This document shows, piece after piece, positions 1-64,000 of a DNA stretch of 64,000 bases. Origin of the DNA: Brevundimonas sp. NIBR11. Lineage in GTDB: Bacteria > Pseudomonadota > Alphaproteobacteria > Caulobacterales > Caulobacteraceae. The stretch lies in assembly GCF_027912535.1 (NCBI RefSeq), contig NZ_CP115465.1:1096001-1160000 (forward strand), in the 5' to 3' direction. How positions within the stretch are numbered: the stretch's first letter is position 1; each line of letters starts with the position of its first letter. Both the position numbers and the translations under genes were made by a program. A model generated the notes under the pieces. That model was not told where the DNA came from and searched no databases. It worked only from the letters and a program-made list of their open reading frames with translations.

Positions 1-307
1 TGCCCTCCGCCAGCTCCTCGGCGTAGGAGGTGCGGGTGAAGTCGATCGGACGGCCGTCCGGACGCTGCACCTTACCGGAGAAGAAGGCCCAGTCGCCCTG
101 AACTCTCAGCGTATCGACGACGAACTGGACCGGCTGGTTCAGCTCGGCCTCGATCGGCGCGCGTAGGGTGTCCAGCAGCGGGCGGCGCAGGGGGTCGCCA
201 ACGGGGATGTTACGCGTGCCGGATTGGACGATCGGCGCCGGGTGCGCCGACTTGGTCTCGCCCGCCATGGGGCCGGCCAGCAGAAGGGACAGAAGCAGCA
301 CGCTCAT
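1..307 (-). CDS. Secreted hypothetical protein (C-terminus beyond left edge)
   Basis: I do not recognise this family. The reading frame opens at 307 on the minus strand and stays open to the window edge, giving about 102 residues. The first residues (MSVLLLSLLLAGPMAGE) are a short hydrophobic signal peptide ending in a small-residue site, so the product is probably exported. The visible mature part has no cysteine motif or clear domain; it contains a GDWAFFSGKVQ segment. The start lies 31 bases after the terC stop on the same strand, so the two may be co-transcribed. An in-frame ATG at 325 is an alternative start; 307 is preferred because GGAA lies about 8 bases ahead of it and it places the hydrophobic stretch at the N-terminus. 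Confidence 0.6.
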   Translation of the reverse strand, partial: MSVLLLSLLLAGPMAGETKSAHPAPIVQSGTRNIPVGDPLRRPLLDTLRAPIEAELNQPVQFVVDTLRVQGDWAFFSGKVQRPDGRPIDFTRTSYAEELAEG

Positions 308-338
308 CGAGGAATTCCGGACCATGCGGCCGCCGGAG

Positions 339-1217
339 TCAGTCCGCCTTCGCCGCCGGTTCGGACACTACGGGGCCCGCGGCCGGGGTGGAAGCCGCCG
401 CCGGCGCCGTGTCAGGCGACGTCAGGGGCGCGCCCTGGCCGGGCAGGGCGCTGTCCTCGCTGCGGGTCCCGCGCTCGAACTCCTCGACCTCCTCGGGCGA
501 AATCGCGAGGAAGGCCGGGGCCGAGGCGTTGAACTGTTCCGTATTGCCGGTGCGGACCACGACGGAGCGCGCTCCGTCCCAGACCATGTGCAGGGCGACG
601 TAAAGGACGATGATCAGGCCGACGTAGCCGATCCAGCGGTACTTGTTCAGCAGCTTGGCGATGAAGGTCGCCGCCACGCCCATCAGGCCGATCGACAGGA
701 TCAGGCCGAACACCATGATCCATGGATGCTCGTGCGCCGCGCCGGCCACGGCCAGCACATTGTCCAGCGACATGGTCACGTCGGCGATCATGATCTGCAG
801 CAGGGCCGCGCCGAAGGTCTTGCGCTTGATGCCCAGCTCTTCCGGCGTCGGCCCCTGACCGTGCTCGATGGCCAGCGCCAGTTCGAGTTCCTTCTGCGCC
901 TCGGCCTGATCGTGGGTCGCCTGCTCGCGCAGCTCGCGCCACATCTTCCAGCAGACCCAAAGCAGCAGGACGCCGCCCGCCAGCAACAGGCCCACGATGG
1001 CCAGCAGCTGCACCGTCACCAGGGCGAAGACGATGCGCAGCACGACGGCGGCGGCCAGACCGACGAGAATCGCCTTGCGACGCTGTTCGACGGGCAGGGC
1101 GGCGGCGGCCAGACCCACGGCCACGGCGTTGTCGCCGGCCAGGACCAGGTCGATGGCAAGCACCTGTCCGAGGGCGGTCAGCTGGCTGGTGAGTTCGGGG
1201 GAGGAGAGGAATTCCAT
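339..1217 (-). CDS. TerC family integral membrane protein (YjbE type)
   Basis: The 292-residue protein has the TerC fold: several hydrophobic helices with conserved acidic segments. IDLVLAGDNAVAVGLAA lies near residues 22-38 and a second DVTMSLDNVLAVAG motif lies in the middle; paired Asp-Asn motifs of this kind are typical of the family. TerC proteins are inner-membrane proteins linked to metal-ion, especially manganese, efflux and tellurite resistance. A charged linker around residues 95-130 separates the two halves. The last 60 residues are polar and Ala/Pro-rich and look like a cytoplasmic or periplasmic tail. The gene precedes the exported protein at the left edge. Substrate cannot be told from sequence. 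Confidence 0.85.
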   Translation of the reverse strand: MEFLSSPELTSQLTALGQVLAIDLVLAGDNAVAVGLAAAALPVEQRRKAILVGLAAAVVLRIVFALVTVQLLAIVGLLLAGGVLLLWVCWKMWRELREQATHDQAEAQKELELALAIEHGQGPTPEELGIKRKTFGAALLQIMIADVTMSLDNVLAVAGAAHEHPWIMVFGLILSIGLMGVAATFIAKLLNKYRWIGYVGLIIVLYVALHMVWDGARSVVVRTGNTEQFNASAPAFLAISPEEVEEFERGTRSEDSALPGQGAPLTSPDTAPAAASTPAAGPVVSEPAAKAD

Positions 1218-1261
1218 GATCGCTCTCTAGCGTCAGCGTGGCCGTGCGCCAAGTCGCCGCA

Positions 1262-2170
1262 TCAGCCCCTCTGCTTCCGCGAGGCCTCGTACAGGGCGAT
1301 GGCCGCCGCGTTCGACACGTTCAGGCTTTCGAATCCGCCCGGCATGGAAATCTTCGCCAGCACATCGCAGTGCTCGGCCACCAGCCTGCGGATACCGTCG
1401 CCCTCCGAACCCATGACCAGAACCGTCGGCCGGTGGTCCAGCGCGCCTTCCAGCGTCTCCTCCGACGACCCGTCCAGCCCGACCGCCCGCCAGCCCAGCT
1501 CGGCGAGGGTCTCCAGCGCCCTCGAGAGGTTCGTCACCCGTGCACAGGGCAGGCGCTCGGTCGCTCCTGCCGCCGCCTTGGCCAGCGCCCCGGCCAATAC
1601 CGGCGAATGCCGGTCCTGGACGACGATTCCCCGCGCCCCGAACGCGAGCGCCGAGCGGAAGATGGCGCCGACGTTCTGGGGATCGGTCAACTGGTCCAGC
1701 ATGACAATGATTCCCTCCGCCGGCTCGGCCAGGTCCTCGAGCGCCACGCCTTCCAGCGGCTGAACCTTGAAGGCCAGGCCCTGGTGCACCGCGCCGGCGG
1801 GCAGCATCCGCTCCAGCGCCAGGGCGTCGATCACCTCGATCTTGTGGCCGTTCGGAACGCCGTCCCGCTCCAGCTCGGCGGCGCGATCGGCGGTCGCCAG
1901 GAGGCGACCCGTCCCCTTCCTCGCCGGGTTGGAAAGCGCCGCCAGCACAGGATGTCGGCCCCACAGGAACCCGTCGGCGTCGACCTTGCCGCGCCCTGCG
2001 CGAGGGGCCCCGGTGGAGAACCCCTTGGTCGGCGGATTGGGGTTCCAGCCGCCCCGGTCGGGGCCGCCTTTCGGGGGATCGAAAGCCCCACCCTTGCGGG
2101 GTCGATCGCCGGTTTTTCCGGGCGTATTTTTACCCGATTTCCGGTCGTTGCGTTCTGGATTTCTCGACAC
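1262..2170 (-). CDS. rlmB: 23S rRNA (guanosine-2'-O-)-methyltransferase RlmB-like, SpoU/TrmH family
   Basis: This SAM-dependent SPOUT enzyme probably methylates a ribose in 23S rRNA. All three SpoU motifs are present: DPQNVGAIFRSA, then VLVMGSEGDGIRRL, then SLNVSNAAAIALYEASR at the C-terminus. An N-terminal substrate-binding segment (GRHPVLAAL) precedes them, and the first 60 residues are basic, glycine-rich and probably disordered. I start it at a GTG at 2170 (302 residues). The open frame continues upstream to 2458, but that would run antisense through two tRNA genes. The start codon abuts the -10 box of the divergent tRNA-tuf promoter. The exact rRNA target is inferred from the family and not proven. 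Confidence 0.85.
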   Translation of the reverse strand: MSRNPERNDRKSGKNTPGKTGDRPRKGGAFDPPKGGPDRGGWNPNPPTKGFSTGAPRAGRGKVDADGFLWGRHPVLAALSNPARKGTGRLLATADRAAELERDGVPNGHKIEVIDALALERMLPAGAVHQGLAFKVQPLEGVALEDLAEPAEGIIVMLDQLTDPQNVGAIFRSALAFGARGIVVQDRHSPVLAGALAKAAAGATERLPCARVTNLSRALETLAELGWRAVGLDGSSEETLEGALDHRPTVLVMGSEGDGIRRLVAEHCDVLAKISMPGGFESLNVSNAAAIALYEASRKQRG

Positions 2171-2176
2171 TATAAG
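2148..2176 (+). promoter_or_regulatory. Probable promoter of the tRNA-Tyr / tRNA-Gly / tuf unit
   Basis: TTGCGT (2148-2153) and TATAAG (2171-2176) are separated by 17 bases. Transcription would begin near 2183, about 100 bases before tRNA-Tyr. The -10 box is strong, the -35 box only moderate. The elements overlap the start codon of the divergent rlmB gene. Confidence 0.5.
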
Positions 2177-2282
2177 ACGCCCTCCGATTTGGAGCCCTAG
2201 GGCTTTCGGGTCTGGCGCCCCCTCTATCTCAGGCGTGTCAGAGACCGAAAGCTTTTGTGTCCGGACGGTTCGAAAACGCGCT

Positions 2283-2366
2283 GGGGGAATGTCCCGAGCG
2301 GCAAAGGGGGGGGACTGTAAATCCCCTGCGTAAGCTTCGAAGGTTCGAGTCCTTCTTCCCCCACCA
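2283..2366 (+). tRNA. tRNA-Tyr (anticodon GTA)
   Basis: The cloverleaf is complete. The acceptor stem pairs GGGGGAA (2283-2289) with TTCCCCC (2356-2362), followed by A and an encoded CCA (2364-2366). The anticodon stem GGGGA/TCCCC holds loop CTGTAAA with GTA at 2317-2319. The T arm is GAAGG-TTCGAGT-CCTTC (2339-2355). A long variable arm marks it as a class II tRNA, as expected for bacterial tRNA-Tyr. It lies 77 bases ahead of tRNA-Gly. Confidence 0.97.
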
Positions 2367-2443
2367 CGCGCTTTCGAAACGACGGATCGGACCCCATATG
2401 AGGATCGGCGGTCGAGGCTTTCGCGAGCCGAGGCCGTCTCCGT

Positions 2444-2517
2444 GCGGGTATAGTACAATGGTAGTACAGCAGCCTTCCAAGCTGAATATGTCGGTTCGAT
2501 TCCGTCTACCCGCTCCA
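2444..2517 (+). tRNA. tRNA-Gly (anticodon TCC)
   Basis: The cloverleaf is complete. GCGGGTA (2444-2450) pairs with TACCCGC, followed by discriminator T and an encoded CCA ending at 2517. The anticodon loop CTTCCAA (2474-2480) carries TCC at 2476-2478. The T arm contains the TTCGATT loop. It sits 52 bases before the tuf start and is probably processed from the same transcript. The order tRNA-Tyr, tRNA-Gly, tuf resembles the tRNA-tufB operon of enterobacteria. Confidence 0.97.
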
Positions 2518-2569
2518 GGTTTTTGACAGCACACAGCGCCCCTCAACCCGGGCCATCAGGAGTTTGGCC

Positions 2570-3760
<1,191 letters not shown>

Positions 3761-3793
3761 GCAGGAAGACCGATCTTCGGATCGATCTGGAGA

Positions 3794-3822
3794 GGCCCCG
3801 GAGAAATCCGGGGCCTTTTTCT
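3794..3822 (+). terminator. Intrinsic terminator of tuf
   Basis: A perfect 8-bp stem GGCCCCGG (3794-3801) / CCGGGGCC (3808-3815) closes a 6-base loop and is followed by TTTTT. It lies 34 bases after the tuf stop and should end the tRNA-tuf transcript. Confidence 0.9.
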
Positions 3823-3825
3823 TTG

Positions 3826-4052
3826 CCCTCTCCCGGTGGGAGAAGGTGGCCGCGAAGCGGACGGATGAGGGTCGGGTCTGTCCATCGGCGAAGCCGTCGC
3901 ACCGTCTCACTTCGAGAGCGCGACCCTCACCCTTTTGCGCAAGGCCGATCGCTCCGCTCCCGGGCGCTCAAGCCCTCTCCCCCGGGAGAGGGACGCCCAT
4001 ACCCATCAACGGTTCGTCCGAATTCCCCAGTCCGATCAACGCCCGGCTCTAA
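3826..4052. repeat. Palindromic dispersed repeats filling the tuf-4122 gap
   Basis: The stretch between the tuf terminator and the next gene holds no convincing gene. It has a CTCCCGGTGGGAG hairpin with a GGTGGCCGCGAAGCGGACGG core (3830-3868), an inverted partner CCCTCTCCC/GGGAGAGGG (3973-3992), and then a segment (3993-4050) that is the reverse complement of sequence at 40986-41040. Similar hairpins occur at 7157-7305, 41048-41070 and 50894-50917. This is a REP/BIME-like non-coding family; function is not known from sequence. Confidence 0.6.
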
Positions 4053-4121
4053 TGAGAGCCTTTTTACCCATCACCCCCCGAAACGCCCTCACACTGTCCG
4101 ATCCATAGCGGAGGGGCGGAC

Positions 4122-4850
4122 ATGGATGAGGCGATCGAAACTTCAGGCCGGAACCGGGTGCCGCCTGAGGTCTGGGAGGCGGTCAGGGACGACTATATCG
4201 CGGGTCTGTCGGGACCGGACTGCTGCCGGCGGCACGGGGTGACCCTGTCGGCCCTGCGAGACCGGGCCGCACGCCATGGCTGGCGGCGCACCGACCAGCC
4301 CTGGATCCCGCCGCAATCGCTCGACCCGCGCGACGAGGGGCGGCTGCTGGAAGAAAAGGTCTACGGCAACCTCGACATGATCGAGTGGAGCGATCTGTCC
4401 GAGGTCGCCGACGGTCGGATGATGCGCGCCGTCCTGCGCGGCGACGCGGCCGAGTTCATGCGCTGGCACAAGGTCTGCGAAATCATCCGGCTCCGCCAGG
4501 CCGAGGTCGATCGCTGGAAAGAGGAGGACGCGGCCCGGGGCTTCAATCTGCGCGAAGCGGCCCGCGAGGTCGAAGCCGCCGAGGCCGAACCCGACTCAAC
4601 GGACTATCTCGACTCCGAAACCGACGAGAGTCTGGAGGACCAGGGGCCAGTGAAGGGCTTCACCGTCACGCGGGAGGGGAAACTGGTGCGGAAGAGATCA
4701 CACGTCTTCTCCCCATGCGCAGGCGCGCATGGGGAAGAGACAGGACCGCCTCACCCGTTCGGTTTGCCCGTCGCGGGATCCGTCGCCGTCTCGCCCGAGT
4801 TCGACGATCCCTTCGATCCGCCGGGCTCGGTGGCGGGGCGAGGGGGCTGA
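4122..4850 (+). CDS. Hypothetical protein with N-terminal helix-turn-helix-like region
   Basis: I do not recognise a named family. Residues about 10-50 contain a pattern (LSGPDCCRRHGVTLSALRDR, then GWRRTDQP) like the small HTH units of transposase- or terminase-small-subunit-like proteins. The middle is acidic and helical with many Trp/Arg residues. Residues after about 190 change character: the frame runs through a hairpin at 4709-4742 and then antisense to a likely small gene at 4751-4930. The true C-terminus may therefore be shorter, or a stop codon may have been lost. No operon partner is evident. DNA binding is an inference from the HTH pattern only. Confidence 0.6.
   Translation: MDEAIETSGRNRVPPEVWEAVRDDYIAGLSGPDCCRRHGVTLSALRDRAARHGWRRTDQPWIPPQSLDPRDEGRLLEEKVYGNLDMIEWSDLSEVADGRMMRAVLRGDAAEFMRWHKVCEIIRLRQAEVDRWKEEDAARGFNLREAAREVEAAEAEPDSTDYLDSETDESLEDQGPVKGFTVTREGKLVRKRSHVFSPCAGAHGEETGPPHPFGLPVAGSVAVSPEFDDPFDPPGSVAGRGG
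4709..4742. terminator. Bidirectional terminator-like hairpin inside the 3' end of the 4122-4850 frame
   Basis: TCCCCATGCG and CGCATGGGGA form a roughly 10-bp stem around a short loop, flanked by pyrimidine-rich and purine-rich arms. It lies between the ends of a plus-strand frame and a minus-strand small gene, where a shared convergent terminator would be expected. The uridine tract is short on both strands. Confidence 0.4.
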
Positions 4851-4930
4851 CCGTCGCCGGCCGGCTTCTCCTGTTCGTATTCGGACTGGCGGCCCGGGCC
4901 GCGGCCGGTGTCTCCGACGGGATCAGTCAT
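4751..4930 (-). CDS. Small hydrophilic hypothetical protein
   Basis: This 59-codon frame is supported by a Shine-Dalgarno GGAG about 8 bases before the ATG at 4930 and by GC-ending codons. The product begins MTDPVGDTGRGPGRQSEYEQ and is rich in Gly, Pro, Glu, Asp and Thr with no hydrophobic stretch, so it is probably cytoplasmic and disordered. I recognise no family. Its last 100 bases are antisense to the tail of the 4122-4850 frame, so at least one of the two ends is probably not as drawn. It diverges from the GNAT-like gene that starts at 5084. Confidence 0.5.
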   Translation of the reverse strand: MTDPVGDTGRGPGRQSEYEQEKPAGDGQPPRPATEPGGSKGSSNSGETATDPATGKPNG

Positions 4931-5083
4931 GGTCGTGCTCCGTGTTGATCACAGCAACGCCCCTCGGCGGCCGTCGGCTCCGCAAGATCTTGTTCACCAC
5001 GCCATTACACCGTCCCGAAACGGGCCTCGCGCTACACCAGCGCAGGAACGCGCCTTGCTCGGAGGCGTGGGTCGGAGACGCGC

Positions 5084-6226
5084 ATGCCCGGAACGCTACA
5101 GATCGAGGTCGTCAAGGCGGACCAGCTCACGGTCGCCGACCGGGCCCTGTGGCGCGCCATGGTCGACGCCAACCCAGAACTCGCCAGCCCCTATTTCCGC
5201 TGGGAGTTCACCGAGATCGCCTCGAAGATCAGCCCGGACGCGGCCGTGGCGATTCTGAGCCGCGACGGAAAGACCATCGGCTATTTCCCCCACCAGCGGC
5301 GCGGATCGGCGATCCAGCCGCTCGGCGCCCCGATGAACGACTATCACGGCGTCATCGCCATGCCCGGCGAGACGCCGTCCCTGGCCGCCGTCGCCGCCCT
5401 GCTGAACGCGCCGCGCCTGAACGTCTCGGCCTGGGTCGGGCCGTCGGGGGCGGGGGAGCTGCGCGAGACCCTGATGACGGTCACGCCGGAAGAAGGCTAC
5501 GACGCCTGGTACGCCGAGCGCCGCACGACCTGGGGCAAATACTTCAAGGACAAGGAACGGGCGCGTCGCAGCCTGGAAACCGAACTGGGTCCCATCCGCG
5601 TCGAACGCGGCCTGCGCGATCCGAAGCTGCTCGACGAGTTGATCCAGCTGAAGCGCGACCAGTACGCCCGCACCAACCGCCACGACATCTTCGCCTGCGG
5701 CTGGACCGGCGATCTCCTGCACGCCCTGATGGCGTCGAAGCACGGGGACTTCGGCGCGTCGATGGCCGCGCTGTGGGCCGGGGACCGGCTGACGGCGATC
5801 GAATACTCGCTGCACGCCGGCGATCGCTACCATTTCTGGTTCCCGGCCTATGTGCCCGAGCTGGCGCGCTGCTCGCCGGGCATCCTGCTGACCATGGACA
5901 CCATGCGGCTGGGCTGCGCGGCGGGCTTCCGGGTCTTCGACTTCGGGTTCGGCGGCGAGGGCTACAAGAAGTATTTCTGCAATGCGACGCAGAGCGTGCG
6001 CGAGGCGGTGATCCTGAAGCCGGGCGTCGGAGCCATGCTGTCGGACGCGGCCGTGGGCCTTTTGAACACCGCCGGCGGCAAGGGCGAGCGGATCCGCACG
6101 AGCGTGCGCCGTCGATGGGCCGCCATCGAGGCCTGCGAGGTGACCCCCGCCAACCGCCTGATGGGCGCGGTCGCCGCCGCCGGCGCGGCCATGAAGAAGG
6201 TGAGCGGCGCGCGCCACGCCGCCTGA
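5084..6226 (+). CDS. HfsK-like GNAT/FemAB-type acyltransferase
   Basis: The 380-residue protein has the tandem GNAT layout of the CelD/BcsL/HfsK group. Signature segments are SPYFRWEFTEIA near the N-terminus, a central YDAWYAERRTTWGKYFKDKERARR helix region, and a C-terminal GNAT core with FWFPAY and FDFGFGGEGYKKYF. In Caulobacter, HfsK modifies holdfast polysaccharide, and I recall that it has paralogues. This protein could acylate a cell-surface polysaccharide, but the substrate is inference. It has no signal peptide and should be cytoplasmic. The JmjC/cupin-like gene starts only 5 bases after the stop, so the two form an operon. Confidence 0.7.
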   Translation: MPGTLQIEVVKADQLTVADRALWRAMVDANPELASPYFRWEFTEIASKISPDAAVAILSRDGKTIGYFPHQRRGSAIQPLGAPMNDYHGVIAMPGETPSLAAVAALLNAPRLNVSAWVGPSGAGELRETLMTVTPEEGYDAWYAERRTTWGKYFKDKERARRSLETELGPIRVERGLRDPKLLDELIQLKRDQYARTNRHDIFACGWTGDLLHALMASKHGDFGASMAALWAGDRLTAIEYSLHAGDRYHFWFPAYVPELARCSPGILLTMDTMRLGCAAGFRVFDFGFGGEGYKKYFCNATQSVREAVILKPGVGAMLSDAAVGLLNTAGGKGERIRTSVRRRWAAIEACEVTPANRLMGAVAAAGAAMKKVSGARHAA

Positions 6227-6231
6227 TCGAG

Positions 6232-7152
6232 ATGAGCATGACCCAGACCAACAGCCGCACCCGCTATCCCGGCCCGATCACCGAGGCGAAGAAGCACCCC
6301 CACGCCCTGGTCGACCAAGGCTTCGCCACCGACGAGGCCCTGGCCGAAATCCTGCACCGATACCCGGCCGAACTCTTCGACATCAATCTGTACGACTACG
6401 ATGACGAGGGGCAGGTGAGCCTGCGCACCGGCGCGCGCGGCGGCCTGACGGGCGACCAGCTGCTGGCCGCGATCCAGGCCGGGCGTCTGTGGGTCAATCT
6501 GCGTCAGGCCGAGAAGGGCTGTCCGGACCTGTGGAACGCCGCCATGGGCGAGTTCGCCAAGATCCAGGCGACCTATCCCGGCATGCGGGCTGTGACCAAC
6601 GCCGGCCAGCTGATCATCTCCTCGCCGGTCGCCAAGGTGCCCTACCATTTCGACGCTGCGGGCGTGGTGCTGTTCCATCTGCGCGGCCGGAAACGCCTCT
6701 TCATATATCCTGGCGACGAGGCCCATCTGCCGGAAAAGGCGATGGAGCAGGTGGTGGCCCGCCAGACGACCGAGGAGCTGCCCTATACCCGCGCCTTCGA
6801 GGCGGACGCCCAGGTCATGGATCTGGAGCCGGGCGAGGCCCTGACCTGGCCGCTCTATGCGCCGCACCGGGTCGAGAACCTCGACAAGTTCTGCGTCTCG
6901 CTGTCGATGGATTTCCAGACCTGGCCCACGCGGTTCAGGAACGGCGCCATCTACACCAACGCCGTGATCCGCAGCCGGGGAGGGCGCCCGCGCTTCACCG
7001 ACGGCATGTCGACGCCTGAGCTCGCCGCCCGCTGGGCCGCCTCCCTGGCGCTGCGTCGCGTGGGGGGACTGAAGAGCCGCATCGAGCATTTCAAACGCGA
7101 TTTCACCCCGGAAGTCGGCGCGGCCGATGGGGCAGGGGCCTTACAGACCTGA
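6232..7152 (+). CDS. JmjC/cupin-8-like protein, putative Fe(II)/2-oxoglutarate oxygenase
   Basis: The 306-residue protein has a double-stranded beta-helix core. His139-x-Asp141 (in VPYHFDAAG) and His212 (in YAPHRVEN) are spaced as a 2-His-1-carboxylate iron site. The segment after it, LFHLRGRKRLFIYPG, is typical of cupin-8/JmjC-like oxygenases. It may hydroxylate a protein or small molecule, but no substrate is evident. The gene begins 5 bases after the HfsK-like gene and they are probably translated from one message. ATG 6232 is chosen; ATG 6238, two codons on, is equally possible. The very C-terminus is Gly/Ala-rich and ends in the start of a repeat-rich gap. Confidence 0.7.
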   Translation: MSMTQTNSRTRYPGPITEAKKHPHALVDQGFATDEALAEILHRYPAELFDINLYDYDDEGQVSLRTGARGGLTGDQLLAAIQAGRLWVNLRQAEKGCPDLWNAAMGEFAKIQATYPGMRAVTNAGQLIISSPVAKVPYHFDAAGVVLFHLRGRKRLFIYPGDEAHLPEKAMEQVVARQTTEELPYTRAFEADAQVMDLEPGEALTWPLYAPHRVENLDKFCVSLSMDFQTWPTRFRNGAIYTNAVIRSRGGRPRFTDGMSTPELAARWAASLALRRVGGLKSRIEHFKRDFTPEVGAADGAGALQT

Positions 7153-7156
7153 CAGG

Positions 7157-7305
7157 TTTCTCCCTCCCACACGGGGGAGGGTGGTCGCGCAGCGACCGGG
7201 TGGGGGCGGCCGGAGATGCGGACGGGGGCCTGTGGGCTTGATCCTGTCGCCGCCACCCGACCTCCGCTTCGCTCCGGCCGCCCTCCCCCCAGAAGGAGGG
7301 AAAGG
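7157..7305. repeat. REP/BIME-like inverted repeat pair
   Basis: The left arm has CCCTCCC/GGGAGGG (7162-7181) and a perfect GGTCGC-GCA-GCGACC hairpin (7183-7197). The right arm (about 7255-7305) repeats the theme in reverse with CTCCGGCCGCC and CCTCCC/GGAGGG. The two arms can also pair with each other. This element accounts for most of the gap between the cupin gene and the GIN-domain gene. Confidence 0.65.
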
Positions 7306-7402
7306 TCCTGCGAAGGTGAATTCGAGGTCATGACGTCGAGTTAAACTGACATCCGTCCATCGTGGGGTCAGGTTCGTCTCGTTCAGGAGAGGAAACCAAG
7401 CC

Positions 7403-8341
7403 ATGAGAAAGACCGTCACCGCCGCCGCCGCCGTCGCCCTGCTGGCCGCCCTCGGCGCCGCCGCCCCGGCCTCGGCCAAGGCCGACCGCGAAGTCCGCAT
7501 TCGCTACGCCGCCGCCCGGGTGGTGGTCATCGTCGAAAACCGCAACGACATCGCGGTCGAGATCGAACCCGGCTCCGGCAGCCTGCCCATGCCCACCGTG
7601 ACTCGCTCGGGTGACGAGGTCCGCATCAACGGCAACCTCGGCCGCAACGCCTTCCGCCGCTGCCAGAGCGGCCCCGCCTCCGCCCGCCAGCCGGGGGAGG
7701 GCGCCTCGGTCGAGGTTCGCCGGCACGGCCGCGTCAACCTCTCGGCCGCGCCCCTGATCGTCGTCCGCACGCCGCCCGCCGTGGACGTCTCCAGCGAGGA
7801 CTCGGCCGTGTTCGGCTCCATCGGCCGCGGCGCGACTTCGATCGAACTGGGCGCGGGCGGTTGCGGCGACTGGACCGTGGCCAACACCGCCGGCTCCTCG
7901 GACCTGTCCATCGGCGGCTCGGGCACCATCCGCGCCGGAACCTCGGCCAGACTGGAAGCCTCCATCGGCGGCTCGGGCAACATCTACGCCGGAGCCACCC
8001 GTGATCTGGACGCCTCGATCGGCGGCTCGGGTACGATCGTGGTGGCCAGCGCCACGGGCGAGGTCGATGCGTCCATCGGCGGCTCGGGCGACATCCGCGT
8101 CAACGGCGGCCGTCCCGCTTCGGTGGACGCTGCAATCGCGGGCTCGGGCGACATCACCATCACCGGCGACGCCGGGGCTCTGGACGCCTCCATCGCCGGC
8201 TCTGGCAACGTCACCGTGACCGGCACGGTCTCCAGCCTCGACGCCAGCCTGATCGGCGGCGGCGACGTCCGCGTCGGTCGGGTCACCGGCTCCGTCTCCC
8301 AGTCCGTCATGGGCGGAGGCCGAGTGAGAATCGGCAGCTGA
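7403..8341 (+). CDS. Exported GIN-domain (DUF2807) beta-helix repeat protein
   Basis: The first 25 residues (MRKTVTAAAAVALLAALGAAAPASA) are a clear signal peptide. The first half resembles the putative auto-transporter adhesin head (DUF2807/GIN). From about residue 165 the protein is built of roughly eight 18-20-residue repeats around ASIGGSGxIxV, a pattern that stacks into a right-handed beta-helix. It is probably periplasmic or surface-located; adhesion is a family-based guess. Two cysteines occur only in the non-repeat half. AGGAGAGG lies upstream of the ATG. It is monocistronic, followed by a terminator. The repeats are near-identical in DNA, so unit number may vary between strains. Confidence 0.75.
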   Translation: MRKTVTAAAAVALLAALGAAAPASAKADREVRIRYAAARVVVIVENRNDIAVEIEPGSGSLPMPTVTRSGDEVRINGNLGRNAFRRCQSGPASARQPGEGASVEVRRHGRVNLSAAPLIVVRTPPAVDVSSEDSAVFGSIGRGATSIELGAGGCGDWTVANTAGSSDLSIGGSGTIRAGTSARLEASIGGSGNIYAGATRDLDASIGGSGTIVVASATGEVDASIGGSGDIRVNGGRPASVDAAIAGSGDITITGDAGALDASIAGSGNVTVTGTVSSLDASLIGGGDVRVGRVTGSVSQSVMGGGRVRIGS

Positions 8342-8369
8342 GCCTCCTGAACTCAGTCTGCTGAAAAGA

Positions 8370-8405
8370 GACGGCCCGGGTGCGTGGAACCGCCCGGGTC
8401 GTCTT
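8370..8405 (+). terminator. Terminator-like hairpin after the GIN-domain gene
   Basis: GACGGCCCGGG (8370-8380) pairs with CCCGGGTCGTC (8393-8403) through one G-T pair, with a 12-base loop. The following T-run is short, so termination is probable but not certain. Confidence 0.6.
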
Positions 8406-8525
8406 GCCATGCCTATTCTCAAAACGAATGATGCGCCGGGGAGCGCTTGCGTCAGAAATCGAGGTTGGGCGAAGTCGAACAGCGGTGTCAGGTTAGCCTC
8501 CCCGGACTGCGCCGGGCGAGATGCG

Positions 8526-9083
8526 ATGATGATCAAAACCCTGCTCGCGGCCGCCGCCGTTCTGACCCTGTCCGGTTGCGCCATGGTCGCCCAGACCAGC
8601 GCCCCGCCTGCCGGCCTGTCCTGGTACGTCATCAGCCAGCTGAACAGCTTCTATGACGATCCCGAGGACCCCACCAACCGGCCGCCGCTCTTGACCGAGC
8701 CGCCCGCCGGCGTCGTCCGGGCGATGGACGTCAATGGCGACGGCGCCAACGACTGGGTCGTCGACTGGCCCGAAGGCGCCCAGTTTTGCGGCACGGGCGG
8801 CTGCCGCTACACCGTGTATCTGACGCACGGCCAGAACCTAGTCCGCGTCTTTGATCGACAGGTGCTCGATGGCCTAACCTTCTCCATGGCCGACGGAGAA
8901 CCCCGGTTCGAGGGCAGCTTCCACCACGGCTCTTGCAACGATCGTCGTGACGACTGCCGCCTGGCCTGGGGGCTGGACTCCACGACGCGCACGCTGGTCC
9001 CGCGCCCATCGGCCAACGGCGACACCTTCTCTTCGCGGGATGAAGAGGGACCGATCGACGACATCTGGTCGGGCGAGGACTGA
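8526..9083 (+). CDS. Lipoprotein of unknown function
   Basis: The 185-residue product begins MMIKTLLAAAAVLTLSGC, a lipoprotein signal with the lipobox LSGC, so Cys18 should be acylated and anchored in a membrane. The mature part has no family I can name. It contains a DVNGDGANDWVVDW segment like a calcium-binding FG-GAP/dockerin-type loop, and four cysteines in CGTGGC and CNDRRDDC pairs that could form disulfides. The ATG at 8526 is preferred to upstream frame extensions because it places the lipobox correctly. It lies alone between a terminator-like hairpin and the S10 promoter. Confidence 0.7.
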   Translation: MMIKTLLAAAAVLTLSGCAMVAQTSAPPAGLSWYVISQLNSFYDDPEDPTNRPPLLTEPPAGVVRAMDVNGDGANDWVVDWPEGAQFCGTGGCRYTVYLTHGQNLVRVFDRQVLDGLTFSMADGEPRFEGSFHHGSCNDRRDDCRLAWGLDSTTRTLVPRPSANGDTFSSRDEEGPIDDIWSGED

Positions 9084-9128
9084 TCGCCTTCAGAGCGTGA
9101 GAAAGTCGGTCAGACCGTCCCTGACCGC

Positions 9129-9157
9129 TTGACCAAATCGGAATCAAACGTCATAAG
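9129..9157 (+). promoter_or_regulatory. Probable promoter of the S10 ribosomal operon, with a GANTC site in the spacer
   Basis: TTGACC (9129-9134) and CATAAG (9152-9157) are 17 bases apart. A GAATC (9141-9145), the CcrM methylation target in Caulobacterales, starts at spacer position 7. It lies about 230 bases before rpsJ. Confidence 0.6.
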
Positions 9158-9384
9158 CGCCAACTCTTGTTGGACTGGCTGTGCGGGCAACCGCAGACGC
9201 AGTTCGCAGGAACGACCTAAGCGCCTGTTCTTTGCAGCTTCTTGGGACTTCACGGCCTTCGCGGGGGACTGCGTGGGCCGATCGTTTTTGCGAAGTGCGT
9301 ACCTGAAGGGTTTCGACCCTTGGGCTCCGGTCTTTGAAATGGTTCACAGGACGCAGGTTCGCCTGCTTGGGAAATACGACCGAT
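9158..9384 (+). promoter_or_regulatory. Structured 5' leader of the S10 operon
   Basis: The stretch between the promoter and rpsJ has no credible gene but several stable hairpins: TGCGG-GCAA-CCGCA early in the leader, AAGGGT-TTCG-ACCCTT (9306-9321) and GCAGG-TTCG-CCTGC (9353-9366). The last lies 19 bases before the start codon. Ribosomal operon leaders often bind a product of the operon to shut down translation, so autoregulation is plausible, but no known leader class is recognised. Confidence 0.45.
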
Positions 9385-9690
9385 ATGGATCAAAGCATCC
9401 GCATCAGGCTCAAGGCCTTTGATCACCGCGTCCTCGACTTTTCGACGCGCGAGATCGTGAACACGGCCAAGCGCACCGGCGCGACCGTTCGCGGTCCGAT
9501 CCCGCTGCCGACCCTGATCGAAAAGTTCACCGTGAACCGCTCGCCGCACGTCGACAAGAAGTCGCGGGAGCAGTTTGAAATCCGCACGCACAAGCGTGTC
9601 CTCGACATCGTCGACCCCACCCCGCAGACCGTGGACGCGCTCATGAAGCTCGACCTGTCCGCCGGCGTGGACGTCGAGATCAAGATTTAA
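9385..9690 (+). CDS. rpsJ: 30S ribosomal protein S10
   Basis: First gene of the S10 operon. The 101-residue protein ([15 protein letters not shown]...) matches S10, which sits in the 30S head and also serves as NusE in antitermination. The conserved GPIPLPT and RTHKRVLDI segments are present. The ATG at 9385 is chosen; an in-frame TTG at 9334 would add 17 residues unlike S10 and would lie inside leader hairpins. rplC follows after 22 bases. Confidence 0.97.
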
Positions 9691-9712
9691 AGAAACAAAG
9701 GCGGGATCCGAT

Positions 9713-10471
9713 ATGCGCACGGGCGTGATCGCCAAGAAGCTGGGCATGACCCGCGTGTTCGCCGAAGACGGCGCGCACGTTCCGGTCACTGTGCTCCAGC
9801 TCGACGACTGTCAGGTCGTCGGCCAACGCACTCAGGAGCGGGACGGCTACGTCGCCCTGCAACTGGGCGCCGGGGTCAAGAAGGCAAAGAATACGAACAA
9901 GGCTCAACGCACGACCTTCGCCAACGCGGAAGTCGAGCCGAAGCACGTCGTCATGGAGTTCCACGTTTCGGAAGACGCCATGATCGACGTGGGAGCGACA
10001 CTGTCGGCCGACCACTTCGTCGCCGGCCAGAAGGTCGACGTCCAGGCCGAGACGATCGGTAAGGGCTTCGCCGGCGCCATGAAGCGCTGGAACTTCGGCG
10101 GTCTGCGCGCCACGCACGGCGTGTCGCTGTCGCACCGCTCGCACGGCTCGACCGGTAACCGTCAGGACCCGGGCAAGACCTTCAAGGGCAAGAAGATGGC
10201 GGGTCATTACGGGACCGAAACCGTCACCACCCAGAACCTGACCGTCGTCCGCGTGGACGCCGAGCGCGGCCTGATCATGATCAAGGGCGCTGTCCCGGGT
10301 CACGAAGGCACGTGGGTCAAGGTCCGCGACGCGCACAAGAAGCCGTTCGCCGATCTGCCGTTCCCGGGTTCGTTCAAGACCAAGGGCGGCGCTGCTGCTG
10401 CTTCCGCTCCGGCCGAGACGCCGGCTGAAGAAGCTCCGGCCGTCGAAACCGTCGAAGGCGGTGAAGCGTAA
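9713..10471 (+). CDS. rplC: 50S ribosomal protein L3
   Basis: The 252-residue protein begins [16 protein letters not shown] and has the long central loop ([21 protein letters not shown]) that reaches toward the peptidyl-transferase centre. It is about 40 residues longer than E. coli L3. The extra C-terminal tail is made of Ala, Glu, Pro and Val ([16 protein letters not shown]), a low-complexity acidic extension. The last base of the stop codon is the first base of the rplD start, suggesting translational coupling. Confidence 0.96.
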
Positions 10472-11139
10472 TGAAACTCTCGAGCATCAATCTGGACGGC
10501 AAGGCCCAGGGCGACGTTGAACTGTCGGACGCCGTCTTCGGCATCACCGACATTCGCGGCGACCTGCTGGCCCGTTACGTCAACTGGCAGCTGGCGAAGC
10601 GCCGCGCCGGCACCCACAAGGTTCAAACCCGCAACGAGAACTCTCGTACGGGCAAGAAGATGTACAAGCAGAAGGGCACCGGCGGCGCTCGTCACGGTTC
10701 GCGTCGCGCCCCGCAATTCGTCGGCGGTTCGCGCGCCTTCGGCCCGATCGTCCGCGACCACGGCTTCGACCTTCCCAAGAAGGTTCGCGCCCTGGCCCTG
10801 CGCCACGCCCTGTCGTCCAAGGCCAAGAGCGGCGACCTCGTCGTCGTCGACGCCCTGACGGTCAAGGACGCGAAGACCTCGGCCCTGCGCGAAACCTTCG
10901 GCAAGCTGGGCTGGACCCGCACGCTGATCATCGCCGGTCCGGAAGTCGACGAGAACTTCGCCCTGGCTTCGCGGAACATCCCGCAGATCCACGTGCTCCC
11001 GAATGCCGGCCTGAATGTCTATGACATCCTGCGCGCCGACAAACTGGTGCTCTCGAAGGCCGCCGTTGAGGCGATCGAAGCCCGCTACGCCGACTACGTT
11101 CCGTCGCGTCGCGAGCAAGCCGAGAAGGACGCCGCGTAA
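10471..11139 (+). CDS. rplD: 50S ribosomal protein L4
   Basis: The 222-residue protein has the L4 exit-tunnel loop ([30 protein letters not shown]) and the conserved C-terminal globular part ending in [10 protein letters not shown]. In E. coli, L4 represses its own operon by binding the S10 leader, so it is the natural candidate ligand for the structured leader here. It overlaps the rplC stop by one base and the rplW start by one base. Confidence 0.96.
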
Positions 11140-11441
11140 TGGCTGCCCAACCTACCGCCAAACACTACGACACCATCCTTTCGCCGATCATCACCGAGAA
11201 GGCGACGATCCTGTCGGAGCAGAACAAGGTCGTGTTCCGCGTTGCCGGAACCTCGACCAAGGACGAGATCGCCGCTGCGGTCGAAAGCCTGTTCAAGGTC
11301 AACGTCCTGAAGGTCAACACCCTGGTTCAAAAGGGCAAGACCAAGCGCTTCCGCGGCATCATGGGCCGTCGGGTCGACATCAAAAAAGCGATCGTGACGC
11401 TGGCCGAAGGCCAGTCGATCGACGTCACCACGGGGCTCTAA
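11139..11441 (+). CDS. rplW: 50S ribosomal protein L23
   Basis: The 100-residue protein carries the L23 pattern ([23 protein letters not shown]...). L23 lies at the tunnel exit and docks trigger factor and the signal recognition particle. The internal [21 protein letters not shown] segment binds 23S rRNA. The start overlaps the rplD stop by one base (TAATG), and rplB follows after four bases. Confidence 0.96.
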
Positions 11442-11445
11442 TCAG

Positions 11446-12279
11446 ATGGCCTTGAAATCATACAATCCGACCTCGCCGGGCCGTCGCGCCCTGGTGCTGA
11501 TCGACCGCTCGGAACTGCACAAGGGCCGTCCCGAGAAGTCGCTGACCGAAGGCCTGACCAAGTCGGGCGGCCGGGGCGCCGGCGGCCGTATCGCCGTCCG
11601 CTTCCGCGGCGGCGGCGCCAAGACCCTGTACCGCAAAATCGACTTCAAGCGTCGCAAGTTCCAGACGGCGACTGTCGAGCGGTTGGAATACGATCCGAAC
11701 CGCACCGCCTTCATCGCCCTCATCACCTATGAGGACGGCGAAAAGGCCTACATCATCGCGCCGCAACGCCTCAAGGCGGGCGACGCGATCGTGGCCGGCG
11801 AGAAGACCGACGTTAAGCCGGGCAACGCCATGCCGCTGCGCTCGATCCCGGTCGGCACCATCATCCACTGCGTGGAAATGAAGCCGGGCAAGGGCGCTCA
11901 GCTGGCCCGCTCGGCCGGGGCCTACGCCCAACTGGTCGGTCGCGATCAGGGCTACGCCCAAATCCGTCTCGGCTCGGGCGAGCTGCGCATGGTCCTGGAC
12001 GGCTGCATGGCCACGGTGGGCGCCGTATCGAACGCCGACCACATGAACCAGAACCTCGGCAAGGCCGGTCGCGTTCGCCACATGGGCTGGCGTCCGCACG
12101 TTCGCGGCGTCGCCATGAACCCGATCGACCACCCGCACGGTGGTGGTGAAGGCCGGACCTCTGGCGGTCGCACCCCGGTTACGCCGTGGGGCAAGGACAC
12201 CAAGGGCACCCGCACCCGCAAGAACAAGGCGACGGACAAGTTCATCATCCGTACCCGCCACGTTAAGAAGGCTCGCTAA
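11446..12279 (+). CDS. rplB: 50S ribosomal protein L2
   Basis: The 277-residue protein is a full-length L2, needed for subunit joining and peptidyl transfer. It has the N-terminal [11 protein letters not shown] region, the SH3-like domain and the conserved C-terminal stretch [15 protein letters not shown], whose His is near the peptidyl-transferase centre. The tail is basic ([15 protein letters not shown]). It is separated from rpsS by two bases. Confidence 0.97.
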
Positions 12280-12281
12280 AG

Positions 12282-12560
12282 ATGGCTCGTTCCTCCTGGA
12301 AAGGCCCGTTTGTCGACGGGTATCTGCTCAAGAAGGCCGACGCCGCTTCGACGTCGGGCCGCAAGGACGTGATCAAGACCTGGTCGCGCCGCTCCACCAT
12401 CCTGCCGCAGTTCGTGGGCCTGACGTTCGGCGTCCACAACGGTCACAAGCACGTCCCCGTGCACGTGAACGAGGACATGGTCGGCATGAAGTTCGGCGAG
12501 TTCTCGCCGACCCGTTCGTTCCCCGGCCACGCCGCGGACAAGAAAGCGAAGCGGAAGTAA
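12282..12560 (+). CDS. rpsS: 30S ribosomal protein S19
   Basis: The 92-residue protein begins [16 protein letters not shown] and carries [13 protein letters not shown] and [15 protein letters not shown], all diagnostic of S19, which contacts S13 and the A-site tRNA side of the 30S head. The length is typical. It lies two bases after rplB and one base before rplV, within the unbroken S10 operon. Confidence 0.97.
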
Positions 12561-12561
12561 G

Positions 12562-12942
12562 ATGCCCAAGACCAACAACACCCGTCGCGTCGGCGAGACC
12601 GAAGCGCGCGCCAAGCTGACGAACGTCCGGATCAGCCCTCAGAAGCTGAACCTGGTCGCCGCCTCGATCCGTGGCCTGCCCGTCCAGCGCGCGCTGAACG
12701 AGCTGGAGTTCAGCCGCAAGCGCATCTCGGACGACGTCCGCAAGGTCCTGTACTCGGCCGTCTCCAACGCCGAGAACAACCACAATCTCGACATCGACAA
12801 TCTGATCGTGTCCGAGGCCTTCGTGGGCAAGAACCTGGTGATGAAGCGTTTCGCGAGCCGCGCTCGTGGTCGCTCGTCGCGTATCCTGAAACCGTTCAGC
12901 GAGATCACCATCGTGGTCCGTGAAGCCGGCGAGGCCGCCTGA
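12562..12942 (+). CDS. rplV: 50S ribosomal protein L22
   Basis: The 126-residue protein has the L22 globular domain and the beta-hairpin that lines the exit tunnel ([26 protein letters not shown]), the region where macrolide-resistance mutations arise in other bacteria. No abnormal insertion is seen in the hairpin. It begins one base after rpsS and ends one base before rpsC. Confidence 0.97.
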
Positions 12943-12943
12943 T

Positions 12944-13693
12944 ATGGGTCAGAAAATCAATCCGATCGGTTTCCGCCTCGGCGTGAACCGCACGTGGGAC
13001 AGCCGTTGGTTCGCCGACGGCGCCTCCTACTCGCGTCTGCTGCACCAGGACCTGAAGCTGCGCACGTGGCTCAAGGAACGCCTGAACGCCGCCGGCGTGT
13101 CGCGCATCATCATCGAGCGTCCGCACAAGAAGTGCCGCGTGACGATCTACGCCGCCCGTCCGGGCGTCGTGATCGGCAAGAAGGGCGCTGACATCGAGAA
13201 GCTGCGCAAGGACATCTCGGCCCGCACCGAAGGCGAAGTCCACCTGAACATCGTCGAGGTCCGCAAGCCCGAGACCGACGCTCAGCTGATCGCCGAGAAC
13301 ATCGCGCAGCAGCTGGAACGCCGTATCGCCTTCCGTCGCGCCATGAAGCGTTCGATGCAGTCGGCCATGCGTCTCGGCGCCAAGGGTGTCCGCATCAACG
13401 TCTCGGGCCGTCTCGGCGGCGCGGAAATCGCTCGTATGGAATGGTACCGCGAAGGTCGCGTGCCGCTTCACACCCTGCGCGCTGACATCGACTACGGCTT
13501 CATCGAAGCCAAGACGACCTACGGCATCATCGGCGTGAAGGTCTGGGTGTTCAAAGGTGAAGTGCTCGAGCACGACCCGATGGCCCAGGACAAGCGCTGG
13601 GCTCAGGAAGCCGCAGGTCCGTCGTCCAACGAAGGCCGTGAACGTGGTGGCCCGCGCGGCGACCGTGGTCCCCGCCGTGGCCGTGAGGGCTAA
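12944..13693 (+). CDS. rpsC: 30S ribosomal protein S3
   Basis: The 249-residue protein starts [13 protein letters not shown] at 12944; an in-frame upstream extension to 12920 overlaps rplV and is not used. It has the KH domain motif [13 protein letters not shown] and the C-terminal domain with [22 protein letters not shown]. The last 30 residues are a Gly/Arg/Pro-rich tail ([16 protein letters not shown]), longer than in E. coli. S3 helps form the mRNA entry tunnel and its helicase site. Confidence 0.97.
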
Positions 13694-13698
13694 GGAAC

Positions 13699-14139
13699 AT
13701 GCTGCAGCCTAAGAAAACTCGTTATCGCAAGGCCTTCAAGGGCCGCATCCACGGCGCGGCCAAGGGTGGCTTCTCGCTGAACTTCGGTTCGTACGGCCTG
13801 AAGACCCTGGAGCCGGAACGCATCACCGCGCGTCAGATCGAGGCGGCTCGCCGCGCGATCACCCGTCAGATGAAGCGGCAGGGCCGTGTCTGGATCCGCG
13901 TCTTCCCTGACCTGCCCGTCACGGGCAAGCCGGCCGAAGTCCGCATGGGCAAGGGCAAGGGCGCCGTCGACCACTGGGCGGCGCGTTGCCACCCGGGTCG
14001 GATCCTGTTCGAAATCGACGGCGTCGCCGATGACGTGGCTCGCGAAGCCCTGCGTCTGGGCGCCGCCAAGCTGCCGGTCCGCACCAAGGTGGTCACCCGC
14101 CTGGACGCCGGTATCGCGCACGTGGAGCACGCCGCCTGA
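13699..14139 (+). CDS. rplP: 50S ribosomal protein L16
   Basis: The 146-residue protein begins [16 protein letters not shown] and has the conserved [17 protein letters not shown] and [15 protein letters not shown] segments of L16, which positions A-site tRNA. The Arg in the loop that is hydroxylated in some bacteria is present. The final A of the stop codon begins the rpmC start (TGATG), so L16 and L29 are coupled. Confidence 0.97.
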
Positions 14140-14336
14140 TGACCAAGATCGCTGATCTCCGCTCGCAGACGCCGGACCAGCTGGGCGACCAGCTGCTCTC
14201 GCTGAAGAAAGAGCAATTCAACCTGCGCTTCCAGGCGGCCACCGGCCAGATGGAAAAGACTCACCGCGTCGGTGAAGTCCGCAAAGACATCGCACGCATC
14301 TCCACGCTTCTGCGTGAGAAGCGTTCGGCCTCGTAA
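14139..14336 (+). CDS. rpmC: 50S ribosomal protein L29
   Basis: The 65-residue two-helix protein has the typical [15 protein letters not shown] motif and a basic end. L29 sits beside L23 at the tunnel exit. It overlaps the rplP stop by one base, and rpsQ follows after nine bases with GGAAA as its ribosome-binding site. Confidence 0.95.
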
Positions 14337-14345
14337 GGAAACCCC

Positions 14346-14597
14346 ATGCCCAAACGTATTCTCGAAGGCGTGGTCGTGTCCGACAAGGGCGACAAGACTG
14401 TCGTCGTCGTCGTCCAACGCACGCTGCTGCACCCGGTCATGAAGAAGATCGTGCGCCTGTCCAAGAAGTACCACGCCCACGACGAAGCGAACGCCTTCAA
14501 GGAAGGCGACGTCGCTCGCATCGTCGAGTGCGCCCCCAAGTCCAAGCTGAAGCGTTGGGAAGTCCTGTCCAAGGACACCCCGGCCTCGGCCTCGTAA
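14346..14597 (+). CDS. rpsQ: 30S ribosomal protein S17
   Basis: The 83-residue OB-fold protein begins [21 protein letters not shown] and carries [19 protein letters not shown], the rRNA-binding region of S17. It ends the S10-type run of genes; the spc-type genes start with rplN 18 bases later without a visible terminator, so the two operons read as one unit. Confidence 0.96.
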
Positions 14598-14615
14598 TCA
14601 GAAGGATCTGACACT

Positions 14616-14984
14616 ATGATCCAGATGCAAACTAACCTGGAAGTGGCCGATAATTCGGGCGCCCGCCGGGTCATGTGCATCAAGGTGTTGGGCGGCGCCA
14701 AGCGTCGCTACGCCTCGGTCGGAGACACCATCGTCGCTTCGGTGAAAGAAGCGATCCCGCGCGGTCGCGTGAAGAAGGGTGAAGTGGTTCGCGCCATCGT
14801 CGTGCGCACCGCCAAGGACATCCAGCGCAAGGATGGTTCGGTCATCCGCTTCGACAAGTCGGCCGCCGTCATCGTCAACAAGCAGAACGAGCCAGTCGGC
14901 ACGCGGATCTTTGGCCCAGTTCCTCGTGAACTGCGCGCCAAGAACCACATGAAGATCATCTCGCTGGCCCCGGAGGTCCTGTAA
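14616..14984 (+). CDS. rplN: 50S ribosomal protein L14
   Basis: The 122-residue protein ([27 protein letters not shown]) is standard L14, which forms an intersubunit bridge and is the docking site of the silencing factor RsfS. The conserved [13 protein letters not shown] loop and the terminal EVL are present. AGAAGGA precedes the ATG. rplX starts two bases after the stop. Confidence 0.97.
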
Positions 14985-14986
14985 CC

Positions 14987-15295
14987 ATGGCCGCCAAGAT
15001 CAAAAAGGGCGACCGCGTCGTCGTCCTCGCCGGCAAGGACAAGGGCCGCACCGGCGAAGTCCTGAAGGTTCTGCCGACCGAGAACCGCGTCCTGGTCCAG
15101 GGCGTGAACATGGTCCAGCGCCACACGCGTCCGACCCAGGGTGATCCCCAGGGCGGCATCAAGAACAAGGAAGCCTCGCTTCACCTGTCGAACGTCGCGA
15201 TCGCCGACGCCAACGGCAAGGCGACCCGCGTCGGCTTCCGCGTCGAGGGCGACGCCAAGGTGCGCTTCGCCAAGACGACCGGAGACGTCATCTGA
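14987..15295 (+). CDS. rplX: 50S ribosomal protein L24
   Basis: The 102-residue protein has a KOW motif ([23 protein letters not shown]) followed by the NMVQRHTRP loop. L24 is an early assembly initiator of the 50S subunit near the tunnel exit. The stop overlaps the rplE start by one base (TGATG). Confidence 0.97.
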
Positions 15296-15855
15296 TGGCT
15301 GACACGAAATACACCCCGCGTCTCAAGACCGAGTACGCCGAGCGCATCAAGGGCGTGATGACCGAAAAGTTCGGTTACACCAACCCGATGCAAATGCCGA
15401 AGCTGGACAAGATCGTCCTGAACATGGGCATCGGTGAAGCTGTCGCCGACTCCAAGAAGGTCAATGCGGCCCTCAAGGATCTGACGGCGATCGCCGGTCA
15501 GAAGGCCGTGCCGACCAAGGCTCGTAACTCCATCGCCGGCTTCAAGCTGCGCGAAGGCATGGTCATCGGCGGCAAGGTCACGCTGCGCGGCGACCAGATG
15601 TACGAGTTCCTCGACCGTCTAATCACGATCGCCCTGCCGCGCGTGAAGGACTTCCGTGGTCTGAAGCCGACGTCGTTCGATGGTCGCGGCAACTACGCCA
15701 TGGGCCTCAAGGAGCACATCGTGTTCCCGGAGATCAACTACGACCAGATCGACCAGATGTGGGGCATGGACATCATCGTCTGCACCACGGCCAGGACCGA
15801 CGACGAGGCGCGCGCGCTTCTGACCGAGTTCAAGTTCCCGTTCATCAAGAACTGA
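15295..15855 (+). CDS. rplE: 50S ribosomal protein L5
   Basis: The 186-residue protein has L5 signatures: [16 protein letters not shown], the P-site tRNA loop [18 protein letters not shown], and the C-terminal [21 protein letters not shown]5 binds 5S rRNA and contacts P-site tRNA. It is coupled to rplX by a one-base overlap and followed 19 bases later by rpsN with its own AGGGAAAAG site. Confidence 0.97.
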
Positions 15856-15874
15856 TCGGGAAGGGAAAAGCAAA

Positions 15875-16180
15875 ATGGCAAAGAAAAGCGCCGTAAACCG
15901 CAACGAGGCCGTTAAGGCGCTGGTTGCGAAGTATGCCGCGAAGCGGGCCGCCCTGAAGGCGACCGCCAACGACGAGAGCCTGCCTCTGGAAGAGCGTTTC
16001 GACGCCCGCCTGAAGCTGGCTGAGCTGCCGCGTAACTCGGCCGCCGTCCGTATCCGCAACCGCTGCGAAGTGACGGGCCGTCCGCGCGCCTTCTATCGCA
16101 AGCTCAAGATGAGCCGGATCGCCCTGCGTGAACTCGGCAACCTGGGACAGATCCCGGGCCTGACGAAGTCCAGCTGGTAA
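15875..16180 (+). CDS. rpsN: 30S ribosomal protein S14 (zinc-free type)
   Basis: The 101-residue protein is the long, zinc-independent form: only one cysteine occurs in the [17 protein letters not shown] segment where zinc-binding forms have CxxC pairs. The C-terminus [12 protein letters not shown] is canonical. S14 helps assemble the 30S head. It keeps ribosome assembly independent of zinc, in line with the zinc-free L31 at 61.7 kb. Confidence 0.96.
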
Positions 16181-16194
16181 GGGGAGCGACAGAC

Positions 16195-16593
16195 ATGATG
16201 ATCAACGATCCCCTGAGCGACATGATCGCTCGCATGAAGAACGCGGCCATGCGCAAGCGTTCGAAAGTGCTCACCCCGGCCTCCCGTCTGCGCCAGCGCG
16301 TCCTCGACGTGCTGCAGGACGAAGGCTACATCCGCGGCTATTCGCTGGTTCAGAACCCCGGCGAGTTTCCGCAGTTCGAGATCGAGCTCAAGTATTTCGA
16401 CGGCCAGCCGGTCATCGCTGAAATCGCTCGCGTGTCCAAGCCGGGCCGCCGCGTCTATTCGGCGATCACCGATCTGAAGCCGGTCAAGAACGGCCTGGGC
16501 ATCTCGATCCTTTCGACTTCGAAGGGCGTCATGTCCGACGCCGCTGCTCGCGACGCCAACGTCGGCGGCGAAGTCCTCTGCAGGGTCTACTAA
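16195..16593 (+). CDS. rpsH: 30S ribosomal protein S8
   Basis: The 132-residue protein begins [17 protein letters not shown] and ends in the S8 hallmark [23 protein letters not shown]. In E. coli S8 is the repressor of the spc operon. Two adjacent ATG codons (16195, 16198) could serve as start; GGGGAG lies upstream of both. rplF follows after two bases. Confidence 0.97.
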
Positions 16594-16595
16594 AG

Positions 16596-17129
16596 ATGTC
16601 CCGTATCGGAAAACGTCCCATCACCTTGCCGAAAGGCGTGACCGTCGCCATCGACGGCCAGACCGTGACCGTGAAAGGCCCCAAGGCCGAGCGTTCGTGG
16701 ACTGTCGCTGAAGAAGTCGAAGTCACCCAGGAAGACGGCGCCCTGAACCTGGCGATCCGCGCCGACACCCAGCGCGCTCGCGCGATGTGGGGTCTGTCGC
16801 GCACGCTGCTCGACAACATGGTCACCGGCGTGACCGAGGGCTTCGAACGCACGCTCGAGCTGGTCGGCGTCGGTTACCGCGCCGCCATGAAGGGCAACGA
16901 CCTGTCGCTGCAACTCGGCTTTTCGCATGAAGTGGACATCAAGGCTCCGGCCGGCGTGACCTTCGCGGTGCCGAAACAGACCGAGATCAAGATCTCGGGT
17001 CCGGACAAGCAAGTCGTCGGCGAATTGGCCGCCAATATCCGCAAGCTGCGTCCGCCGGAGCCCTACAAGGGCAAGGGCGTCCGCTACGCCGGCGAGAAGG
17101 TTCGTCGCAAGGAAGGCAAGAAGAAGTAA
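16596..17129 (+). CDS. rplF: 50S ribosomal protein L6
   Basis: The 177-residue protein has the duplicated alpha-beta fold of L6: [15 protein letters not shown] at the start, [22 protein letters not shown] in the middle, and the conserved [18 protein letters not shown] segment near the end. It binds near the sarcin-ricin loop and helps factor binding. It lies two bases after rpsH and three before rplR. Confidence 0.97.
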
Positions 17130-17132
17130 GCC

Positions 17133-17495
17133 ATGGCTCTTTCTCTGCAACAACAAGCCAAGAAGCGCACCGAGCGCAACCGTCGTCGCCTCAAGGCTGT
17201 CGGCAACGGCCGTCTGCGTCTGTCGGTCTACCGTTCGGACAAGAACATCTCGGCCCAGGTTATCGACGATTCCAAGGGGATCACGGTGGCTTCGGCTTCG
17301 TCGCTGGAAGGCGACAAGGCCGGAACGTCCAAGGGCTCCAACAAGGAAGCCGCTGCTGCGATCGGCAAGCTGGTCGCCCAGCGCGCCATCGAGAAGGGCG
17401 TCACCGAAGTGGTCTTCGACCGCGGCGGCTACATCTATCACGGACGGGTGAAGGCGCTGGCGGATGCCGCGCGTGAAGCCGGCCTGAACTTCTAA
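17133..17495 (+). CDS. rplR: 50S ribosomal protein L18
   Basis: The 120-residue protein carries the L18 signatures [17 protein letters not shown] and [29 protein letters not shown]18 binds 5S rRNA together with L5 in the central protuberance. The basic N-terminus ([12 protein letters not shown]) contacts rRNA. rpsE follows 11 bases later. Confidence 0.97.
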
Positions 17496-17506
17496 GGACC
17501 GCACAG

Positions 17507-18127
17507 ATGGCGCAAGCTCCTCAACGTGGCGGCGGCGGCAACGACCGCAACCGTCGCGACAACAACCGCAACAGCCCCGTCGCCGATGGTCCGGATTCGG
17601 ACATCGTCGAAAAGCTGGTCCACATCAACCGCGTCGCGGCCACCGTCAAAGGCGGCCGTCGCTTCTCCTTCGCAGCCCTGATGGTCGTCGGTGACGGCAA
17701 GGGTCGCGTCGGCTTCGGTCACGGCAAGGCGCGCGAAGTGCCGGAAGCCATCCGCAAGGCGACCGAAGAAGCCAAAAAGACGATGATCCGCGTTCCGCTG
17801 CGCGAGAACCGCACCCTGCACCACGACGGCAACGGCCGTTGGGGCGCCGGCAAGATCATGATGCGCGCCGCCCCTCCGGGAACCGGCGTCATCGCGGGCG
17901 GTCCGATGCGCGCCGTGCTCGAAACCCTCGGCGTCCATGACGTCGTGGCCAAGTCGACCGGTTCGTCGAACCCCTACAACATGATCCGTGCGACGTTCGA
18001 GGCGCTGAAAGTCCAGTCCTCGCCGCGCCAGGTCGCTTCGAAGCGCGGGAAGAAGGTCTCCGACCTGATGGGCCGCCGCAACGACGGCGCTTCGGCCCCG
18101 GTCGAAGCCGAAGCCGTGGAGTCCTAA
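17507..18127 (+). CDS. rpsE: 30S ribosomal protein S5
   Basis: The 206-residue protein is longer than E. coli S5 because of a Gly/Asn/Arg-rich N-terminus ([17 protein letters not shown]) and a short acidic C-terminal tail. The S5 double-stranded-RNA-binding core is clear: [19 protein letters not shown] and [25 protein letters not shown]5 takes part in decoding accuracy. rpmD begins three bases after the stop. Confidence 0.97.
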
Positions 18128-18130
18128 GTC

Positions 18131-18319
18131 ATGGCCGACAAGAAAACGATCACCGTGCGCCAGATCGGTTCGCCGATCCGCCGCAAGAACGACCAGCGCG
18201 CCACCTTGGTGGGCCTGGGTCTGAACCGTATGGGCCGTGAGTCCACGCTGGAAGACACCCCCTCGGTCCGTGGCATGATCGCCAAGGTCCACCACCTGAC
18301 CGAGATCGTCGAAAAGTAA
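18131..18319 (+). CDS. rpmD: 50S ribosomal protein L30
   Basis: The 62-residue protein has the single ferredoxin-like fold of bacterial L30 ([30 protein letters not shown]). It is followed by a 199-base gap with a UUCG hairpin and a promoter-like sequence, the first real interruption in the ribosomal run since rpsJ. Confidence 0.96.
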
Positions 18320-18326
18320 GCCTGAT

Positions 18327-18344
18327 CCTTCCCTTCGGGGAAGG
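18327..18344 (+). promoter_or_regulatory. Intercistronic UUCG hairpin after rpmD
   Basis: CCTTCCC-TTCG-GGGAAGG is a perfect 7-bp stem with an ultra-stable UUCG loop. There is no T-run, so it more likely shapes mRNA stability or partial termination than full termination. GC-rich repeat-like sequence follows. Confidence 0.45.
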
Positions 18345-18382
18345 GCGGGGCGACCAGGTAGGGGCGGCTCGCGAGAGTCGCC

Positions 18383-18411
18383 TTTACTGCTTTGAGGGGA
18401 GCCGCTATAGC
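18383..18411 (+). promoter_or_regulatory. Candidate internal promoter for rplO-secY-adk
   Basis: TTTACT (18383-18388) and TATAGC (18406-18411) are 17 bases apart, about 100 bases before rplO. Each box matches four of six consensus positions. A GAGTC site lies just upstream (18376-18380). Confidence 0.35.
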
Positions 18412-18518
18412 GCGCGACCTTGAAGTTCCGGGTTCGGCCGATTTCGCCGCGCCCACACATCGAAAACACGCCGAGTCCGCTGCTGCAGTGGGCGCTAGCA
18501 CCCGAAAGGATCAGGCAC

Positions 18519-19112
18519 ATGAAACTGAACGAAATTCGCGACAACGAAGGCGCCCACAAGAAGCGCATGCGCGTCGGCCGCGGTCCGGGGTCGGGCAAGG
18601 GCAAGACCGCCGGTCGCGGCGTCAAGGGTCAGAAGTCGCGTTCGGGCGTCGCCATCGGCGGCTTCGAAGGCGGCCAGATGCCGCTGTACATGCGCATGCC
18701 GAAGCGCGGCTTCAATAACCCGAACGCGCTGAAGCTGGCCGAAGTGAACCTGTGGCGCCTGCAGGACGCCATCGACGCCGGCAAGCTGGACATCAAGGGC
18801 GAGATCAAGGGTGAAGCCCTGGTCGCCGCCGGCGTGATCCGCCGCGTCAAGGACGGCGTCCGTCTGCTGGGCACCGGCGAACTGAAGTCCAAGTTGAATC
18901 TCGTCGTCTGGTCGGCCACGGCCGGCGCCAAGAAGGCGATCGAGGCTGCCGGCGGCTCTGTCGTCGAACAGCGCATCGAAGCCGAAGCCAAGGCCGCTGC
19001 CCGCGTCGAGAAGCGCAACGCCGCCAAGGGCAAGGTTCCGGCTCCGAAGGCTCCCCGTGGCGACGCCAACAAGATCTCGGCTCGCACGACGCGTACGGCC
19101 GCTAAGGCCTAA
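18519..19112 (+). CDS. rplO: 50S ribosomal protein L15
   Basis: The 197-residue protein starts [22 protein letters not shown] with the glycine-rich RNA-binding region ([20 protein letters not shown]) of L15. It exceeds the E. coli protein by about 50 residues through a Lys/Ala-rich basic tail ([21 protein letters not shown]). The start at 18519 is fixed by the conserved N-terminus; the frame is open upstream but not L15-like. A GGGCGG/CCGCCC hairpin (19130-19154) separates it from secY. Confidence 0.96.
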
Positions 19113-19231
19113 ATCCAATAAAGCTCGAGGGGCGGTCTCGCTAAGGGGCCGCCCTTCGCCTATCTGGACGAAGGCGTCGGATTCGAAGACCGGATCGGGC
19201 GCCGCGTACTGACAAGTCGGGGTAACGACAT

Positions 19232-20611
19232 ATGGCTTCGGCCGCCGAACAACTTGCCGCCAATATGAACATGGGTTCGTTCGCGAAGGCGACCGAACTC
19301 CACAAGCGTTTGCTGTTCACGCTTGGCGCGCTTCTCGTCTACCGCATCGGCACCTACGTGCCGATCCCGGGAATCAACTCCGCCGCCTTCCTGCAGTTTT
19401 TCCAGGATCCGGACGGACAACGCGGCGTCCTGGACATGTTCAACATGTTCTCGGGCGGCGCCGTGGAGCGGATGGCCGTCTTCGCGCTGAACGTGACGCC
19501 CTACATCTCCGCGTCCATCATCGTGCAGCTGATGGGCAGCGTGTACCCCCCGTGGGAGAAGCTGAAGAAGGAAGGCGGCGAGAGCGGCCGCAAGCAGCTG
19601 AACCAATACACCCGTTATCTGACGGTGTTCCTGGCTCTGGCGCAGTCCTTCGGCATCGCCGCGGGCCTCAACGCCCAGCCAGGCCTGATCGACGAGCCCG
19701 GCGTCTTCTTCATCGCCACCACGGTCGTCTCCCTGACGGGCGGCACCATGTTCCTGATGTGGCTGGGCGAGCAGGTGACGGCTCGCGGCGTCGGCAACGG
19801 CATCTCGCTGATCATCTTCGCCGGTATCGTCGCGGTCCTGCCGGGCACGATTGCGCGGATGCTCGGTCTGGCCCAGCAGGGTCAGATCTCGGCCTTCGTC
19901 CTTCTGTTCATCGCCGTCCTGGCGGTCGCCACCATCATCTTCATCGTCTTCATGGAACGGGCCCAGCGTCGTCTGCTGATCCAGTACCCGAAACGCCAGG
20001 AAGGCAACCGGATGGCCGGCGGGGAACGTTCGTTCCTGCCGCTCAAGGTGAACACCGCCGGTGTCATCCCGCCGATCTTCGCCTCGAGCCTGCTGCTTCT
20101 GCCGACCACGGTCGCTCAGATGACGGCGACGGCCGACCTGCCGTCGTGGATGAGCTGGCTGCCGCTCGTGACCGCCCAACTGACCCATGGCCAGCCGCTG
20201 TTCATGGCGCTCTACGCCGGTCTGATCATCTTCTTCTGCTTCTTCTACACCTCGATCACCTTCAACCCTGAAGACACGGCCGAGAACCTGAGGAAGTACG
20301 GCGGCTTCCTGCCGGGCATTCGTCCGGGCAAGCGGACGGCGGAATATTTGGACTACGTCCTGACTCGTCTGACCGTGATCGGCGCCGCCTATATCACGGC
20401 CGTCTGCCTTCTGCCGGAGCTGCTCGTCGCGAACATGGGCAACAGCCTGTATTTTGGGGGCACCTCGATCCTGATCGTCGTGTCGGTGACGATGGACACC
20501 GTGGCGCAGATCCAGTCGCAGCTGCTGGCTCACCAATACGAAGGCCTGATCAAGAAGGCTCGTCTGCGGGGCCGTGGCGGTCGCGGCGCGCCCGCGCCGG
20601 TCCGTCGCTAG
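19232..20611 (+). CDS. secY: Protein translocase subunit SecY
   Basis: The 459-residue protein is the channel of the SecYEG translocon in the inner membrane, with ten hydrophobic helices. Conserved features include GTYVPIPGIN in the first periplasmic region, the MFSGGA plug area, GNGISLIIFAGIV, and the cytoplasmic loop FNPEDTAENLRKYGGFLPGIRPGK needed for SecA and ribosome binding. It is preceded by a 119-base gap and followed 28 bases later by adk. The basic tail (RLRGRGGRGAPAPVRR) is typical of alphaproteobacteria. Confidence 0.97.
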   Translation: MASAAEQLAANMNMGSFAKATELHKRLLFTLGALLVYRIGTYVPIPGINSAAFLQFFQDPDGQRGVLDMFNMFSGGAVERMAVFALNVTPYISASIIVQLMGSVYPPWEKLKKEGGESGRKQLNQYTRYLTVFLALAQSFGIAAGLNAQPGLIDEPGVFFIATTVVSLTGGTMFLMWLGEQVTARGVGNGISLIIFAGIVAVLPGTIARMLGLAQQGQISAFVLLFIAVLAVATIIFIVFMERAQRRLLIQYPKRQEGNRMAGGERSFLPLKVNTAGVIPPIFASSLLLLPTTVAQMTATADLPSWMSWLPLVTAQLTHGQPLFMALYAGLIIFFCFFYTSITFNPEDTAENLRKYGGFLPGIRPGKRTAEYLDYVLTRLTVIGAAYITAVCLLPELLVANMGNSLYFGGTSILIVVSVTMDTVAQIQSQLLAHQYEGLIKKARLRGRGGRGAPAPVRR

Positions 20612-20639
20612 AACCAAGAAAGCCGGGAGGGGCCTGAGC

Positions 20640-21206
20640 ATGAATCTGATCCTGTTCGGGCCCCCCGCGGCCGGTAAGGGGACCCAGGCCAAGCGGCTGG
20701 TCGAGCAGCGCGGCATGGTCCAGCTGTCGACCGGCGACATGCTGCGCGAGGCCATCGCCTCGGGCTCCGAGCTGGGTCAGCAGTGCCAGGCCATCATGTC
20801 GGCCGGCGGGCTGATCGCCGACGACATCGTCATCGCCCTGATCGAGGCCCGTCTCAAAGAGGCCGAGGACGCCGGCGGCGCCATCTTTGACGGCTTCCCG
20901 CGCACCCTGGGTCAGGCTGAGGCGCTGGACGCCATGCTGGCCAAGCTCGGCAAGAAGATCGACCACGTCGTCCGCCTGAAGGTCGACGACACCCAGCTTC
21001 TGGAGCGTGTCGCCAAACGCTACGCCGACCAGGGGCGTCCGGACGACAATCCGGAAAGCTTCAAGGTCCGGCTGGACGCCTATAACCGGAACACCGCGCC
21101 GCTCCTGCCGTACTATGGCGACAAGGGTCTGCTGACGGAGGTGGATGGCATGGGCTCGATCGAGACCGTGGCCGCCGCCATCGACACCGCTCTGGACGCC
21201 GGCTGA
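20640..21206 (+). CDS. adk: Adenylate kinase (short form)
   Basis: Adenylate kinase interconverts ATP + AMP and 2 ADP. The 188-residue enzyme has the P-loop GPPAAGKGTQAKRL, the AMP-binding STGDMLREAI, and DGFPRTLGQAEAL with its catalytic Arg. At the LID position only a short VAKRYADQGRPDDNPESF loop is present, so this is the short-lid form and not the 214-residue E. coli form. The ATG at 20640 is chosen because it begins MNLILFGPP and follows GGGAGGGG. No terminator separates it from the TonB-like gene, 42 bases on. Confidence 0.96.
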   Translation: MNLILFGPPAAGKGTQAKRLVEQRGMVQLSTGDMLREAIASGSELGQQCQAIMSAGGLIADDIVIALIEARLKEAEDAGGAIFDGFPRTLGQAEALDAMLAKLGKKIDHVVRLKVDDTQLLERVAKRYADQGRPDDNPESFKVRLDAYNRNTAPLLPYYGDKGLLTEVDGMGSIETVAAAIDTALDAG

Positions 21207-21248
21207 ACCAAACCTGAGCCTTCGCCGTTGCCGTGCGTTCAGGCGGCC

Positions 21249-21998
21249 ATGGTAGAAGCGGGCGTGGATCATCCTCTGACATCGCGGCGCGCGCGCCGGC
21301 TGGGTCGCGTCGGCGTCATCGTCGGGGTCGCGGCCGTGCATGCGGCGGTGTTCGCAGCCATCGGTCTGCAACGCGCCGAGGTCATCGATGTCCCGATGCT
21401 CCAACCGATCCAGGCCGAGCTGTTCCGTCCCTTCACGCCACCTCCGCCGCCTCCGCCGCCTGAACGTCCGGCCGTGGTCGAGCCCGGAGGGGGCGCCCCC
21501 GCCGCGCCGTCCCGGGTGCACGTCACCCCGACGCCGCCGGAGCGTCCGCCCGAGCTCCCCGTCGCCCCGCCGAAGCCCGCGCCCGTTCAGAGCGTCGTCA
21601 TCGGCGCCTCGCCCACCGCCACCCTCAACAGCGGGCTCGGCCAGGGCGGGGAAGGGACAGGAACCGGCTCGGGCGTCGGAGAGGGCGACGGTCCAGGCTC
21701 GGGCTCGGGCCCGCTGATCCTCCGCGGCGCCTCCAGCAATGAGATTCTCGCCTTCGTGCCGCCCGAGGCGCGCCGCCAGCGTCGGGCCGGGCGGGCGGCG
21801 ATCAACTGCGTCATCCGCGCCGACACCCGTCTGGACCAGTGCCAGGTGGTGAACGAGAGCCCGTCCGGCTTCGGGTTCGGCGAGGCCGGCGTTCGCGTCG
21901 CCGAGACCCATTTCCGCTTCCGCCCGCCGACCACGGCTTCAGGGCGAGCCGTCGAGGATTTCCGCGTCACGGTCACGGTCAATTTCGGGCGGCAGTAG
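21249..21998 (+). CDS. TonB-like energy-transducer family protein
   Basis: The 249-residue protein has the TonB layout: a short cytoplasmic start, one membrane helix (residues about 18-40, VGVIVGVAAVHAAVFAAIG), a proline-rich spacer (FTPPPPPPPPERP), a Gly/Ser-rich linker, and a C-terminal domain of about 80 residues with the TonB-like pattern AAINCVIRADTRLDQCQVVNESP. TonB proteins pass proton-motive-force energy to outer-membrane receptors. No exbB/exbD or receptor is nearby, so it may be a specialised paralogue. The two cysteines in the terminal domain could pair. Confidence 0.75.
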   Translation: MVEAGVDHPLTSRRARRLGRVGVIVGVAAVHAAVFAAIGLQRAEVIDVPMLQPIQAELFRPFTPPPPPPPPERPAVVEPGGGAPAAPSRVHVTPTPPERPPELPVAPPKPAPVQSVVIGASPTATLNSGLGQGGEGTGTGSGVGEGDGPGSGSGPLILRGASSNEILAFVPPEARRQRRAGRAAINCVIRADTRLDQCQVVNESPSGFGFGEAGVRVAETHFRFRPPTTASGRAVEDFRVTVTVNFGRQ

Positions 21999-22061
21999 CC
22001 TCGATTTGACAGCCGCCCGGCAATCACTCCCAACTGCGCCCCAACTTGCGGTGGGGCGTCC

Positions 22062-24533
22062 ATGACTTTCAGGTTCGACGGAACGGCGACGGCGATCGCC
22101 CTGGCTCTGGCGATGAGCGTCGCGATCCCGGCGATCGCGACGGCGCAGACGACGCCCGCCACCTATGCCCAGTCCATTGATGGCCTGACGCGCCAGGACG
22201 GGCTCTTGACTCTTTTCACGGACGCCGCATCCGGCAAGGTCCTGCTGCAGCTTCCCGCTCCGGCCGCTGACGGCACGCTGGCTCGCGTCATCCACCACAC
22301 GGCGCTCCGCACCGGTGTCGGGTCGGCGATGACAGGGCTGGACCGCGCCCAGATCGGGCCGACCAATATCCTCGCCTTCCGTCGCATCGGCAAACGCGTG
22401 CTCGCCGAGTTCGAGAACCCCCGCTATCGGGCGCCGAACGGTACTACGGATGAACAGGCTGCGGCCCGCGACGCCTTCGTCGGCTCGACGGTCTGGGCCG
22501 GCGACGTCGTGGCCGCTGCGCCGGACGGTTCCGTGCTGGTGGACATCTCCAGTTTCATCACCCGCGACGCCCACGGCATCGTCCAGGCCCTGGCACAGAC
22601 GGGGCAGGGGACGCTGCGCCCCAACGCCGATCTGACCGTGGTGGACGCGTCCCAGGCCAAGGCCTTCCCCGACAACGTCGAATTCGAGGCCCGACTGACC
22701 TTCTCCGTCGATGGCCCCGGTCCGGTGCTACGCCAGATCGCGCCCGACGCCCGGCTGGCGACATTTACCGTCCATCACAGCTTTATCCGCTTGCCCGACG
22801 CCGGATACCAACCGCGCGCCTATGACCCGCGCACCGGCGCGCTGTCGACCGTCGTCACTGACTTTTCGGCGCCGCTGGACGCGCCCATCGTCAGCCGACT
22901 GGCCAACCGGTTCCGGCTGCTGAAGACTGATCCATCAGCCGCCCGTTCCACAGTGGTCGAGCCCATCGTCTTCTACGTTGACCGCGCGGCGCCCGAGCCG
23001 ATCCGCTCGGCCCTAATCGAGGGCGCCCAGTGGTGGGCCCAGGCGTTTGACGCGGCCGGTTACATCGACGCATTCCGCGTCGAGGTCCTGCCCGAGGGCG
23101 TCGATCCGCTGGACGCCCGTTATAACGTCATCAACTGGGTCAACCGCGCGACCCGCAGCTGGTCGTATGGTCAAAGCGTCGTAGATCCCCGCACCGGCGA
23201 GATCGTCAAGGGTAGCGTCCTGCTCGGCTCTCTGCGTATGCGTCAGGACATGCTGATCTTCGAGGGTCTGGTCGGCGCCGATCAGACGGGGCAGGGCGGT
23301 CCCAACGATCCGCAGGTCATCGCACTGGCCCGCATTCGTCAGTTGTCGGCGCACGAGGTCGGCCATGCCATCGGCCTGCTTCACAACTTCGCCGCGTCGA
23401 CCCAGGACCGCGCCTCGGTGATGGATTACCCGGTGCCGCAGATCGCCGTGAACGGAGACCGTCTGGATTTCTCGGACGCCTATGCCGTCGGCATGGGCGA
23501 GTGGGACCGGTTCGCCATCGATTGGCTCTATGCCGACGTCTCTCAGGCCGAGCTGAATCGGCGAGCGACCGAGGGCGCGGCCCGACTGCGCTTCACGTCC
23601 GATGGCGACGCCCGCGTCGGCGGCGACGCCCAGCCCTGGGGCAGTCTGTGGGACAACGGCTCGGACCCGGTCGCGGAGCTGACCCACCTGATGCAGGTCC
23701 GCCGCGTGGCGTTGGATCATTTCGGCCTGGGCAACCTGCCCGCCGGCTCCGCCGTCAACGACCTGCGTCGGCGCCTCGTGCCGATCTATCTCTACCATCG
23801 CTACCAGGTGGATGCGGTCGCCAAGCTCGTCGGCGGCATCGACTACGGCTACCCGGTCGTGGGCGACGGCCGCGAGGCGTCGACGCCGATTCCGGCCGCG
23901 ACCCAACGCGCGGCCCTGGCCGTCCTGATGACGACCCTGGATCCCGCCGCGCTCGATCTGCCCGAGCCGCTTCTGGCCCTGCTCGACGCCCAGCAGTCGG
24001 GCGACAGCGACCCCCAGCACGACATTGAGGTCTTCGCCACCCGGCAGGGCCAGATCTTTGACCCCGGCAGCGCCGTCGAGGCCGCCGCGGACACGACCTT
24101 GACCGCCCTGTTCGCCCCCCGCCGGGTCGAACGTCTCGCCGACGCCGAACGTCGCGACCCCGGCGCCCTGGGTCTCGCCGAGACCATCGACAACGTCATC
24201 GCCACCGCCTTCAGACCCGCCGACGGCCGCCTCGCCGAACCCGCGCGCCGGGTTCAGGCTCGAACCGTCCTGACGCTGGCCGGGTTGACGCGGTCGTCCG
24301 CCGTTTCTGGAACCACGGCCGCCGTGGTCAGCGATCGGCTGGAGGCGCTGGCGAGGCGGCTGGCCACGTCGCGCGCCGACGATCGGGTCCAGCGCGCTCA
24401 TGACCACTGGCTGGCCGCCCTGATCACCGACCGCGAGCGGATGGACCAGCTACTGGACGCCAACCGCATCGAAACCCCGACCCCGCCGGGCAGTCCGATC
24501 GGGGCGGAGAGCTGCTGGCACTGCGGAACCTGA
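22062..24533 (+). CDS. Large secreted zinc metalloprotease (DUF4953/DUF5117-type metzincin)
   Basis: The 823-residue protein starts with a signal peptide (cleavage near AIATAQ). The zinc site is HEVGHAIGLLHNF, with H431, E432, H435 and H441 forming the metzincin HExxHxxGxxH motif. A downstream VMDY gives a plausible Met-turn. N-terminal segments match the DUF5117-like region of this family. It should act in the periplasm or outside the cell; the substrate is unknown. It is preceded by a 63-base gap after the TonB-like gene and ends just before the rpsM promoter, so these two envelope genes interrupt the spc-alpha cluster. Confidence 0.8.
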   Translation: MTFRFDGTATAIALALAMSVAIPAIATAQTTPATYAQSIDGLTRQDGLLTLFTDAASGKVLLQLPAPAADGTLARVIHHTALRTGVGSAMTGLDRAQIGPTNILAFRRIGKRVLAEFENPRYRAPNGTTDEQAAARDAFVGSTVWAGDVVAAAPDGSVLVDISSFITRDAHGIVQALAQTGQGTLRPNADLTVVDASQAKAFPDNVEFEARLTFSVDGPGPVLRQIAPDARLATFTVHHSFIRLPDAGYQPRAYDPRTGALSTVVTDFSAPLDAPIVSRLANRFRLLKTDPSAARSTVVEPIVFYVDRAAPEPIRSALIEGAQWWAQAFDAAGYIDAFRVEVLPEGVDPLDARYNVINWVNRATRSWSYGQSVVDPRTGEIVKGSVLLGSLRMRQDMLIFEGLVGADQTGQGGPNDPQVIALARIRQLSAHEVGHAIGLLHNFAASTQDRASVMDYPVPQIAVNGDRLDFSDAYAVGMGEWDRFAIDWLYADVSQAELNRRATEGAARLRFTSDGDARVGGDAQPWGSLWDNGSDPVAELTHLMQVRRVALDHFGLGNLPAGSAVNDLRRRLVPIYLYHRYQVDAVAKLVGGIDYGYPVVGDGREASTPIPAATQRAALAVLMTTLDPAALDLPEPLLALLDAQQSGDSDPQHDIEVFATRQGQIFDPGSAVEAAADTTLTALFAPRRVERLADAERRDPGALGLAETIDNVIATAFRPADGRLAEPARRVQARTVLTLAGLTRSSAVSGTTAAVVSDRLEALARRLATSRADDRVQRAHDHWLAALITDRERMDQLLDANRIETPTPPGSPIGAESCWHCGT

Positions 24534-24542
24534 CCGCGCCGG

Positions 24543-24570
24543 TTGACGGAAACTGAATCACCTGTATAAG
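24543..24570 (+). promoter_or_regulatory. Strong promoter of the rpsM-rpsK-rpoA-rplQ operon, with a GANTC site in the spacer
   Basis: TTGACG (24543-24548) and TATAAG (24565-24570) are 16 bases apart and match consensus closely. GAATC (24555-24559) begins at spacer position 7, the same offset as in the S10 promoter. Confidence 0.75.
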
Positions 24571-24594
24571 GCCCGCTTCCGCGAAAGACGCGCA

Positions 24595-24623
24595 CGCTCC
24601 TGGTCTGTTGACCGGAGCGTTTT
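24595..24623 (+). terminator. Attenuator-like intrinsic terminator in the rpsM leader
   Basis: CGCTCC-T-GGTC (24595-24605) pairs with GACCGGAGCG (24610-24619) around a TGTT loop and is followed by TTTT. It lies downstream of the rpsM promoter and 33 bases before the rpsM start, so operon transcripts must read through it. Confidence 0.6.
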
Positions 24624-24655
24624 ATGCGTCTGTCAACGCGCATCTGGAGAGCTTC

Positions 24656-25024
24656 GTGGCCCGTATCGCTGGCGTCAACATTCCGACCAACAAGCGCGTT
24701 GAAATCGCGCTTCAGTACATTCACGGCATCGGCCCTGCGTCGGCCAAGGAAATCACCGAGAAGGTCGGCATCGAGCCGGCTCGCCGCGTGAACCAGCTGA
24801 CGGACGCCGAAGTCCTGCAGATCCGCGAGACGATCGACCGCGACCACACCGTCGAGGGCGACCTGCGCCGCGAGACGTCGATGAACATCAAGCGTCTTAT
24901 GGACCTCGCCTGCTACCGCGGCCTGCGTCATCGCAAGGGCCTGCCGGTCCGCGGCCAGCGCACCCACACGAACGCCCGCACCCGCAAGGGTCCCGCCAAG
25001 CCGATCGCCGGCAAGAAGAAGTAA
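24656..25024 (+). CDS. rpsM: 30S ribosomal protein S13
   Basis: The 122-residue protein starts with GTG at 24656 ([26 protein letters not shown]). GGAGAG at 24646-24651 supports this start; an in-frame ATG at 24608 lies inside the leader hairpin and would add unrelated residues. The conserved [25 protein letters not shown]-terminus contacts tRNA in the 30S head. It is the first gene of the alpha operon and is followed 12 bases later by rpsK. rpsD, present in the E. coli alpha operon, is absent here. Confidence 0.97.
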
Positions 25025-25036
25025 GAGAGCGAACTG

Positions 25037-25426
25037 ATGGCCAAGGAACCGGGTCGCGTAAAGAAGCGCGAGCGCAAGAACATCACCTCGGGCGTCGCCC
25101 ACGTGAATGCTTCGTTCAACAACACGATGGTGACCATCACCGACGCTCAAGGGAACGCGATTTCCTGGTCGTCGGCCGGTCACATGGGCTTCAAGGGTTC
25201 GCGCAAGTCGACCCCGTACGCCGCCCAGATGGCTGCCGAAGACGCCGGGAAGAAGGCCCAGGAACACGGCGTCAAGACGCTGGAAGTCAATGTCTCCGGT
25301 CCGGGTTCCGGCCGTGAGTCGGCCCTGCGCGCCCTGCAGTCGGTCGGCCTGACCATCACGACCATCCGCGACGTCACCCCGATGCCGCACAACGGTTGCC
25401 GTCCGCCCAAGCGTCGCCGCGTCTAA
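25037..25426 (+). CDS. rpsK: 30S ribosomal protein S11
   Basis: The 129-residue protein has the S11 signatures [22 protein letters not shown] and the conserved C-terminal [18 protein letters not shown]. The Asn-Gly in PHNGCRP is the position that forms isoaspartate in other bacteria. S11 lies in the platform beside the E site. A gap of 89 bases without obvious signals precedes rpoA. Confidence 0.97.
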
Positions 25427-25515
25427 GCCACGCCTACGCCTCCCCATCTCACGCCGGTCCTGTACGCACCTGACGAGGTCGCGAGGGACCGGCGAACTCC
25501 ATTCGAGGGACACCC

Positions 25516-26535
25516 ATGATCGAACGAAACTGGCAAGAACTGATTCGTCCCGAGAAGCCGCAGATCGAACTCGGTTCTGACGCCCAGCGCAAAGCGCGGC
25601 TGGTCGCCGAGCCCCTCGAGCGTGGTTTCGGCGTGACGCTCGGCAACGCCCTGCGCCGCGTCCTCCTGTCGTCGCTGCAAGGCGCGGCCGTCACCGCCAT
25701 CCAGATCGATGGCGTCGTGCACGAATTCTCGTCGCTGGAAGGCGTGCGGGAGGACGTCGTCGACATCGTGCTGAACATCAAGCAGCTGGCCCTGCGCATG
25801 CACGCCGAAGGCCCCAAGCGCATGACGCTGAAGGCCACCGGCCCCGGCCCGGTCACCGCCGGCCAGATCGACGTCCCGTCGGACATCGAGGTGCTGAACC
25901 CGAACCACGTCATCTGCACCCTGGATGACGGCGCTTCGATCCGCATGGAACTGACCGTTCAGAACGGCAAGGGCTATGTCGCCTCGGAGTTCAATCGTCC
26001 GGAAGACGCCCCGATCGGCCTAATCGCCGTCGACGCCCTGTATTCGCCGGTCAAGCGCGTCGCTTATCGCGTCGAGCCGACCCGCCAGGGTCAGTCGCTG
26101 GACTACGACAAGCTGGTTCTGGAAGTCGAAACCAACGGAGCCGTCTCGCCGGTTGACGCGGTGGCCTACGCCTCGCGCATCCTGCAAGACCAGCTTCAGA
26201 TCTTCATCACGTTCGACGAACCGAAGAAGGCTGTCGAAGCCACGGATGGCAAGCCCGACCTGCCGTTCAACCCGGCTCTGCTGAAGAAGGTCGACGAGCT
26301 GGAACTGTCGGTCCGTTCGGCCAACTGCCTGAAGAACGACAACATCGTCTACATCGGCGATCTCATCCAGAAGACCGAAGGCGAGATGCTCCGCACCCCG
26401 AACTTCGGCCGCAAGTCGCTGAACGAGATCAAGGAAGTGCTGACCTCCATGGGTCTGTCGCTCGGCATGGACGTGCCGAACTGGCCCCCGGAAAACATCG
26501 AAGACCTGGCCAAAAAGTTCGACGACCAGATCTAG
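25516..26535 (+). CDS. rpoA: RNA polymerase subunit alpha
   Basis: The 339-residue protein has both domains: an N-terminal dimerisation domain with [21 protein letters not shown], and a C-terminal domain from about residue 250 with the [15 protein letters not shown] helix pair that binds UP elements and activators. The [14 protein letters not shown] motif is intact. Its place between rpsK and rplQ is the universal alpha-operon order. Confidence 0.98.
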
Positions 26536-26638
26536 TTTCAACCCTCCGCCCGGACCTCATCAGTCATCGGAGCGGTTAGAATGATAGCGGCTCAGGGTCC
26601 CCGTGAGGGAAACCGGAGCCGGAGTAGGAGAGACCCCG

Positions 26639-27058
26639 ATGCGCCACGGCGCCGCCTATCGCAAGCTCGGCCGCACGGCCAGCCACCGCACCGCCATGTT
26701 CGCCAACATGGCCGCGTCGCTGATCAAGCACGAGCAGATCACGACCACCCTGCCCAAGGCCAAGGAGCTTCGCCCCTTCGTCGAGAAGCTGGTGACCTTA
26801 GGCAAGAAGGGCGATCTGCACGCCCGTCGTCAGGCCATCAGCCACGTCCGTGACGTGACCCAGGTGGGCAAGCTGTTCGAAACGATCGGCCCGCGTTACG
26901 CCGAGCGCAACGGCGGCTATATCCGCATCATGAAGGCCGGCTATCGCCACGGCGACAACGCCCCGATGGCCGTGATCGAGTTCGTCGACCGCGACACCTC
27001 GGCCAAGGGCCAGGACTCGGGTCCGGTCTATGCGATCGAGGGTGACGACGAGGCGTAG
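26639..27058 (+). CDS. rplQ: 50S ribosomal protein L17
   Basis: The 139-residue protein begins [34 protein letters not shown], the L17 signature, and has a short acidic tail. L17 lies near the tunnel exit. ATG 26639 is chosen over an upstream in-frame start because the conserved N-terminus begins there, after AGGAGAG. It is the last gene of the cluster; the strong terminator at 27086 ends the message. Confidence 0.97.
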
Positions 27059-27085
27059 GCTTCGGCGCACGACCATGTATCTGAA

Positions 27086-27115
27086 GGGCGACCCGGGCGA
27101 CCGGGTCGCCCTTTT
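27086..27115 (+). terminator. Intrinsic terminator of the alpha operon
   Basis: An 11-bp perfect stem GGGCGACCCGG (27086-27096) / CCGGGTCGCCC (27101-27111) with a GCGA loop is followed by TTTT. It lies 28 bases after rplQ. Confidence 0.92.
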
Positions 27116-27134
27116 GCTTGAGCGGAGGCCCGGC

Positions 27135-27512
27135 ATGACCGCCGACCTGGAGATCATCGGATCAAAGCGGATCGCGGTCTGCGCCCCTCAGGGCGCGCTT
27201 TTGGTCGCCGAGCGGGACGTCAATGACTTCATGTCGGAAGCGATGTCGCTGGAGGCCGACTGGCTGTTGCTGCCGGTCAGTCGCCTCGGGCCGGATTTCC
27301 TGCGTCTGCGCACACGTCTGGCCGGCGAGATGGCCCAGAAATGCTCGACCTATCGTATCGGTCTGGCCGTTGTCGGGGACATCTCGGAAGCGGTGGCCGC
27401 CAGCGACGCCCTGAGGGACTTCGTTCGCGAGAGCAATCGCGGTACGCAGGTCTGGTTCGCGGACGACGAAGCCGCATTCCGGAAACGTCTCGAGGATCAG
27501 GTCCCCGCATGA
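27135..27512 (+). CDS. DUF4180 domain protein
   Basis: The 125-residue protein matches the DUF4180 pattern, notably GDISEAVAASDALRDFVRESNRG near the C-terminus. The family has no known function. There is no signal peptide or membrane segment. Its last bases overlap the start of the GNAT gene (ATGA), and that gene overlaps the GST-like gene in the same way, so the three form a tight operon downstream of the ribosomal terminator. A role in stress or small-molecule handling is only a guess from the neighbours. Confidence 0.75.
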   Translation: MTADLEIIGSKRIAVCAPQGALLVAERDVNDFMSEAMSLEADWLLLPVSRLGPDFLRLRTRLAGEMAQKCSTYRIGLAVVGDISEAVAASDALRDFVRESNRGTQVWFADDEAAFRKRLEDQVPA

Positions 27513-27973
27513 CCGTCGACATCGCGATCATCCCTTACCGGCCGGATCATGCCGCCGCCTGGGTGTCGTTGAACGAATACTGGATCCTCGCGGGCGGCTA
27601 TGTGCTGGAGGCCAAGGACCGTCTGGTGCTCGACGATCCGGAGGGATCGATCCTGTCGAAGGGTGGCGTCATCTTCATCGCCGAGCGGGACGGGGAGGCG
27701 GTCGGCTGCTGTTCCCTGATGGCCATGCCCGACGGCTTCGAAGTCGGCAAGATGGCGGTGGCCGCCGATGCGCAAAGCCTCGGCCTCGGGCGCAAGCTGC
27801 TCGACGCCTGCGAGGCCCACGCCCGATCCGCCGGGGCGTCGCGTCTGTATCTGGAGACCAACAGTTCCCAGACCCACGCCATCGCCCTGTACCACCGGTT
27901 CGGCTTCGTGGATCTGCCGCCGCAGCCGACGCCCTACGCCCGCTGCAACGTCTGGATGGAGAAGCGCCTATGA
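27509..27973 (+). CDS. GNAT family N-acetyltransferase
   Basis: The 154-residue protein has the GNAT fold: a beta-strand FEVGKMAVAADAQSLGLGRKLLDACEAHA, which contains the acetyl-CoA pyrophosphate loop (Q-x-x-G-x-G), and a C-terminal SRLYLETNSSQTHAIALYHRFGF. It is related to the small MarR-associated or phosphinothricin-type acetyltransferases; the acceptor is unknown. The ATG overlaps the DUF4180 stop, and its own stop overlaps the GST-like start, indicating translational coupling. Confidence 0.8.
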   Translation: MTVDIAIIPYRPDHAAAWVSLNEYWILAGGYVLEAKDRLVLDDPEGSILSKGGVIFIAERDGEAVGCCSLMAMPDGFEVGKMAVAADAQSLGLGRKLLDACEAHARSAGASRLYLETNSSQTHAIALYHRFGFVDLPPQPTPYARCNVWMEKRL

Positions 27974-28623
27974 CCGACCTGATCCTCTACAGCCACCCCT
28001 TCTCGTCCTACTGCCAGAAGGCCATCGTCGCCTTCTACGAAAAGGACCTGCCGTTCACCCAGCGGATGCTGGAGGATGAAGGGGCGATGGCGGAGTTGAA
28101 ATCGCTCTGGCCCTTCGGCCAGTTCCCAATTCTGAGAGACGGCGACCGCCGCTTCGCCGAGGCCTCGATCATCATCGAACGGCTAGACCGGATCTCGCCC
28201 GCGACACCCATGATTCCCACCGATCCCGACCTGGCGCTTGAGACACGGTTCATGGATAGGGTATTCGACAATCACCTTCAGGCCAACCAGCAGCGCATCA
28301 TCTACAACGCCCTGCGGCCCGAGGGTCAGCGCGATCCCTTGATCGATCAGGAGGCGAAGGCGAAGCTGGAGACCGCCTACTCCTGGCTGAACGAGGTAAT
28401 GGCCGACCGCAGCTGGGCGGCGGGCGAGGTTTTCACCCTGGCCGACTGCGGCGCCGCGCCGGGCCTGCTCTACGCACACTGGACTCACGCGATCCCGAAG
28501 GAGCACGTCCATCTGTGGGCCTATCGCCGCCGCCTGCTGGCCCGGCCGTCCTATGCCCGCGCACTCGACGAGGCGCGGCCGTACCGGAACTACTTCCCGC
28601 TCGGCGCGCCCGACGAGGACTGA
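27970..28623 (+). CDS. Glutathione S-transferase family protein
   Basis: The 217-residue protein has a thioredoxin-like N-terminal domain (MTDLILYSHPFSSYCQKAIVAF with Cys at residue 14) and an all-helical C-terminal domain (LADCGAAPGLLYAHW). The GQFPILRDGDRRFAEASIIIERL segment is the glutathione gamma-glutamyl binding site, with a cis-Pro and the E-A-S motif. It may conjugate or isomerise electrophiles; the exact class is not clear. It is the last gene of a three-gene coupled operon and converges on an ABC exporter. Confidence 0.85.
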   Translation: MTDLILYSHPFSSYCQKAIVAFYEKDLPFTQRMLEDEGAMAELKSLWPFGQFPILRDGDRRFAEASIIIERLDRISPATPMIPTDPDLALETRFMDRVFDNHLQANQQRIIYNALRPEGQRDPLIDQEAKAKLETAYSWLNEVMADRSWAAGEVFTLADCGAAPGLLYAHWTHAIPKEHVHLWAYRRRLLARPSYARALDEARPYRNYFPLGAPDED

Positions 28624-28626
28624 GGT

Positions 28627-29487
28627 CTACTCCTTCGACAGGTCCTGCTGCGTGAACCAGGCGATTGCCGCGACCAGAGGGATCGCGCACCACAGGAGCA
28701 GGCCCAGGACGGCCGGCCAGACACCGTCTCCGCCGCCCGCTGTCAGGCTGGGCGTATGCAGGATTGCCCCCTTCAGCACGTCGTAGGAGATGTTGGGCAG
28801 CAGCAGGTGCGGCTGCCACGACTGGGGCGTCCAGCCCACGAAGGCGATGAAGTTGCCGGCGAAGGCCTGAGCGATCGAGACCACGATGGGCACGAAGAGG
28901 GTGGCGATCAGCGAGCGGGTCATCACCGCCGCCAGCAGGCCCAGCAAGCCCACCCGGACGATGCGGATGTAGCTCAACAGGACCAGTTCGAAGAACTTCG
29001 CCGCCGTCTCGCTATCCATGGAAAAGGTCAATGGCCGAGCGAAGATGATCGCCTTGCCCAGTTCGCCGATCATGCCGCAGACCAGCATGACGGCGAGGAC
29101 CACCAGGGTAAGCAGCTTGGCCACCCCGACCTTGCCGAGAACGAGGTTCAGTCGGCTGTTCCGCGCCGTGATCAGCCGCCAGGTCTCCCAGCGATAGTCG
29201 CCCGCGTAGAGGGTCGCCATGCCGATCAGGACGAACAGCAGGGTGATGGGATTGGCCATGTCGGTGGCGACCGAGACCAGCGATTGGCCGAGGTCGAGCG
29301 GCCCCCCGGCGATCAGATTGGGCGGCAGATTCGCACCCTGGATCTCCACCATCTTGGACTTCATGAACATCTGGCCGAATAGACCGATGACCAGGGCGAC
29401 GACGGGGAAGAAGACGATGCTCCACAGCGCCGTCGTACGGTTTCGGGCGAAGCGATAGGCCTCGGAGCGAAGGGCGTCAGCCAGCAT
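28627..29487 (-). CDS. ABC-2 type transporter permease
   Basis: The 286-residue inner-membrane protein has about six hydrophobic helices, the first near residues 20-40 (WSIVFFPVVALVIGLFGQMF) after a short cytoplasmic start, followed by a large periplasmic loop. This is the arrangement of ABC-2 permeases that export drugs, lipids or peptides. It starts 11 bases inside the end of the ATPase gene, and the two subunits together form one exporter. The substrate is unknown. Confidence 0.82.
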   Translation of the reverse strand: MLADALRSEAYRFARNRTTALWSIVFFPVVALVIGLFGQMFMKSKMVEIQGANLPPNLIAGGPLDLGQSLVSVATDMANPITLLFVLIGMATLYAGDYRWETWRLITARNSRLNLVLGKVGVAKLLTLVVLAVMLVCGMIGELGKAIIFARPLTFSMDSETAAKFFELVLLSYIRIVRVGLLGLLAAVMTRSLIATLFVPIVVSIAQAFAGNFIAFVGWTPQSWQPHLLLPNISYDVLKGAILHTPSLTAGGGDGVWPAVLGLLLWCAIPLVAAIAWFTQQDLSKE

Positions 29488-30418
29488 GGCCCACCTCCTG
29501 AATGAACTTCTCCGGGTGTTGCACCGAACCGGTCTCGCTCATGAAGACGCTCTCCAGATCGGCGCCGATCCAGCGGGCCTCGTCGATATCGACGCCGCCC
29601 TGGACCAGGGCGCGCAGCAGGGCGGGCGCCTCGGCGCGGGGCAAGGTGGCCATCACGGCGTCGGCCTCGACCACTCCAGATGCGCCGGGCAGGGCGGAAA
29701 CGATTTCCAGTGTCTTCGACAGCGGCGTTGCCGACAGCCGCAGCCGTTCGCCGGACGCGGTCAGGTCCGAGACCAGACCCTCGCGCACCAGCCTGCCCCG
29801 GTTCAGGATGGCCACGCGGTCGCAGACGCGCTGGACCTCCAGCAACTGGTGGCTGGCCAGGATGACGGTTATCCCGTCCTTCTCGGACAGAGACCGGATC
29901 AGGGCGCGCATTTCCTGGATGCCGGGCGGGTCCATGCCGCTGGTCGGCTCATCGAGGATGACGAGTTCGGGCTCGGTGATCAGGGCAGCGGCTACGCCCA
30001 ACCGTTGCAGCATGCCGACGGAGAAGCCGCGCACCTTGCGGTCGCCGGCCTCGGTCAGGCCGACGCGCTCCAGCCAGCCGGCGACCCGCGCCGCATCGGG
30101 CCTCAGGCCGTGAGCGGCTGACAGCCAGACCAGCACCTGACGCGCGGTCATGAAGGGCGGGAACCTCGGCGTCTCGATCATCGAGCCCATGCGGCGCGAG
30201 GCGGCCACGTCGCCGATCCGCCCGCCCATGACCACGGCCTCACCGTCGCTGGAGCGGATCAGGCCCAGCAGGATGCGGAACAGGGTCGACTTGCCCGCCC
30301 CGTTCGGCCCCAGCACGCCGTAGACCCCGCCGCGCGGGATCGACAGGCTCAACCCGTCCAGGGCGCGCACCGACCCATAGGTCTTGGTCAGATTGCGGGT
30401 CTCGATGACAGCGTTCAT
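29477..30418 (-). CDS. ABC-2 exporter ATP-binding protein
   Basis: The 313-residue ATPase has Walker A GPNGAGKST, signature FSVGMLQRLGVA, Walker B LVILDEPTSGMDPPG and the switch His in ILASHQ. A C-terminal region of about 90 residues after the nucleotide-binding domain is typical of the CcmA/DrrA-like exporter class. The signature reads SVGM in place of SGGQ, as in several DrrA-type proteins. It is co-transcribed with the permease, and its start overlaps a divergent gap leading to the spermidine genes. Confidence 0.88.
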   Translation of the reverse strand: MNAVIETRNLTKTYGSVRALDGLSLSIPRGGVYGVLGPNGAGKSTLFRILLGLIRSSDGEAVVMGGRIGDVAASRRMGSMIETPRFPPFMTARQVLVWLSAAHGLRPDAARVAGWLERVGLTEAGDRKVRGFSVGMLQRLGVAAALITEPELVILDEPTSGMDPPGIQEMRALIRSLSEKDGITVILASHQLLEVQRVCDRVAILNRGRLVREGLVSDLTASGERLRLSATPLSKTLEIVSALPGASGVVEADAVMATLPRAEAPALLRALVQGGVDIDEARWIGADLESVFMSETGSVQHPEKFIQEVGHAG

Positions 30419-30615
30419 GGCCCTGACCTTCGCCCGCTCGCGTTAAACCGACAAGCGGGGTGCGCATTAAGCTTCCGACAGGTTCGCCGCGACGTCGCCG
30501 ACGTAAAATAGCGTCATTCGACGGTTACGACAGACGCCATCCTCGTATAGAGGACCCGGTCCAGCGCGCCCGGTAGCGCGACGACAAGCGACACATGACT
30601 TCAGGAGTGGCGAAG

Positions 30616-31821
30616 ATGAGCAAGGTTCTGGTGATCGGCGCAGGCGGCGTGGGATCGGTGGCCGTCCACAAGATGGCGATGAACCCCGACATCTTCTCGC
30701 ACATCACCCTGGCCTCGCGCACGAAGTCCAAGTGCGACGCCATCGCCGCCTCGGTGAAGGAGCGCACCGGCGTGGTGATCGACACAGCCGCCATCGACGC
30801 CGACGACGTCGCCGCCACGACCGCCCTGATCAATCAGGTCCAGCCGGTCCTGGTCGTTAACCTGGCCCTGCCGTACCAGGACCTGAACATCATGGACGCC
30901 TGCCTGGCCGCAGGCGTGAACTACCTCGACACCGCCAACTACGAGCCGCGCGACGAAGCCAAGTTCGAATACAAGTGGCAGTGGGCCTATCAGGATCGCT
31001 TCAAGGAAGCTGGTTTGATGGCGCTGCTGGGTTCGGGCTTCGACCCCGGCGTGACCTCGGTCTTCACCACCTGGACGAAGAAGCACCAGTTGGACACCAT
31101 CCAGACGCTGGACATCCTGGACTGCAACGGCGGCGACACCGGCCTGCCGTTCGCGACCAACTTCAACCCCGAGATCAACCTGCGCGAAGTGACCGCCCCG
31201 TCGCGTCACTTCGAAAACGGCCAGTGGATCGAGGGTCCAGCCCTGACCAACAAGCAGACCTTCGACTTCGAGGGCGTCGGGCCGAAGAACATGTACCTCA
31301 TGTACCATGAGGAGTTGGAGTCGCTGGCGAAGTTCTATCCCGAGATCAAGCGTATCCGCTTCTGGATGACGTTCGGCGACTCATACCTCAAGCACCTCGA
31401 CGTGCTGGGCAACGTCGGCATGCTGTCGATCGAACCGATGCAATTCCAGGGCCGCGAGATCATCCCCATCGAGTTCCTGAAGGCCCTGCTGCCGGAACCG
31501 TCCTCGCTGGGCCCGCTGACCAAGGGCAAGACCAACATCGGCACCATCGCCACCGGCCTGAAGGACGGGGTCCAGAAGACGGTCTACGTCAAGAACATCT
31601 GCGACCACGAAGAGGCCTATGCCGAGACCGGCAACCAAGCCGTCAGCTACACCACCGGCGTTCCGGCCATGATCGGTGCGGCCCTGATGGTCACCGGCGC
31701 CTGGAAGGGCGAAGGCGTGTTCAACATGGAGCAGCTTGATCCCGATCCCTTCATGGACATGCTGAACAAGCACGGCCTGCCCTGGACGGTCGAGGAGCTG
31801 GACGCTCCGCTGGCCTTCTGA
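30616..31821 (+). CDS. Carboxynorspermidine/carboxyspermidine dehydrogenase
   Basis: The 401-residue enzyme has the saccharopine-dehydrogenase fold with an NAD(P)-binding VLVIGAGGVGSVAVHKM at the start. It joins aspartate semialdehyde to a diamine in the alternative spermidine route, and the decarboxylase gene follows after 9 bases. Segments ALLGSGFDPGVTSVF and IRFWMTFGDSYLKHLDVLGNVGM are typical of this dehydrogenase and not of true saccharopine reductases. AGGAG lies upstream of the ATG at 30616; an ATG at 30595 is also in frame. The context makes the assignment strong. Confidence 0.85.
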   Translation: MSKVLVIGAGGVGSVAVHKMAMNPDIFSHITLASRTKSKCDAIAASVKERTGVVIDTAAIDADDVAATTALINQVQPVLVVNLALPYQDLNIMDACLAAGVNYLDTANYEPRDEAKFEYKWQWAYQDRFKEAGLMALLGSGFDPGVTSVFTTWTKKHQLDTIQTLDILDCNGGDTGLPFATNFNPEINLREVTAPSRHFENGQWIEGPALTNKQTFDFEGVGPKNMYLMYHEELESLAKFYPEIKRIRFWMTFGDSYLKHLDVLGNVGMLSIEPMQFQGREIIPIEFLKALLPEPSSLGPLTKGKTNIGTIATGLKDGVQKTVYVKNICDHEEAYAETGNQAVSYTTGVPAMIGAALMVTGAWKGEGVFNMEQLDPDPFMDMLNKHGLPWTVEELDAPLAF

Positions 31822-31830
31822 CCTAGAGAC

Positions 31831-33027
31831 ATGTCGCACACTCCCACGGCCGCTATGGAAACCAAGGCCGGCGGCCCCGGCGCCTTCGCCCGCTTCGATC
31901 TGAACCGCGTCCCGTCGCCCGCCTTCGTGGTCGATGAGATGGCGATCCGTCGCAACCTCGGCGTCCTCAAGGACGTCGGAGAGCGTGGCGGCGCTCGGGT
32001 GCTGCTGGCGCTCAAGGCCTTCTCCATGTGGTCCCTGGCCGATGTGGTCGAGGAATACCTGGACGGCGTCTGCGCCTCGGGCCTGTGGGAGGCGCGACTG
32101 GCGCGGGAGTTCTACAAGGGTCACCTGACCACCTACTCCCCAGCCTACAAGCCCGAGGACCTGCCCGAGATCCTGCGGATTTCGGACAGCGTCATCTTCA
32201 ACACCCCGAGCCAGGTTGCCCGCTTCGCCGACCTGATCGCGGCGGCTCGGGCCGAGGGCGAGGTGTTCGACATCGGCCTGCGCCTCAACCCGGAGCATTC
32301 CGAGGCCGAGGTCGCCAAATACGACCCCTGCCAGTTCGGGTCGCGTCTGGGCTTCCCGATCTCACAGCTGAAGCCGGAGCACCTCGAGGGCGTCGATGGC
32401 CTGCACCTGCACGCCCTGTGCGAACAGGGGTTCGAGCCGCTGGAGCGGGTCTGGGGCGCGATTGAGCCGAAGCTGACCCCACTGTTGCCGCATGTGAAAT
32501 GGCTGAACCTCGGCGGCGGCCACCATGTGACCCGCGCCGACTACGATCGTGACGGTCTGGCCGCCTTCCTGAAGACGCTGCACGAGCGCCATGGGGTGGA
32601 GGTCTATATCGAACCCGGCGAGGCGATCGCGCTCGACGCCGGCATCCTGGTCGGGCAGGTGCTGGACACCTTCCAGAACAGTTTGCCCATCGCCATCACC
32701 GACATCTCGGCTACCTGCCATATGCCCGACGTCATCGAGGCGCCCTACCGCCCGGCCATGCTGGGCGAGGGGACGGAGGGGACGCGCTATCGTCTCGGCG
32801 GCCCGTCCTGCCTGGCCGGCGACATTCTCGGCGACTACGTCTTCGAGACGCCGCCGACGGCCGGGACGCGCATCGCCTTCCTGGATCAAGCCCACTATTC
32901 GATGGTGAAGACCAACACCTTCAACGGTGTTCCCCTGCCGGCGATCGCCCTGTGGAACTCCGAGACGGACGCCCTGACGATCGTCCGCGAGTTCGGCTAC
33001 GAGGCCTTCCGCGACCGCCTGTCCTGA
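31831..33027 (+). CDS. nspC: Carboxynorspermidine decarboxylase
   Basis: This PLP-dependent, alanine-racemase-fold decarboxylase removes the carboxyl group from carboxy(nor)spermidine. The 398-residue protein has the PLP lysine region VLLALKAFSMWSL, the GGGHHVTRADYD glycine loop, and the active-site EPGEAIALDAG. The C-terminal Tyr/Asp region LDQAHYSMVKTNTFNG is intact. It is coupled to the dehydrogenase, so the pair gives an S-adenosylmethionine-independent route to spermidine or norspermidine; which one is formed depends on the diamine and cannot be read from this sequence. Confidence 0.88.
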   Translation: MSHTPTAAMETKAGGPGAFARFDLNRVPSPAFVVDEMAIRRNLGVLKDVGERGGARVLLALKAFSMWSLADVVEEYLDGVCASGLWEARLAREFYKGHLTTYSPAYKPEDLPEILRISDSVIFNTPSQVARFADLIAAARAEGEVFDIGLRLNPEHSEAEVAKYDPCQFGSRLGFPISQLKPEHLEGVDGLHLHALCEQGFEPLERVWGAIEPKLTPLLPHVKWLNLGGGHHVTRADYDRDGLAAFLKTLHERHGVEVYIEPGEAIALDAGILVGQVLDTFQNSLPIAITDISATCHMPDVIEAPYRPAMLGEGTEGTRYRLGGPSCLAGDILGDYVFETPPTAGTRIAFLDQAHYSMVKTNTFNGVPLPAIALWNSETDALTIVREFGYEAFRDRLS

Positions 33028-33052
33028 CGGTCGCGGGCTCAAGGCCCGTCAG
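33024..33052. terminator. Hairpin at the convergent ends of nspC and the M16 protease gene
   Basis: CTGACGG (33024-33030) pairs with CCGTCAG (33046-33052) and overlaps both stop codons. An inner GGGC/GCCC pairing competes or extends. There is no T-run, so bidirectional termination is possible but uncertain. Confidence 0.35.
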
Positions 33053-35892
33053 TTGATCCCGAGGGTGGGGCTTAGCAGGTCCAGATCGGCGGCCGGGATC
33101 AGCACCAGATCGGGGTGGGCGGCCCGCATGGCGTCGATGAAGATCCGGCTGTCGCCGACCACGACGACATAGGCCTGATCCGAGGTCAGGCGGGCGGCGG
33201 CGGCCTGCATCGAAGCCGGCGTCGTCGCCCGGATGCGGTCGCCATAGCGTTCGGATTCGTCCAGCGGCAGGCCCAGCGTCACGGCGTCGGCCAGGAAGCC
33301 GCTGAGGCCGCCGGTCGTCTCGATGTTCCGGGAGAAGCCGCCGGTCAGATAGGTCTCGCGGTCTGTCAGGCCCTGTTCGCTCAGGGTCTCGGTTCTAACG
33401 CGGTCCATCTGGGCCAGGACTAGATCGACGACCTCCAGGGCGCTCTCGTTCTTGGTCTGGGTCGTCGCGGTCAGGAGGCCGCTGTCGGCCCGGGCCGGCA
33501 GGGAGGAGTTGGCGCCGTAGCTCAGGCCGCGCTTGGCCCGGACTTCTTGGAACAGATGGCCGTTCTGACCGCCGCCCAGCACCGCGTTGGCCACGGCCAG
33601 AGGATAGAAGTCGGGGTCCGATCGCGCCGGACCGCGAACGCCGGCGGCGATGGCGGCCTGCCCCGCGCCCGGCAGGTCGACGACGATCAGGCGCGGGGCC
33701 GGGGCCTCGCCGGCTCGCTCGCCGACCGTGGGCAGGGCTTCGGAGGGCCTGGTCCAATCGCCCAGGGTCCGTTCGGCGAAGGCGAAGCCTTCCTCGGCGC
33801 TCATGCCGCCGGTGATGATCAGGGCGGCGTTGTCTGGCCGCCACCAGCGATCGTGCTGGGCCTGGACCTCGGCGCGGGTGATCGACTGCACCGAGGCGGG
33901 CACGCCCGAGGCCGGGGCGCCATAGGGGGCCGCGCCGAAGGCCGCGCGGTTCAGCACCAGGCTGGCCAAGGGGCCAGGTTGGCGAAGGCCCACGGTCAGG
34001 GCGTTGACCGACCGGGTCCGGGCCCGCTCCAGCTCGGCGTCGGCGAAGGTCGGGCGCTCGACCACATCCGACAGAATGTCGCCGATGGCGCCGGCGGAGG
34101 CGATGGGGGCCGAGAAGCCGATGGAGCTGGAATCCGCATCGGCCCCTCCGCCGCCGACGGCGCCGGCCGCCTCCAGAGCCTGGGCGATCTGCAGGGCGGT
34201 GCGGTCGCCCGCGCCCTGGCTGGCGAGGCCGGCGGTGAAGTTCGACAGACCGGGCCGATCCGCCGGATCGGAAGACGCCCCGCCCGCGATGACCAGTTGG
34301 GCGTTCATGATCGGCAGATCGGTGGAGCGCGCCACGATGACCCGCAAGCCGTTCGACAGGGTCCGTTCGGCGATCACCGGCTGGGCCTTCTCCCGCGGCT
34401 CGGACGGCGCCGGCGGCGCTTCGCGCTGGCCCTCGGGACGCAGTTCGTTGGCCGGGAGGATCGCCGGAGGCACGGTAAGGAAGGTCGGCATCGGCGCCGG
34501 GTTTTTCCACGAATCCTCGGCCACGTCGGCGGGCCGCTGGCCTTCATCGAGATAGCGGATCGAGACGCGGGCGCTCTCGTCCAGATATTTGCGGGCCACG
34601 CGTTGAACGTCGGCGGCCGTGACGGCGCGGATGGCGGCGACCCGCGCATCCGGCGCATGCGGATCGTGCTCGGCGACCAGGGCCCGGCCCAGCATGAAGG
34701 CGCGGCCGGACGAGGTTTCGCGCTGACGCAGGTCGGCGGCCAGCAGCTCGGTGCGAGCCTCGGCCAGTTCCGCGGCGGTGATCGGTTCGTCGCGGATGCG
34801 GACGATCTCCGCGTTCAGGGCGGCCTCGGCCTCCTCGACCGTCTTGCCGGATGCGACGGTCACCTGGGCGTTGATCGTGCCGCCTTCTTCCTCGACGTCA
34901 GGGCCGAGGTAGGCGGAAGCGGCGACCTGTTGTCGGTAGATCAGGGACTGGTAGAGGCGAGAGCTCTGACCGCGCGACATGACCGCCTCCAGAACCTCCA
35001 GCGCCGCATTGTCGTCGCTGGTGGCGTTCGGGCCCGGGAAGATCGCCGCGATGGCGGGCAGGGGGACGTTTGGGGCGTAGGCGGTCACCTGACGGGGGCT
35101 GGTGCGCGGCGGCGAGACCGGCCGCTCGAAGACCGGCACCGGGCGCTCGGGGTTCTGGATGCCCGCGAAATACTGATCGACCCAGCGATCCAGCTGGGCC
35201 GGTTCGAAGTTCCCTGAGACGATCATGGTCGCCGTGGCGGGCCGGTAGTAGGCTTCGTGGAAGGCGCGGGCGTCCTCGATCCGAGCCGAGTCCAGCTGTT
35301 CCAGCGAGCCGATCACGCTGCGGCGATAGATGTGCTCGTCATAAGCGTTGTCGCCGATGACGAAGACGCCGAGGCGGCCGTAGGGCGGGGCGTAGACACG
35401 CTGGCGCAGCTCTTCCTGGACGATGGCGCGTTCGGCGTCGAACACGGCCTGATCGACCACCGGGCGGGCCATCCGCTCGGCGTGGGTCCACAGCATGGTC
35501 TCCAGATACTGGGGCGGCACGGTCTCGTAGTAGTTGGTGAAGTCCTGGCCGGTAGAGGCGTTGCGTGACCCGCCGGCGTTCTCGACGATGGTCGAGATCT
35601 GGCCGTAGGGCAGGTTGACGGTCTTCCTAGACAGAATGTGTTCGAACAGGTGGGCGAAGCCGGAGCGGCCTTCGGGGTCGTCCTTGCCGCCGACGTCGTA
35701 CCAGAGCTGCACCGTCACCGTGCCTGCCGTCGGGTCGGGCATGGCGTAGACGTCCAGGCCGTTGGCCAGTTCGCGATGGGTGAACTCCAGCGGCGGCGGA
35801 GCGATTTCGGCGGATGTCTGGGCCGAAACCGCCATCGGCGCGGCCGCCAGAAGCGCGGCGAAGGAAGACCCGAGGAGCAGTGCGCGGAACAT
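33049..35892 (-). CDS. Periplasmic M16-family zinc peptidase, two-domain pitrilysin type
   Basis: The 947-residue protein has a signal peptide (MFRALLLGSSFAALLAAAPMAVSA). The N-terminal half carries the inverted zinc motif HLFEH (H81, E84, H85) in GFAHLFEHILSRKT, with the further Glu some 75 residues downstream in VQEELRQR. The second M16 repeat (from about residue 490) lacks the HxxEH motif and so is the inactive clamshell half. The family degrades peptides and unfolded proteins. It lies alone, convergent with the spermidine genes. A signal peptide and lack of a membrane anchor place it in the periplasm. Confidence 0.9.
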   Translation of the reverse strand: MFRALLLGSSFAALLAAAPMAVSAQTSAEIAPPPLEFTHRELANGLDVYAMPDPTAGTVTVQLWYDVGGKDDPEGRSGFAHLFEHILSRKTVNLPYGQISTIVENAGGSRNASTGQDFTNYYETVPPQYLETMLWTHAERMARPVVDQAVFDAERAIVQEELRQRVYAPPYGRLGVFVIGDNAYDEHIYRRSVIGSLEQLDSARIEDARAFHEAYYRPATATMIVSGNFEPAQLDRWVDQYFAGIQNPERPVPVFERPVSPPRTSPRQVTAYAPNVPLPAIAAIFPGPNATSDDNAALEVLEAVMSRGQSSRLYQSLIYRQQVAASAYLGPDVEEEGGTINAQVTVASGKTVEEAEAALNAEIVRIRDEPITAAELAEARTELLAADLRQRETSSGRAFMLGRALVAEHDPHAPDARVAAIRAVTAADVQRVARKYLDESARVSIRYLDEGQRPADVAEDSWKNPAPMPTFLTVPPAILPANELRPEGQREAPPAPSEPREKAQPVIAERTLSNGLRVIVARSTDLPIMNAQLVIAGGASSDPADRPGLSNFTAGLASQGAGDRTALQIAQALEAAGAVGGGGADADSSSIGFSAPIASAGAIGDILSDVVERPTFADAELERARTRSVNALTVGLRQPGPLASLVLNRAAFGAAPYGAPASGVPASVQSITRAEVQAQHDRWWRPDNAALIITGGMSAEEGFAFAERTLGDWTRPSEALPTVGERAGEAPAPRLIVVDLPGAGQAAIAAGVRGPARSDPDFYPLAVANAVLGGGQNGHLFQEVRAKRGLSYGANSSLPARADSGLLTATTQTKNESALEVVDLVLAQMDRVRTETLSEQGLTDRETYLTGGFSRNIETTGGLSGFLADAVTLGLPLDESERYGDRIRATTPASMQAAAARLTSDQAYVVVVGDSRIFIDAMRAAHPDLVLIPAADLDLLSPTLGIN

Positions 35893-36028
35893 GACGGCCT
35901 CAAACGTGACGACTTGGATGCCGGACCCTAGGCCGGGCCCTGCCGCGCCTCAAAGTTACGACGGGTTAATGTGGACAGCGCCGCGTACGCGAGACATTGC
36001 GGCGTTCGTCGGCTAGACCTCGCGTCCG

Positions 36029-37276
36029 ATGTCGATCCTGCACCCCAAGGCCCGCAAGGCCGCCATCGCCTTCATCTTCGTGACGGCCGTCCTCGACATC
36101 CTGTCGATGGGCGTGATCATGCCGGTCCTGCCGTCGCTGATCGAGGAGTTCGCGGGGTCCGACGCCTCGGCCGGGATCTGGAACGGAGCCTTCGTGGCCA
36201 TGTGGGCGGCGATGCAGTTCCTGGCCTCGCCGGTCACCGGGTCGCTGTCGGATCGCTACGGCCGTCGCCCCGTGATCCTGATTTCCTGCGCCGGTCTGGC
36301 GCTGGACTGGATGCTGATGGCCCTGGCCCCGAACCTGTGGTGGCTGGCGGTGGGACGCATCCTGGGCGGCCTGACCTCTTCCAGCTTCACGGCGATCTAC
36401 GCCTATATGGCCGACATCACCGCGCCTGAGAACCGGGCCCGGGCCTATGGGCTGATCGGCGCCGCCTTCTCGGGCGGGTTCGTGCTGGGTCCGGTCATCG
36501 GAGGGTTTCTGGGCGAGATCGGGCCGCGGGCGCCCTTCTGGTTCGCCGCCGCCCTGTCCGGCGTGGCCTTCCTCTACGGGTTGTTCATCCTGCCCGAGAG
36601 CTTGCCGGCGGAGAAGCGGATGCCGTTCAGCTGGAAGCGCGCCAATCCTCTCGGCGCAATGGAGCTTCTGCGTCGCCACGCGGAGCTCACGGGCCTCGCG
36701 GTGGTGAACTTCCTGCTCTATTTCTCGCACCACGTCTTCTCGGCGATCTTCGTGCTGTATGCGATGCACCGCTACGGCTGGGGTCCGCGCGAGGTCGGGC
36801 TGTTGCTGGCTGGAGTGGGCGTCGTCGACATGGCGATGCAGGGCGCGGTGGTGGGGCCGGTCATTAAGGCGCTGGGCGATCGCAGGACGATGCTGGTGGG
36901 CTTCCTCGGCGGCACGATCGGCATGGCCATGATGGGCTGGGCGCCGAACGGCCTGTGGTTCACCCTCGCCATGCTGCCCAACGCCCTGTGGGGTCTCGCC
37001 ATGCCCACGATGCAGGCCCTGATGACGCGACGGGTCGGGGACGACGAGCAGGGTCAGCTTCAGGGCGCGAACAACTCGGTCGCCTCCATCGCCGGCATCG
37101 CTTCACCTCTGTTCTTCGGCTGGGTCTATGCAATCTCCGTGGGGCCGGAGCCCTGGGTTCCTCATCCGGGCATGGCCTTCTTCATGGCCGCAGCGGTTCT
37201 TGCCGCCGCCGGCCTGCTGGGGTGGCGCGTCGGGGTGAAGGCGGAACGCGCCGAGGCCGCAGCCTCCACGCCTTGA
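36029..37276 (+). CDS. MFS transporter, TetA-like family
   Basis: The 415-residue inner-membrane protein has twelve predicted helices. The MFS motif A between helices 2 and 3 reads GSLSDRYGRRPVIL, and DILSMGVIMPVLPSL in helix 1 resembles tetracycline/drug-proton antiporters. The MFS motif C-like AFSGGFVLGPVIGG lies in helix 5. It could export a drug or a metabolite; no regulator gene is adjacent, so an acquired resistance determinant is unlikely. It starts 136 bases upstream-divergent from the M16 gene and ends 37 bases before the DegP-like gene. Confidence 0.82.
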   Translation: MSILHPKARKAAIAFIFVTAVLDILSMGVIMPVLPSLIEEFAGSDASAGIWNGAFVAMWAAMQFLASPVTGSLSDRYGRRPVILISCAGLALDWMLMALAPNLWWLAVGRILGGLTSSSFTAIYAYMADITAPENRARAYGLIGAAFSGGFVLGPVIGGFLGEIGPRAPFWFAAALSGVAFLYGLFILPESLPAEKRMPFSWKRANPLGAMELLRRHAELTGLAVVNFLLYFSHHVFSAIFVLYAMHRYGWGPREVGLLLAGVGVVDMAMQGAVVGPVIKALGDRRTMLVGFLGGTIGMAMMGWAPNGLWFTLAMLPNALWGLAMPTMQALMTRRVGDDEQGQLQGANNSVASIAGIASPLFFGWVYAISVGPEPWVPHPGMAFFMAAAVLAAAGLLGWRVGVKAERAEAAASTP

Positions 37277-37313
37277 TCCGGCCCGAAAGCGGGACAGATA
37301 TAGGGGCCTCGAC

Positions 37314-38738
37314 ATGGCTCATTTCCGGACGACGATGAAGACCTCGATGATCGCCCTCACGGCGGCCCTGACGCTGGCCGCCTGCGGCAACGCCAACTCG
37401 ACCAAGGCCCAGGACGGCGTCTTCGCCGAGCCCACCGACCGCCGGATTCCGACCGACGCCTCGACGATGAAGCAGAGCTTCGCCCCCGTGGTGCGGGAGG
37501 CGGCGCCGGCCGTGGTCAACATCTCCGCCCGATCGATCCAGCGGGTCCAGGCCGACCCCTTCTTCCAGATGTTCGGCGGCGGCATGCCCCAGCAGCGGGT
37601 GGCCGAGAGCGCCGGCTCGGGCGTCATCGTCCGCTCCGACGGCATCGTCGTGACCAACAATCACGTCATCGAAGGCGCCCAGCAGATCCGGGTGGTCCTG
37701 AACGATCGCCGCGAGTTTCCGGCGGAGGTGATCCTCGCCGACGCCCGGTCCGACATCGCCGTGCTCAAGCTGCAGGGGGTCACCGAACAGCTTCCGGTCC
37801 TCGCCATCGATGACCGCGAGGAGCAGGAGGTCGGCGACCTGGTCCTGGCCATCGGCAATCCGTTCGGCGTGGGCCAGACGGTGACCAACGGCATCATCTC
37901 GGCCCTGAACCGGACGGAGACGGGGATCTCGGACAGCGGTTCCTTCATCCAGACCGATGCGGCCATCAATCCGGGCAACTCCGGTGGGCCGCTGGTGGAC
38001 ATGGACGGCGACGTCATCGGCATCAATACGGCGATCTTCTCGCGGTCGGGTTCGTCGTCGGGCGTCGGCTTCGCGGTGCCGGCCTCGATGGTGCGGCGGG
38101 TCGTCGATTCGGCGCTGGGCGGGGAGACGGCGGTCGTCCGCCCCTGGCTCGGCGTGAAAGGCGACACCGTGTCGTCGGAGATCGCCCGTTCGCTGGGTCT
38201 CACCCGGCCCCAGGGGCTGATCGTTACCGACCTCTACGACGGCGGTCCCGGCGACCGGGCCGGCCTGCGTCAGGGCGACGTCATCACCGCCATCGACGGG
38301 GCCGAGGTCCATGACCAGGCGGGCCTGAACTTCCGCATCGGGACGAAGAGCCCGAACGAGGCCGTGGCGGTGACCGTCCTGCGCGACGGCCGGATCCAGA
38401 CGATCAACGCCCGGGTCCAGTCCCTGCCGGGCGACGCCAAGGGCGATGGCGAGGTGATCCAGCAGGGTCCCTTCGCCGGGGCCGAAATCGCCGTGCTCAA
38501 CCCGGCCCTGGCCGACCGTCTGGGCGGCGATCCGTTCGCCAGCGGCGCCATCGTCACCGGCGTCGGGGGTCGGACCGCAGCGAGGGCCAACGGCTTCCGT
38601 CCCGGCGACGTCGTGACCCAGATCGACGGCCGTCCAGTGCGGGACATCACCGCCGTCCGTCGCGGGGTCCGCGGCTCGGAGGTGACGATCCAGCGTCAGG
38701 GCCGGGTGATGACCGGACGGGTAGGCTATACCGGCTAG
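37314..38738 (+). CDS. degP: DegP/HtrA-like serine protease, predicted lipoprotein form
   Basis: The 474-residue protein has the trypsin-like triad: His in VTNNHVIEG, Asp in ADARSDIAVLKL, and Ser in NPGNSGGPLV. Two PDZ domains follow (RPWLGVKG region and the C-terminal ANGFRPGDVVTQIDG region). The N-terminus ends in a lipobox (LTLAAC), so it is probably tethered to a membrane, unlike soluble E. coli DegP. It should degrade or refold misfolded envelope proteins. ATG 37314 follows AGGGG; 37335 is an alternative that still keeps the lipobox. Its 3' end overlaps that of the glyoxalase-fold gene by four bases. Confidence 0.88.
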   Translation: MAHFRTTMKTSMIALTAALTLAACGNANSTKAQDGVFAEPTDRRIPTDASTMKQSFAPVVREAAPAVVNISARSIQRVQADPFFQMFGGGMPQQRVAESAGSGVIVRSDGIVVTNNHVIEGAQQIRVVLNDRREFPAEVILADARSDIAVLKLQGVTEQLPVLAIDDREEQEVGDLVLAIGNPFGVGQTVTNGIISALNRTETGISDSGSFIQTDAAINPGNSGGPLVDMDGDVIGINTAIFSRSGSSSGVGFAVPASMVRRVVDSALGGETAVVRPWLGVKGDTVSSEIARSLGLTRPQGLIVTDLYDGGPGDRAGLRQGDVITAIDGAEVHDQAGLNFRIGTKSPNEAVAVTVLRDGRIQTINARVQSLPGDAKGDGEVIQQGPFAGAEIAVLNPALADRLGGDPFASGAIVTGVGGRTAARANGFRPGDVVTQIDGRPVRDITAVRRGVRGSEVTIQRQGRVMTGRVGYTG

Positions 38739-39157
38739 GCGTCCGCCTTGATCGGCGATCCGATCGACCAGCAGTGGCCGAACGGGTCCTGGATCACGCC
38801 GTAGCGATCGCCCCAGAATTGGTCGGCCAGGGGATGGATCGGGACCGCGCCGGCCACGAGGGCGCGGTTCCACCATTCGTCGGCGTCGTCGACATAGAGG
38901 TGCAGGGTCACGGACTTCGGCTCGACATCGACCTCGCCGCCCATCTCGGGGAACTCGTCGGACAGCATCACGGAGCCGCCGTTGATATGGAGGTGGGAGT
39001 GCATCAGCCGCTCGCCGTCCTCGGCCAGCATGCGGCGGACCTCGATCGCTCCGAAGGCGCGGGCGTAGAACTCCACCGCCGCCTGACCGCCGCGGGAGGC
39101 GATGCTGAGGTAGGGGGTGATGCCGGTGAGGGGCCGGGGCGCGTCGACGCGGTCCAT
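38735..39157 (-). CDS. VOC (glyoxalase-fold) protein, PhnB-like
   Basis: The 140-residue protein has the vicinal-oxygen-chelate fold in the PhnB-like arrangement: TPYLSIASRGGQAAVEFYARAFGA, then HLHINGGSVMLSDEFP, and a closing RYGVIQDPFGHCWSIG. The metal-ligand positions (His in HSHLHI, Glu and His in the last strand) look partly conserved. The family includes bleomycin-resistance and dioxygenase relatives; the function here is unknown. It converges with the DegP-like gene and diverges from rarA. Confidence 0.8.
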   Translation of the reverse strand: MDRVDAPRPLTGITPYLSIASRGGQAAVEFYARAFGAIEVRRMLAEDGERLMHSHLHINGGSVMLSDEFPEMGGEVDVEPKSVTLHLYVDDADEWWNRALVAGAVPIHPLADQFWGDRYGVIQDPFGHCWSIGSPIKADA

Positions 39158-39215
39158 GCGAACTCCTTGGTTTCAGGCCATTGTAACGCGTGAAATAGGC
39201 CAGGCGAACGGCTAC

Positions 39216-40535
39216 ATGTCGTCGCCCATGTCCGACCTGTTCGAAGCCTCCGGCATCCATCCCCCTGACGCGCCGCTCGCCGACCGCCTGCGTCCCGCGA
39301 CGCTGGACGAAGTGGTGGGGCAGGATCACCTGCTGGGCGAGGGCGGGCCGATCCGGCGGATGATCGAGGCCGGACGTCTGGGCTCCATGATCCTGTGGGG
39401 GCCGCCCGGCACCGGCAAGACGACCATCGCACGGCTGCTGGCCAAGGCCGCCGGCTACCAGTACCAGCAGATTTCGGCCGTCTTCTCGGGCGTCGCCGAC
39501 CTGAAGAAGGCGTTCGAGCAGGCGCGGATGCGGCGGGCGGCCGGGCAGTCGACCCTGTTGTTCGTCGACGAGATCCACCGCTTCAACCGCGCCCAGCAGG
39601 ACGGTTTCCTGCCGTTCGTGGAGGAGGGGGTGGTCACCCTGGTGGGGGCGACGACCGAGAACCCGTCGTTCGAGCTGAACGGGGCCTTGTTGTCGCGCAG
39701 CCAGGTCTTCGTGCTGAAGCGGCTGGACGATGCCGCCCTGGATCAACTGCTGACGCGGGCCGAGGCGATGGAGGGGATGTCGCTGCCCCTGACCCCCGAG
39801 GCGCGCCACGCCCTGACGGCGCTGGCGGACGGCGACGGTCGCTATCTGCTGACCATGGCCGAGACCCTGTTCGCCCTGCCGCCTGAGCCCGTTCTGGACG
39901 TCCAGGCGCTGGCGGGGACGCTGCAAAGGCGAGCGCCGGCCTACGACAAGTCGAGAGAAGAGCACTACAACCTCATATCCGCGCTGCATAAATCGGTGCG
40001 AGGGTCGGACCCGGATGCGGCCCTGTACTGGCTGGCGCGTATGCTGAACGGGGGCGAGGACCCGCTCTATCTGGCGCGCCGGATCGTGCGGATGGCGGTC
40101 GAGGACATCGGCGAGGCGGACCCGCTGTCGATCCTCGTGGCCAATGCGGCCAAGGACACCTATGACTTCCTGGGCAGTCCCGAAGGCGAACTGGCCCTGG
40201 CCCAGGCGGTGGTCCATCTGGCCACCGCGCCAAAGTCGGTCGGGGTCTACGAGGCCTATAAGGCGGCCAAGAAGGCGGCGGCCGAAACAGGCTCCCTGAT
40301 GCCGCCTGCCCATATCCGAAACGCGCCGACCAAGCTGATGAAGTCGCTCGGGTACGGGAAGGGCTATCAGTACGACCCCTCGACCGAGACCGGCTTCTCG
40401 GGGGCGAACTACTTCCCCGACGAGATGGAGCGGCGGGTCTTCTATGCGCCCAAGGGGGAGGGGCACGAGGAGAAGATCAAGGCGCGTCTGGAGCACTGGG
40501 CGGCGATGCGGGCGGAGATCCAGGCGAAGGGCTAG
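39216..40535 (+). CDS. rarA: Replication-associated recombination protein RarA (MgsA)
   Basis: The 439-residue AAA+ ATPase has Walker A GPPGTGKTTIA, Walker B LLFVDEIHRF, sensor 1 GATTEN, and the C-terminal tetramerisation domain (LAQAVVHLATAPKSVGVYEAY). RarA loads or remodels replication forks at stalled sites. The frame extends upstream to 39117 but the conserved protein begins around MSSPMSDLFE; I use ATG 39216, with AGGCGA upstream, and note ATG 39228 as equally possible. It converges on a structured gap and the Hsp33 gene. Confidence 0.92.
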   Translation: MSSPMSDLFEASGIHPPDAPLADRLRPATLDEVVGQDHLLGEGGPIRRMIEAGRLGSMILWGPPGTGKTTIARLLAKAAGYQYQQISAVFSGVADLKKAFEQARMRRAAGQSTLLFVDEIHRFNRAQQDGFLPFVEEGVVTLVGATTENPSFELNGALLSRSQVFVLKRLDDAALDQLLTRAEAMEGMSLPLTPEARHALTALADGDGRYLLTMAETLFALPPEPVLDVQALAGTLQRRAPAYDKSREEHYNLISALHKSVRGSDPDAALYWLARMLNGGEDPLYLARRIVRMAVEDIGEADPLSILVANAAKDTYDFLGSPEGELALAQAVVHLATAPKSVGVYEAYKAAKKAAAETGSLMPPAHIRNAPTKLMKSLGYGKGYQYDPSTETGFSGANYFPDEMERRVFYAPKGEGHEEKIKARLEHWAAMRAEIQAKG

Positions 40536-41091
40536 GGGGAGGGTGGACACGCGTCATCGTTCCTCCGCTGCGAACGGGTTGGGGAAGTCGACGGAGCCTG
40601 GGCGTTCGCCCGGAACCGATGTGGCCCCCTGCTTTCGCGTTACGGGGACCGATGAATGTTTTTCGGCTCGCGCCGAAGGCTCCGTCCCCGACCGGGTCCG
40701 CGAGCGTCGCCCAGCGGGTGTACGGACACCCCGGGAGGGGTCTGCATCATCGTCGCAACGATGACCGACCACAGGTCCCGAGTCCTTTGGACCCTCAGGC
40801 GATAGGCCCGCGACGGGCGGCGGGCTCAGGCCCGCCGGGCTCCGAGGTTTCACGCCCCTCGGACAACCCCGTTACGATCGGCCCCGCCGCACGTCCGGGT
40901 CCTGGGCCCAGGACGCCTTCCCCAACGACGGGATGCGAGCAGTGTAACGGAGGAATCCGCGGCGCCTGCGATAAAGGGCTTAATCAGAGCCGGGCGTTGA
41001 ATTCGTTGGACGAATTCCGGTGCCCGTTGATGGGTATGGCGCTGACACCCCTCTCCCGGCGGGAGAGGGGTGGCGCCTCCCGGAAAGGGGC
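40536..41091. other. Structured convergent intergenic region, no credible gene
   Basis: The 556 bases between the ends of rarA and hslO contain open frames on both strands, but their third codon positions lack the GC bias of neighbouring genes. Instead there are many perfect hairpins: TTCGGC/GCCGAA (40670-40685 region), CATCGT/ACGATG (40747-40762), GGTGT/ACACC (40718-40731), a CGGCGGGC/GCCCGCCG stem (40817-40836), and GTCCTGGGCCCAGGAC (about 40898-40913). On the minus strand the TTCGGC loop is GCGA, a GNRA tetraloop. A non-coding RNA is possible, but none of RNase P, tmRNA, 4.5S or 6S hallmark sequences is visible. Confidence 0.5.
40986..41070. repeat. Dispersed repeat ending in a 10-bp hairpin
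   Basis: This segment shares AGAGCCGGGCGTTGA and CGTTGATGGGTATGG with the reverse complement of 3993-4050. It ends in CCCCTCTCCC-GGC-GGGAGAGGGG (41048-41070). It may double as a terminator for hslO or rarA. Confidence 0.6.
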
Positions 41092-42018
41092 TCAGTCGGC
41101 GGCCTGCGCTTCCACTACGTCCGGTTCCAGCTTGTAGACCTTGGCGCAGTATTCGCAGGTGACGTGGATCTTGCCGTCGGGCTCGACCATGTCGGCGCGT
41201 TCTTCGGGGCCGAAGGACGCCAGCACGGCGCCGATGCGGTCGGCGGAGCAGCGGCACTGGGCCTTCAGCGCTCGGGCGTCCTCGAGCCGCACGCCGTCCT
41301 CGTGGAACAGGCGATAGAGCAGGGTCTCCGGCGACACCGTCGGGTCGATCAGTTCGTCGTCGCCGAGCGTCTGGAACAGGGCGCGGCTGCGGTCCCAGAC
41401 TTCCTCGGTCGAGCCGCGGGCGTCGTCGCCGGCGATCAGCTGGATCAGGGCGCCGCCCGCGCGCCAAGTGGTCCCGCCCTCATTGGTGACCGAACCGACG
41501 GCAAGGCGGACCTTGGTCGGGATCTGCTCGGACTGGACGAAATAGTGCTCGGCCGCCAACGACAGGCTTTCGCCTTCGATGGGGGTGATGCCTTGCGTGC
41601 GCTCGAAGTCGGGGCCGCGATCCAGAGTCATGACGAAGACGCCCTGGCCCAACAGGGTCTTGGCGCCGGGGCGGGCGAACCCTTCGGACGCGGCGGCGAC
41701 CTCGGCCTCGTCGAAGCGGCAGTAGCCGCGCAGGTGGCCCTCGGTGTCGTAGTCGGCGACGACGTAGCGGACGGGACCGTCACCCTGGGCCTGAACGATC
41801 AGGCGGCCTTCGAACTTCAGGGCCGAGCCGACCAGGGCGGCGAGCACGCAGGCCTCGCCCAAAAGCGCGGCGACCGGCTCCGGGTAGGCGTGGGCCGCCA
41901 GAATTTTATCGATGGCGTCGCCGAGACGGACCAGGCGCCCGCGCACGGGCCAGCCCTCGATCTGGAAGGCGGCGGCGAGATTGTCGGTCGGAACGGCGGC
42001 GGGCGCGTGATCGGTCAC
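41092..42018 (-). CDS. hslO: Redox-regulated chaperone Hsp33
   Basis: Hsp33 is a cytoplasmic holdase activated by oxidation and unfolding. The 308-residue protein has the N-terminal substrate domain and a C-terminal zinc domain with the four cysteines in CRCS and CEYC. These release zinc and form disulfides under oxidative stress. It is slightly longer than E. coli Hsp33. The start is GTG at 42018. It lies alone, convergent with rarA across the structured gap. Confidence 0.93.
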   Translation of the reverse strand: MTDHAPAAVPTDNLAAAFQIEGWPVRGRLVRLGDAIDKILAAHAYPEPVAALLGEACVLAALVGSALKFEGRLIVQAQGDGPVRYVVADYDTEGHLRGYCRFDEAEVAAASEGFARPGAKTLLGQGVFVMTLDRGPDFERTQGITPIEGESLSLAAEHYFVQSEQIPTKVRLAVGSVTNEGGTTWRAGGALIQLIAGDDARGSTEEVWDRSRALFQTLGDDELIDPTVSPETLLYRLFHEDGVRLEDARALKAQCRCSADRIGAVLASFGPEERADMVEPDGKIHVTCEYCAKVYKLEPDVVEAQAAD

Positions 42019-42207
42019 GGCGAGGTCCTTGCGGGGAAAACTGGAGAACGGTGCAAGATAGGAAGCCGGTGCGACATTGTAAGGGCGGGGGTGGGGGTGA
42101 CGCCCGCGCGGGGTGGCTCGCGGAAGCGTCGCCGCATGCTATCTGTCGCAACCGGCCCGACGGTCCGTCCGTTTCCGCAGAGCCGATATCGAGGAAAGCC
42201 TGAGCCC

Positions 42208-43653
42208 ATGCCCGCCAAGCCGAACCTGAAGCCGCTGGACAAGCAGGCCATCGTGATCACCGGCGCCACGTCCGGCATCGGTCTGGCCACCGCGCGCCGT
42301 GCGGCGCGGGCGGGTGCCTGCGTCTTCCTGATCTCCCGAGGCGAGAAGGACCTGACGACCCTGGTCGAGGAGTTGCAGCAGGAGGGGGCGCGCGTCGCCT
42401 ATGCGGTCGCCGACGTGGCGGACTACGACGCGCTGGCCGAGGCGGCGGACAAGTGTCGGCGGCTGTTCGGCGGGTTCGACACCTGGGTCAACAACGCCGG
42501 GACCTCCATCTATGGCCCGATCCGCGAGACGACGCTGGAAGACCAGCACCGGGTGTTCGAGACCAACTACTGGGGCGTGGTGAACGGGTCGCTGGTGGCG
42601 GCGGAGTATCTGCGGGGCCAGCCGGACGGCGGGACCATCGTCAACGTCGGCTCGGTGCTGGGCGACGCGCCCATGCCGGTGCAGGGGGTCTATTCGGCGT
42701 CGAAGCATGCGGTGAAGGGCTTCACCAACGCGTTTCGCATGGAGCTGATGCGTGAAGGGGCGCCGGTGGCGGTCAGTCTGGTCAAGCCGGCGGCGGTGGA
42801 CACCCCATATCCCAAACACGCGCGAAATCTGACCGGATACGCGGTTCAGAACCCTCAGCCGGTCTATGCGACCCGGGTGGTGGCCGACACGGTCCTGTGG
42901 TGCGCGACCCATTCGGTGCGGGAGATCACCGTCGGCGGGGGCGGGCGCGTCATTTCGTCATTCTACAACCTGCTGCCAGGCTTGGCGGAACCACTTTTCG
43001 CGCGGTTCGCTCCTGTTGCGATGCGGGACAGGGGTTCCGCCTATGAGCCGTACGACGACGGGCTGTACGACCCGACAGACGACGGCCTCTATGAAGAGGT
43101 TCACTATCCCATGGTTCGACAGTTCAGCGCCCTGGCCGAGGTTCGCAAACACCCCGGGATCACCGCAGGCTCCGTGGCCCTGGTGGCGGTCGCCGCCCTG
43201 GCGACGCTGCTGCTGACCCAGCGCACCGGCCCGCGCCGGTATGAGGAAATCCGCGACCGTCTGAATCCGCGCGGCTGGATCGACGCGGAAGCCCTGCGTC
43301 ACCGATTCGATGACATCTCTCGCGGTCTGACCGAGCGGGCCGAGGAAGTCGCGGATCGCGCCGGGGACTTCGGCGACGACGCCCGGCACCAGATGAAGAA
43401 GCTGGTCAAGCGTGGGCAGCGGGCGATGTCGGACAAGCAGCGTCGGAAATATGCGCGCGAGGGTCGTCGCTATGCGGAAGAGGCGGGTCGTTCGGCGCGC
43501 CGCTATGCCGGCGACGCAGGGCGTTACGCCAAGGATCACGCGCGTGAAGGCGGGGCCCTGCTGGCCGTGGCGACCATCGCGGCGGCCATCGGCGCGGCGG
43601 CTCTGGAGAGCCGTCAGCCGGACAGCCGGGTGCGTCGGATCACCGGGCTTTAG
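42208..43653 (+). CDS. SDR family oxidoreductase with membrane helix and repetitive basic tail
   Basis: The first 270 residues are a short-chain dehydrogenase: TGATSGIGLATARRAARAG (NAD(P) binding), NNAG, and the catalytic YSASK. After about residue 300 the protein leaves the SDR fold: an acidic Tyr/Asp stretch (YEPYDDGLYDPTDDGLYEE), a hydrophobic helix (ITAGSVALVAVAALATLLLT, near residue 330), and an Arg/Tyr/Ala-rich repetitive region (REGRRYAEEAGRSARRYAGD). A second hydrophobic stretch near the end could form a hairpin. The substrate is unknown; the tail may anchor the enzyme to the membrane or a polyanionic partner. ATG 42208 follows GAGGAAAG. Confidence 0.75.
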   Translation: MPAKPNLKPLDKQAIVITGATSGIGLATARRAARAGACVFLISRGEKDLTTLVEELQQEGARVAYAVADVADYDALAEAADKCRRLFGGFDTWVNNAGTSIYGPIRETTLEDQHRVFETNYWGVVNGSLVAAEYLRGQPDGGTIVNVGSVLGDAPMPVQGVYSASKHAVKGFTNAFRMELMREGAPVAVSLVKPAAVDTPYPKHARNLTGYAVQNPQPVYATRVVADTVLWCATHSVREITVGGGGRVISSFYNLLPGLAEPLFARFAPVAMRDRGSAYEPYDDGLYDPTDDGLYEEVHYPMVRQFSALAEVRKHPGITAGSVALVAVAALATLLLTQRTGPRRYEEIRDRLNPRGWIDAEALRHRFDDISRGLTERAEEVADRAGDFGDDARHQMKKLVKRGQRAMSDKQRRKYAREGRRYAEEAGRSARRYAGDAGRYAKDHAREGGALLAVATIAAAIGAAALESRQPDSRVRRITGL

Positions 43654-43705
43654 ACGATACCGATAAAGGCGTTGCTGCGCCTGCGAAGGTGAGCGAAAGG
43701 GAGGC

Positions 43706-45598
<1,893 letters not shown>

Positions 45599-45743
45599 TT
45601 GCCGACGCCTGTTCCGCGCGGAAAACCGCAAACACTTTTCCTGATCAGGCTGAAAGCTTCCCCGGCGGCATCTTGCGCTCGCGGGAAACGGGCGCAGACT
45701 GTTGCTGAACGGTCGTGATCAACCGACCGACGGGAGGAAGACC

Positions 45744-47573
45744 ATGTCACGCTATCTTCGCGGCGCAGCCCTGGCTGCGTTGACGTTCGCCGCAGCCTGC
45801 GCCGCCACCGGCGCCTCGGCCCAGACCTACAACCGCCTGGTCGTGTTCGGCGATTCGCTGAGCGACAACGGCAACCTCTATCTGGCGTCGGGTCGGACGC
45901 AGCCGGTGTCGCCGCCTTACTTCCAGGGCCGGTTCTCGAACGGCCCGGTGTTTACCGAACTGCTGGGCTTCAACGCCGTGAACTTCAATGGCGCCGTGAC
46001 CGGCAGCATCAACCTGGCCTATGGCGGTTCCCGGACGGACAACAGCATCGCCTTCCCGCCGGGCATGCGCCAGCAGCTGACCACCTATGTCGGCCGAGGC
46101 GGAGCGTTCGGCGCCGGCGATCTGGTCAGCGTTCTGGGCGGGGCCAACAACATCTTCCAGGGCCTGAACGCCTTCGCCGTCCTGCCGCCGGCGTCCCAGT
46201 CCAATCCGACCGCCTATATGAACCCGATCCTGTCGGCCGCCGTTTCCGACATCAACTTCATGGTCAACGACATCGCATCGCGCGGGGCCGGAACCATCCT
46301 GGTCACCAACCTGCCGCGTCTGGGCATCACGCCCCAGTTCTCGAGCGGCGCCGGAGCGGCGCTGGGGCCGCTGGCCGACTATTCGGGGTCGACCTTCAAC
46401 AGCAGTCTCCAGGCGGCGATGCTGACCACGGCGGCCGCCCGGCCGAACACCAACATCATCCTGTTCGACATCGCCAAGGTCAGCGATGTCCTGGCCGCCA
46501 ATCCCGGCCGCTTCGGTCTGTCGAACGTGACCCAGACCTGCCTGGTCGGGGCGACGGCCTGCGCCAACCCGGACAGCTATCTGTACTGGGACTCCGTGCA
46601 CCCGACGGCCGCCGGGCACCGGCTGTTCGCGAGCCTCGCCAACGACTACCTGTACTATGGCGACATCGGCGCAGCCTCGACCGTGCAGGGCGAGACGGCG
46701 TTCCGCCACCGGGAAGATTCGCTGGACGCCTCGACCGCGCGTTTGTCGGGCCGTGCGTCTTGGGAGGAGGGAACCTCGATCTCCGTCGGCGGCCTCTATG
46801 ACCGGACCGAAACGGATGCGCGGGGCACGGTGGCTTCGGCCGAGGCCGAAAGCTACGGCGCCGAGATTCGCATGGAGTCGGGGTCGGAGCGCCTGCGCTT
46901 CGGTCTGGCGGGCAGCTATCGCAACGCGGACGTCAACGCGGGCCGGACCAGCTTCGAACTGCAGACCCTGGCTCTCGACGTCTACGGCGGCTGGCGTTCG
47001 GGCAACCTGTTCGTGAACGCGGCGGCCGGCGTGGCCAGCGACGACTACAACGACATCGAGCGCATCAGTTCCCTGACCCCCCTGACGATGACCGGCTCCA
47101 CGCGCGGCGTCAGCACCGGCGCCCGTCTCCAGGGCGGTCTGTGGCTTGATGCCGGCGGGATCGCGATTTCGCCCCGCGTGGCCGTGACCTGGGGGGCCTC
47201 GGACATCGATGGCTACGACGAACAGGGCTTCGCCGCCTCATACGCCTACCGCGATCGTACCGTGAAGGGCATCTCGGCCGAGGCCGTGCTGCGCGCCGAG
47301 GCCGATCTGGGCGGCCTGGCCGTCTTCGCCGAGGGCGGCTATCGCGACGTCGTGGACGACAGCTCCGACGCCGTTCGCGTGGGCATCGCCGGCAACCCGG
47401 CCCAGGTGCTGTCGCGTCATTATGACGATCCGTTCGGCGGATCGGTCCTGGCCTCCGCCGGGGTGTCCGGCGACGTGGGTCCGTTCGAGGTCGAGATCGG
47501 CTATCGCGGTCGCTTCGGCGACCATGCCGACAGCCACATGGGCGGCATCACCCTGACGCTGCCGCTGCCCTGA
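45744..47573 (+). CDS. GDSL/SGNH esterase autotransporter
   Basis: The 609-residue protein has a signal peptide (ending near GASAQ), an SGNH hydrolase passenger with block I FGDSLSDNG and catalytic DSVHPTAAGH at about residues 290-300, and a C-terminal beta-barrel (from about residue 340) that should insert in the outer membrane. This is the EstA-like type V secreted lipase/esterase layout. The barrel ends in a Pro and not in the usual aromatic residue. GGGAGGAAG at 45731-45739 supports the ATG at 45744. A terminator follows at 47599. Confidence 0.85.
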   Translation: MSRYLRGAALAALTFAAACAATGASAQTYNRLVVFGDSLSDNGNLYLASGRTQPVSPPYFQGRFSNGPVFTELLGFNAVNFNGAVTGSINLAYGGSRTDNSIAFPPGMRQQLTTYVGRGGAFGAGDLVSVLGGANNIFQGLNAFAVLPPASQSNPTAYMNPILSAAVSDINFMVNDIASRGAGTILVTNLPRLGITPQFSSGAGAALGPLADYSGSTFNSSLQAAMLTTAAARPNTNIILFDIAKVSDVLAANPGRFGLSNVTQTCLVGATACANPDSYLYWDSVHPTAAGHRLFASLANDYLYYGDIGAASTVQGETAFRHREDSLDASTARLSGRASWEEGTSISVGGLYDRTETDARGTVASAEAESYGAEIRMESGSERLRFGLAGSYRNADVNAGRTSFELQTLALDVYGGWRSGNLFVNAAAGVASDDYNDIERISSLTPLTMTGSTRGVSTGARLQGGLWLDAGGIAISPRVAVTWGASDIDGYDEQGFAASYAYRDRTVKGISAEAVLRAEADLGGLAVFAEGGYRDVVDDSSDAVRVGIAGNPAQVLSRHYDDPFGGSVLASAGVSGDVGPFEVEIGYRGRFGDHADSHMGGITLTLPLP

Positions 47574-47598
47574 CCGAAATCGAAGCTAAGACGGGAAG

Positions 47599-47625
47599 GC
47601 GCGTCGGTTCGACCGGCGCGCTTTT
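47599..47625 (+). terminator. Intrinsic terminator of the esterase autotransporter gene
   Basis: GCGCGTCGG (47599-47607) pairs with CCGGCGCGC (47613-47621) through one G-T pair around a TTCGA loop and is followed by TTTT. Confidence 0.85.
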
Positions 47626-47783
47626 CCGTTAGGTTCCAGGGCTGCGACGCCCTGTCGCGGCGTGCGCCCCAAAGTCGCCTCAGCAAACGTTAATACAGCG
47701 GCTCGCCGCAGCGCCCCGGACGGGATCATGCGCTCGCAGGCTTCCACAGCTTCTCGAAAAGCGCCACCCGAGCCGACGATTTC

Positions 47784-48398
47784 ATGCGCCGCCTGCTTCC
47801 GACCGCCCGTGCCTTCCTGATCCATTCCGGCCAGACCGGCGCCCTGATCGGCGTCGCGGTCCTGGCCATGGCCATGGCGCCGGCGGACCCGGAACCGCGC
47901 ATCGACACCGTCGCCCTGCCGGAGCTGCCGCCGGTGACCGCCGTGGCGACGCCCGCCGGTCCCTTGATGCGGCCGATGACCTTCGAGGAGCCCGTGCGCG
48001 GCTTCGCCATCAACTCCCGCTTCGGCATGCGGCGCCTGGGCGGCGAGCCGGGCGTGCGCATGCACAAGGGCGTCGACATCGCCGCGCCCCAGGGCACGTC
48101 CGTCTATTCGGCCGCCGAGGGCGAGATCGTCCGCATCGGCCGCCAGCCCGAGGGCTATGGCAACTTCATCGAGATGCGCCACCCGAACGGCATGACGACG
48201 ATGTACGCCCATCTGAGCCGCATCGACGTGGCGTCGGGAGACCGGGTGATGGCCGGCGAGCGCATCGGCCTTGTCGGTTCCACCGGCTATTCCACCGGCC
48301 CGCACCTGCATTTCGAGGTTCGTCGCGGCGGGGAACAGGTGAACCCCTCGCGCGTCGTCGGCGAGACCTTCCAGGTGGTGGTCGAACCGGCGGCCTGA
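47784..48398 (+). CDS. M23-family peptidoglycan endopeptidase
   Basis: The 204-residue protein has an N-terminal membrane helix (residues about 12-35, FLIHSGQTGALIGVAVLAMAMA) and a C-terminal LytM/M23 domain. Zinc ligands are the His in RMHKGVD and the second His of HLHFE, and the SRFGMRRLGGEPGVRMHKG and GYSTGPHLHFEVRR motifs are complete. It probably cleaves stem-peptide cross-links at the periplasmic face of the membrane or acts in cell division. The gap ahead has no convincing gene. An inverted palindromic repeat follows. Confidence 0.85.
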   Translation: MRRLLPTARAFLIHSGQTGALIGVAVLAMAMAPADPEPRIDTVALPELPPVTAVATPAGPLMRPMTFEEPVRGFAINSRFGMRRLGGEPGVRMHKGVDIAAPQGTSVYSAAEGEIVRIGRQPEGYGNFIEMRHPNGMTTMYAHLSRIDVASGDRVMAGERIGLVGSTGYSTGPHLHFEVRRGGEQVNPSRVVGETFQVVVEPAA

Positions 48399-48403
48399 GG
48401 AGG

Positions 48404-48461
48404 GCGGACCTCCAGGTCCGCATCCCGGGCTTCGAAGGAAAGACCGGACCGGGAGGTCCGC
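48404..48461. repeat. Paired inverted GGACCTCC repeats
   Basis: GCGGACCT-CC-AGGTCCGC is a perfect hairpin (48404-48421). GCGGACCTCC (48404-48413) and its reverse complement GGAGGTCCGC (48452-48461) bracket the element. It resembles a REP unit between the M23 gene and the next ABC operon and could end transcription or stabilise mRNA. Confidence 0.5.
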
Positions 48462-48536
48462 GCTCCAAGAAATCCATTTCCCATGTAAAGTTTCCTTTGC
48501 TACCTCTGGCGCAGTGACCGGCTGGGGGATGAGTGA

Positions 48537-49502
48537 ATGGCGGCCTTGACGCTCGACGGCGTGAGCAAGCGCTACGGCGACTTTCAGGCGGTGAAGGACC
48601 TGAGTTTCCAGGTCCGGAAGGGGGCCATCTGCGGGTTCCTGGGTCCAAACGGGGCCGGGAAGACCTCGACCATCCGCATGATTCTCGGCCTGCAGTCGGC
48701 GACCGCGGGGACCATCGACATTCTCGGCGCCTCGGACGGGCGCAAGGTCCGTGACCGGATCGGCTTCCTTCCCGAGGAGCGCGGTCTCTACAAGAAGATG
48801 ACCCCGGTGGAGGCGATCGCCTTCTTCGGTTCACTGAAGGGCCTGCCCGCGAGCGAGGGCCGGAAGCGGGCGCGGGAGATGCTGGTGGCCCAGGGCCTCG
48901 GCGCCTCGCAGAAAAAGAAGATGAAGGAGCTGTCCAAGGGGATGGCGCAGAAGGTCCAGTTGATCGCCTCGGTCGTGCACCGGCCGGAGTTCGTGATCCT
49001 GGACGAACCGTTCAGCGGCCTCGATCCCGTCAACCAGCAGGGGCTGGAGGCGGTCATCCGCGATCTGGCGGCCAATGGCGCGACGGTCCTGTTCTCGACC
49101 CATGTGATGCAGCACGCTGAGCGCCTGTGCGATCAGGTCGTACTGGTGGCGCGGGGCCGCAAGGCCTTCGACGGGACGGTGGCCGAGGCGCGGGCGACGT
49201 CGCGCCGCTTCCTGGAACTGGAAGGCGAGATAACGGCCGAGGCCGTCGCCGCCCTGCCGGGCGTGACCGGCGTCGAAGTGGTGTCCGATCACGGCGGCGT
49301 CCGCGTGCTCAAGGGCGCTCTGGCCAGCGGGGCAGGGGGGCAGGAGGCGCTGAAGACGGCGTTCGTGACCGGCCTCGACGTGCGCCGGTTCGAGCTCAAG
49401 GAGCCCACACTGCACGACGCCTTCATCGACCTGACCGGCGATCACCCCGATCAGGACCAGAGCGTGGCCCGGCCCGCCGCCGGTTCGGAGATCCCCCAAT
49501 GA
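48537..49502 (+). CDS. ABC transporter ATP-binding protein (NatA-like)
   Basis: The 321-residue ATPase has Walker A GPNGAGKTS, signature LSKGMAQKVQLI, Walker B FVILDEPFSGLDPV, and the switch His in VLFSTHVMQHAE. The C-terminal region with TSRRFLELEGEI is typical of NatA/YhaQ exporters. The last bases overlap the permease start (ATGA). It should drive the adjacent permease, exporting sodium or small molecules by analogy with NatAB, but the substrate is not shown by the sequence. Confidence 0.87.
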   Translation: MAALTLDGVSKRYGDFQAVKDLSFQVRKGAICGFLGPNGAGKTSTIRMILGLQSATAGTIDILGASDGRKVRDRIGFLPEERGLYKKMTPVEAIAFFGSLKGLPASEGRKRAREMLVAQGLGASQKKKMKELSKGMAQKVQLIASVVHRPEFVILDEPFSGLDPVNQQGLEAVIRDLAANGATVLFSTHVMQHAERLCDQVVLVARGRKAFDGTVAEARATSRRFLELEGEITAEAVAALPGVTGVEVVSDHGGVRVLKGALASGAGGQEALKTAFVTGLDVRRFELKEPTLHDAFIDLTGDHPDQDQSVARPAAGSEIPQ

Positions 49503-50884
49503 GCCGCATCCTGCTGATCGCCCAGCGCGAGTTCATGGCCTATGCCAAGACGGTCGGCTTCTGGCTGTCGCTGCTGGCCTTTCCCCTGTTCGGAGTTCTG
49601 GGCGGGGCGGTGCCCCTGCTGGTGCGCGGCGCCGATCCCGTGCGCGCTGTCGTCCTGATCGAGGAGGGGCCGGCCGCAACGGGCCTGGCGGCCGCCGTGA
49701 AGGGCGTGCTGGACGCCGACGCCGCGCGTCAGGCCGAGCGAGCCCGCGAGGCCGCCGAGAAGGCCGCAGCCTCGTCCGGCGCGCCTCCGGGCGCCGCGGC
49801 CAGCGCCATCGCCTCCATGAGCAAGGCGCGGATGCGGTTCGTGGATGCGCCCGCCGACCTGGCCTCGGCGCAGCCCGGCGCGGCCCAGGAGGCCGTGGTG
49901 CGCCGCTACCTGACGGACGAAACGCCCAAGGAGCAGCGACTGGACGCGGTCGTCTTCCTGACCCGCACCGAGGCGGGCCCGGCGGCCCGGGTGTGGACCG
50001 CGCGGGCGACCGACGACACGGTCGAGGACTTCGTGCGTCGCGCCCTGAGGGACGCGAACCGCGACACCGTCCTGCGCGCGGCCGGCATCGATCAGGCGGT
50101 GGTGGAGCGTGTCGACGCCTTCCGGCCCGAGATCACCGCCTTCTCGCCGCGTTCGGCCAGCGGGGGCGAGGTCTCGTTCAAGGACCGTCTGCCCGGGATC
50201 ATCGGCCTGGCCTTCAGCTTCATCCTGTGGTCGTTGATCATCACGGGGGCCTCGATCCTGCTGAACAGCGTGATGGAGGAGAAGTCGAACAAGATCCTGG
50301 AGGTCCTGCTGTCGTCGGCCTCGGCGACCGAAATCCTGACCGGCAAGGTGCTCGGGGTGGCGATGCTGACCCTGTCGGTGCTGGTGGTCTGGGGCGGGAT
50401 CGGCGCCGTGGGCCTGATCACGGCGGCGCCCTCGGCGGCGGCGGACGTGGCCGAGGTGCTGATGCGCGACGGGCTGATCTTCTACTTCATCGGCTACATC
50501 GTCGGCGGCTACCTGATGTACGCGGTGCTGTTCGCGGCCATCGGCGCCTTCTGCGAGACGCCGCGCGACGCCCAGACGCTGATGGGACCGATCATGATGG
50601 TGCTGGTCGTGCCGCTGCTGGTGGTCCAGATGGCGATGGTGAATCCCGACGCCCCGATGGTGAAGTTCCTCAGCTGGGTGCCGTTCTTCACGCCCTTCCT
50701 GATGAGCGCGCGGGCGCCGTCTGGGCCGCCGCTGGTCGAGATCATCGGCACGATGGCGGGGATGTTCGCCGTGGCGCTGCTGATGGTCTGGCTGGCCGGA
50801 CGGGCGTTCCGGGCGGGCGCCCTGTCGGACGTGAAGCTGAGCTGGAAGACGTTCGGCGCTGCGATGAGCGGCGGAGGGCGGTGA
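49499..50884 (+). CDS. ABC-2 type transporter permease (NatB-like)
   Basis: The 461-residue permease has one N-terminal helix, a large periplasmic region of about 170 residues with Ala/Glu-rich coiled-coil-like sequence (ARQAERAREAAEKAAASS), then about five helices and the conserved NSVMEEKSNKILEVLLSSAS motif of the NatB/YhaP family. It is translated in overlap with the ATPase. The gap after it contains repeat-like hairpins and no terminator of its own. Confidence 0.85.
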   Translation: MSRILLIAQREFMAYAKTVGFWLSLLAFPLFGVLGGAVPLLVRGADPVRAVVLIEEGPAATGLAAAVKGVLDADAARQAERAREAAEKAAASSGAPPGAAASAIASMSKARMRFVDAPADLASAQPGAAQEAVVRRYLTDETPKEQRLDAVVFLTRTEAGPAARVWTARATDDTVEDFVRRALRDANRDTVLRAAGIDQAVVERVDAFRPEITAFSPRSASGGEVSFKDRLPGIIGLAFSFILWSLIITGASILLNSVMEEKSNKILEVLLSSASATEILTGKVLGVAMLTLSVLVVWGGIGAVGLITAAPSAAADVAEVLMRDGLIFYFIGYIVGGYLMYAVLFAAIGAFCETPRDAQTLMGPIMMVLVVPLLVVQMAMVNPDAPMVKFLSWVPFFTPFLMSARAPSGPPLVEIIGTMAGMFAVALLMVWLAGRAFRAGALSDVKLSWKTFGAAMSGGGR

Positions 50885-50889
50885 GTTCA

Positions 50890-51102
50890 GCGTCCCTCTC
50901 CCCTTGCGGGAGAGGGCTTTAGGTTCCGCAAAGCGTAGCGATGCGCGTTGGTCGAAAGGCTGAGGGGGCCCTTGGGCTCACCGCTTCACTCTTTGCCTCG
51001 CCCCAAACGCCGGTTTGACCCCTCGCCCGATGGCGCCAGGACGACGGCTACGCCGCCGTGCGCGATCTCCTTCTCCCACGAGGCGCGAGGGGCGGGACAA
51101 AC
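50890..51102. repeat. Palindromic repeat cluster between the exporter and rpsU
   Basis: CCCTCTCC-CCTTGC-GGGAGAGGG (50894-50917) is followed by GC-rich degenerate repeats (to about 51102) like those at 3826 and 7157. I see no gene in this stretch. Confidence 0.45.
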
Positions 51103-51132
51103 AAAAAGGCCGCCCCCGAAGGAGCGGCCTTT
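51103..51132 (-). terminator. Intrinsic terminator of rpsU
   Basis: Read on the minus strand, AAAGGCCGC and GCGGCCTTT form a 9-bp stem around a TCCTTCGGGG loop, followed by TTG after a TTTTT run. It is 23 bases after the rpsU stop. Confidence 0.85.
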
Positions 51133-51155
51133 GATCGTTCAGCCTCTGATCGAAA

Positions 51156-51398
51156 TCAGGCGCCGCGCGGGGCGCGGGGCTTCGGAGGCGGCAGCAGGCC
51201 TTCGCGCTGCATGCGCTTGCGGGCCAGCTTGCGGGCGCGACGGACGGCCTCGGCCTTCTGACGGGCGCGCTTCTCCGAGGGCTTCTCGTAGTGCACGTGG
51301 CGCTTCATTTCACGGAAGCTGCCTTCGCGCTGCATCTTCTTCTTCAGGGCCTTGAGGGCCTGATCGACGTTGTTGTCGCGGACGAAAATCTGAACCAG
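51156..51398 (-). CDS. rpsU: 30S ribosomal protein S21
   Basis: The 80-residue protein ([22 protein letters not shown]...) is S21, which binds the 30S platform and helps initiation at weak ribosome sites. The only start with a ribosome-binding site is a CTG at 51398: AAAGGAGAG is eight bases ahead, and the conserved sequence begins with the next codon. The next ATG upstream (51554) would add more than 50 unlike residues beyond that site. A CTG start is rare, so this deserves checking. The basic tail ends RAPRGA. Confidence 0.85.
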
Positions 51399-51583
51399 GT
51401 TAAACTCTCCTTTGGCCGCCCGCCGCGTCCTGTAGAGGCGGGCAGACAAATAAAATCCGATCCCGCGGGCGACAGCCCGGCGAGCGAAGGCGGGCAAGTA
51501 CACCAACCTCCGCCCCCTGTCCAGATCGTCGCGCCGCTTCTCTGAGGCTCGCAACGCCCGTGGGACGGGCGTATTCTAGGGTC

Positions 51584-52249
51584 ATGACCGACGCGCCGCA
51601 CCTGTCGAACACGCCTGAGCCGGATTGGGCCGACCGGATGGAGCAGTCCGTGCTCGATTCGGCGCTGGAACGGGCTCCACGGCTGGGCTGGAACGCCCGG
51701 CTGGTGCGCGAGGCCTGCGCGGCGAACGGCCTCTCCGAAGGCGATCAGGAGCTTCTGCTGCCCAACGGACCGCGCGATCTGGCCGCGTTGCTGTGGCGTC
51801 GGCATGACGCCGAGGCGTTGGCCGAACTGGGTGATCCGGCGGACCTGAAGATCCGCGAGCGAATCGCCAGGGCGCTGGAGACGCGGCTGGAGGTGGCCAT
51901 GGCGCACCCCGAGGCTGAGAAGCGGGCGGCGGGCTTCATGGCCCTCCCGACCAATGCCGACCTGGCGCTGAGCCTGACCTGGGGGACGGCGGATCGGCTG
52001 TGGCGGTGGGCCGGGGATGCGGCGACCGACTGGAACCACTATTCGAAGCGGACCATCCTGTCGGGCATCCTGATCCCGGCGATGACGCTGCGGCTGTTCA
52101 ACGGCAAGGACGCTTCGGACGCCTTCATCGCCGCCCGGATCGAGAACGTCATGGCCTTCGAGAAGTGGAAGGCGGGCAAGAATTTCGACGCCCCGGTGCG
52201 GAAGGTGACGGAGATGCTGAGTCGGCTGCGGTATCCGCTGAGGACGTAA
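51584..52249 (+). CDS. COQ9 family protein
   Basis: The 221-residue protein matches the COQ9 family, an auxiliary lipid-binding protein of ubiquinone biosynthesis that binds the hydroxylase COQ7. Key segments are TADRLWRWAGDAATDWNHYSKRTILSGI and the C-terminal RIENVMAFEKWKA. It has no signal peptide. The nearby ubiX gene (55.3 kb) also acts in ubiquinone synthesis. The first 20 residues are poorly conserved; ATG 51584 was selected as the closest start to the conserved part. Confidence 0.85.
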   Translation: MTDAPHLSNTPEPDWADRMEQSVLDSALERAPRLGWNARLVREACAANGLSEGDQELLLPNGPRDLAALLWRRHDAEALAELGDPADLKIRERIARALETRLEVAMAHPEAEKRAAGFMALPTNADLALSLTWGTADRLWRWAGDAATDWNHYSKRTILSGILIPAMTLRLFNGKDASDAFIAARIENVMAFEKWKAGKNFDAPVRKVTEMLSRLRYPLRT

Positions 52250-52275
52250 CTCTTTCCCAGTGGGAGAGGGTAGGC

Positions 52276-53355
52276 TTAGAGCGCCTTCACCCGGTTCACG
52301 TGCGCCATCTTGCGGCCCGGGCGGGCTTCAGCCTTGCCGTAGAGGTGGAGGCGCTGGTCGGGCTTGGCCGCGAGTTTGGACCATTGCTCGACCTCGTCGC
52401 CGAGGAGGTTGGTCATCTCGACCTGGGCGTGGGCCTTTGTCGGGCCGAGCGGCCAGCCGGCGAGGGCGCGGATGTGCTGTTCGAACTGATCGCAGACGCA
52501 GCCGTCCTGGGTCCAGTGGCCGGTGTTGTGGACGCGCGGGGCGATCTCGTTGACCAGCAGGGTCCCGTCGCCGAGGTCGAACAGTTCGATGCCGATGACG
52601 CCGACATAGGCCAGGCCGTCCAAGATGGCGGCGGCGATGGCGCGAGCGCGCTTCTCGGTCTTGGCGTCGATCCGGGCGGGGGCGTTGGTGGTGCGCAGAA
52701 CGCCGCCCGCGTGCTTGTTCTCGCCCAGAGGATAGACGGCGACCGAGCCGTCGCGGCCGCGGGCGGCGATGATGGACAGTTCGCGTGTGAAGGCGGCGCG
52801 GGCCTCCAGGATCGCCGGGCGGCCGCCGAGTTCGGCGAGCGCCGCGTCGGCCTGTTTCGCGGACTTGATCCAGATCTGGCCCTTGCCGTCGTAGCCGTCG
52901 CGGCGGGTCTTCAGGAGAGCCGGCGTGCCGAGGATCTCCAAAGCGGCCTTGAGGGCTTCGAGGCTCTCGACGGGGGCGAAATCGACGGTGGTCGCGCCGA
53001 CGGCGTTGAGGAAGGTCTTTTCGTCCACCCGGTCCTGAGCCACCGCCAGGGCCGTGGGGCCTGGGGCGACCAGGGCGCCGGCCTCGGCGAGGCGTTCGAC
53101 CGAGGCGGCGGGCACGTTCTCGAACTCGAAGGTGACGACGTCGCAGACGCGGCCGAAGACGCTGAGCGCCGTGGGGTCGTCATAGGCGGCGACGATCTGG
53201 CCGCGGGAGACGCGACCGGCCGGGCTGTTTTCCTCGGGATCGAGGATGACGACGTCGAAGCCGAGGCGTGAGGCGGCCTGCGACAGCATCCGGCCCAGCT
53301 GGCCGCCGCCGAGGATGCCGATGGTCGAACCGGGGGGGAGGGGAAGTTCGGCCAA
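52276..53355 (-). CDS. purK: 5-(carboxyamino)imidazole ribonucleotide synthase
   Basis: PurK is the ATP-grasp enzyme that makes N5-CAIR from AIR and bicarbonate in purine biosynthesis. The 359-residue protein starts GSTIGILGGGQLGRML and contains the ATP-grasp core with KTRRDGYDGKGQIWI and VNEIAPRVHNTGHWTQDG. The start is a TTG at 53355, two bases after the purE stop, with no better start nearby. It follows purE in the normal order and acts in series with it. Confidence 0.92.
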   Translation of the reverse strand: MAELPLPPGSTIGILGGGQLGRMLSQAASRLGFDVVILDPEENSPAGRVSRGQIVAAYDDPTALSVFGRVCDVVTFEFENVPAASVERLAEAGALVAPGPTALAVAQDRVDEKTFLNAVGATTVDFAPVESLEALKAALEILGTPALLKTRRDGYDGKGQIWIKSAKQADAALAELGGRPAILEARAAFTRELSIIAARGRDGSVAVYPLGENKHAGGVLRTTNAPARIDAKTEKRARAIAAAILDGLAYVGVIGIELFDLGDGTLLVNEIAPRVHNTGHWTQDGCVCDQFEQHIRALAGWPLGPTKAHAQVEMTNLLGDEVEQWSKLAAKPDQRLHLYGKAEARPGRKMAHVNRVKAL

Positions 53356-53357
53356 GG

Positions 53358-53849
53358 TCAGTCTTCGACCGTTTCGAGGACCGAGGCCGTCTGCTCCTCG
53401 CGGAAGGCGTCGAGGCGACCGGACAGGGCGGCGTCGCTCAAGGCGAGGATCTGGGCGGCCAGGATGCCCGCGTTCTTCGCGCCCGCCTCGCCGATGGCCA
53501 GAGTGGCGACAGGGACGCCGCCGGGCATCTGGACGATGGAGAGCAGGCTATCGAGGCCTTTCAGCGCCTTGGACTGGACGGGCACGCCGAGCACGGGCAG
53601 TGCCGTCATTGACGCGGCCATGCCGGGCAGGTGGGCCGCGCCGCCGGCGCCGGCGATGATGACCTTGAATCCGGCGTCCCGGGCCCCGCTGGCGAAGTCG
53701 AACAGGCGCTGAGGCGTGCGGTGGGCCGAGACGACGCGGGCGTCCCAGGCGACCCCCAGACGGTCGAGCATGTCGGCCGAGTGCTTCATGGTGGGCCAGT
53801 CCGAGCGGCTGCCCATGATGATCGCCACCGGGGGGGTCGTCGTCGCCAT
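53358..53849 (-). CDS. purE: 5-(carboxyamino)imidazole ribonucleotide mutase
   Basis: PurE converts N5-CAIR to CAIR. The 163-residue protein has [22 protein letters not shown] with the catalytic His, and [13 protein letters not shown] with the second. It is the N5-CAIR mutase class, consistent with the adjacent purK; the class that lacks a purK partner uses AIR carboxylase. The gene begins on the minus strand and overlaps nothing upstream. Confidence 0.95.
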
Positions 53850-53971
53850 GCGTCGTAGGCCTCGCGCGGGAAAGCGGCCGGTTACAGCACGCGCGTTGCG
53901 CCCGCAACCAAGGGCGTTAGCTTAGGCGGCGAGGCGCACGTCCTGATTCCGCGCCCGGAGCTCCACCTGCC

Positions 53972-54538
53972 GTGACCGACGCGCCGAACATCGACGATCC
54001 GGCAGCAGAGATCGCCAGGCTGCGCGCCGAAGTGGCGGCCCTGACCGCGCGCGCCGAGGCGGCGGAGGCGGCGGCGGAGCACGATGTCCTGACGCCCGTG
54101 CTGAACCGGCGCGGCTTCGTCGCGGCGATGACGCGGACCATGGCCTATTGCACCCGCTACAAGGTCCCGGCGGTGCTGCTGTATCTGGATCTCGACGGGT
54201 TCAAGGCGGTCAACGACACCCTGGGCCACGCGGCGGGGGATGCGGCCCTGGTGAAGGTGGCGGAACTGCTGGTCGAGAATGTGCGGGCGACCGACGCCGT
54301 GGGGCGGCTGGGCGGGGACGAGTTCGCTGTGCTGCTGCTGAACGCCGACATGGAGGCGGGCAGGGAGAAGGCCGCCGGGCTGAAGGCGGCGCTGGACGAA
54401 GCGGCGTTTGTGTACGACGGCCAGTCTGCCGTGCTGGGCGGATCGTTCGGCGTGCGGGCCTTCGCCGGGCAGGCGGACGTGGAAACCTGGCTGGCCGAGG
54501 CGGACGCGGCGATGTGGGTCAGGAAGCGGGGGCGGTGA
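53972..54538 (+). CDS. Small stand-alone GGDEF diguanylate cyclase
   Basis: The 188-residue protein is almost only a GGDEF domain: catalytic GGDEF preceded by the product-inhibition site RATD five residues upstream, and a short Ala/Glu-rich coiled-coil-like N-terminal helix (residues about 12-34). It should make cyclic-di-GMP, and the helix may form the active dimer. It has no membrane or sensor domain. The start is GTG at 53972. It diverges from purE and converges with the YdcH-like gene. Confidence 0.85.
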
Positions 54539-54542
54539 TCGC

Positions 54543-54767
54543 CTAGGCGATGATGTCCGGCAGGATCCGGCTCTCGATTTTCACGATCTCGTCGCGGAGC
54601 ACGAGCTTCTTGCGCTTCAAGCGGGCGATCAGAAGCTGATCCGGGATCGGCATGTGCGACAAGGCCTCGATCGAGGCGTCGAGGTCGGAATGCTCGAGAC
54701 GGAGGGCCTTCACCTGCGCCTGCAGGGCGATCTCTTCGTCGGTCAGGAAGGGTTGGTCGTCGTTCAT
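54543..54767 (-). CDS. YdcH family protein (DUF465)
   Basis: The 74-residue protein is a short helical hairpin of the DUF465/YdcH family: LRLEHSDLDASIEAL, then the basic LIARLKRKKLVLRDEIVKIE. The family's function is not settled. It is one of two members in the window; the other (56013) is on the opposite strand 1.3 kb away. No membrane segment is present. It ends five bases from the GGDEF stop. Confidence 0.85.
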   Translation of the reverse strand: MNDDQPFLTDEEIALQAQVKALRLEHSDLDASIEALSHMPIPDQLLIARLKRKKLVLRDEIVKIESRILPDIIA

Positions 54768-54805
54768 GCGGTCCCCGCGAAGGCGGGCTTATAGCCGAGG
54801 CCGCG

Positions 54806-55279
54806 TCAGGCCGGAAGGCGTTCGGCGAGCGTCGTCAGCGCCGGACGCGGCACGACGCGGGTCCAGAGCCGGGCGACGGCGACCAGCGCCTCGATGTAGG
54901 GGCTCGGCGAGCCGGACGACGCGGGCGCCAGCGCTTCCAGGCCGGCCATGAGATGGCGTTCGGCGGCCAGCTCGACGGCCTTGACCTGATCGCGCAGCGC
55001 CTCGCGGGCCGTGCCGTCCATGTCGGGGTTTGTGGCCTTGAGGGTCCGGCGGACGGCGCGCAGCGGTTCCACCGCGGCGGCGTCCCAGGCGCGGGCGGTG
55101 TCGCAGGCGCCCTCGATGGCGTCCTCGTCCAGCGGCCGGCCCGTCGCGGCGGTCCAGGCGGCCCAGAGGAGGAGGGGTACGTTCTGCCCGGTCCTGTCCT
55201 GAAGCTGGAGACAGGCCTCCTGAACGCCTGGGGCGGCGTAGGCCTTCAGCGCCCAGTCCCAGAACGGGGTGTCAGCCAT
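54806..55279 (-). CDS. TIGR02444 family protein
   Basis: The 157-residue protein shows the TIGR02444 pattern: FWDWALKAYAAPGVQEACLQLQDRTGQNVPLLLWAAW at the start. The family is uncharacterised. Its start overlaps the ubiX stop by eight bases, so the two are co-translated. It has no signal peptide. A link to ubiquinone or flavin chemistry is only suggested by the operon. Confidence 0.8.
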   Translation of the reverse strand: MADTPFWDWALKAYAAPGVQEACLQLQDRTGQNVPLLLWAAWTAATGRPLDEDAIEGACDTARAWDAAAVEPLRAVRRTLKATNPDMDGTAREALRDQVKAVELAAERHLMAGLEALAPASSGSPSPYIEALVAVARLWTRVVPRPALTTLAERLPA

Positions 55280-55886
55280 CGGTCGGTCCCCTGAGCCCGG
55301 CCCAGCGTTTCACAGGAGTCCAGTCGAGGCCGAACAGATCGAGCGCCCTGCCGACGGACTGATCGACCATCTCCTCGATCGAGGCGGGCTTCGCGTAAAA
55401 GGCAGGCAGGGGCGGGGCGATGGTGGCGCCCATCTCCGCCAGCGCCGTCATGGTGCGCAGGTGGCCGAGGTGGAACGGCGTCTCGCGCACCACCAGGACC
55501 AGGGGCCGACGCTCCTTCAGCACCACGTCGGCGGCGCGGGTCAGGAGGGTGGAGGTCACACCGGTGGCGATCTCGCTCATCGTGCGCACCGAGCACGGGG
55601 CGACGATCATGCCCAGCGACCGGAACGACCCCGAGGCGATGGAGGCGCCGACATCGGTGAGCTTGTGAACCACCGATGCGCGGCCGGTCAGGTCGTCGGC
55701 GGAGAAATCCGTCTCCTGCGACAAGGTGAGCAGGGCGGCGCGCGTGACGACCAAATGGCTCTCGACGCCCAGTTCCTTCAGCGCGTCCAGCACCCGAATG
55801 CCGTAGATCACGCCGGATGCGCCAGAGACGCCCACCACCAGTCGATCAGGCGGGTTCCGTACGGCTACGTTCACATCTTGGTCCAT
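55272..55886 (-). CDS. ubiX: UbiX family flavin prenyltransferase
   Basis: UbiX joins a dimethylallyl group to FMN to make the prenylated flavin used by UbiD decarboxylases in ubiquinone synthesis. The 204-residue protein has VGVSGASGVIYG, IVAPCSVRTMSEIA and the final VVRETPFHLGHLRTM, which hold FMN and the prenyl phosphate. ubiD itself is not in the window. The start is ATG at 55886, and the gene is co-translated with the TIGR02444 gene. Confidence 0.93.
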   Translation of the reverse strand: MDQDVNVAVRNPPDRLVVGVSGASGVIYGIRVLDALKELGVESHLVVTRAALLTLSQETDFSADDLTGRASVVHKLTDVGASIASGSFRSLGMIVAPCSVRTMSEIATGVTSTLLTRAADVVLKERRPLVLVVRETPFHLGHLRTMTALAEMGATIAPPLPAFYAKPASIEEMVDQSVGRALDLFGLDWTPVKRWAGLRGPTDG

Positions 55887-56012
55887 ATTGGAGGGGAGGC
55901 TCCGACGTGTCCGGAGGATTTTAAGGGTCTGTTGACGTCACCGAACCGTGATTTCACAGACGCCAAATCCGGGCGCTCACTGTGTGGTCCCTTAGACATG
56001 GAGGCGCAAGCC

Positions 56013-56186
56013 ATGACCATCGAAGCTCGTATCCGCGAACTGGGAAATCGTCACCGCCAGCTGGATGAGACCATCCGGCAGGAGGTCGGCCATCCGGCGA
56101 CGGATCCGCTGCAGGTCAGGGAGCTCAAGCGAAGGAAGCTCCGGCTCAAGGAGGAAATCACCAGTCTGGAGGCCAGGGCAGGGTAG
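56013..56186 (+). CDS. YdcH family protein (DUF465), second copy
   Basis: The 57-residue protein (MTIEARIRELGNRHRQLDETI...) has the DUF465 helical-hairpin pattern with the basic RELKRRKLRLKEEITSLEA segment. The ATG at 56013 is chosen because GGAGG (56000-56004) lies eight bases upstream; an in-frame ATG at 55998 would overlap that site. A TTGACG at 55932 may be the -35 box of its promoter. A strong terminator follows at 56211. Confidence 0.85.
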   Translation: MTIEARIRELGNRHRQLDETIRQEVGHPATDPLQVRELKRRKLRLKEEITSLEARAG

Positions 56187-56210
56187 CCCGGGTCTCCGCC
56201 AGGAAAACGA

Positions 56211-56242
56211 ACGGCCCCGGGAGCGATCCCGGGGCCGTTTTT
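56211..56242 (+). terminator. Intrinsic terminator of the second YdcH-like gene
   Basis: An 11-bp perfect stem ACGGCCCCGGG (56211-56221) / CCCGGGGCCGT (56228-56238) is followed by TTTTT. It also lies near the end of the convergent trcR gene. Confidence 0.9.
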
Positions 56243-56282
56243 CTTTCTATTGCTTTCCCTCCCCCAAGGGGGAGGGAGAAGA

Positions 56283-56948
56283 TCAGTCCCCCGTTCCGAA
56301 GACCGAGGCGGCCGTCGGCTCGGCGGTGCGGCGTTCGCGTTCTTCGGGGACGAACTCCGGCTCGGCCGGGGTGTCCTCGATGGGCTGGAGGGCGGCGCCG
56401 CCCTTCTTGGCGTCGTCGCGGTTCTTCTTCTCTGCGGCCTTGGAGATGATTTCGTCCAAGACCAGCTGGCCGACGAGACCCAGCGTCACCGGGTCGACCG
56501 GTTTGATCTGGGGGCTGTTCCAGTGGGTGCGGTTACGCACGCTGTCGATCGTCGACTTGGTGGTGCCCAGCAGTTTGGCGATCTGGGCGTCGGTCACCTC
56601 GGGGTGATTCTTGACGAACCACATGATGGCGTCCGGCCGGTCCTGGCGACGCGAGACGGGCGTGTATTTCGGAGCCGGCTTGTTGGACTTCAGCAGTTCG
56701 GCGTGGCGGCTGACGATGGCCTTCATGCGGTAGTTTTCGTCGTCCTGCGCCTTGTCGAGTTCGGCGCGGTCCAACTGGCCGCCGGTGATGGGGTCGACGC
56801 CGCGGATGTCGCGGGCCACGTCGCCGTCGGCGATGCCGCGCACTTCCAGCGGATGCAGGCCGCAGAAGTCGGCGATCTGCTCGAACGTCAGCGAGGTGTT
56901 GTCCACCAGCCAGACCGCGGTGGCCTTAGGCATGAGGATGTCGGTCAT
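56283..56948 (-). CDS. trcR: Cell-cycle transcriptional regulator TrcR (DUF1013)
   Basis: The 221-residue protein belongs to DUF1013, a family in alphaproteobacteria named TrcR and reported as a cell-cycle transcription factor. It begins MTDILMPKATAVWLVDNTSLTFEQIADFCGLHPLEV, with a predicted helix-turn-helix near residues 15-40 and a second DNA-binding-like segment (VTDAQIAKLLGTTKSTIDSVRNRTHW, about 120-145). The acidic Ala/Pro-rich C-terminus is poorly conserved. The start at 56948 is fixed by the conserved N-terminus. It lies 1.4-3 kb from other cell-cycle candidates. Confidence 0.85.
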   Translation of the reverse strand: MTDILMPKATAVWLVDNTSLTFEQIADFCGLHPLEVRGIADGDVARDIRGVDPITGGQLDRAELDKAQDDENYRMKAIVSRHAELLKSNKPAPKYTPVSRRQDRPDAIMWFVKNHPEVTDAQIAKLLGTTKSTIDSVRNRTHWNSPQIKPVDPVTLGLVGQLVLDEIISKAAEKKNRDDAKKGGAALQPIEDTPAEPEFVPEERERRTAEPTAASVFGTGD

Positions 56949-57251
56949 GGGCGAAGTCCCGGATAGATGAGGCCCGTGTATTCGGGCTCTGGATACGACG
57001 GCGCCCGACCTTTCGGCCGGGCGCTGAAGGAACCGATATAGGCCGTTTCGCTGCAAAAGAAAACGTCATGATTGCAGGCAAGGCCCAAGCGTGGCTGTAA
57101 GCGGAGTGATCTGGCATAGTATCGGTCGATCCGTCCGCCCGCCCGTTGAGGACGAGCCATCCAGGCCATACAGCTCCGGTTCATGCGGGATATTGAACAC
57201 TGTCATATCGGACGCGTTCAGCGGCCTTAAGGACCACCAAGGAGGAAGCCC

Positions 57252-57959
57252 ATGTCTATCGCTCTCACCACTCTCGCAGCCATGGCCATGCTGGCCGGCG
57301 GCTCCCAGGAATACGCTCCGTCCGGGGACGGGCCCCAGCGGGTCGCGCCGCGCGGCAGCTTCGCCGAAAGCTGCAGCGGCTCCTATGTGAACCAGGGGCG
57401 CCTCTACGCCGACTGCCGCGACATGCGGGGCAATCTGCGCGGCACCTCGATCGAGCTCGCCCCCTGCGCGCCTTTCGACATCGCCAACAGCGACGGCCTG
57501 CTGGTCTGCGGCAACATCCGCGGTTCCTATGAGGGCGGAAACAACAACGGCGGCGGCGGACGTCCGGGCGGCGGAAACGGCGGCGGCTGGGGTAACGGCG
57601 GCAACAACGCCGGCGGTTGGGGCGGCGGCAACAACGGCGGCGGCTGGGGCAATGGCGGCAACAATGGCGGAGGCTGGGGCGGAAACAACGGCCGCAGCGG
57701 CATCACCGTCTACGCCGACCGGGACTATCGCGGCTATTCGCAGTCGTTCCGGGGCGAGATCGCCGATCTGGGTCGCTCGGGCCTGAACGACCAGATCAGC
57801 TCCATCGAGCTCAACGGCGGCGCGTGGGAAGTCTGCACCGACGCCTATTTCCGCGGCAACTGCCAGATCATCACCTCCAGCACACGCAACCTGAACAACA
57901 CGGGCATCAACGACCGCATCTCCTCGATGCGCCCGGCCCGTGGCGGCGGTCGTTGGTAG
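57252..57959 (+). CDS. Exported CVNH - Gly/Asn-rich - beta/gamma-crystallin protein
   Basis: The 235-residue protein has a short hydrophobic N-terminus (MSIALTTLAAMAMLAGGSQ) that could serve as an export signal. Residues about 36-75 resemble a cyanovirin-N fold (GSFAESCSGSYVNQGRLYADCRD, then a second Cys pair). A linker of about 60 residues is built of repeated GGGWGNGGN units. The C-terminal 80 residues are a beta/gamma-crystallin motif pair (ITVYADRDYRGYSQSF, and DAYFRGNCQII), often a calcium-binding fold. It may bind surface sugars or form part of the envelope. GGAGGAAG precedes the ATG. The linker DNA repeats could vary in number. Confidence 0.72.
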   Translation: MSIALTTLAAMAMLAGGSQEYAPSGDGPQRVAPRGSFAESCSGSYVNQGRLYADCRDMRGNLRGTSIELAPCAPFDIANSDGLLVCGNIRGSYEGGNNNGGGGRPGGGNGGGWGNGGNNAGGWGGGNNGGGWGNGGNNGGGWGGNNGRSGITVYADRDYRGYSQSFRGEIADLGRSGLNDQISSIELNGGAWEVCTDAYFRGNCQIITSSTRNLNNTGINDRISSMRPARGGGRW

Positions 57960-58001
57960 AAAAATGTCCGGGCGGGCGAGTATCGCTCGACGCCTGAGCC
58001 G

Positions 58002-58973
58002 CTAGACCGTCAGCACTATCTTGCCGACATGCTCGCCCGCCTCCAGCCGGAGGTGGGCGAGTTTCGTTTCGGCCAGGGGGAAGGTCGCCTCGATGCGCGG
58101 GAGGACCGCGCCGGAAACGACCCAGGGCCAGACGGCCGCCTCCACCGCAGCCGCCAGACGCGCTTTCTCGTCTGCGGAGCGGCGACGCAGGGTCGAGCCG
58201 GTCAGGGTCGCCTGCTTCATCATCATCCGCATGAGATCGACGGTGGCCGCCGCGCCGCTGAGGGTGGCGATGACGACCCAGCGCCCGCCGGGGTTCAGGG
58301 CGTTCAGGTTGGTCTCCGCATAGGCCGCCCCGACCATGTCGAGGATGACGTCGGCGCCGCCTGCCGCCTTGATCCCGGCGTCCAGATCGGCCTCGGAGGC
58401 GTCGAGGCTGACGTCGGCGCCCAGGGCCCTGGCGGCTTCCGTCTTGGCCGCGCCGCGCGAGGTGGCGATGACGCGGGCGCCCGCCGCCTTCGCCATCTGG
58501 ATGGCGGTGACCCCGATGCCGGACGTGGCGCCGTGGACCAGCAGGGTCTCGCCAGCCCTCAGGGCGCCGCTCTCGAAGACGTTGGCGAAGACGGTGAAGA
58601 CGGTCTCGGGCAGGGCGGCGGCCTGGACGAATTCGAGGCCGTCGGGAATCGGCAGGGCGTGGCGGGCGTCAACGACGGCGTATTCGGCGTATCCGCCCCC
58701 GCCCAGCAGGGCGCAGACCCGGTCGCCGATGGTCCAGCGGGTGGCGTCGGCGCCGACCTGATCGACCTCGCCGGCGACCTCCAGCCCCAGGATGTCCGAC
58801 GCGCCGGGCGGGGGAGGGTAGCCGCCCTTGCGCTGAAGCAGATCCGGGCGATTGACCCCGGCGGCGCGGATGCGGATGCGGATTTCTCCGGCGCCGGCCT
58901 GCGGATCGGAGCGTTCGGCCAGCCGAAGGGCCTCCGCCGGGCCTGATCCGCCCTCGATCTGGATGACCCGCAT
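58002..58973 (-). CDS. NAD(P)H quinone oxidoreductase, zeta-crystallin (PIG3) family
   Basis: The 323-residue protein has the MDR fold: a GroES-like N-terminal domain (AAGVNRPDLLQRKGGYPPPPGAS) and a Rossmann domain with VHGATSGIGVTAIQMAKAAGARVIATSRG. The family reduces quinones with NADPH and has no zinc. PIG3-type members use one-electron or two-electron reduction. It is monocistronic and converges with the CVNH-crystallin gene. Confidence 0.85.
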   Translation of the reverse strand: MRVIQIEGGSGPAEALRLAERSDPQAGAGEIRIRIRAAGVNRPDLLQRKGGYPPPPGASDILGLEVAGEVDQVGADATRWTIGDRVCALLGGGGYAEYAVVDARHALPIPDGLEFVQAAALPETVFTVFANVFESGALRAGETLLVHGATSGIGVTAIQMAKAAGARVIATSRGAAKTEAARALGADVSLDASEADLDAGIKAAGGADVILDMVGAAYAETNLNALNPGGRWVVIATLSGAAATVDLMRMMMKQATLTGSTLRRRSADEKARLAAAVEAAVWPWVVSGAVLPRIEATFPLAETKLAHLRLEAGEHVGKIVLTV

Positions 58974-59048
58974 GTTCCTCAGCCTTGCAATCGTCCGTAT
59001 CCGGGCGCGTAAATGGGCCTCTTCGAGGTTCTGGCCAAGGAGGCGACG

Positions 59049-59255
59049 ATGATGTTTGACGATCTTGAACCCCGCACGCAGCGCGGTGCGGCGTTGGCGA
59101 GCCTGGGTCGCGAGGACCTGGACCTTTATTCGGTCGAGGAACTGGGCGAGCGGATCGAGGCGCTCGAGGCCGAGATCGCTCGTGCGCGGGCCGCGATTTC
59201 CGGCAAGGCCGCCAAGAAGTCCGCCGCCGACGCCCTGTTCAACTTCGGGAACTGA
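59049..59255 (+). CDS. DUF1192 family protein
   Basis: The 68-residue protein (MMFDDLEPRTQRGAALASLGREDLDLYSVEELGERI...) fits DUF1192, a small alphaproteobacterial family with one long helix (ELGERIEALEAEIARARAAI). Function is unknown. GGAGG at 59039-59043 lies five or eight bases before the adjacent ATG codons at 59049 and 59052. rcdA follows on the same strand after 96 bases, a neighbourhood I expect to be conserved in Caulobacterales. Confidence 0.8.
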   Translation: MMFDDLEPRTQRGAALASLGREDLDLYSVEELGERIEALEAEIARARAAISGKAAKKSAADALFNFGN

Positions 59256-59351
59256 TGCGGTTCCTCACAGGCGGTTTCCGTGGCATGCCGATTGCAGCCG
59301 ACAGGCTCGCGCCCGCTTACAGGGCCGCTAGAGTGAGCGTACCGTACCACG

Positions 59352-59879
59352 ATGACCATGGTTGAGTTGATGGCCGACGACAGCACCACGCCTGGCCCGG
59401 CATCGCGCGCGGGGGAAATCCGTGATTTTGCGCGCTCCGAACTGTTCGAACGCACCTTCCAGGAGGGCATGGATCTGGTCGAGGAGACCGCCGCCTATCT
59501 GGACGGCGACGGCCGGCGGGAATCCAAGCTGCTGTCGCGCTCCGCCGCCCTGGCCTATGCCGCCGAGAGCATGAAGCTGACCACGCGGCTGATGCAGGTC
59601 GCGTCCTGGCTGCTGGTGCAACGCGCGGTACGCGAGGGCGACATGTCGCCGGAAGCCGCCTGCGAGCCGCGCTATCGCCTCAACGAACGCAAGGTCGAGG
59701 GCGAGCCCAGCCACGCCGAGATGCCGATCGCCCTGGTCGAATATCTGGTCCGGGCCGAGAAGCTGCACGACCGGGTGCTGTATCTGGATCGGCGGATGTA
59801 TCTGGACGCGGCTCCGCAACCGGACGCGAACCCCGTGCGGAGCCAACTGGGCATGCTGGAAGCGGCGTTCAGGACGTAA
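59352..59879 (+). CDS. rcdA: Protease adaptor RcdA (DUF1465)
   Basis: The 175-residue protein belongs to DUF1465, the family of Caulobacter RcdA. RcdA is an adaptor in the ClpXP hierarchy that brings substrates such as CtrA to the protease during the cell cycle. The three-helix core has ERTFQEGMDLVEETAAYLDGDGRRESKLL and YAAESMKLTTRLMQVASWLLVQRA. ATG 59352 is chosen; ATG 59358 is in frame. If it works as in Caulobacter, CpdR and PopA should be encoded elsewhere in this genome. Confidence 0.85.
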   Translation: MTMVELMADDSTTPGPASRAGEIRDFARSELFERTFQEGMDLVEETAAYLDGDGRRESKLLSRSAALAYAAESMKLTTRLMQVASWLLVQRAVREGDMSPEAACEPRYRLNERKVEGEPSHAEMPIALVEYLVRAEKLHDRVLYLDRRMYLDAAPQPDANPVRSQLGMLEAAFRT

Positions 59880-59911
59880 CATCCCTTCTCCCGCAAGGAG
59901 GGGAAGATCGG

Positions 59912-61489
59912 CTACGGCCCGACGTCGTTGGCCACGGCCGTCCCGTCGTCGACCACGGCCGGCAGGCTGACCGCGATGCCCAGGGCTTCGGCCAGCTTCT
60001 GGTCGCGGCGGTAGACGTCCTCGCGGAAGGCCACGCGGCCCTGGCCGTCGACGAAAGCGGTCCAGTAGAGCAGGCGCACGGTGATCTCGCGGCCCGTCTG
60101 GATGCGGCGGGTGTCGCGGCTGACCTGGGCGTCGTCGAACTCGCCCAGCAACACGGGATCGGGCGTCAGCAGGATGCGGGCGAACTCGACCGCGTTTTGA
60201 ACGCGGACGCAGCCGTGCGAGCGCTGGCGCATCGACAGGTTGAAGGCGGCCTTGGACGGGGTGTCGTGCAGGAAGATAGCGTAGCTGTCGCGCAGCTCGA
60301 ACTTCACATAGCCCAGAGCGGCGGTCGGGCCGGCGCGCTGAATCACCGTGCCGTTTGAGACATACATGTTCTGCGAAGCCAGATAGCCCGGGCCGCGCGG
60401 CAGGATCTCGCGGCGAGCGATGCCGGCCGGGACGTACCAGGGCGGGTTGGCCACGACCGAGGCGAAGGGCTTCTCCAGGCTGGGCGTCTGGGTCGCCGGG
60501 GCGCCGCAGACGACGCGGTTGGAGTGAACCGGCCGGCCGTCCTTCCAGTAGACCATGATGGCGGCGGCGGTGTTGACCTCGATCCGCTCGGGATTCAGCT
60601 CGCGCTTCAGCCAGCGGCGGCGTTCCAGGTTGAGGGCGATCTGGCGGGCGCGATCGTCGGCCGAGGCGCCGAGCGAGCTCTGGGTGCCGGCGCCGATGCG
60701 GCCGTCGGCGGCCAGGCCGTGGCGGGCCTGGAAGCCGCGCATGGCGGCCTGAAGCTCAGGACCGTAGACCAGACCCTCGGCCGTCAGCCGGGCGCCGTCC
60801 GCGGCCGACAGGTCGCCCTCGGCCACCAGACGGGCGATCAGGACCGGGACGCGGTTGTCGCTCGATCCCGGCTCAATCGTGCCGGAGCGGGCGACGAAGC
60901 GGGGCCAGCCGCCCTGGCGAATGATCCGGCGGTAGCGGACGTAGCCGGCCGAAAGGTTGGAATAGCCGATGTCGGTCGGGGCCAGGCCCTCGAACCATTC
61001 GACCAGCTTGTTCTGGACCAGGGCGTCGTTCAGGCCGACCGGGAGGTCGACGCGGTTCTTCTGCATCTCCCACAGCTCTTCGACCGTCTCGGGACGGACG
61101 GCGCCCTCGGCGAGGACGCGGGCGTAGGTCAGGGCGGCGGCCGTGGTGCGCATGTCCGCCGTCTCGGGATCGGCGGCCAGACCCACGAAGTCGAAATAGT
61201 CCGAACGCGACAGGCCGTGGCGTTCGGCGCGCGACGAGGCTTGGGTCAGGGCGCGCAGGCGGGCCGCGTTCCAGACGGGACGCCAGCCGTTCAACTCATA
61301 GAAGGCGCGGATGTCGGGCTGGGCGGACGCGGGCATGCGGTCCAGCTGCGCCAGGAAGGCGGCCTGATACTGGCTGACCGGGGCGGCGACGGCGGCCTGG
61401 GCGGGGGCGTTCTGCGGCGCGGTCTGGGCCATGGCTGGCGCGGCGAGGGCCGAAACGGCGGCGCCGAGAGTGAGTTCGCGTCGATTCAT
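59912..61489 (-). CDS. L,D-transpeptidase of the YcbB type
   Basis: The 525-residue protein has a signal with twin arginines (MNRRELTLGAAVSALAAPAMA), a scaffold region, a peptidoglycan-binding domain (GLAADGRIGAGTQSSL near residue 270), and a YkuD catalytic domain with the active-site Cys in SHGCVRVQNAVEFA. It should form 3-3 cross-links in peptidoglycan in the periplasm. The RRELTL motif might direct it to the Tat system, which is unusual for the family. ATG 61489 is chosen; upstream in-frame starts would place charged residues ahead of the signal. Confidence 0.85.
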   Translation of the reverse strand: MNRRELTLGAAVSALAAPAMAQTAPQNAPAQAAVAAPVSQYQAAFLAQLDRMPASAQPDIRAFYELNGWRPVWNAARLRALTQASSRAERHGLSRSDYFDFVGLAADPETADMRTTAAALTYARVLAEGAVRPETVEELWEMQKNRVDLPVGLNDALVQNKLVEWFEGLAPTDIGYSNLSAGYVRYRRIIRQGGWPRFVARSGTIEPGSSDNRVPVLIARLVAEGDLSAADGARLTAEGLVYGPELQAAMRGFQARHGLAADGRIGAGTQSSLGASADDRARQIALNLERRRWLKRELNPERIEVNTAAAIMVYWKDGRPVHSNRVVCGAPATQTPSLEKPFASVVANPPWYVPAGIARREILPRGPGYLASQNMYVSNGTVIQRAGPTAALGYVKFELRDSYAIFLHDTPSKAAFNLSMRQRSHGCVRVQNAVEFARILLTPDPVLLGEFDDAQVSRDTRRIQTGREITVRLLYWTAFVDGQGRVAFREDVYRRDQKLAEALGIAVSLPAVVDDGTAVANDVGP

Positions 61490-61576
61490 GGTCGTATTCG
61501 CCTTCGTCCGACGCCGCATGGAGCCCGTGTCCACGCCCGGGAGTCGAACGACGCCATGTTATCGGTGTTCCGGACA

Positions 61577-61607
61577 AACAAAAAGCGCCGGCCACAGGAC
61601 CCGCGCT
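61577..61607 (-). terminator. Intrinsic terminator of rpmE
   Basis: Read on the minus strand, AGCGC (61603-61607) and GCGCT (61584-61588) close a GC-rich loop and are followed by TTTTTG. It lies about 45 bases after the rpmE stop. Confidence 0.6.
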
Positions 61608-61650
61608 CTTCGTGTCGTCTTTGTCGCACCGGTGTGGCCGGTGAGGCAGC

Positions 61651-61875
61651 CTACTTCTTGATGAAGCCGCCGAACTTGTTGTTGAAGCGCGAAACGCGAC
61701 CGCCGCGGTCCAGCATCTGCTGGTTGCCGCCGGTCCAGGCCGGGTGCGTCGACGGATCGATGTCCAGGTTCAGCACGTCGCCCTCTTTGCCGTAGGTCGA
61801 ACGGGTCTGATAGGTCGTGCCGTTCGTCAAAGTGACGGTGATGAAGTGGTAGTCGGGGTGCGTATCGGCCTTCAT
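61651..61875 (-). CDS. rpmE: 50S ribosomal protein L31 (zinc-free type)
   Basis: The 74-residue protein ([50 protein letters not shown]) is the L31 form without the CxxC zinc ligands. Bacteria use it when zinc is scarce, or as their only copy. L31 bridges the two subunits at the central protuberance. It is monocistronic and diverges from the ABC exporter at 62010. Confidence 0.93.
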
Positions 61876-62009
61876 GGTCGTGGTCCGGTCTCTTGTACGC
61901 GATGACGATGCCGACCGTCGGTGCGTGAAAAATGAGAAAACCCGCCAGAGCCCGGCGGGAATGAGCGGCGGCGTTTACACCGCAGGGCGTTCCGGGGCAA
62001 GAGCCGCGC

Positions 62010-63866
62010 ATGACAGTCACGCCGCCGACCCCTGACGCCTATTCGAACGCGGAGGCGCTCGGGCGGCCCGGCGCCGGCGCCCTTCTGGCCGAACAGATGG
62101 AAGGGGCGGGCGAACGGCGCGAGAAGCGCAAGGACATACGGCCGCTGCTGCGGCTGTGGCCGTATCTGATGCAGCACCGGCTGGACGCCCTAATCGCGGG
62201 CTTCTGGCTTCTGGGCTCGACGGCGGCGTCCCTAGCCCTGACGGCGACGGCGCGAGGCGCCATCGACCACGGGTTCGAGAACGGCGGGCGCGACATCAAT
62301 CGCTGGTTCCTGTTCCTGGGGCTGAACGCGGTGATTCTGGGCGTGGCGACGGCCGTCCGGTATTTCTACGTCACCAAGACCGGCGAGCGGATGATCGCGG
62401 ACCTGCGCAAGTCGCTGTTCGACCGCATCCTGACGCTGGACCCGTCGTTTTTCGCGAAGATGCGGACCGGCGAGGTGTTGAGCCGGCTGACAACCGACAT
62501 CGCCCTGGTCGAGACCCTGCTGACGACCTCGGTGTCGTTCGCCCTGCGCAACTTCCTGACCCTAGTCGGGGGTATCATCCTCCTGTTCATCGTCAGTCCA
62601 AAGCTGACGGGGCTGGTGCTGCTGACCGCGCCCTTGTTGATCGCGCCGATCTTCCTGTTCGGGCGGAGCGTCAGGAAGCTGACCGTGCGGTCCCAGGACC
62701 GGTTCGCCAGCGCCGTCGGCTTCGCCGGCGAGAGCGTGGACGCCATCGAGACGGTGCAGGCCTTCGGCCGCGTGGGCAGCGCCGTCTCCCGGTTCGGCGC
62801 GGTGGTGGAGGAGGCGTTCGGCGTCTCCATCGTGCGGATGCGGGCGCGGGCCTGGATGACGGCCGTGGTCATCGTGGTGATCTTCGGCGGGGTGACCTTC
62901 GTCCTGTGGTTGGGGGCCCAGGACGTGGCCAAGGGCGTAATGACGCCCGGCGCCCTGTTGCAGTTCGTGCTGCTGTCGGTCTTTACGGCGGGGTCAGTGG
63001 GCGCGCTCGGCGAAAGCTGGGGCGACGTGCAGAAGGCCTCTGGGGCCATGGAGCGGATCGACGAGTTGATGAAGTCGGCGCCCTCGATCATGGCGCCGGC
63101 TTCGGCCGTGGCCCTGCCGAGCCCCCCGGAAGGCCGGGTGGGCATGGCGGGGGTGAGGTTCGCCTATCCGGGGCGGCCCGACCTGCCCGCGCTGAAAGGC
63201 TTCGACCTGACGGTGCGGCCGGGCGAGACCGTGGCCCTGGTCGGACCCTCTGGGGCGGGCAAGTCGACGGTCTTCCGCCTTCTGCTGCGCTTCTACGATC
63301 CGCAGGAAGGCGCCGTCAGCGTGGACGGGGTCGATGTGCGTCAAGCCGATCCGGTCGAGGTGCGCGGGCGGTTCGCCTGGGTCTCGCAGGAGGCGCCTCT
63401 GTTCTCGGGTTCGGCCATGGAGAACATCCGCTTTGGCCGCGAAGAGGCGTCGGAGGATGAGGTTCGCCAGGCCGCATCGGAGGCCCAGGCCCTGACCTTC
63501 GTCGAGGCGCTGCCGGAAGGGTTCGCCACGCCGCTGGGCGAGCGCGGCAAGAGCCTGTCGGGCGGGCAGAGACAACGCCTCGCCATCGCGCGCGCCCTGG
63601 TGCGAGACGCGCCGATCCTCCTGCTCGACGAGGCGACCTCGGCGCTGGACGCCGAGAACGAGCGGCTGGTGCAGACGGCGTTGGATCAGGCGATGGAGGG
63701 GCGGACCACCCTGGTCATCGCCCACCGTCTGGCCACCGTCCTGCGTGCCGACCGGATCGTCGTCATGGAGGACGGGATCGCCGTCGAGGAGGGGACGCAC
63801 CACGAACTGGTGGCCAAGGGCGGCCTCTACGCGCGTCTGGCGGAGCTGCAGTTCCGCGAGGGGTGA
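62010..63866 (+). CDS. ABC transporter, fused permease and ATP-binding protein
   Basis: The 618-residue half-transporter has six membrane helices in the first 330 residues and an ATPase domain with Walker A GPSGAGKST, signature LSGGQRQRLAIARAL, Walker B ILLLDEATSALD and the H-loop in VIAHRLAT. It resembles MsbA/lipid-type or multidrug exporters and is probably a homodimer. The cytoplasmic N-terminus is about 45 residues. It starts divergently from rpmE. A hairpin (63867-63889) separates it from the next exported protein. Confidence 0.88.
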   Translation: MTVTPPTPDAYSNAEALGRPGAGALLAEQMEGAGERREKRKDIRPLLRLWPYLMQHRLDALIAGFWLLGSTAASLALTATARGAIDHGFENGGRDINRWFLFLGLNAVILGVATAVRYFYVTKTGERMIADLRKSLFDRILTLDPSFFAKMRTGEVLSRLTTDIALVETLLTTSVSFALRNFLTLVGGIILLFIVSPKLTGLVLLTAPLLIAPIFLFGRSVRKLTVRSQDRFASAVGFAGESVDAIETVQAFGRVGSAVSRFGAVVEEAFGVSIVRMRARAWMTAVVIVVIFGGVTFVLWLGAQDVAKGVMTPGALLQFVLLSVFTAGSVGALGESWGDVQKASGAMERIDELMKSAPSIMAPASAVALPSPPEGRVGMAGVRFAYPGRPDLPALKGFDLTVRPGETVALVGPSGAGKSTVFRLLLRFYDPQEGAVSVDGVDVRQADPVEVRGRFAWVSQEAPLFSGSAMENIRFGREEASEDEVRQAASEAQALTFVEALPEGFATPLGERGKSLSGGQRQRLAIARALVRDAPILLLDEATSALDAENERLVQTALDQAMEGRTTLVIAHRLATVLRADRIVVMEDGIAVEEGTHHELVAKGGLYARLAELQFREG

Positions 63867-63889
63867 AACCGTTCGAGCGCGGAACGGTT
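63867..63889 (+). promoter_or_regulatory. Intercistronic hairpin after the ABC exporter
   Basis: AACCGTTC (63867-63874) pairs perfectly with GAACGGTT (63882-63889) around a 7-base loop, just after the stop codon. No T-run follows, so it may stabilise the upstream mRNA. Confidence 0.4.
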
Positions 63890-63897
63890 AGGCCTGG

Positions 63898-64000
63898 ATG
63901 CTGACAGCCCTGATCCTCGCCGCCGTCCTGTCGCAGAGCCAGCCCGGAGCCGCCGACCTGGCGCCCGCCTTCGGCAACACCCTGGTCTCCACCTATCCCG
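63898..64000 (+). CDS. Secreted hypothetical protein (truncated by right edge)
   Basis: Only the first 34 codons are present. They begin MLTALILAAVLSQSQPGAADLAPA, a short signal peptide, then AFGNTLVSTYP. The frame is open to the window edge. I recognise no family from this fragment. It starts 31 bases after the ABC exporter stop on the same strand, so it could be its operon partner. Confidence 0.5.
   Translation, partial: MLTALILAAVLSQSQPGAADLAPAFGNTLVSTYP

Follow-up and report, generated by a model that had tools for sequence, protein, structure and literature searches.

A Candidate Family of Large Structured RNAs with Many Gene Copies per Genome in Caulobacteraceae

The Intergenic Region and Its Hairpins

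The window, i.e., the whole 64,000-nucleotide stretch of DNA that was analysed, contains a gap at positions 40536–41091 that begins after the stop codon of a plus-strand gene for a RarA-like AAA+ ATPase and is bounded on its other side by an Hsp33 gene on the minus strand, confirming the initial annotation, which had placed the region between convergent rarA and hslO genes. The Hsp33 neighbour exceeds its cut-off, and the best NCBIfam matches of the RarA-like neighbour lie under theirs.

Every perfect stem named in that annotation was found in the gap, and the number of stems is above that of shuffled sequence, with 15 perfect stems (at least 6 bp, loop of 3–8) compared with a mean of 2.15 and a maximum of 8 in 100 dinucleotide-preserving shuffles. 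They include GGGTGT/ACACCC at 40716–40731, CATCGT/ACGATG at 40748–40763 and CGGCGGGC/GCCCGCCG at 40818–40825/40830–40837, and the palindrome GTCCTGGGCCCAGGAC is located at 40899–40914. The minimum free energy of positions 40536–40990 taken as a whole was ordinary for the composition (z = −0.54 on the plus strand and −0.83 on the minus strand).

The view that the gap lacks credible coding also held. The cores of the 13 copies described below fall into two length classes, 354–357 and 393–395 nt, and because the indels among them disrupt every frame, no credible open reading frame is left in the gap. Together with the list of open reading frames, this implies that the repeated unit is without coding capacity.

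Thirteen Copies in the Source Chromosome

Two independent end motifs were each found exactly 13 times in the source chromosome, without a mismatch. Their 13 places coincide, with 10 units lying on one strand and 3 on the opposite strand. The unit present at these 13 places consists of a tail with a −10 hexamer, an RNA core of approximately 345–460 nt and a 3′ segment. Mean identity among the copies was 96.5% in the core, 0.840 in the 35-nt 3′ segment and 0.817 in the 105-nt promoter-side tail. Outside the unit, the flanks were 48.5% and 49.5% identical, which is the level of unrelated DNA. A test for concerted evolution of the rRNA type thus returned a core homogenised among copies between flanks that have diverged. 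The promoter-side flank is common to three of the copies (L032, L036 and L038) over 162–213 nt and to two others (L033 and L035) over 127 nt; such sharing outside the unit points to recombination.

In seven of the 13 copies (L037–L040 and L051–L053), the core is longer by approximately 37–41 nt owing to an extra hairpin module at a single place, corresponding to positions 40863–40870 or so of the window copy. Cores of other species carry up to approximately 90 nt more at this place, which is a replaceable variable domain.

The sequence common to the copies stops near 41037. A perfect 13-bp hairpin at 41046–41072 adjoins the RNA gene but is separate from it, and similar GGGAGAGGG hairpins adjoin many of the other copies, on one side or the other. 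These hairpins look like a common terminator or a REP-like repeat of the genus.

Inspection by eye of the open reading frames adjoining the 13 copies revealed different neighbours, with none recurring as a partner. Likewise, an all-against-all comparison of the open reading frames next to 20 copies from 13 further genomes revealed no common protein other than those explained by orthology of the loci, such as ClpB, Dxs, a DUF559-like protein and a few more.

At a clpB site where two genomes, G115 and G145, have the promoter side in common, the 345-nt core was 97.4% identical (335/344), as opposed to 84.7% for the fourfold sites of clpB (416/491) and 82.6% for the tail. Between G115 and the G143 copy on the clpB side, identity was 92.7% in the core, 79.3% at the fourfold sites (386/487) and 56% in the tail. 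These two genome pairs are those covered by the comparison. The three copies of G143 have cores that are 99.4% alike, with tails at 82–89% and leaders at 64–69%. Since the core lies far above the fourfold sites of clpB and the cores are alike within a genome, the data indicate purifying selection combined with concerted evolution. A sequence tree revealed distinct subfamilies within one genome in G034, G110 and G145.

Parts of the Predicted RNA Gene

The ends of the RNA were inferred to lie near 40934–40935 (5′) and near 40560–40546 (3′). The features of the window copy, with the basis for each in brackets, are as follows.

40560–40934, minus strand: predicted structured RNA gene, approximately 375 nt (13 copies, covariation, strand asymmetry, −10 hexamer)
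40941–40946, minus strand: −10-like hexamer TACACT (fixed place before UCCCGUCG)
40947–41037, minus strand: promoter-side tail common to the copies of the source genome (mean identity 0.817 over 105 nt)
40925–40934, minus strand: 5′ strand of predicted helix Pa, AUCCCGUCGU (partner 40881–40890)
40881–40890, minus strand: 3′ strand of predicted helix Pa, GCGGCGGGGC (covariation)
40899–40914, minus strand: palindromic hairpin with loop GGGCCC (40904–40909), predicted kissing loop (palindrome kept in 70/90 rows)
40917–40923, minus strand: 5′ strand of predicted helix P1, GGGGAAG, within the loop of Pa (partner 40581–40587)
40581–40587, minus strand: 3′ strand of predicted helix P1, CUUCCCC, closing the RNA (covariation)
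40688–40691, minus strand: predicted long-range helix P3 (partner 40878–40881)
40841–40863, minus strand: predicted hairpin 40841–40847/40857–40863 (seven pairs, five covarying on both sides)
40806–40837, minus strand: two adjacent predicted hairpins, GCCC..GGGC (40806–40818) and CGGCGGGC/GCCCGCCG (40818–40837)
40590–40686, minus strand: predicted domain P2 (40590–40597/40679–40686) with three hairpins inside (covariation)
40662–40677, minus strand: TTCGGC/GCCGAA hairpin with GNRA loop GCGA (sequence)
40626–40647, minus strand: CCCC/GGGG hairpin with inner GC-GAAA-GC tetraloop at 40631–40638 (sequence; 80.5% of cells paired)
40546–40580, minus strand: segment 3′ of P1, candidate 3′ end with a weak hairpin (identity 0.840 over 35 nt)

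By eye, the hairpin in the last of these segments is weak in the window copy and stronger in other species.

Conserved Base Pairing

Of 55 predicted pairs followed through 18 sequences from the source genome and six others, 17 have both bases replaced with pairing retained; a second count gave two-sided changes for 19 of 45 pairs. The seven pairs of P1, whose strands pair across approximately 340 nt, are broken in none of the 18 sequences, and two of them have changed on both sides, in nine and eight sequences, respectively. For the model of the P2 domain, 91.9% of the cells are paired and the covariation score was matched by none of 500 shuffles; its two-sided pair count and pair-type count were unexceptional, being reached by 332 and 382 of the 500. 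Across 32 sequences from two genera, 96.6% of the cells of helix Pa are paired, and its score was 0.252 versus 0.166 in shuffles (0/500 as high), with no clear excess in two-sided pairs or pair types (162 and 35 of 500 shuffles). The first model (R1) and alignments A1–A3 were antisense to the RNA, in which case pair counts are valid and sensitivity is lower.

For covariation analysis against tree-based nulls, 101 matches were considered, 74 of them with flanks; nine were dropped for want of a recognisable end motif, which left 65 rows. Two rows with runs of N or an aberrant end were excluded, and 43 of the remaining 63 were kept after removal of near-duplicates. In these 43 sequences, eight helices of at least 4 bp with two-sided covariation were found, compared with a mean of 0.10 and a maximum of 1 in the nulls (n = 100). 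P1, P2, P3 and the 40841–40863 hairpin are among the eight, and the remainder represent alternative registers that do not belong to the proposed fold. P3 has three two-sided covarying pairs across the family; in the copies of the source genome, three of the five columns of its consensus register are broken and pairing is restricted to a shifted register.

This helix-level test was devised after two tests on single pairs. A G test with APC correction against a tree-based null gave no pair at E ≤ 0.1, and a looser pair count allowing G–U showed no excess (484 observed versus a null mean of 596). Deep splits that saturate the statistic, as well as misaligned helices, may account for both outcomes. 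As the single-pair tests nevertheless count as negative results, the claim of covariation rests on helices.

Strand and Putative Promoter

Non-Watson–Crick cells in the shared helices, read on the plus strand, comprise 121 A–C and 56 G–U. An A–C on the plus strand is a G–U on the minus strand and, therefore, the excess of A–C favours an RNA from the minus strand. Consensus folding energy was −204.0 kcal/mol for the minus strand and −178.7 for the plus strand, and in 20 rows (19 distinct) from a second genus, g286, it was −209.7 on the same RNA strand versus −183.4 on the other. The minus strand also has two loops of the GNRA type, GCGA (40662–40677) and GAAA (40631–40638). An RNA from the plus strand, considered at an earlier stage, was overturned by the strand asymmetry, the GNRA loops and the −10 hexamer.

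Of 43 sequences, 40 extended far enough upstream for promoter analysis. In all 40, the best TATAAT-like hexamer begins between −16 and −14 relative to UCCCGUCG, the range searched being −24 to −5. Hexamers with at least four of six matches including A2 and T6 were present in 28/40 sequences in the 16-nt segment next to the RNA and in 16/40 in the segment overlapping that one; elsewhere the count was 0 to 5, except for 13/40 at −105 to −90. The hexamer is TACACT or TATACT in the copies of the source genome and, by eye, CACAAT, CATAAT or CATACT in 20 of 20 rows from g286 (19 distinct), and it is poor (AACCCT and similar) in the clade of G004, G016, G029 and G111. A consensus promoter and terminator scan of the region found neither; by eye, no canonical −35 element was recognised, and no U-tract terminator was seen. 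Given the fixed place of the −10 hexamer, every copy seems to have a promoter of its own.

Directly upstream of the −10 hexamer, at the place expected for the spacer, a GAAACCGSGCG-like motif was observed in several lineages of both genera. It could be a site bound by a regulator or else an atypical promoter element.

The Palindromic Loop

Three features go beyond what had been noted from the window alone, namely the 13-copy state, the predicted minus-strand RNA behind its own −10 box and the weight of the 16-base palindrome, which is the most telling feature of the locus. The loop of this first hairpin is GGGCCC in the source genome. Across 90 RNA rows (88 distinct), a palindromic hexamer was found at the loop in 70, or in 32 of 39 when counted by genome; the next best palindromic site reached 32/90 rows with four palindromes. 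The sequences at the loop are GGGCCC (32), GGAUCC (21), GGCGCC (9), GGUACC (5), CAGCUG (2) and two singletons, with one row containing two. Of the 20 rows lacking a palindrome, 16 belong to one clade with GGGACCC and four are others.

All four self-complementary centres occur at the loop. Because the adjacent central bases cannot pair within one chain and all four such centres nevertheless occur, the loop bears a signal of self-pairing, and it may pair with its counterpart in another molecule. For OLE and GOLLD, loop palindromes that change while remaining self-complementary are interpreted as symmetric intermolecular kissing loops in the cited part of PMC12286853. The same hallmark, a loop covarying as a palindrome, which serves as a criterion for OLE, GOLLD and ROOL, is present in the RNA described here in the 70 of 90 rows given above.

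Homologues and Gene Order

A DNA search of 60 relatives, with up to 10 candidates scored per genome, showed the stretch to be repeated in the source genome and to occur in partial, diverged form in 12 of the 60. The first covariance model gave 101 matches in 35 of 131 genomes of the genus and hits in 3 of 385 genomes of a class-wide sample, all from the same genus. With a model of the minus strand, multi-copy homologues were detected in G076 and, in another genus, in G845; both aligned over the full length and have ATAAT or ACAAT at the −10 place. The third model (R3), which incorporated these homologues, matched 146 of 390 Caulobacteraceae genomes in five of 22 genera (81 in the genus of the source genome, 60 in g286 and five in three others), many of these genomes having at least 11 places, and again 3/385 of the class-wide sample, all of the same genus and including the source genome. 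Presence is patchy, with 50 of 131 genomes of the genus being without a match to R3 if the 390 include all 131. A single match apiece was obtained in G091, G115 and G154 with the first and third models. In G977 of g286, a 21-mer with up to two mismatches was found at 12 places on both strands, with none for the reversed control. This 21-mer is absent from 8 of 18 genomes tested and is, therefore, a lineage-specific motif. Searches for homologues in plasmids and phages and three exact-pattern scans of viral contigs gave no match.

Rfam 15 was scanned with 4227 models over 13 stretches, using E-value lists and gathering cut-offs. No family reached its cut-off over the RNA, and the few weak overlaps include GlsR1_miR6 at 20.3 bits against a cut-off of 100. 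When positions 39800–41800 were compared with Rfam at E up to 10, four weak matches were obtained, all far under the cut-offs. OLE, GOLLD, ROOL and HEARO were absent from the Rfam matches of the scanned stretches, and a literature search of titles and abstract openings found no account of such an RNA family. The initial guess of a novel structured RNA gains from these data, as Rfam cut-offs were not reached, homologues extend far beyond close strains into five Caulobacteraceae genera and compensatory changes were found. The family is repeated, as a known repeat family would be, yet the searches made gave it neither an Rfam nor a literature counterpart.

Copies are located at points where species differ in gene order. 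In none of 29 loci from other genomes did RarA adjoin HslO, within approximately 1.5 kb to either side of the latter. The gene pair at a second copy, next to GatB, was found in none of 21 such loci, yet it is present in G144, where the unit between the same genes is oriented oppositely to that of G000. With the RarA/HslO and GatB-side pairs missing elsewhere, no clean empty site could be found. Units at junctions with AtpI, Dxs and Lon have mixed partners in three genomes (gene names assigned by eye). Recombination between copies is the simplest account of these differences in gene order, transposition being a less likely one.

In G115, G072, G143 and G145, a copy lies approximately 2–2.7 kb from clpB (L122, L127, L129 and L136), with a DUF559-like gene in between in two of them. 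The opposite neighbour of these clpB-side copies differs, marking a recurrent breakpoint.

Alternative Explanations

Four other explanations were considered. A non-autonomous mobile DNA element of the MITE type, moved by a transposase in trans, with the hairpins serving transposition or arising as by-products, is unlikely. MITEs and REP/BIME-type repeats are dispersed, noncoding, intergenic and rich in hairpins, and the many copies at unrelated intergenic places in both orientations, the patchy distribution and the inverted unit at the GatB-side site would suit such an element, as would the ends of the copies in the source genome, which by eye resemble an imperfect inverted repeat that is not evident in other lineages. 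The unit described here is, however, larger than these repeats, bears a predicted promoter and has conserved long-range pairing. Its internal pairs are conserved with strand asymmetry, the −10 hexamer keeps a fixed place, and at a shared site the core changes far more slowly than fourfold sites. Furthermore, none of the scanned loci has a gene interrupting the unit between its 5′ and 3′ domains, no target duplication was seen, and the flanks that some copies share on the promoter side also argue against transposition. Among the loci reached, none had the two neighbouring genes of a copy without the unit between them.

A family of trans-acting small RNAs working by antisense pairing is less probable still. 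Such families occur in multiple copies in Caulobacterales, and SisA–D/alpha-r8 of Caulobacter, found within the same order, are noncoding paralogues encoded at separate loci, for which the cited part of PMC12559287 reports no conserved motif upstream of sisA–D. Measured against that description, the present RNA differs in that the −10 hexamer and tail travel with it and in that it is larger and more structured. Its size near 375–460 nt, conservation that resides in paired structure and structured loops with no conserved unpaired seed noticed, and the lack of an Rfam small RNA model at cut-off speak against this explanation.

The palindrome could also be a symmetric binding site in DNA, with the copies serving as recurrent targets of a protein that organises the chromosome or acts in recombination, which would agree with a loop kept palindromic and with copies located where gene order differs. 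This appears very improbable, because changes of the G–U type prevail on one strand, the −10 hexamer has a fixed place, the P1 strands pair over their long distance and a protein site has no need of four different palindromes. An IscB/TnpB-type guide RNA (HEARO, omega RNA) would likewise be structured and dispersed with variable flanks, but it is scarcely credible given no HEARO match in the Rfam scans and no IscB (RRXRR) over cut-off in 131 genomes of the genus, with one weak match, in a search that gave none in 14 control genomes either and so is without a positive control.

Proposed Explanation

We conclude that the gap quite probably holds one of the genes of a multi-copy family that encodes a large, folded, noncoding RNA, which may pair with itself, and the best reading of the sequence evidence is a new, promoter-bearing family of large structured RNAs in Caulobacteraceae. 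RNA polymerase would start near 40934 from the TACACT box. The RNA would be closed by P1 in a pseudoknot-like manner, as the 5′ strand of this helix falls within the loop enclosed by Pa, the first hairpin, and the palindromic loop of the 5′ hairpin would pair with a second molecule to form a homodimer or larger assembly. The many gene copies would supply dosage, and recombination between them would keep the core uniform and leave copies where gene order differs between species. An RNA of this kind would most likely have a structural role in trans, assembled either as RNA or as an RNA–protein particle, and not work by short antisense pairing. The wider proposal of a dosage-driven, self-assembling RNA across the family, in which many promoter-bearing copies yield an RNA of approximately 0.4 kb that forms RNA-only or RNA–protein assemblies through its kissing loop, is put forward tentatively and may well not hold.

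The closest parallel in mode of evolution is offered by rRNA genes, which are dispersed, have a promoter for each copy and possess a core homogenised by recombination between diverging flanks. The RNA family shares the dispersed copies, the putative promoters and the homogenised core, and it differs in being a single RNA in 13 copies that is patchy among species. If the dosage-driven proposal were true, the family would join rRNA and tRNA as a third class of RNA gene dispersed in multiple copies.

Few large ornate RNAs are known. Those treated in the cited part of PMC12286853 are associated with phages, prophages or Gram-positive extremophiles; OLE, GOLLD and ROOL resemble the RNA family in being large, heavily structured noncoding RNAs of poorly understood function, and they differ in having 600 or more nt, compared with approximately 375–460 nt here. 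Further differences are the 13 dispersed chromosomal copies, each with a −10 hexamer, the absence of a phage, plasmid or viral match in the searches made, and a range that so far comprises only Caulobacteraceae with no Rfam match at cut-off.

A large RNA outside Rfam with many seemingly promoter-bearing copies would thus be found across a proteobacterial family with tractable strains and, if the reading is true and g286 is Caulobacter, would reach a model bacterium. Its multi-copy state poses the question of why there should be many uniform genes for a non-ribosomal RNA, and the palindromic-loop signature opens RNA self-assembly to direct test. As the copies lie where gene order differs, they are also relevant to genome structure. 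They were frequently found at contig ends; draft assemblies are, therefore, broken by them. In the scaffolds of G032 (Brevundimonas sp. Root608; L044 and L048), N-joined duplicate pieces were observed inside RNA copies, which are probably assembly artefacts caused by the repeat family.
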